Source: Candidatus Bathyarchaeota archaeon
GTDB taxonomy: Archaea; Thermoproteota; Bathyarchaeia; Bathyarchaeales; Bathycorpusculaceae
Assembly (NCBI GenBank): GCA_003601875.1
Contig: PIYF01000001.1
Location: forward strand, 1-18,650
Length of the DNA stretch: 18,650 nucleotides
Reading direction: 5' to 3'
Both the position numbers and the translations under genes were made by a program. Below, in pieces: positions 1 to 18,650 of the stretch. Each line of letters opens with the position of its first letter. The first letter of the stretch is position 1. The notes under the pieces were generated by a model, which saw only the letters and a program-made list of their open reading frames with translations, made no database searches and had not been told where the DNA came from.

Positions 1-22
1 CAGTTTTCTTAAGAAATTTTTA

Positions 23-99
23 TGGTAGCCCGGGAGATATTCGAACTCTCTTTTGAAAACAAGACTTAAACGTGTGTTTGAACTTATCTCCCGGCGCCA
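23..99. repeat. 77-nt imperfect inverted repeat with tRNA-like ends
   Basis: The arms at 23-39 and 85-99 can form about 15 base pairs with two single-base bulges (A27, C29). The core GGGAGATA/TATCTCCC is perfect. Both strands end in CCA. The minus strand ends like an initiator-type tRNA (GGGCTACCA, with a GTTCGAA T-loop-like motif before it). However, I cannot draw a canonical cloverleaf on either strand: there is no D-loop GG, the T-stem closing pair fails, and there is no 7-nt anticodon loop with a proper stem. The interior holds a second small hairpin at 66-81. It could be a tRNA pseudogene, a fragmented tRNA half, a small structured RNA, or a terminator/attachment-type palindrome. Which strand is used is unknown. 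Confidence 0.4.
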
Positions 100-116
100 A
101 TTTAAATTTGCAAAAG

Positions 117-138
117 GTTATATCTAGAAGGTTCTTAA
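117..138 (+). promoter_or_regulatory. Likely promoter of the carboxypeptidase gene
   Basis: A TATA-like TTATAT at 118-123 lies about 50 nt before the chosen ATG at 172, leaving room for a leader of roughly 25 nt. It is followed by GGTTCTTAA at 130-138. The same nonamer follows the TATA box of the next gene at 1866-1874. Confidence 0.4.
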
Positions 139-171
139 ATTGTAGCTTCTAAACTTCAAAAGGTGTTTGAG

Positions 172-1707
172 ATGGTTGAATCTTTAACTTCAAGTTATAA
201 GAGGCTGATGGATAAGGTTCACGACATAATTGTTCTTCAAAGCGCAACAGCGGTTGTTCATTGGGATATGGAGACTATGATGCCTCCTAAAGCTGTTCAG
301 CTTCGAAGTCAACAGTTGGCTATGCTTAGTAGGATAACCCACAAAATGGTTACGGATTCTGAAATTGGAAAGTTGATAGAGGCTATTATGAAGCATCCTG
401 ACTATGAAAAACTCACCGAAGTTCAGAAAAGAAATGTGTATTTAATTAAGAAGGAATATGACGAACAGACAAAGCTTCCTGAAAAACTTGTAGCTGAACT
501 GGCGAAACAACGTGCTATAACGACGAATGTTTGGAAAAGGGCTAAAGCAGCTAAAGACTATTCAATTTTTAAACCTGAACTTGAAAAACTTGTTGAACTT
601 TCAAAGGAGGCGGCTGAAATTTTAATGAAGGTTAAGGAAACAAAGACGCCTTATGACGCATTACTTGACATTTACGAACCTAAAATGACATCTGAAACGG
701 TTGCAAAAGTCTTTGAAGAATTAAGAGTTGGACTTGTTTCCCTTTTAAAGAAATGTGAAACCGCACCCAAACAACCAGACGTGTCAATTCTTAAAAGGAA
801 GGTTCCAATAGAAATGCAGAAAAAAATAGCTAAAGAAATTGCACGTTTCATAAAGTATGATATAGAATCTAAGGAAGCTGGAGGAAGAATAGATGAGACG
901 GAGCATCCCTTTACAACAGGCTACTATGATGATGTTAGAATAACAACACATTATTATGAAGACAACTTCACCTCGTCAATTTTCTCAGTGTTACATGAAG
1001 GTGGACATGCTATGTACGAACAAAACTTAAGAAGAGAATGGATATTTCAACCCGTTGGAACAGCTTGCTCAAGCGGTTTCCACGAGTCACAATCACGTTT
1101 CGTTGAAAACATAGTGGGGCGTTCTCGTGAATTTTGGGTTTACTTTCTACCTAAACTCAAGGAAATAACTGGAAACATTCTCGCTGATGTAGAATTAGAC
1201 AGATTTGTTCACGCCGTAAACCAGGTGAAACCTTCAAAAATAAGGATTGAAGCAGATGAAGTTACATATTGTCTGCACATAATAATCAGGTTTAACCTTG
1301 AAAGGAACCTGTTTGCAGATAAAATATCGGTGGCCGAACTTCCCCAAGTTTGGAATCAAAGCTATAATGAGTATCTCGGAGTAAAAATTGAGAATGATTC
1401 TGAGGGAGTAATGCAAGACACTCACTGGGCAAGTGGTTTATACGGATACTTCCCAACATATGCTTTAGGCAACATTTACAGTGGACAAATACTTGAAGCT
1501 ATGGAAAAAGATTTACCAGACTGGAAAAAACGCCTGGCAGCTGGAAACTTCCAAGACATTAAGCAGTGGTTAATTAAAAATGTTCATAGCTATGGAAACC
1601 TATACGACCCAGCTGATCTGATTAGAAAAATAACTGGAAAAGAACTGACAGTTAAGCCATACCTTGATTATCTAACTCAAAAATATTCAATGCTTTATGG
1701 CTTTTAA
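172..1707 (+). CDS. Thermostable metallocarboxypeptidase, M32 (Taq carboxypeptidase) family
   Basis: Zinc carboxypeptidase that removes C-terminal residues from peptides, presumably in the cytoplasm (no signal peptide is seen). The family signature is complete. Numbered from the GTG at 163, it has HPF at 248-250, DVRIT at 257-261, the zinc motif HEGGH at 278-282 and a HES-Q segment at 307-310 supplying the third ligand. ADE-TY and QDTHW follow near the C-terminus. The length of about 511 residues is normal for M32. I chose ATG 172 because AGGTG at 161-165 sits 6 nt before it. That same AGGTG overlaps the alternative GTG at 163, which would add three residues. It appears monocistronic, with its own promoter and a 193-nt gap after it. 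Family assignment is firm; physiological substrates are unknown. Confidence 0.93.
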   Translation: MVESLTSSYKRLMDKVHDIIVLQSATAVVHWDMETMMPPKAVQLRSQQLAMLSRITHKMVTDSEIGKLIEAIMKHPDYEKLTEVQKRNVYLIKKEYDEQTKLPEKLVAELAKQRAITTNVWKRAKAAKDYSIFKPELEKLVELSKEAAEILMKVKETKTPYDALLDIYEPKMTSETVAKVFEELRVGLVSLLKKCETAPKQPDVSILKRKVPIEMQKKIAKEIARFIKYDIESKEAGGRIDETEHPFTTGYYDDVRITTHYYEDNFTSSIFSVLHEGGHAMYEQNLRREWIFQPVGTACSSGFHESQSRFVENIVGRSREFWVYFLPKLKEITGNILADVELDRFVHAVNQVKPSKIRIEADEVTYCLHIIIRFNLERNLFADKISVAELPQVWNQSYNEYLGVKIENDSEGVMQDTHWASGLYGYFPTYALGNIYSGQILEAMEKDLPDWKKRLAAGNFQDIKQWLIKNVHSYGNLYDPADLIRKITGKELTVKPYLDYLTQKYSMLYGF

Positions 1708-1846
1708 TTTCCGACAAGAATAAACTTTAATTCAACTTTTCTTTTTCTAAAACGACAAAAACACATTATACTGTAGACCATTTCTCAAAGCACAAGATGG
1801 AAAATCTCTGTAATAATCGGCATTTTGGAATTTACTAGCATCCTTC

Positions 1847-1908
1847 TCCGACAATTTTATATATAGGTTCTTAACATTCTGTCTTGTTAGATGGTTTGAA
1901 ATGTCGGA
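1847..1908 (+). promoter_or_regulatory. Promoter of the HTH-Fae-Hps gene with flanking TCCGACA elements
   Basis: A clear TATA box (TTTATATA, 1856-1863) predicts initiation near 1886 and a short leader to ATG 1901. TCCGACAA occurs at 1847-1854, in the BRE position just upstream of the TATA box, and again at 1710-1717. Its inverse TGTCGGA occurs at 1902-1908 over the start codon. GGTTCTTAA follows the TATA box. The TATA box is well supported; an operator role for the repeats is inference. The rest of the gap 1708-1846 shows nothing else I recognise. Confidence 0.6.
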
Positions 1909-3340
1909 TAAAAATACTAAAAAACCTGAAACACGGGAAGAATTCTTGAGAATGTTGGTGAATGCTGCTAAGAAGGAGGTTGAAGCTCGGAGTATTTTGA
2001 AGGGTAAACGGGCAAAACCTACAATTTCTGGAACAGCAAAAATATTGAATGTTCATAGAGACACGCTTTATTCTTGGCTTAAAGAGTTTAATGTCGACTT
2101 TAAAGAAGTTGTGAATGGTTTAACCCAGTCTCTTTCTGTTGGAAAATACACGTATCTAATTGGGGAAGCTTTGGTTGGTGAAGGTAATGAGGTGGCTCAT
2201 GTTGATTTGTTAATAGGGGATAAGGATGGTCCTGTCGGTGAAGCTTTTGCAGCTGGTCTAGCCCATCTTTCAATGGGGCATACTCCCCTTTTAGCTGTTA
2301 TCAGACCTAACCTTCCTCCAAAACCTCACACCCTGCTTGTTCCTAAAGTGACGGTGAAAAATCTTGAGGATGCAAACAAGGTTTTCGGTCCAGCTCAAGC
2401 TGCTGTTGCAAAGGCTGTTGCAGATGCTGTGGAGGAGGAGATAATTCCAAAGGATAAGGTTGATGATTGGGTTATAATCTGTAGTGTTTTTGTTCATCCG
2501 CAAGCTAAGGATTATCGCAAAATATATCATTATAATTATAGTGCAACAAAACTTGCCTTAAAAAGAGCCTTAGCTAAGTATCCATCCTTAGAAAAGATTT
2601 TTTACGACAAAGATAGAGCAAAACATCCAATCATGGGATTTCGAGTGCCCCGCCTTTGGAGACCACCTTACTTGCAGATATCCCTTGATATACCAGACTT
2701 GGAAAGAACTAAGAAAATTATAGAGCAAATTCCAAAAAGTGACAGGATAATATTAGAGGTTGGAACTCCACTTATTAAGAGGTATGGAACAAAAGTGATA
2801 AATCAGCTGAGGGAAGTGGCTAAAGATGTTTTCTTCATTGCAGACTTAAAAACCTTGGATGTTGGAAAAGTTGAGGTTGACTTAGCCTATGAAGAAACAG
2901 CTGAGGCTGTTGTAGCAGCTGGTTTAGCTCCACCAGAAACTCTTAACGCGTTCATTTATGAAGCTAAAAGACTTGGAATATACGCTGCAGTGGACATGTT
3001 AAACGTTGAAAATCCCGTTAAAAAACTTAAAACTCTTAAGGAGTTTCCAGACATCGTTATTTTGCATAGGGGAATAGACCAGGAAACTGGAAGGACAATA
3101 GGGTTAGAGAACATTCAAAAGTTGAGGCAAGCGTTCAAAGATAAAAAATTCTTAATAGCAGTTGCAGGTGGAATTGTGCCTTTAACCGCTAAAGAAGCTC
3201 TAGAAAAAGGCGCTGACATAATTATTGTTGGAAGATATATTACGCAATCAAAGGATGTAGAGCGTGCTGTTAGAGAGTTCCTAGAGATTACCCCTACAAT
3301 GCGGGAAGACGTAGACTTGTTCAGAGTGCATGTTGAATAG
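1901..3340 (+). CDS. fae-hps: Bifunctional formaldehyde-activating enzyme / 3-hexulose-6-phosphate synthase with N-terminal helix-turn-helix
   Basis: Fae condenses formaldehyde with tetrahydromethanopterin. Hps interconverts ribulose-5-phosphate plus formaldehyde with hexulose-6-phosphate, which many archaea use in reverse to make pentose phosphates. Fae spans about residues 84-245 (IGEALVGEGNEVAH, with H100 matching the family's catalytic His). Hps spans about 258-470 (LEVGTPLIKRYG, ADLKTLDVG, a C-terminal VAGG and IIVGRYIT phosphate-binding region). The oddity is an 83-residue N-terminal extension before Fae. It carries a helix-turn-helix-like segment at about 41-62 (TISGTAKILNVHRDTLYSWL). 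ATG 1901 is fixed by the TATA box and a stop just upstream in the competing ATG frame. The gene stands alone with its own promoter. Fae-Hps assignment is firm; DNA binding by the extension is inference. Confidence 0.93.
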   Translation: MSDKNTKKPETREEFLRMLVNAAKKEVEARSILKGKRAKPTISGTAKILNVHRDTLYSWLKEFNVDFKEVVNGLTQSLSVGKYTYLIGEALVGEGNEVAHVDLLIGDKDGPVGEAFAAGLAHLSMGHTPLLAVIRPNLPPKPHTLLVPKVTVKNLEDANKVFGPAQAAVAKAVADAVEEEIIPKDKVDDWVIICSVFVHPQAKDYRKIYHYNYSATKLALKRALAKYPSLEKIFYDKDRAKHPIMGFRVPRLWRPPYLQISLDIPDLERTKKIIEQIPKSDRIILEVGTPLIKRYGTKVINQLREVAKDVFFIADLKTLDVGKVEVDLAYEETAEAVVAAGLAPPETLNAFIYEAKRLGIYAAVDMLNVENPVKKLKTLKEFPDIVILHRGIDQETGRTIGLENIQKLRQAFKDKKFLIAVAGGIVPLTAKEALEKGADIIIVGRYITQSKDVERAVREFLEITPTMREDVDLFRVHVE

Positions 3341-3419
3341 TTTCCTCTAATTTAAACATAAATCCTTAATAGATAGAAAATTCAACTGTTCACAAAACAA
3401 ATGCGAGGGTCTCTATTCG

Positions 3420-3863
3420 ATGGCAAAATTTAAAGTGATAATCTCTGATCCAGAAACTGGTAAATCAAAAATGGTTGAACTTGAAGAGACAAGAGCTGTC
3501 CCTTTGATTGGAAGGAAGATAGGTGAAATAATAGACGGTTCAGTTGTCGGATTATCAGCACATAAACTGCAGATAACAGGAGGATCCGATAAAGATGGTT
3601 TTCCAATGCGAGCTAACGTGCATGGAGGTGTCCGGAGAAAAGTAATTTTAAGTGGTGGTGTAGGGTTTAACCCTAAAAGGAAAGGTGAAAGAAGACGGAA
3701 AACTGTTCGGGGAAACGTGATAACAGATGAGATAACACAGATAAACATGAAAATCGTTGAAAAACCTAAACAAACTAAGAAAGTTGACGAAACTAAAAAA
3801 GAAGTGAAAAGTAAGGAAAGACAAGAAAAGAAAACTGAAAAACAACAGAATAATAACATTTAA
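3420..3863 (+). CDS. rps6e: 30S ribosomal protein S6e
   Basis: Archaeal/eukaryotic-type small-subunit ribosomal protein eS6. The conserved core is present: an N-terminal beta region, GGSDKDGFPMR near residues 54-64, HGGVRRK at about 68-74, then GERRRKTVRGN. The core ends near residue 113. After it comes a Lys/Glu/Gln-rich low-complexity tail of about 35 residues, longer than in most archaeal S6e proteins. It opens the informational cluster that continues with aIF2-gamma, a pairing common in archaea. The start is ATG 3420, with only a weak purine-rich stretch before it. A long reading frame on the opposite strand is a composition shadow. Confidence 0.95.
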   Translation: MAKFKVIISDPETGKSKMVELEETRAVPLIGRKIGEIIDGSVVGLSAHKLQITGGSDKDGFPMRANVHGGVRRKVILSGGVGFNPKRKGERRRKTVRGNVITDEITQINMKIVEKPKQTKKVDETKKEVKSKERQEKKTEKQQNNNI

Positions 3864-3866
3864 TGC

Positions 3867-3900
3867 TCAACATTTATTAATCTGCAAATTTACATGTTGA
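3867..3900. repeat. 7-bp inverted repeat between S6e and aIF2-gamma
   Basis: TCAACAT at 3867-3873 pairs with ATGTTGA at 3894-3900 across a 20-nt AT-rich spacer that holds a TATA-like stretch (ATTTATTA, 3872-3879). It could be a weak operator or an RNA hairpin ahead of the aIF2-gamma start. The arms are short, so chance is possible. Confidence 0.25.
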
Positions 3901-3915
3901 ATAACTTTATAATTT

Positions 3916-5172
3916 ATGGTAAGAGAGATGAGTAGCGAAAAACCTTTACCTAAACAGCCTGAAATTAATATTGGTACAATAGGGCATGTTGATCATGGTA
4001 AAACAACCCTTGTTCAAGCTTTAACTGGTGTTTGGGCTGCAAGACATAGTGAAGAATTGAAAAGGGGCATAACAATAAAACTTGGTTATGCTGATATGCC
4101 CGTATATAAATGTCCAAAGTGTGAGTCTCCTAAAAATTATTCAACCCAACCTATCTGTCCACATTGTGGTTCAAAAACAGAATTTGTAAGGGCTGTAAGT
4201 TTTGTAGATGCTCCTGGACATGAAGCGTTAATGGCTACCATGCTTTCTGGAGCAGCCATAATGGATGGTGCAATCCTTGTAATTGCAGCTGATGAACCTT
4301 GTCCTCAACCTCAAACGAGAGAACATTTGGCAGCTGCTGAAATTATAGGGATAAAAAACATTGTTGTTGTACAGAATAAAATAGACATTGTAAGCAAGGA
4401 AAGAGCTAAGGAGAGCTATGAGGAAATTAAAAATTTTGTTAAAGGAACGATTGCTGAGAACGCTCCAATAATACCTGTTTCAGCGCAGAGAGGTGTAAAC
4501 ATGGATGTTCTTATTCAAGCTATGGAAGAATACATTCCAACTCCGAAAAGAGATGAAGCTAAGTCTCCTTTAATGTATGTTGTAAGATCGTTTGATATTA
4601 ATAAGCCGGGGACATCTATTAAAGATTTGAAAGGCGGAGTGATTGGAGGAACAATAGTTCACGGAAAGTTTACTGTTGGAGATGAAATAGAAATTAGTCC
4701 AGGAGTTAGAGTTCAGAAAAGTGGAAAATCCATTTATAATCCCTTATTTACTGAAATAGTAAGTTTACATGCCGGAGGTAAAAGTGTTAAAGAAGCCCAT
4801 TGCGGTGGATTAGTTGGCGTTGGCACCCTTCTTGACCCATCCTTCTCAAAAGCTGACGGTTTAACTGGAAATGTTGCTGGAAAAACAGGAGAACTTCCTC
4901 CAGTCTTATCAGAACTTTCATTTGAAGCTCACATTTTTGAACGTGCAGTTGGAACTAAAGAACTTTTGGAAGTTAAAAAAATAAATGTTGGTGAAACTTT
5001 ACTTTTACATGTAGGTTCATCCATAACCCTTGGAAAGGTTAATTCTATAAAGAAAGAAGTTGTAACAGCTGTTTTAAGTCGTCCAGTATGCGTTCATGAA
5101 GATGCAAGAGTTGCAATCAGCAGAAAAATAGCTGGAAGATGGAGACTTATAGGATATGGAAAAATATCCTAA
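3916..5172 (+). CDS. eif2g: Translation initiation factor aIF2 subunit gamma (GTPase)
   Basis: GTPase core of the heterotrimeric factor that delivers initiator Met-tRNA to the small ribosomal subunit. Visible motifs are the P-loop GHVDHGKT at 23-30, a switch region with GITI, and the four-cysteine zinc ribbon specific to the gamma subunit (C66, C69, C81, C84). DAPGH at 98-102, NKID at 154-157 and a SAQ guanine-binding segment follow. EF-Tu-like domains 2 and 3 follow to the C-terminus. The length of 418 residues is normal. ATG 3928 (four residues shorter) is an equally possible start, preceded by purine-rich GTAAGAGAG. The PIN nuclease gene starts 32 nt downstream, so cotranscription is likely. 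Confidence 0.96.
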   Translation: MVREMSSEKPLPKQPEINIGTIGHVDHGKTTLVQALTGVWAARHSEELKRGITIKLGYADMPVYKCPKCESPKNYSTQPICPHCGSKTEFVRAVSFVDAPGHEALMATMLSGAAIMDGAILVIAADEPCPQPQTREHLAAAEIIGIKNIVVVQNKIDIVSKERAKESYEEIKNFVKGTIAENAPIIPVSAQRGVNMDVLIQAMEEYIPTPKRDEAKSPLMYVVRSFDINKPGTSIKDLKGGVIGGTIVHGKFTVGDEIEISPGVRVQKSGKSIYNPLFTEIVSLHAGGKSVKEAHCGGLVGVGTLLDPSFSKADGLTGNVAGKTGELPPVLSELSFEAHIFERAVGTKELLEVKKINVGETLLLHVGSSITLGKVNSIKKEVVTAVLSRPVCVHEDARVAISRKIAGRWRLIGYGKIS

Positions 5173-5204
5173 CAGAATTTCCAACTTTAAACGAGAATGA
5201 TTAA

Positions 5205-5618
5205 ATGTCAAAGGTTAAGGAGAAACCTTTAAGGATAATTGTCGACTCTAACGCTTTGTTTGTTCCGTTACAGTTTAAAATTGACATTTTTGAGGAATTA
5301 AAAAGATTGTTAAACAGGAATTTTGAGCTTGTTCTTATTTCCCCTGTTCGAGAGGAACTTGAAAAGTTAGCTGAGAGAGGTTCTCCTAAAACGCGTAAGA
5401 CTGCTTCCTATGTTTTAAAATTGGCTGAAGAAAAATGCATCTATTATCATATGGGTCAGAGTTTCAAGGTGGCTGATGAAGCAATAATTCAGTTAGCTAA
5501 AAAATGGGGTTGCTTGGTTTTTACTAATGACAGAGAACTTAAAAGGAGGTTAAGAAATATAAATGTGCCAGTTATCTATGTGAGACAAAAATCTCGACTG
5601 GAAATAGACGGAGTGTAA
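5205..5618 (+). CDS. PIN-domain nuclease of the Fcf1/VapC9-like archaeal family
   Basis: Small single-domain PIN protein of 137 residues. The acidic metal-binding positions are in place: D14 in IIVDSN, E50/E51 in the second conserved helix, D91 in VADEAI and D109 in FTNDREL. Archaeal PIN proteins at this position, between aIF2-gamma and Rpo7, are commonly linked to the Fcf1/Utp23-type rRNA-processing group rather than to toxin-antitoxin pairs. No antitoxin gene is adjacent here, which agrees with that view. The Rpo7 start codon lies 6 nt after its stop, so it is part of the operon. The exact RNA target is not visible from sequence. Confidence 0.85.
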   Translation: MSKVKEKPLRIIVDSNALFVPLQFKIDIFEELKRLLNRNFELVLISPVREELEKLAERGSPKTRKTASYVLKLAEEKCIYYHMGQSFKVADEAIIQLAKKWGCLVFTNDRELKRRLRNINVPVIYVRQKSRLEIDGV

Positions 5619-5624
5619 ATTTCC

Positions 5625-6233
5625 TTGTTTAAACTGATAGAATTAGAAGATACAATTCGTATACCTCCTGAAACCTTCGGAGAGCCGTTGGAGCATGTTG
5701 GTTATGAACAGGTTAGGGCAAAATATGAAGGAATTGTTGATGAAGAGTTAGGTTATGTTATTGCTGTAGTGAAAGTTCAAGTTAGTTCCGTTGGAAAAAT
5801 AATTCCAGGTGACGGAGCAACATATCATAAAGTTAAATTTTCCCTCTTAACATTTTACCCGAAAATCCAGGAAATAGTTGAAGGAGAAGTTGTTGAAATA
5901 GCTGATTTCGGAGCTTTCGTAAGGATAGGCCCAATAGACGCGTTGCTCCACGTTTCACAGTTAATGGATGATTTTATATCCTATGATGAAAAGCAAGGAG
6001 TGCTTATGGGAAAGGAAACAAAAAGAAAACTTGCAAGTGGCGATAAAGTCCGCGTCAGAATAACAGCGGTCTCTCTTGGGAGAGCTGGAACTTCTGGAAA
6101 AATAGGTGTAACAGCAAGGCAGCCTTTCCTCGGGAAAATTGAATGGATTAAGAAGGAAGTTGAAAAAGTGAAAGGTTCAACTGCTGAAAAGACTGGGGAA
6201 GAAGCGAAACAAAAAGCTGAAAAAGGAGGGTAA
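5625..6233 (+). CDS. rpoE1: DNA-directed RNA polymerase subunit Rpo7 (E')
   Basis: Stalk subunit of archaeal RNA polymerase, homologous to eukaryotic Rpb7. It normally pairs with Rpo4 (RpoF), which is not in this window. The N-terminal RNP-like domain begins with the family pattern (FKLIELEDTIRIPPETFG). The S1-type RNA-binding domain covers about residues 80-165 (GEVVEIADFGAFVRIGPIDALLH region). A Lys/Glu-rich tail of about 20 residues extends the C-terminus. The start is TTG 5625: family alignment begins exactly there, and no in-frame ATG is nearby upstream. It is followed after 8 nt by Spt4. Confidence 0.95.
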   Translation: MFKLIELEDTIRIPPETFGEPLEHVGYEQVRAKYEGIVDEELGYVIAVVKVQVSSVGKIIPGDGATYHKVKFSLLTFYPKIQEIVEGEVVEIADFGAFVRIGPIDALLHVSQLMDDFISYDEKQGVLMGKETKRKLASGDKVRVRITAVSLGRAGTSGKIGVTARQPFLGKIEWIKKEVEKVKGSTAEKTGEEAKQKAEKGG

Positions 6234-6241
6234 ATAAACTT

Positions 6242-6430
6242 TTGAGTGAGAAAGCATGTACAAAATGTCATTTAATAGTTAATAAGGGAAATATTTGTCC
6301 AAGATGTAAAACACCTACACTAAGCGACGATTTCAGCGGAATGGTTATAATATTCGACCCGGAAGACTCCGCCATAGCAAAAGCCATGAATATTAAAGAG
6401 AAAGGACGATACGCATTAAAGGTTAGGTAA
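6242..6430 (+). CDS. spt4: Transcription elongation factor Spt4 / RNA polymerase subunit E''
   Basis: Small zinc protein of 62 residues that binds Spt5 (NusG-type) and aids RNA polymerase processivity. The zinc ribbon is visible as CTKC at 6-9 and CPRC at 19-22. It is followed by the family-typical WSG-like segment (here FSGMVIIFDPEDSAIAK) and a GRYALKVR ending. The start is TTG 6242. GGAGGG at 6225-6230 lies 11 nt before it, within the end of rpo7. The next gene begins 2 nt after its stop. The Rpo7-Spt4 pairing is standard in archaea. Confidence 0.94.
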   Translation: MSEKACTKCHLIVNKGNICPRCKTPTLSDDFSGMVIIFDPEDSAIAKAMNIKEKGRYALKVR

Positions 6431-6432
6431 AC

Positions 6433-6963
6433 TTGCCTTATGTTTATTATTTAACATCCGAACTTCGAAGGGAATTTAAAAAACCTATAGGCAAGCTTAT
6501 TCGCGGTTCATTCGAAGAAACCATGAGGAAATTGAAGGAAATTGTAAACTTGGAGAAACCTACAAAGATAATTGCGGTAGGTGATAGAGTTTCAATGAAC
6601 CTTTGGAAAAATGGTTTTTCCCCTCAACTTTCAATCGTTGACAACAAGGTTATGAGAAAAAACATAAATATTACAGGAATAATGGCTGACAAAACAGTTT
6701 ATGTGAAAAATCCTCCGGGAACATTAACAGAAGAAGCCATGTTAAAAGTGAGGGAGGCCCTTGGAAAAAATTTTCGAATAAAAATGGTTGTTGAAGGAGA
6801 AGAAGATTTATTCACTTTACCAGCGGTTCTCTACGCGCCTGAAAGCTCATTTGTCATTTATGGACAGCCTTACGAAGGGATTGTAATTGTGAAAGTTACA
6901 AAGGAAAAGAAGGATGAAGCAGCAAATGTTCTAAAAAGAATGAGAAAAGTTTCGAAAAGCTAA
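6433..6963 (+). CDS. GTP-dependent dephospho-CoA kinase (DUF359)
   Basis: Archaeal enzyme of the DUF359 family that catalyses the last step of coenzyme A synthesis with GTP, as shown for a Thermococcus member. The family motifs are present: VGDRVS near residues 49-54, SIVDNK near 67-72, NPPGTLTEEA near 92-101. EGEEDLFTLP and the strongly conserved SFVIYGQPYEGIV follow near the C-terminus. The length of 176 residues is normal. The start is TTG 6433, 2 nt after the Spt4 stop. It is the third consecutive TTG start, and the N-terminus matches the family only from here. Location between Spt4 and S24e is a recurrent archaeal arrangement. Confidence 0.92.
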   Translation: MPYVYYLTSELRREFKKPIGKLIRGSFEETMRKLKEIVNLEKPTKIIAVGDRVSMNLWKNGFSPQLSIVDNKVMRKNINITGIMADKTVYVKNPPGTLTEEAMLKVREALGKNFRIKMVVEGEEDLFTLPAVLYAPESSFVIYGQPYEGIVIVKVTKEKKDEAANVLKRMRKVSKS

Positions 6964-7004
6964 ATAAAGAGGAATGTTATCAAGTTCAACATCAGCGAGC
7001 GAAA

Positions 7005-7379
7005 ATGAAAATCAAAATAATATCCCAGAAGGATAATCCTCTACTTAAAAGAAAAGAAGTGATTTTCGAAGTTAACCATACAGACACTGGTGCAACACCT
7101 CAAAGATTAGAAGTTAGAAAAGCCGTTGCTGAAGCTTTAAAAACAGACACAGATTTAGTTTATATTAGAAAAGTGGAAACAAAAACAGGAACCCGTATTG
7201 CTGTTGGAACAGCAAACATTTACTATTCACCTAAGCAAGCAAAACTTGTTGAACCAGAATATATAATTAAGAGGAATATGCCTCCTAAAAAACCTGAAGA
7301 AGAGAAGAAAGTGGAAGAAAAACCTGAGATGAAAGCTGAGGAAAAAACTGAAGAAAAGGAGGATGAGAAGAATGAGTGA
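7005..7379 (+). CDS. rps24e: 30S ribosomal protein S24e
   Basis: Archaeal/eukaryotic ribosomal protein eS24. The conserved core covers about residues 1-90: the DNPLLKRKEV segment, the ATPQRLEVRKAVA helix, and the GTANIYYSP region. It is followed by a Glu/Lys-rich tail of about 30 residues. The stop codon lies 8 nt inside the next gene, S27ae, so translation of the two is probably coupled. The gap of 41 nt before it holds no recognisable site, and ATG 7005 lacks a strong Shine-Dalgarno. Confidence 0.94.
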   Translation: MKIKIISQKDNPLLKRKEVIFEVNHTDTGATPQRLEVRKAVAEALKTDTDLVYIRKVETKTGTRIAVGTANIYYSPKQAKLVEPEYIIKRNMPPKKPEEEKKVEEKPEMKAEEKTEEKEDEKNE

Positions 7380-7602
7380 AAAACCAGCTGAGAAAGAGAA
7401 GAAAGGGAAAGAAAAACGTGAAAAGAAAAAGAAGGAAGAAAAAGGAGTTTACACTCTATATAAAATAGAAGGCGATAAACTAGTGCGGCTTCGTCCAACT
7501 TGTGAACGTTGTGGACCAGGATACTTCATGGCAGATCATGGTGATAGATATACTTGTGGACATTGTGGTTTCACAAGGTATAAGACTGCAACTGCGAAAT
7601 AA
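7372..7602 (+). CDS. rps27ae: 30S ribosomal protein S27ae
   Basis: Zinc-ribbon ribosomal protein eS31. The functional part is the C-terminal 50 residues: the YTLYKIEGDKL start, then two CxxC pairs (CERC and CGHC) around GPGYFMADHGDRYT, with TRYKT at the end. I chose ATG 7372, because GGAGG at 7358-7362 lies 9 nt before it. The upstream ATG 7363 overlaps that site. The N-terminal 25 residues are an unusual Lys/Glu-rich extension that continues the purine-rich tract begun in the tail of S24e. It overlaps S24e by 8 nt. Confidence 0.94.
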   Translation: MSEKPAEKEKKGKEKREKKKKEEKGVYTLYKIEGDKLVRLRPTCERCGPGYFMADHGDRYTCGHCGFTRYKTATAK

Positions 7603-7607
7603 ACAGC

Positions 7608-7614
7608 TTTAAAT
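7608..7614 (+). promoter_or_regulatory. TATA box before the SecB-like orphan gene
   Basis: TTTAAAT lies 23-29 nt ahead of ATG 7637. That spacing suits a leaderless transcript and supports ATG 7637 over the upstream TTG at 7622. Confidence 0.45.
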
Positions 7615-7636
7615 CAGACGGTTGTTCATAGTTTTG

Positions 7637-8068
7637 ATGGTTAAAATGATTAGAGTAAACGTTTCCATAACTAACGTTTCTGCTGAACGTTTTTGGGATG
7701 TCCGTAAACCCATGCCTCCAATTCAAATAAACACAAACCTTAATCTTGTAAGCATAGAAAAAAAGACGGAAGATTTTCTTGAAGTTCCCTTCGTCTTAAC
7801 TGTAAACTATAATCCATCCGTTGCTCAAATAAGTCTCAAAGGAAAAGCATACGTCGCTGGAGATAAAAAGGAAATAAATAAAATTTACAGTGAATATAAA
7901 GAAAAGAAGCCTCCGCCACCAGTTATTGTCCAGTCCATTTCTAACGTTGTATTCGTAGAGTCCGTGTTAATATCGAAAACAATAAACATACCTCCACCTA
8001 TCCCGCTTCCAAAGATTCCACAGGTTAAACAGTCTGAGAAAGGCTCTAAGATGGATTACACAGCGTGA
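7637..8068 (+). CDS. Uncharacterised protein, possibly SecB-like fold
   Basis: I do not recognise a named family with certainty. The protein is 143 residues, soluble and beta-rich. It has a hydrophobic strand pair in the middle (FVLTVNYNPS, then ISLKGKAYV), a helix-like linker rich in Lys/Glu, then PPPPVIVQ and a Pro-rich end (NIPPPIPLPKIP). The order is beta strands, helix, helix, then a Pro-rich loop. It resembles the SecB chaperone layout, which also ends in a conserved proline-rich segment. That likeness is by eye only. The start is ATG 7637 by TATA spacing; TTG 7622 and ATG 7646 are alternatives. It lies after S27ae and converges on S19 with 19 nt between the stops. Confidence 0.7.
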   Translation: MVKMIRVNVSITNVSAERFWDVRKPMPPIQINTNLNLVSIEKKTEDFLEVPFVLTVNYNPSVAQISLKGKAYVAGDKKEINKIYSEYKEKKPPPPVIVQSISNVVFVESVLISKTINIPPPIPLPKIPQVKQSEKGSKMDYTA

Positions 8069-8087
8069 AAAAGGAAGAGCTTTCAAT

Positions 8088-8501
8088 CTATTTTAATGGA
8101 ACATACATGGAAGAACGTGAAGCACCGATACCTGGGGTTCCATGTTTAACTGGTTTGTTGGTTATTGCAAATTCACCTAGATAATGTCCTATCATTTCAG
8201 GTTTTATCTCAACTGGAACGAATTCCTTTCCGTTATGAACAAGAATTGTTACACCAACCATTTCAGGTAGAATTATCATATCTCTTACGTGAGTTTTTAC
8301 TACAACGTTATTTCCCTTTCTAATTTCCTCCTTTGCTTTCCTTATTTTTTCAAGTAATATCCTCTGCTGCACTGTTAAACCTCGATGAAGGCTTCTTCTC
8401 TGTCTTGCAGGAAGAATATTTATGAATTCATCCATAGACATAGTTTGTAATTGTTCAAGCTTGTAGCCTCTATACGTGAATTCTTTAGGCATTTCTATCA
8501 T
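8088..8501 (-). CDS. rps19: 30S ribosomal protein S19 (uS19)
   Basis: Small-subunit head protein. Its conserved C-terminal half is complete ([15 protein letters not shown], the [11 protein letters not shown] strand, MIGHYLGEF, then [13 protein letters not shown]). The N-terminal extension ([14 protein letters not shown]) is archaeal type. The length of 137 residues is normal. The start may be ATG 8501 or ATG 8492; the latter has GAGATGAT just upstream. It is the last gene of the L3-L4-L23-L2-S19 operon. In most archaea L22 and S3 follow directly, but here the strand switches. Confidence 0.95.
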
Positions 8502-8540
8502 CTCATTATTTTTCTAAAGTCAGCTATAAACCTTCTGAAA

Positions 8541-9278
8541 TTATGCTTTCTTCCTCTTCTTCTTTTTTCCAGCGCCCTTCGCCGCAATTAATCCAACTTT
8601 TTGACCTGGTGGTGCACCATGTGAAACTGTTGTAACCTTTCGAGCGCTTCTTTTGCTGCTTCCATAAGGGTGAACAGCTGCAATCATTGCTCTTCCACGG
8701 GTTCTCGGATATTTATGTCCTTTAGCTTTCATTAAATGATATTTAGCTCCTGCTTTTAAGAATGGCTTTTCAGTTCTTCCAGCCCCTGAAACAACACCTA
8801 TCGTAGCTCTGCACTTGTCATTAATGTAACGGGTTTTTCCAGATGGAAGCTTTATTATTGTTCCTTGCGCTGTATGGGCGACAACTATCGCGTAAGTTCC
8901 AGAAGACTTTGCAATTTTTCCTCCATCTCCTGGATGAAGTTCTATGTTGCAAACCATGGTTCCTTCAGGGATTTTACCGATTGGCAAAATGTTTCCAACT
9001 TCAATGGAAGCTTTCTCTCCCATTTGAATTTTTTGTCCTACGTAAACTCCTTCTGGCGCAATAGTATAACATGTTTGTCCATTTTCAAACCTTATTAAAG
9101 CTAGAGGTGTCCCTCTTCCAGGGTCGTGGATGAACTCTTCAATCACGCCGGAAATCACTTTTTTAAGGTCTTCTGTTGTCATCAATGGGTAACGGGCTGG
9201 TGCAACTCTCTTATGAGTTGATGCTTTAAAAACTGATCCGCCACGCCCACGTCTTTGAACACGGATTCTCTTCCCCAT
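8541..9278 (-). CDS. rpl2: 50S ribosomal protein L2 (uL2)
   Basis: Core large-subunit protein near the peptidyl-transferase centre. It is recognisable throughout: GKRIRVQRRGRGGSVF at the start, DPGRGTPLA near residues 52-60, GDGGKIAKSSGTYA near 117-130, and APPGQKVG near 222-229. The length of 245 residues is archaeal. The conserved loop that usually reads MN-VDHP-GGG reads MIAAVHPYGSS (residues 198-208). The key His (H203) is kept, but the preceding Asp is Val and two glycines are Ser. GGAGGT at 9285-9290, overlapping the L23 stop, lies 6 nt before ATG 9278. Confidence 0.95.
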   Translation of the reverse strand: MGKRIRVQRRGRGGSVFKASTHKRVAPARYPLMTTEDLKKVISGVIEEFIHDPGRGTPLALIRFENGQTCYTIAPEGVYVGQKIQMGEKASIEVGNILPIGKIPEGTMVCNIELHPGDGGKIAKSSGTYAIVVAHTAQGTIIKLPSGKTRYINDKCRATIGVVSGAGRTEKPFLKAGAKYHLMKAKGHKYPRTRGRAMIAAVHPYGSSKRSARKVTTVSHGAPPGQKVGLIAAKGAGKKKKRKKA

Positions 9279-9289
9279 TTATAAACCTC

Positions 9290-9550
9290 CTATAATATTC
9301 CAAGTTTAATTGCTACATCCACCGCCTTGTAATCTGGATGAAGCTTTACAAACGCTTTTTTCTGTCCTTTCGGAGTTATAAGAACGTTAACCTTTTCCAC
9401 TTTCACATCATAAAGGGTTTCAACAGCCCTTCTCACATCATGCTTTGTTGCTTTAAGATTCACAATAAAAACCAGTTTATTTTCCCTCTCAACCATAAGG
9501 CTTGCTGACTCTGTCATTACAGGATATAATATTACATCGTATGGATCCAT
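9290..9550 (-). CDS. rpl23: 50S ribosomal protein L23 (uL23)
   Basis: Large-subunit protein at the nascent-chain exit tunnel. The short archaeal form is 86 residues. The N-terminal YPVMTESASLMVERENKL segment and the ATKHDVRRAVE helix are diagnostic, followed by the VEKVNVL strand and the KKAFVKL strand. Its ATG shares one base with the L4 stop codon (TAATG arrangement), which indicates translational coupling. L2 follows after 11 nt. Confidence 0.95.
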   Translation of the reverse strand: MDPYDVILYPVMTESASLMVERENKLVFIVNLKATKHDVRRAVETLYDVKVEKVNVLITPKGQKKAFVKLHPDYKAVDVAIKLGIL

Positions 9551-10341
9551 TAGGCTTCCTCTCCTCCACCGTAAATTTCATTTAGTTTTTGGATGGCGCT
9601 GTTAGTCCATATTGTTAATCTTCCAGGATGAGTTCCTGGGGCTAAAATTTCAGCATTTAAATTGTTAACCGTGACGACGTCTACACCTGGTATGTTTTCA
9701 GCAGCCTTTTTTATTCCTCCATTTTCAGCAACCACTATAAGGGGGCCTACAGCTTGTTTCAGTTTTCTCCCCCTAAGTTTACCTCTTCCAGCTCTAATTT
9801 TTCTACTTTCTCTTACACGATAAATGTCGGATAAAACTCCTAAATGAATAAGAGCCTCCTCTACATCCTTTGTTTTAGTAAGCTTTTCAAGGTCATCTGT
9901 AACTATTAATGGAATCTGTAGGGCGTCTTCAACAGCGTGTCCCCTTGAAGCCACAATTTTTTTTGATGCAGTTGCAGCTATAGCTGAAAACAAAGCTAAA
10001 CGTTTCTCTTTTTTCGGAATCCTTTTCACAATTTTCTTTTCTGAAACTGGTGGATGGGCTGCTCTTCCACCAACAGTTCCAGGAGCAAAAGCACCCCTTT
10101 GCCCAGGGCCTTTCAATCTCGGTATTCTTGCAATTCCTTGTCCCACACCTCTTGATTCCGCTGTAGTTCTTTTTCCAGCCATGGGGTTTCTACCTTGAGG
10201 TTGAAATCTTCCAGATTGAATTGCTAAAACAGCCCTTTTTATAACATCAGGTCTTAACGGTGTTTGGAAAACTGGTGGAAGTTTTATCTTTCCAACTGAT
10301 TCTCCTTGAAGGTTAAAGACTTTCACGGTTCTTCTAACCAT
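9550..10341 (-). CDS. rpl4: 50S ribosomal protein L4 (uL4)
   Basis: Large-subunit protein lining the exit tunnel; the archaeal form is 263 residues. Diagnostic parts are LPPVFQTPLRPDVIKRAV near residues 21-38, the basic loop with GVGQGIARIPR near 65-75, and GGRAAHPP at 91-98. A C-terminal domain with the NAEILAPGTHPGRLTIWT pattern follows. AGGTGA spanning the L3 stop codon sits just ahead of ATG 10341, so initiation depends on the end of L3. Confidence 0.96.
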   Translation of the reverse strand: MVRRTVKVFNLQGESVGKIKLPPVFQTPLRPDVIKRAVLAIQSGRFQPQGRNPMAGKRTTAESRGVGQGIARIPRLKGPGQRGAFAPGTVGGRAAHPPVSEKKIVKRIPKKEKRLALFSAIAATASKKIVASRGHAVEDALQIPLIVTDDLEKLTKTKDVEEALIHLGVLSDIYRVRESRKIRAGRGKLRGRKLKQAVGPLIVVAENGGIKKAAENIPGVDVVTVNNLNAEILAPGTHPGRLTIWTNSAIQKLNEIYGGGEEA

Positions 10342-10351
10342 TATTTTTCAC

Positions 10352-11365
10352 CTATTTTCCCTGCGGCGATTCTAGGGAGACATATGTAATCTGCGGCGGT
10401 TCCTCTGGAACTTCCTTTGGAGGACGGGCAGGATAACGTATTTTCACCGGCCGTTTCTCCGGACCTGGAACACTCCCATCGAGTAAAATGTATGGGCCAC
10501 GGATTAATCCGTATCTTATGAAGCCTCCTTTCGGTGTTATTTCCTTTCCATCAGTTCCTATTTTTAAAATTCTTTTATTATATTCCGTTCTTTGATGGAA
10601 CCCCATCTGTCCAGCTCTTGGAATACTGTATAAAACTCTTGGAGGCTTCCACGGTCCAAGCGTTGCTATTCCCCTCTTAGTCTTTCTTGCTTTATGCTGA
10701 AGTATTCTCACTCCCCAACGTTTCACAGGTCCTTGAAAACCTTTTCCTATAGATACTGCTGCAACATCAACATATTGTCCTTCTCTGAAAACATCAGCTG
10801 CAGTTATATTTTTTCCAAGCAAACTTTTAGCATATTCAAACTGTTCTTTAATTGTTCCTCCACCTATTTCTATCTCCATCATGTCAGGTTTTTTCTTTGG
10901 AACGCTTGCTTTTCTAGGCTGTGTAATCGCTATGACACGGATTTTAGCAATTTTATCCAAATTATCTTCAATTTTCTTGAGGTTTTCCTCGGTGTTAAAC
11001 TTTTCTGGTATTGTGAAGACGCGTTCAAGGTCTTCAGGCGGTTTTTCCATCCATGTTTCAGTGAATGTTTCAAGTCCGTAAGGAGTTTTCTTGTATGCCC
11101 TTATTGCACATATAAGCATTGGCTGTGCCTCTATAACTGTTGCTGGTCGAATAACTTCCTTTCCATAGTTTGGTGACTGTTTTCTATCTTCAATTGCGAA
11201 AACATGAGTCATTCCAGCTTTATAGCCCATAAAGCCTAAAAGCCTTGGTTTTTCAGCTTCTATTTGAGGCCAATAACGGATTCTTGCAATTAAACTTTTA
11301 GCACGTTTCCTAGGTGAATATGCAAGTGAACCCCGTTTGGGTGCATGTTTTTTCCTATGTCCCAT
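10352..11365 (-). CDS. rpl3: 50S ribosomal protein L3 (uL3)
   Basis: Early-assembly large-subunit protein and first gene of the minus-strand operon. The archaeal/eukaryotic form is 337 residues, beginning GHRKKHAPKRGSLAY. GYKAGMTHV is at 47-55, GKGFQGPVKRWG lies in the middle, and the GQMGFHQRTEYNKR segment precedes the peptidyl-transferase finger. A TATA box at 11407-11413 precedes ATG 11365, with a leader of about 20 nt. Two ATAAC...GTTAT palindromes lie over and upstream of the promoter. Confidence 0.96.
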   Translation of the reverse strand: MGHRKKHAPKRGSLAYSPRKRAKSLIARIRYWPQIEAEKPRLLGFMGYKAGMTHVFAIEDRKQSPNYGKEVIRPATVIEAQPMLICAIRAYKKTPYGLETFTETWMEKPPEDLERVFTIPEKFNTEENLKKIEDNLDKIAKIRVIAITQPRKASVPKKKPDMMEIEIGGGTIKEQFEYAKSLLGKNITAADVFREGQYVDVAAVSIGKGFQGPVKRWGVRILQHKARKTKRGIATLGPWKPPRVLYSIPRAGQMGFHQRTEYNKRILKIGTDGKEITPKGGFIRYGLIRGPYILLDGSVPGPEKRPVKIRYPARPPKEVPEEPPQITYVSLESPQGK

Positions 11366-11395
11366 AGTTCTTCCGCTTCGCGTCTTTTAGGAATA

Positions 11396-11462
11396 ATAAC
11401 AACAAGTTATAAACATTACTAATAATCGTTCTATGTGAATGCATATAACAACATTTTGTTAT
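11396..11462. repeat. Pair of ATAAC...GTTAT palindromes upstream of the L3 operon
   Basis: ATAAC-aacaa-GTTAT spans 11396-11410 and overlaps the L3 TATA box. ATAACAA-catt-TTGTTAT spans 11445-11462, about 50 bp further upstream. Both share the start ATAACAACA. They may be operator sites for the ribosomal operon, or the second may form a hairpin at the end of the upstream minus-strand transcript. Apart from these palindromes and the TATA box, the gap 11366-11527 shows nothing recognisable. Confidence 0.4.
11407..11413 (-). promoter_or_regulatory. TATA box of the L3 ribosomal operon
   Basis: Read on the minus strand, TTTATAA is centred 45 nt before the L3 ATG. It predicts a start near 11385 and a leader of about 20 nt. 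Confidence 0.55.
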
Positions 11463-11527
11463 CTACAAGTTTTTGGAGATTAAAATTTTATACTTCTAAA
11501 ACCACCTCATACATAACATTCATACGC

Positions 11528-12472
11528 CTATTTAAATATAAATAAACTTTTTATTTTCTCTAGAATTTTTTCAGCGGCTTGTTCTGGTGCGTATTTAACC
11601 GTGTTTATTGTTATTTCAGGGTTTGTTGGAGGCTCATAGGGCTGTCCTATCCCTGGAACTGTTGGGGCTTTTCCTTCAAATGCCCGCTTATAAATTTGTT
11701 TTGGCGCTGATCGTGTGTTTTTACGTTGTGTTTCCCGTTTTATACAGATTTCCAATGGACATTTTAAGTAAACTTCCATAAATTTTGGAATTTGTTTGCG
11801 GGCGTTTTCCCTATAACGCCTTAGGTTACCAGTTGCGTCAATTATAACGTTTACACCGTTACTGGTTAAAAGTTTGGCTATGTAAACAAGGGTTGCATAA
11901 ACTATGTCTCTTTCATTCAATGAATAGGTTGGTTTAGGTGTTAAAACTTTTCTTAAGTTATCAGAAGCTAAGAGTTGGACGTGAATGCCTTCTTCCTCTA
12001 AAAGTTTTAGCAAAGCTTCTGAAACAACGCTTTTACCACTTCCTGGAAGCCCTGTTATCCAAACGCACCAGCCGCCTTCTGTAAATGTCATTTCACACAT
12101 ACCTTCCCTTAAGAACTGATAACTTTTTATTTTTATTAAATGGCTTTTACATTCAGAATCTGATGAACCGAACCCTTTAATTGGTTTTCCCTTTTTCATT
12201 ATTTTCTTTGCTGTTTTACATTCCTCAGTTTTCCCGGCTTTTTTATAGAAAACTTTCACGATTTTTACGTTTTCATTGGCAAGTAAATAATCTATATGCC
12301 AAAATTTTCTTTTTTCTTTTCTAAAATGTCTTTTTATCCTTTTTTCTAGGCTGTTTTGAGCTGACCCGACATAAGCGTATAATCCTTTTTCAAAAAATAT
12401 TGGTCCTAAAGCTCCAACATTTACCTTAATGTTTTTAGAGACTTTTATTATTAGAACGTAAATTCCTTTCAC
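11528..12472 (-). CDS. DUF123 (GIY-YIG-like) domain fused to adenylylsulfate kinase-like domain
   Basis: Two-domain protein of 314 residues. Residues 1-118 match DUF123, a GIY-YIG-related family (GIYVL at 3-7, LYAYVGSA at 31-38, RIKRHF at 45-50, WHIDYLL at 58-64, GFGSSDSEC at 100-108). Residues 134-310 match APS kinases: P-loop GLPGSGKS at 141-148, SDNLRK at 170-175, EVYLKCPLEICI, IYKRAFEGK, PYEPPTNPEI. The usual FISP motif of APS kinase is absent. In its place is DATGNLRRYRENAR, so the substrate is uncertain. The start is GTG 12472, 8 nt after the small ORF. M125 (12100) and M128 (12091) have GGGAAGGT just before them, so a free kinase could also be made by internal initiation. No other sulfate-assimilation gene is nearby. 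Confidence 0.85.
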   Translation of the reverse strand: MKGIYVLIIKVSKNIKVNVGALGPIFFEKGLYAYVGSAQNSLEKRIKRHFRKEKRKFWHIDYLLANENVKIVKVFYKKAGKTEECKTAKKIMKKGKPIKGFGSSDSECKSHLIKIKSYQFLREGMCEMTFTEGGWCVWITGLPGSGKSVVSEALLKLLEEEGIHVQLLASDNLRKVLTPKPTYSLNERDIVYATLVYIAKLLTSNGVNVIIDATGNLRRYRENARKQIPKFMEVYLKCPLEICIKRETQRKNTRSAPKQIYKRAFEGKAPTVPGIGQPYEPPTNPEITINTVKYAPEQAAEKILEKIKSLFIFK

Positions 12473-12480
12473 TTTTATCG

Positions 12481-12588
12481 TTAAGCATTATCTTTTTTAT
12501 ACCATTTCAGTATTTCTTTAACTGCTTTGACAGAGTAACCTTGATTTAGAAGTTGCTGTTTTAAATTGTCAATGGTGTTTACATTCAA
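12481..12588 (-). CDS. Small ORF, 35 residues, upstream of the DUF123/kinase gene
   Basis: This is a reading frame starting at TTG 12588 and stopping with TAA at 12481-12483. The Shine-Dalgarno AGGTG (12596-12600) is 7 nt before the TTG, and a TATA box lies at 12627-12635. The predicted peptide is helical and amphipathic, with the pattern LKQQLLNQGYSVKAVKEILK followed by WYKKDNA. An -LL-QGYS-KAV-EILKWY- pattern is what I would expect of a real short archaeal protein family, but I cannot name it. It ends 8 nt before the GTG of the fused kinase, so the two share a transcript. It may be a small protein, or a leader peptide that couples translation of the downstream gene. Confidence 0.6.
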   Translation of the reverse strand: MNVNTIDNLKQQLLNQGYSVKAVKEILKWYKKDNA

Positions 12589-12626
12589 ATTAGAACACCT
12601 TTTCTGTTAATTTTAGATTTGGATTT

Positions 12627-12635
12627 TTTATATAG
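12627..12635 (-). promoter_or_regulatory. TATA box for the small ORF and DUF123/kinase operon
   Basis: On the minus strand CTATATAAA predicts initiation near 12605, just ahead of the AGGTG at 12596-12600. It lies in the 88-nt gap after the phosphotransferase stop. Confidence 0.55.
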
Positions 12636-12676
12636 ATTTTAATTCCAAAATGGTAATATGTCAATTTTGAGACCTA

Positions 12677-13768
12677 TCACCCTTTAATATATTCATTAAC
12701 AGCTGTTAAATCGAACCGTGCATATTGTAAAACATTTTTCGTGAAATTTAAGAGTTTTACACGAACCTCTCGGGTGAGATTTGGATACCATACTGGGGAG
12801 GCTACAACTAAACCGCGCCAAGCATAGAACGGTTGAATAACCTCTAAAATTTCTTTATCTCTTGTTTTTTGCAGGTAATTTTCCCAGAATAGCTCAAATA
12901 AACGTTGAAAAACTCCGGCTAGTTCCCCATACTTTTGCAAGGAATAGAAAATATAATTTATAGTCATGGCTGCAACGTCGTCTGCTGGTTCACCCCATTC
13001 TCCCCGACTTCTATCAAGAACTGTGAACTCTGTGCCTTCCTTGAACATTATGTTCCAGGGGTGGAAGTCTCCATGAACTTGGCTGAGCCTATGAGCCTTG
13101 CGTTTAAGTCTCCAGCGCCAAACAACACAGTCTCTTTCCACATCTATTAAGTAGGATTCACGGATGAAATTAATTCCTGGTGGGTAACTGTCAAGTAAAC
13201 CCATTATGCATTCACCGTGTCCAACAAGTTCTCTTGCTCGTCTTATGTAAAGCCATGGTGCATCCTTCTTAACCTTGTGAATTTCAACAAGATAATCCGA
13301 TAAGGCTAAACATCTTTTCTCATCAAGTTCAGTTAACTTTCCAGTCTTCTTTATACGGTCTAAATCGAAATGGTAAAGCTTTCCTCTAACATGTTCTGTT
13401 AAAATGAAAAATTCACCGCAGTCGCCAAGAGATTTCATTCCATCACCATTGATTGTAAATGCTCCAACATCAATTGAACGTACATGTTTTGGTAACTTAT
13501 TGAAGGCATGGTGTTGCCAGAGTAATATTTGTGCACGATCAGAAAAATAGTCATGTCCGAAACCTTCAGGACGCATAGTTTCCAAAACAACTTTTCTAGT
13601 TTTGTTATTAACAACAAACTCTATAACGTAAGGAACACCGTAACCAAACCCTTTAAGCTTCTTTTCACTTTTCTCTTCACCTAAAGGATAAAATTTTAAA
13701 ACCTTAACTGGTTCTTTATAAACTTGTAACAAATATTTCTCTAACATTTCAATAGTTAAACTTGGCAA
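12677..13768 (-). CDS. APH/choline-kinase-like phosphotransferase
   Basis: Protein-kinase-like small-molecule kinase of the aminoglycoside phosphotransferase superfamily, 363 residues. The catalytic loop HGDFHPWN is at 232-239 (D234 base, N239 metal ligand). The metal-binding Asp in VLDRSRGEWGEPADDV is D252, followed by the typical AdD pair at 263-264. The N-lobe has a VVLETMRPEGFGHDYFSDRAQ segment in place of the usual Lys strand. The start is TTG 13768, supported by GAGGT about 7 nt upstream. The substrate cannot be read from sequence, and nothing suggests antibiotic resistance. It is transcribed divergently from the membrane-protein gene at 13842. Confidence 0.85.
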   Translation of the reverse strand: MPSLTIEMLEKYLLQVYKEPVKVLKFYPLGEEKSEKKLKGFGYGVPYVIEFVVNNKTRKVVLETMRPEGFGHDYFSDRAQILLWQHHAFNKLPKHVRSIDVGAFTINGDGMKSLGDCGEFFILTEHVRGKLYHFDLDRIKKTGKLTELDEKRCLALSDYLVEIHKVKKDAPWLYIRRARELVGHGECIMGLLDSYPPGINFIRESYLIDVERDCVVWRWRLKRKAHRLSQVHGDFHPWNIMFKEGTEFTVLDRSRGEWGEPADDVAAMTINYIFYSLQKYGELAGVFQRLFELFWENYLQKTRDKEILEVIQPFYAWRGLVVASPVWYPNLTREVRVKLLNFTKNVLQYARFDLTAVNEYIKG

Positions 13769-13841
13769 TTTTAAACCTCAAAAGAATTATCATGGTTAAG
13801 GTTAAAATGTATTGCGTAACAACAGGCTTAAGTGGTTTAGA

Positions 13842-14057
13842 ATGGATAAAATTGAATCCTTCGCCATTTTCCTAATAAGTTTAGGCTTAGCTTTAATTGC
13901 TCATCATTGCGTTTTCTTTGGAAGAATAGCTGACTTAAAAGACATTATGCATCATGAATTCTTTGAGGCAATACTGCTTACAGCTGGCATAACAATCTTA
14001 TTCAGCATACATTATGAGAAGAGAAAAAGATGTGGGAACAATGAACATTCTGATTAA
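13842..14057 (+). CDS. Small two-helix membrane protein
   Basis: Unrecognised protein of 71 residues. Two hydrophobic segments are visible, one at about residues 6-25 (FAIFLISLGLALIAHHCVFF) and one at about 41-57 (EAILLTAGITILFSI). A charged linker (GRIADLKDIMHHEF) lies between them and a Lys/Arg-rich tail follows. I prefer ATG 13842; TTG 13812 would add ten residues. Its end overlaps the start of the deaminase gene by 17 nt, so translation is probably coupled. Function unknown. Confidence 0.6.
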   Translation: MDKIESFAIFLISLGLALIAHHCVFFGRIADLKDIMHHEFFEAILLTAGITILFSIHYEKRKRCGNNEHSD

Positions 14058-15396
14058 AAATGGAACAATCTTAACAATGAGTGAAAAAGGGATAATTCGA
14101 CAAGGCGCCGTAGTCATAGAGGATGATAAAATAGTTGACATTGGAAAAACAGAAGATTTAGAAAGAAAATATGGACGTGGATATGAGAAGATAGATGCTT
14201 CAGGAAAAGTGGTTATGCCTGGATTAATAAACACCCACCAACATGCTGCAATGAGTCTTCTCAGAGGATATGCAGATGATTTACCCCTTCAAGAATGGCT
14301 TGAAAATCGAATATGGCCTATTGAAAAATGTATGACACCTCATCACATTTATGTTGGAGCTTTGTTAACAGCTGTTGAATCAATAATAGGCGGGACAACA
14401 ACTGTTAACACAATGTATCATTATACACGTGGAGAAAATGAGGCGAAAGCCTTTTCTGATGTAGGCTTAAGGGGGATAATTGGACATGTTTGCTTTTCTT
14501 GGAGAAAAAGGGAGGATAAGCTGCTTCTTGAAGAATTAGCTGGGAAATGGCATAATAAAAGGGATGGATTAATCCGCGTAAGTGTTGATCCGCATTCCCC
14601 GTACACTGTTGATCCAGAATATTTTATAGAGTTAAAAGAGATTGGTAGAGATTTAAATAGGAAATATGGTTCTCAAGAAGCACCAATAATTTGGCATATT
14701 CATGTGGCTGAAACCTTTGATGAAGTTGAAAAAATCCAAGCAGCTTTTAAGGTGCGTTTGAAGGATGGAATTTTTGAATATTTAGATTCCCTTAAATTTT
14801 TAGATGAATATGTAATTGCAGCTCATTGTGTAGCAATAACGGAAAAAGATATAGAAATCATCAGAAAACGTGACGTGAAAGTTTCCCATAATCCAGTTTC
14901 AAATTTGAAGCTTGCATCAGGTATTAGTCCTGTTCCAAAATTGGTTAGCAAAGATGTAACAGTTTCCCTTGGCACAGACAGTTCATGTTCAAATAATACT
15001 GCAGACATGTTTGAAGTTATGAAGATAGCAGCTTTGCTGCATAAGGGTGTGAATAGAAATCCCACAGTTCTTTCAGCTGGGCAAATTTTGAAGATGGCAA
15101 CTATTAAAGGTGCGAAAGCTTTGATGTGGGATGAAGAGATAGGCTCTATAGAGCCGAATAAGAAAGCGGATGTAATAATACTGAATTTTAGAAAGCCTCA
15201 TCTTTTCCCTTTGTATAGCGAAGAAAGTCATCTTGTATATGCAGCTAAATCTTCAGATGTTGAAACGGTGCTTATAAACGGGAAAATCGTGATGGAAAAT
15301 GGAAAACTTACAACAGTGGATGTTGACAAAGTTTTAGAAATGGTTGAAAAAGCAAAAGAAGACCTTATTGAACGAGTTAAAAGTAATCTTAAATAG
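14041..15396 (+). CDS. dadD: Adenosine-type amidohydrolase (5'-deoxyadenosine / S-adenosylhomocysteine / MTA deaminase)
   Basis: Metal-dependent deaminase of the MtaD/DadD group, 451 residues. It acts on the adenine ring of 5'-deoxyadenosine, S-adenosylhomocysteine or methylthioadenosine to give the inosine compound. Visible metal and catalytic motifs are NTHQHAAM with two His near residues 66-68, HVAET, AHCVAITEKD, SHNPVSNLKLASG and LGTDSSCSNNTADMFE. ATG 14041 is preferred because family members begin with the MNILIKNGTI pattern. ATG 14014 would add nine residues. It overlaps the preceding membrane-protein gene, and the SAH hydrolase homologue follows 24 nt later. Family is firm; the preferred substrate is inferred from that neighbour. 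Confidence 0.88.
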   Translation: MNILIKNGTILTMSEKGIIRQGAVVIEDDKIVDIGKTEDLERKYGRGYEKIDASGKVVMPGLINTHQHAAMSLLRGYADDLPLQEWLENRIWPIEKCMTPHHIYVGALLTAVESIIGGTTTVNTMYHYTRGENEAKAFSDVGLRGIIGHVCFSWRKREDKLLLEELAGKWHNKRDGLIRVSVDPHSPYTVDPEYFIELKEIGRDLNRKYGSQEAPIIWHIHVAETFDEVEKIQAAFKVRLKDGIFEYLDSLKFLDEYVIAAHCVAITEKDIEIIRKRDVKVSHNPVSNLKLASGISPVPKLVSKDVTVSLGTDSSCSNNTADMFEVMKIAALLHKGVNRNPTVLSAGQILKMATIKGAKALMWDEEIGSIEPNKKADVIILNFRKPHLFPLYSEESHLVYAAKSSDVETVLINGKIVMENGKLTTVDVDKVLEMVEKAKEDLIERVKSNLK

Positions 15397-15420
15397 TTTT
15401 GATGTGAATGAAATGAGAGC

Positions 15421-16686
15421 GTGAACAGTATGGAAGAATTTAAAGTTAAAGATTTAAACTTGGCTTCTAAGGGAAGACTGCAAATAGAATGGGCTTCAAA
15501 GCATATGCCAGTTTTAATGCAAATCCACAAAAGATTCGAAAAAGAGAAACCGTTAAAAGGGTTAACCATAGGCGCCTGCCTTCATGTAACGAAAGAAACA
15601 GCTGTTTTAATAGAAACCTTATTAGCTGGCGGAGCTATGGTTGCCCTTTCAGGTTCAAATCCTCTTTCAACTCAAGATGATGTTGCCGCTGCATTGGCAG
15701 ATGAGGGAGTACACGTTTTCGCTTGGAGAGGAGAAACTAGGGATGAATATTACTGGTGTGTTGAGAGAGTTATAGATTACAAACCAATTATAACATTAGA
15801 TGATGGTGCAGACTTGATAAGCACAATCCATAGTAAAAGAATAGAAGTTTTGCCGAATGTGAAAGGTGGAACGGAGGAAACAACAACAGGTGTTCAAAGG
15901 TTAAGAGCAATGGAAAAATCTGGAGCCCTAAAATACGCAGTAATAGCCGTTAACGACGCCTACACAAAATACTTGTTTGACAATCGTTATGGAACTGGAC
16001 AAAGCACAATAGACGGAATTCTTCGGGCAACAAACATTCTTTTGGCTGGAAAAAACTTTGTTGTTTGCGGTTACGGGTGGTGTGGAAGAGGCTTAGCCCT
16101 AAGAGCGAAGGGTATGGGAGCAAAAGTCATAATCACAGAAGTGAACCCTCTCAGAGCCCTAGAAGCCGCCATGAACGGATACCGTGTAATGCCTCTAAAA
16201 GAAGCAGCTGAAATAGGCGACATATTCGTAACAACAACAGGAGATATAAATGTAATAAGAAAGGAGCATATGGAAAAAATGAAGGATGGTGCAATACTTG
16301 CCAACAGTGGACACTTCAATGTGGAGATAAACATAAAAGATTTGGAAGGCTTAGCGAAAGCTAAAAGGAAAATAAGGGCAAACATTGAAGAATACACTTT
16401 AATGGATGGAAGAAAACTTTACTTGTTGGCTGAGGGAAGACTTGTTAATCTAGCAGCAGCAGAGGGGCATCCATCAGAAGTCATGGACATGTCCTTTTCA
16501 AACCAAGCCTTATCAGTGGAATATATAGCCAAAAACGCGAAGTTAACACCTAAAGTATATTCGGTTCCAAAAACAATCGACGAAAAAGTTGCCAAGTTAA
16601 AACTTAATGCTATGGGAATAAAAATCGATGAGTTAACAGAAGAGCAAAAGAAGTATTTGGCTTCATGGGAAATGGGCACTATTTAA
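15421..16686 (+). CDS. ahcY: S-adenosylhomocysteine hydrolase family (possibly S-inosylhomocysteine hydrolase)
   Basis: NAD-dependent hydrolase releasing homocysteine from S-adenosyl- or S-inosylhomocysteine. Key family residues are present: ACLHVTKET (H55), DDGAD around 127-131, EETTTG at 152-157, and [18 protein letters not shown] with K183 and D187. The Rossmann motif CGYGWCGRG is at 216-224, with E240 ending the second strand, and NSGHFN lies further on. The C-terminus ends in ASWEMGTI and lacks the canonical KPDHYRY tail, as in many archaeal members. The start is GTG 15421 or ATG 15430; neither has a strong Shine-Dalgarno. Placement after the deaminase suggests the inosyl route known from methanogens. 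Confidence 0.92.
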
Positions 16687-16721
16687 ATTTCAAATGATAA
16701 GAACGTTGCTAATAAAGATAA

Positions 16722-16764
16722 ACTTTAAAAGGATAAACAATAAACATTGGCTTACGTGTGGTGA
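16722..16764 (+). promoter_or_regulatory. TATA box and Shine-Dalgarno for the following membrane-protein gene
   Basis: ACTTTAAAA at 16722-16730 predicts a start near 16750. GGTGA at 16760-16764 lies 6 nt before ATG 16771, so this gene probably has its own promoter. Confidence 0.45.
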
Positions 16765-16770
16765 AATAAA

Positions 16771-17109
16771 ATGGTTAGTAAAGATCAAGCACTTGGCGGA
16801 TTAATATTCACAGTCTGTGTAATTGTCGCTATAATCTACACTCTTCTACTCTTCTGGCCTGGACTATTTTGGAATACGGATTTCATGTGGCAGCCACAGT
16901 TTTGGGTTATCGCCATACCAGTATTTATCGCATTTATCGCCATTATGGGTATTGGAACATGGATAGGGTGGACCATGGCAACAACTCCTCCACCTAAACC
17001 CATAGAAGAAATTACAAGTGAAATTGAAGAGGAAGAGAAAGAAGAAAAAACAGAGACTGCTGAAGCAAAGGAAGAGAAAACGAAACGTGAAAAGAAAAGT
17101 AAACCTTAA
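16771..17109 (+). CDS. Small membrane protein with charged cytoplasmic tail
   Basis: Unrecognised protein of 112 residues. Two transmembrane segments are clear, at about residues 9-30 (GLIFTVCVIVAIIYTLLLFW) and 44-69 (FWVIAIPVFIAFIAIMGIGT then WIGW). A short Trp-rich loop (GLFWNTDFMWQPQ) lies between them. From residue 71 the tail begins with TPPPKP and is then almost entirely Glu/Lys. Start ATG 16771 is supported by GGTGA. It ends 6 nt from the stop of the convergent pilin-like gene. Function unknown. Confidence 0.75.
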   Translation: MVSKDQALGGLIFTVCVIVAIIYTLLLFWPGLFWNTDFMWQPQFWVIAIPVFIAFIAIMGIGTWIGWTMATTPPPKPIEEITSEIEEEEKEEKTETAEAKEEKTKREKKSKP

Positions 17110-17115
17110 TTTGGA

Positions 17116-17490
17116 TTAATATTTAACGTTGAAAGTTAACGGAGAACCGAGGGATAAAACGATTTTCACATCATAAGTCACATTTTTTGAATATCCTCCA
17201 TGTAAATGAATAGTTTTAACAGCATCAGGATTGATTGAAAAGCCACCTGCAGATTCAACCTCTTTTCCATTAACATAAATTTTCATTACCCATACGCTGG
17301 TGGGTGCAACGTTTCTTAATTTAACTGTTATACATGTGCTGTTCATAGATTTTGAGACGAGCTCCACCATCTGCGTTGGAAAAGCAGTTTTCACTTTTGC
17401 CGTAAAACTTGATAGAAAATTATAAGTAATGAAACCTGCAGTTGCAGCTGTCATAAAAGTTAATAGTAGAGCAGCTGCTGCAATTTTCAA
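17116..17490 (-). CDS. Pilin-like or surface protein with N-terminal hydrophobic segment
   Basis: Protein of 124 residues with a very short basic N-terminus (MK) and one hydrophobic stretch at about 3-29 (AAAALLLTFMTAATAGFITY and beyond). A beta-rich outer domain follows (STCITVKLRNVAPTSVWVMK, IYVNGKEV, then YDVKIVLSLGS). This resembles small archaeal type IV pilin/archaellin-like ectodomains with the pattern I-V-NVGSTPV-I--IYVNG. I see no clear class III cleavage motif, so the call is tentative. TTG 17490 is the only start before the in-frame stop upstream, and AGGTGG lies 6-7 nt ahead of it. It is the third gene after the zinc protein and the anchored protein. Confidence 0.65.
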   Translation of the reverse strand: MKIAAAALLLTFMTAATAGFITYNFLSSFTAKVKTAFPTQMVELVSKSMNSTCITVKLRNVAPTSVWVMKIYVNGKEVESAGGFSINPDAVKTIHLHGGYSKNVTYDVKIVLSLGSPLTFNVKY

Positions 17491-17514
17491 AATTTTCCAC
17501 CTTTTAACAAGAGG

Positions 17515-17534
17515 CTATATTGGAACTAATATAG
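17515..17534. repeat. 20-bp palindrome over the likely promoter of the pilin-like gene
   Basis: CTATATT at 17515-17521 and AATATAG at 17528-17534 form perfect 7-bp arms around GGAACT. On the minus strand the distal arm sits where a TATA box for the gene starting at 17490 would be. It may be an operator, or simply a palindromic TATA region. Confidence 0.35.
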
Positions 17535-17569
17535 CGTTTATGAATCTAAAATTATGAGAGTTAATACAT

Positions 17570-17944
17570 TTAAAAGCCAAATATCTTAAAGACAAAGTGT
17601 AACGCAACTGAAATACCTGCGGAAACTCCGAAAATAATCATAATGAGTTTTGGTGAAATCGATGTGAATGATGTCTCCTCTCCTTTCGGTTGAATTTCAT
17701 ATTCTTTAATTTCCCGTGTTTCACCGTCAATTCTCACAACGGCCATAAGTTTTTTCATTTCCACTTCAACAACATAGTTTCCTTCCTCAAGAGAAACTCT
17801 TTTCGGTTTTAATCCGCTTTTATTCCCTATCCTTTTAAGGAAACCTGTAGCAATTGCTGTAACAATTTCAGCGTTTAAAGGTTCACGTTTAAGTTTATGA
17901 GTTGCGGATGTAATAGCAGCTGGAACCTTTTCCTTTAAAGCCAT
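17570..17944 (-). CDS. Uncharacterised protein with C-terminal membrane anchor
   Basis: Protein of 124 residues that I cannot assign to a family. The N-terminal part is helical and soluble (NAEIVTAIATGFLKRIG). The middle has paired strands (YVVEVEMKKLMAVVRIDGETREIKEYEI) somewhat like a PepSY-type strand-turn-strand. The last 25 residues are a hydrophobic helix (LIMIIFGVSAGISVALHFVF), suggesting a tail anchor. Shine-Dalgarno GGAGATGAT is nearly perfect, 5 nt before ATG 17944. It follows the zinc protein with a 13-nt gap, so the two are one operon. Confidence 0.75.
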   Translation of the reverse strand: MALKEKVPAAITSATHKLKREPLNAEIVTAIATGFLKRIGNKSGLKPKRVSLEEGNYVVEVEMKKLMAVVRIDGETREIKEYEIQPKGEETSFTSISPKLIMIIFGVSAGISVALHFVFKIFGF

Positions 17945-17957
17945 AAATTATCATCTC

Positions 17958-18401
17958 CTATTTCTTATTAAGCATGCAATCAACAAGTTTATCACATGTT
18001 AAGCATTCTTCTGGAATACCTTGACCGGAAGGGCGTTCTGCTAAATATCCAAAATGATAAGGACACTTATGCTCTTTAACTGAAGCACCTTCAGTTTTAA
18101 GCGATTCTTCTTTCACGTGTTCTTCTATTTTCTTCTTAAGCTTCTTCACTTTTCTTTTAACTTTCTTTTTCTTCACCTCTTTAGTTTCTTCTATCTTCGT
18201 TAAGCAGAAAGGACACGCATAATAGGGTTTTGTATCTTTTGAAGTTAAATCTTCAACTAATATAGGTGTTGCGAATTCCCTTCCACACGTGGAGCATATG
18301 TACTGCTGTTTTTCCTTAGCATTTTTCGTTTTAATTTCCAAATCCTCCCTTGACCAAATATTTTGTTTCAAGCTTATAGTGTTAATGAATCCAGAATACA
18401 T
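17958..18401 (-). CDS. Multi-cysteine (zinc-binding) protein of unknown function
   Basis: Protein of 147 residues with two likely metal sites joined by a Lys-rich helical linker (about 72-98). The first is a zinc ribbon, C36/C39 with C63/C66. The second is near the C-terminus, C113-H116 with C133, C136 and C142 (CPYHFGYLAERPSG, then PEECLTCDKLVDCML). The spacing of the second could also suit an iron-sulfur cluster. The first 20 residues look unconserved. TTG at codon 21 (18341) is a possible start, with GGGAGG very close before it, but I keep ATG 18401. It is the first gene of the minus-strand trio. Confidence 0.75.
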   Translation of the reverse strand: MYSGFINTISLKQNIWSREDLEIKTKNAKEKQQYICSTCGREFATPILVEDLTSKDTKPYYACPFCLTKIEETKEVKKKKVKRKVKKLKKKIEEHVKEESLKTEGASVKEHKCPYHFGYLAERPSGQGIPEECLTCDKLVDCMLNKK

Positions 18402-18452
18402 ATTGGAAGTTTAAAAAAAGTTTTGCGTCTACTTATCAATAGGTGTCCACAA

Positions 18453-18462
18453 TTTATATTAA
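18453..18462. promoter_or_regulatory. AT-rich divergent promoter region
   Basis: TTTATATTAA can serve the plus-strand gene at 18498 (predicted start near 18482). Read on the other strand, it can serve the minus-strand gene at 18401. The 96-nt gap between the two divergent genes holds no other clear TATA box. Confidence 0.4.
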
Positions 18463-18497
18463 AGTTTCCGCTTAAATATGTTCAAAGTGAGGTTTGG

Positions 18498-18650
18498 ATG
18501 AAAGGAAATGTTGCTGTGATTGGCACAGGGACAATTGGCGGAGCCATCTTGAAAAGTCTACTGAAAAGTGAGTATACGAGTACACTTATAGCTACACGGC
18601 GGAACATAGAACAACTCAGAGAATTTGAAAAGTTAGGAGTTGTCATAACC
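18498..18650 (+). CDS. proC: Pyrroline-5-carboxylate reductase-like protein, 5' part only
   Basis: The last 51 codons of the window open a Rossmann-fold dehydrogenase. The N-terminus MKGNVAVIGTGTIGGAILKS carries GxGxxGxAI, as in ProC. It continues with a second strand ending in ATRR and then EFEKLGVVIT, as in the P5CR N-domain. ProC reduces pyrroline-5-carboxylate to proline with NAD(P)H. The start is ATG 18498, with GAGGT at 18489-18493 just before it. The gene runs off the window, so related imine reductases or F420-dependent oxidoreductases cannot be excluded. Confidence 0.7.
   Translation, partial: MKGNVAVIGTGTIGGAILKSLLKSEYTSTLIATRRNIEQLREFEKLGVVIT

Follow-up and report, generated by a model that had tools for sequence, protein, structure and literature searches.

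An HTH-like head on the Fae-Hps enzyme as a probable autogenous regulator in an archaeal order

The window analyzed here, a stretch of 18,650 nucleotides from a Candidatus Bathyarchaeota contig, encodes a bifunctional Fae-Hps enzyme with an N-terminal helix-turn-helix (HTH)-like head, and candidate half-sites for this head lie at the promoter of the same gene (Table 1). Judging from sequence comparisons, HTH-Fae-Hps is very probably an autogenous regulator of its own gene, most likely a repressor that works in the manner of PutA.

Table 1. Features of the HTH-Fae-Hps gene and its promoter (positions in the window)
Feature	Position	Strand	Basis or remark
Exact CCGACA, distal; distance to the proximal copy 137 bp, or 13.05 turns of 10.5 bp	1711..1716	+	
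Candidate weak half-site ACGACA with one mismatch; distance to the proximal copy 96 bp	1752..1757	+	
Candidate proximal half-site TCCGACA, adjoining the TATA box at the BRE position	1847..1853	+	
TATA box TTTTATATATA	1855..1865	+	predicted transcription start near 1886
HTH-Fae-Hps gene, 479 aa	1901..3340	+	ORF, Pfam and NCBIfam matches
N-terminal HTH domain, residues 1-67; recognition helix 53-62 HRDTLYSWLK	1901..2101	+	AlphaFold, alignment
Candidate inverted half-site (TGTCGG on the + strand) over the start codon, where ATGTCGG encodes Met-Ser; distance to the proximal CCGACA 54 bp	1902..1907	-	
Variable linker, residues 68-85	2102..2155	+	conservation, linker lengths
Fae domain, residues 87-245, including H100	2159..2635	+	Pfam, alignment
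Hps domain and C-terminus, residues 256-479; D315, K317 and D320 invariant	2666..3337	+	

Enzyme core, HTH-like head and their distribution

The gene forms one ATG-initiated open reading frame free of internal stops, with about 85 residues ahead of Fae; the intact frame and the extension had both been noticed in the first-pass annotation. Fae (PF08714) scores 241 bits against a cut-off of 27 (E 6e-72) and is followed by an OMPdecase/HUMPS match at residues 256-460 (113 bits against 27, E 3e-32). Residues 85-478 cover nearly the whole profile of the NCBIfam equivalog NF009833, bifunctional Fae/Hps, at 585.3 bits against a cut-off of 274. The annotated His at position 100 is likewise intact: H100 is invariant, together with D315, K317 and D320, in 35 aligned rows (the window's own row included), and it aligns with the His of the solved Fae structure 1y5y. 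We take H100 to be the catalytic His of Fae, and D315, K317 and D320 of the D-x-K-x-x-D motif to be the key residues of Hps. By these profile matches the window protein is, as an enzyme, a member of Fae/Hps. The M. hungatei Fae-HPS has been demonstrated to be active, according to the part of the report consulted (PMC5241800). Elsewhere in the window, the genes downstream at 3420-6233 (+) encode ribosomal protein S6e, initiation factor 2 gamma, a PIN-like protein and an Rpb7-like subunit, and a single ORF at 11528-12472 (-) combines DUF123 with an adenylylsulphate-kinase-like domain.

An HTH-like segment had been proposed at about residues 41-62, and structure prediction places helices 42-49 and 53-62 there. 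In the AlphaFold model of the N-terminal piece these two helices and helix 67-77 form a three-helix unit preceded by a long helix, 12-34. The pLDDT of the blocks is mostly about 80-84, with 64 for block 31-40 and a low-confidence linker; the model of the whole protein gives a similar N-terminal picture and is weak overall (mean pLDDT 68). The motif HRDTLY.W is kept in all 21 aligned rows. Residues 39-65 match Pfam HTH models weakly and under the curated cut-offs (best E 0.00026). Since none of the named Pfam families HTH_29, HTH_28 and HTH_23 passes its gathering cut-off (best HTH_29, 21.5 against 28.1), we class the extension just as an HTH-like domain; a fold search with only the HTH did not clearly single out one DNA-binding family.

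The mean frequency of the top residue is 0.90 in the HTH core (residues 37-66), 0.92 in Fae, 0.89 in Hps and 0.53 in the linker (67-86), as calculated from the homologues listed (120 of 5766 matches), all of which cover 100% of the query. These homologues share MSxxxxKKPET-like N-termini, which argues that the upstream ATG is the right start. Among 101 loci (5 of 106 failed the pattern and were left out), differences per codon in the HTH core amount to 0.23, 0.10 and 0.54 at positions 1, 2 and 3; the core is thus translated and held by protein-level selection, and is not a chance extension. In the same loci 18-26 residues (median 22) separate the end of the HTH core from Fae.

A match to Fae is present in 168 of 256 genomes of the class. 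A survey of archaeal Fae-Hps proteins, a step proposed in the first-pass annotation, found the HTH extension to be conserved in the order of the window: it occurs in 47 of 398 genomes of the phylum, every one from this order. Contigs named Ca. Bathyarchaeum and Ca. Bathycorpusculum have the HTH type. The 398 genomes yielded 48 HTH matches, of which 47 fall in frames of 345-545 aa and the remaining one lies in a frame of 89 aa ended by a contig edge. The head is present once per genome, except in G090, where a second, degenerate copy was found. In a set of 44 genomes, all 24 strong HTH-profile matches lie at Fae-Hps, and 2 more matches have E values of 0.005-0.01. The Fae-Hps proteins on the Asgard, Altiarchaeota and Ca. 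Methylarchaceae contigs examined carry no such extension; in other families of the class some have no extension and others have a different head.

Stand-alone copies of the HTH were considered and rejected, as most of the 110 matching proteins of 47-165 aa look like cut or frame-shifted pieces of Fae-Hps. Two short HTH-matching proteins, P0197 and P0214, do not resemble such pieces. P0197 (153 aa) begins with this HTH and continues into an unrelated stretch that no Pfam model matches, and may represent reuse of the HTH outside Fae-Hps.

Candidate operator at the fae-hps promoter

An exact CCGACA located 1-4 bp from TTWWATA is present in 103 of 106 HTH-Fae-Hps loci, made non-redundant by the first 150 aa of the enzyme core, and in all 106 when one mismatch in CCGACA is allowed. 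An inverted copy, TGTCGG, follows 50-55 bp after CCGACA in 95 of the 106 loci, at 52-54 bp in 85 of these 95. Among the 153 Fae-Hps genes compared, the exact CCGACA-TATA pattern is found in none of the 47 that lack an intact HTH of this type (0/12 unfused, 0/13 RHH-type, 0/17 outgroup, 0/1 with another HTH, 0/4 with a lost or degenerate HTH); the site counts leave out 4 loci with a cut or masked N-terminus, 6 DapA-Fae fusions and 1 RHH locus with too short a flank. The flanks of the sites are mostly near-random, with a top base frequency of 0.3-0.5, and 88 of them fall into 75 clusters at 70% identity; these 88 loci were picked for an exact CCGACA, and the 100% conservation of those six columns is by construction. 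The near-random flanks and the number of clusters argue that the pattern is a footprint rather than a product of recent shared ancestry. In the window, the conserved sites fall inside 1708-1910, the region named in the first-pass annotation. The distal exact copy lies directly past the stop of the upstream gene, and the weak half-site ACGACA may be a chance match.

In the 95-locus set, which includes 1 degenerate paralogue and at least 2 loci with a misplaced start, further exact copies occur at -160 to -62 in 69 loci (2.65 in base shuffles). Their distances to the proximal site are mostly 31-32, 42, 53, 63-64, 73-75, 84-85 and 105-106 bp, and a period scan gives 10.5 bp as the best period. 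For 40 representatives below 90% protein identity, R is 0.79 with a best period of 10.5, a value reached in 0 of 20000 uniform placements; for 21 representatives below 86% identity, R is 0.72 with a best period of 10.6, reached in 1 of 20000. The sites thus tend to share one helical face, the arrangement that a single multi-headed particle holding several of them should give. Fae is a pentamer, and both Fae structure entries found contain 10 chains each.

To describe specificity, we scanned 30 genomes of the order with CCGACAN{1,4}TTWWATA. The 42 rows obtained correspond to 40 distinct places, two sites being matched twice, of which 29 are fae-hps promoters and 11 lie elsewhere, against 21 for the reversed control. 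The fae-hps promoter bears the exact pattern in 29 of the 30 genomes, and in the genome of the window (66% complete) it is the only place that does. All 11 other places were inspected and no gene recurs among them. Pairs of CCGACA and TGTCGG with 36-66 bp between them number 95 on one strand of the 30 genomes, own sites included, against 92 in the control. A general regulon beyond fae-hps was therefore rejected: the other places are fewer than the control matches, none recurs, and the pairs occur at the control rate. An operon explanation was likewise rejected, as the downstream gene varies (S6e is next in 13 of 67 loci, counted by eye). It had been suggested that the protein tunes either its own expression or C1/pentose genes; the conserved promoter sites that co-occur with the HTH favor the former, and the latter found no recurring target in the 30 genomes.

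In the thirtieth genome, G101, the HTH is intact, the own fae-hps site has a one-base mismatch, and two exact matches lie elsewhere. One of them, near position 1117 of L306 (G101:C3:483116), is accompanied by a further CCGACA and by ATGTCGG ahead of a 346-aa secreted-looking ORF, and is possibly a second target in this genome.

Loss of the HTH and other heads on Fae-Hps

Natural losses of the head provide further evidence. The fae-hps genes of two related genomes have lost the HTH by deletion; the TATA-side site there reads TCCGGCA, and the start reads ATGTCAGG in the one genome of the two where it is readable. Two further genomes possess second fae-hps copies in which the site is absent, one of them without the HTH and the other with the helix QLDTLYAWF, and the first copies in the same two genomes retain both the HTH and the sites. 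The four HTH-less or degenerate genes form one clade (100/91) and thus represent one or two events. The HTH-less genes keep a TATA-like box although the sites decay.

A sister lineage carries an RHH-like head (RHH_1, E 0.0005-0.08, below cut-off), whose nearest other matches, in 8 genomes of a different family, are short open frames (55-83 aa). Fae-Hps genes with this head and with a conserved TGTGACACA pair upstream include L143:3910-5253, L121, L138, L075 and others (families f25-f27). Two or more TGTGWCAC-type sites are present in 11 of 13 RHH loci compared with 0 of 106 HTH loci. A looser 9-mer scan detected two copies of TGTGACACA in 12 of 14 RHH loci and one copy in the other 2; the copies are 51-52 bp apart in 10 loci and 62-63 bp apart in 2, approximately 5 or 6 helical turns. 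Of 16 RHH-type genomes, 12 contain the paired pattern, versus 0 of 6 others, and 2 of its 15 rows listed lie away from fae-hps, in line with 2 control matches. In both the HTH and the RHH lineages, sites are separated by about whole helical turns, with about 5 turns being the commonest.

A third head, also HTH-like, was found in one genome (G210, L139:3321-4703 (-); Sigma70_ECF, 22.8 bits against a cut-off of 21.1). In a tree of 81 rows built from the enzyme core, in which the HTH loci are represented by 32 drawn at random plus the window, the HTH rows and their four HTH-less or degenerate relatives are split off by one branch (100/99), the RHH rows are split off as well (100/97), and the third-type row groups with an unfused row (98/87). 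The folds of the heads differ, which argues that the heads were gained separately. The surprising result of the analysis is that unrelated heads were acquired separately and come with phased operators. Another type of fusion is seen in the second Fae copies L146-L151, which combine a dihydrodipicolinate synthase family domain with a C-terminal Fae (in L146, E 4e-83 and E 1e-64, respectively).

Proposed mechanism and comparison with known systems

Fae is expected to combine formaldehyde with tetrahydromethanopterin, and Hps to interconvert ribulose-5-phosphate plus formaldehyde and hexulose-6-phosphate, in archaea probably in the direction of ribulose-5-phosphate. As far as described in the part of the literature consulted, Hps is reversible, archaea may obtain ribulose-5-phosphate from the reverse reaction, and the formaldehyde released by Hps can be taken up by Fae (PMC5241800). 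The partner hexuloisomerase was matched above cut-off in 16 of 31 relatives; weaker matches in 29 of 31 are unspecific, as 14 of 14 control genomes match too, and the genome of the window has a partial match (118.7 against a cut-off of 160 bits). It is plausible that such an enzyme is kept at a set-point.

In the proposed mechanism, Fae and Hps would build an oligomeric core whose subunits each present an HTH head through a flexible linker. These heads would bind the CCGACA half-sites, namely the one adjoining the TATA box, the one at the start codon about 5 helical turns on, and those lying upstream at whole turns, so that several heads of one enzyme particle could grip one face of the DNA. 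The TATA-side site is where TFB is expected to meet the DNA, and the second site lies just beyond the expected transcription start; occupied sites would thus block TBP/TFB and polymerase, and hence initiation. From these positions we infer negative autoregulation, in which abundance of the enzyme would repress its new synthesis. DNA binding, repression over activation, bridging of sites by one oligomer and a response to substrate are what we infer from sequence for the window protein.

Alternatively, the protein might bind its own promoter as an activator, aiding TBP/TFB recruitment, perhaps when substrate-bound. The proximal site lies directly upstream of the TATA box and the sites farther upstream are phased, as an activator would allow, but the conserved second site on the start codon, past the expected transcription start, is better suited to blocking, and the TATA-like box persists in HTH-less genes after their sites have decayed; we consider activation unlikely. 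It is quite improbable that CCGACA is bound by a separate regulator and that the fused HTH is structural or serves protein contacts only. Short sites are common and the HTH-CCGACA pairing comes from sequence comparison; however, the exact site occurs only together with the HTH (103/106 versus 0/47), fae-hps in the RHH-fused lineage is preceded by another operator, and no other target gene recurs in 30 genomes.

The copy at the start codon, which overlaps that codon and encodes Met-Ser, could in principle act in the mRNA through translation control or reflect a mere coding preference. This is highly improbable: in the 95-locus set the Ser2 codon is TCG in 87 of 92 genes versus 11.9% of their other Ser codons, which points to selection on the DNA, the inverted partner lies upstream of the TATA box and is thus expected to be untranscribed, and an Rfam search of the window found no RNA families. 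Hardly credible is the view that the extension is a functionless relic, or a false start with true initiation at Fae. The linker does contain in-frame ATG, GTG or TTG codons in 79 of 101 loci (ATG in 41), making an extra short product conceivable, but strong selection at the protein level acts on the HTH core, and the position of the upstream start is kept across the order. We therefore retain autogenous repression as the preferred reading.

A broader and more doubtful proposal is that the oligomeric Fae-Hps core serves as a scaffold and dictates operator geometry, at least two and probably three unrelated heads having been added to it in evolution; each particle would grip phased half-sites, sense its own abundance and let go of the DNA once formaldehyde or sugar phosphate alters the core. 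If autogenous repression by HTH-Fae-Hps is true, it would be an archaeal self-regulating enzyme in C1/pentose metabolism, spread across an order of largely uncultured archaea. Separately gained, unrelated heads, which have conserved operators of their own where this could be tested, would constitute a natural replicate and argue for a tightly held level of Fae-Hps, perhaps because toxic formaldehyde is a product or substrate of Hps. The phased sites offer a simple test of an oligomeric enzyme as repressor.

The window protein shares its enzyme core with the archaeal fusion enzyme NF009833. It has an N-terminal HTH and a candidate self-operator; the unfused relatives compared (from Asgard, Altiarchaeota, Ca. 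Methylarchaceae and some families of the same class) have neither. To our knowledge, self-regulating enzymes with a fused DNA-binding head are few and mostly bacterial, and a literature search across titles and abstract openings, with few subscription journals, returned no mention of DNA-binding heads on Fae-Hps. In BirA and NadR, an HTH head on a metabolic enzyme controls genes of the enzyme's own pathway. The likeness to them lies in the fusion of an HTH to a metabolic enzyme; the enzymes differ, and Fae-Hps has no recurring target beyond its own gene in 30 genomes. In trifunctional PutA (RHH-PRODH-P5CDH), the autogenous repressor of the put regulon, an N-terminal DNA-binding domain on an enzyme acts on the enzyme's own gene, and switching by substrate is described, as far as the consulted part of the source goes (PMC5293562). 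The RHH-fused sister lineage of Fae-Hps is closer to PutA in head type, whereas the window protein has an HTH head, an archaeal promoter and repeated sites at whole helical turns. The enzymes are unrelated, and the predicted regulator of the window works like PutA without being its relative.
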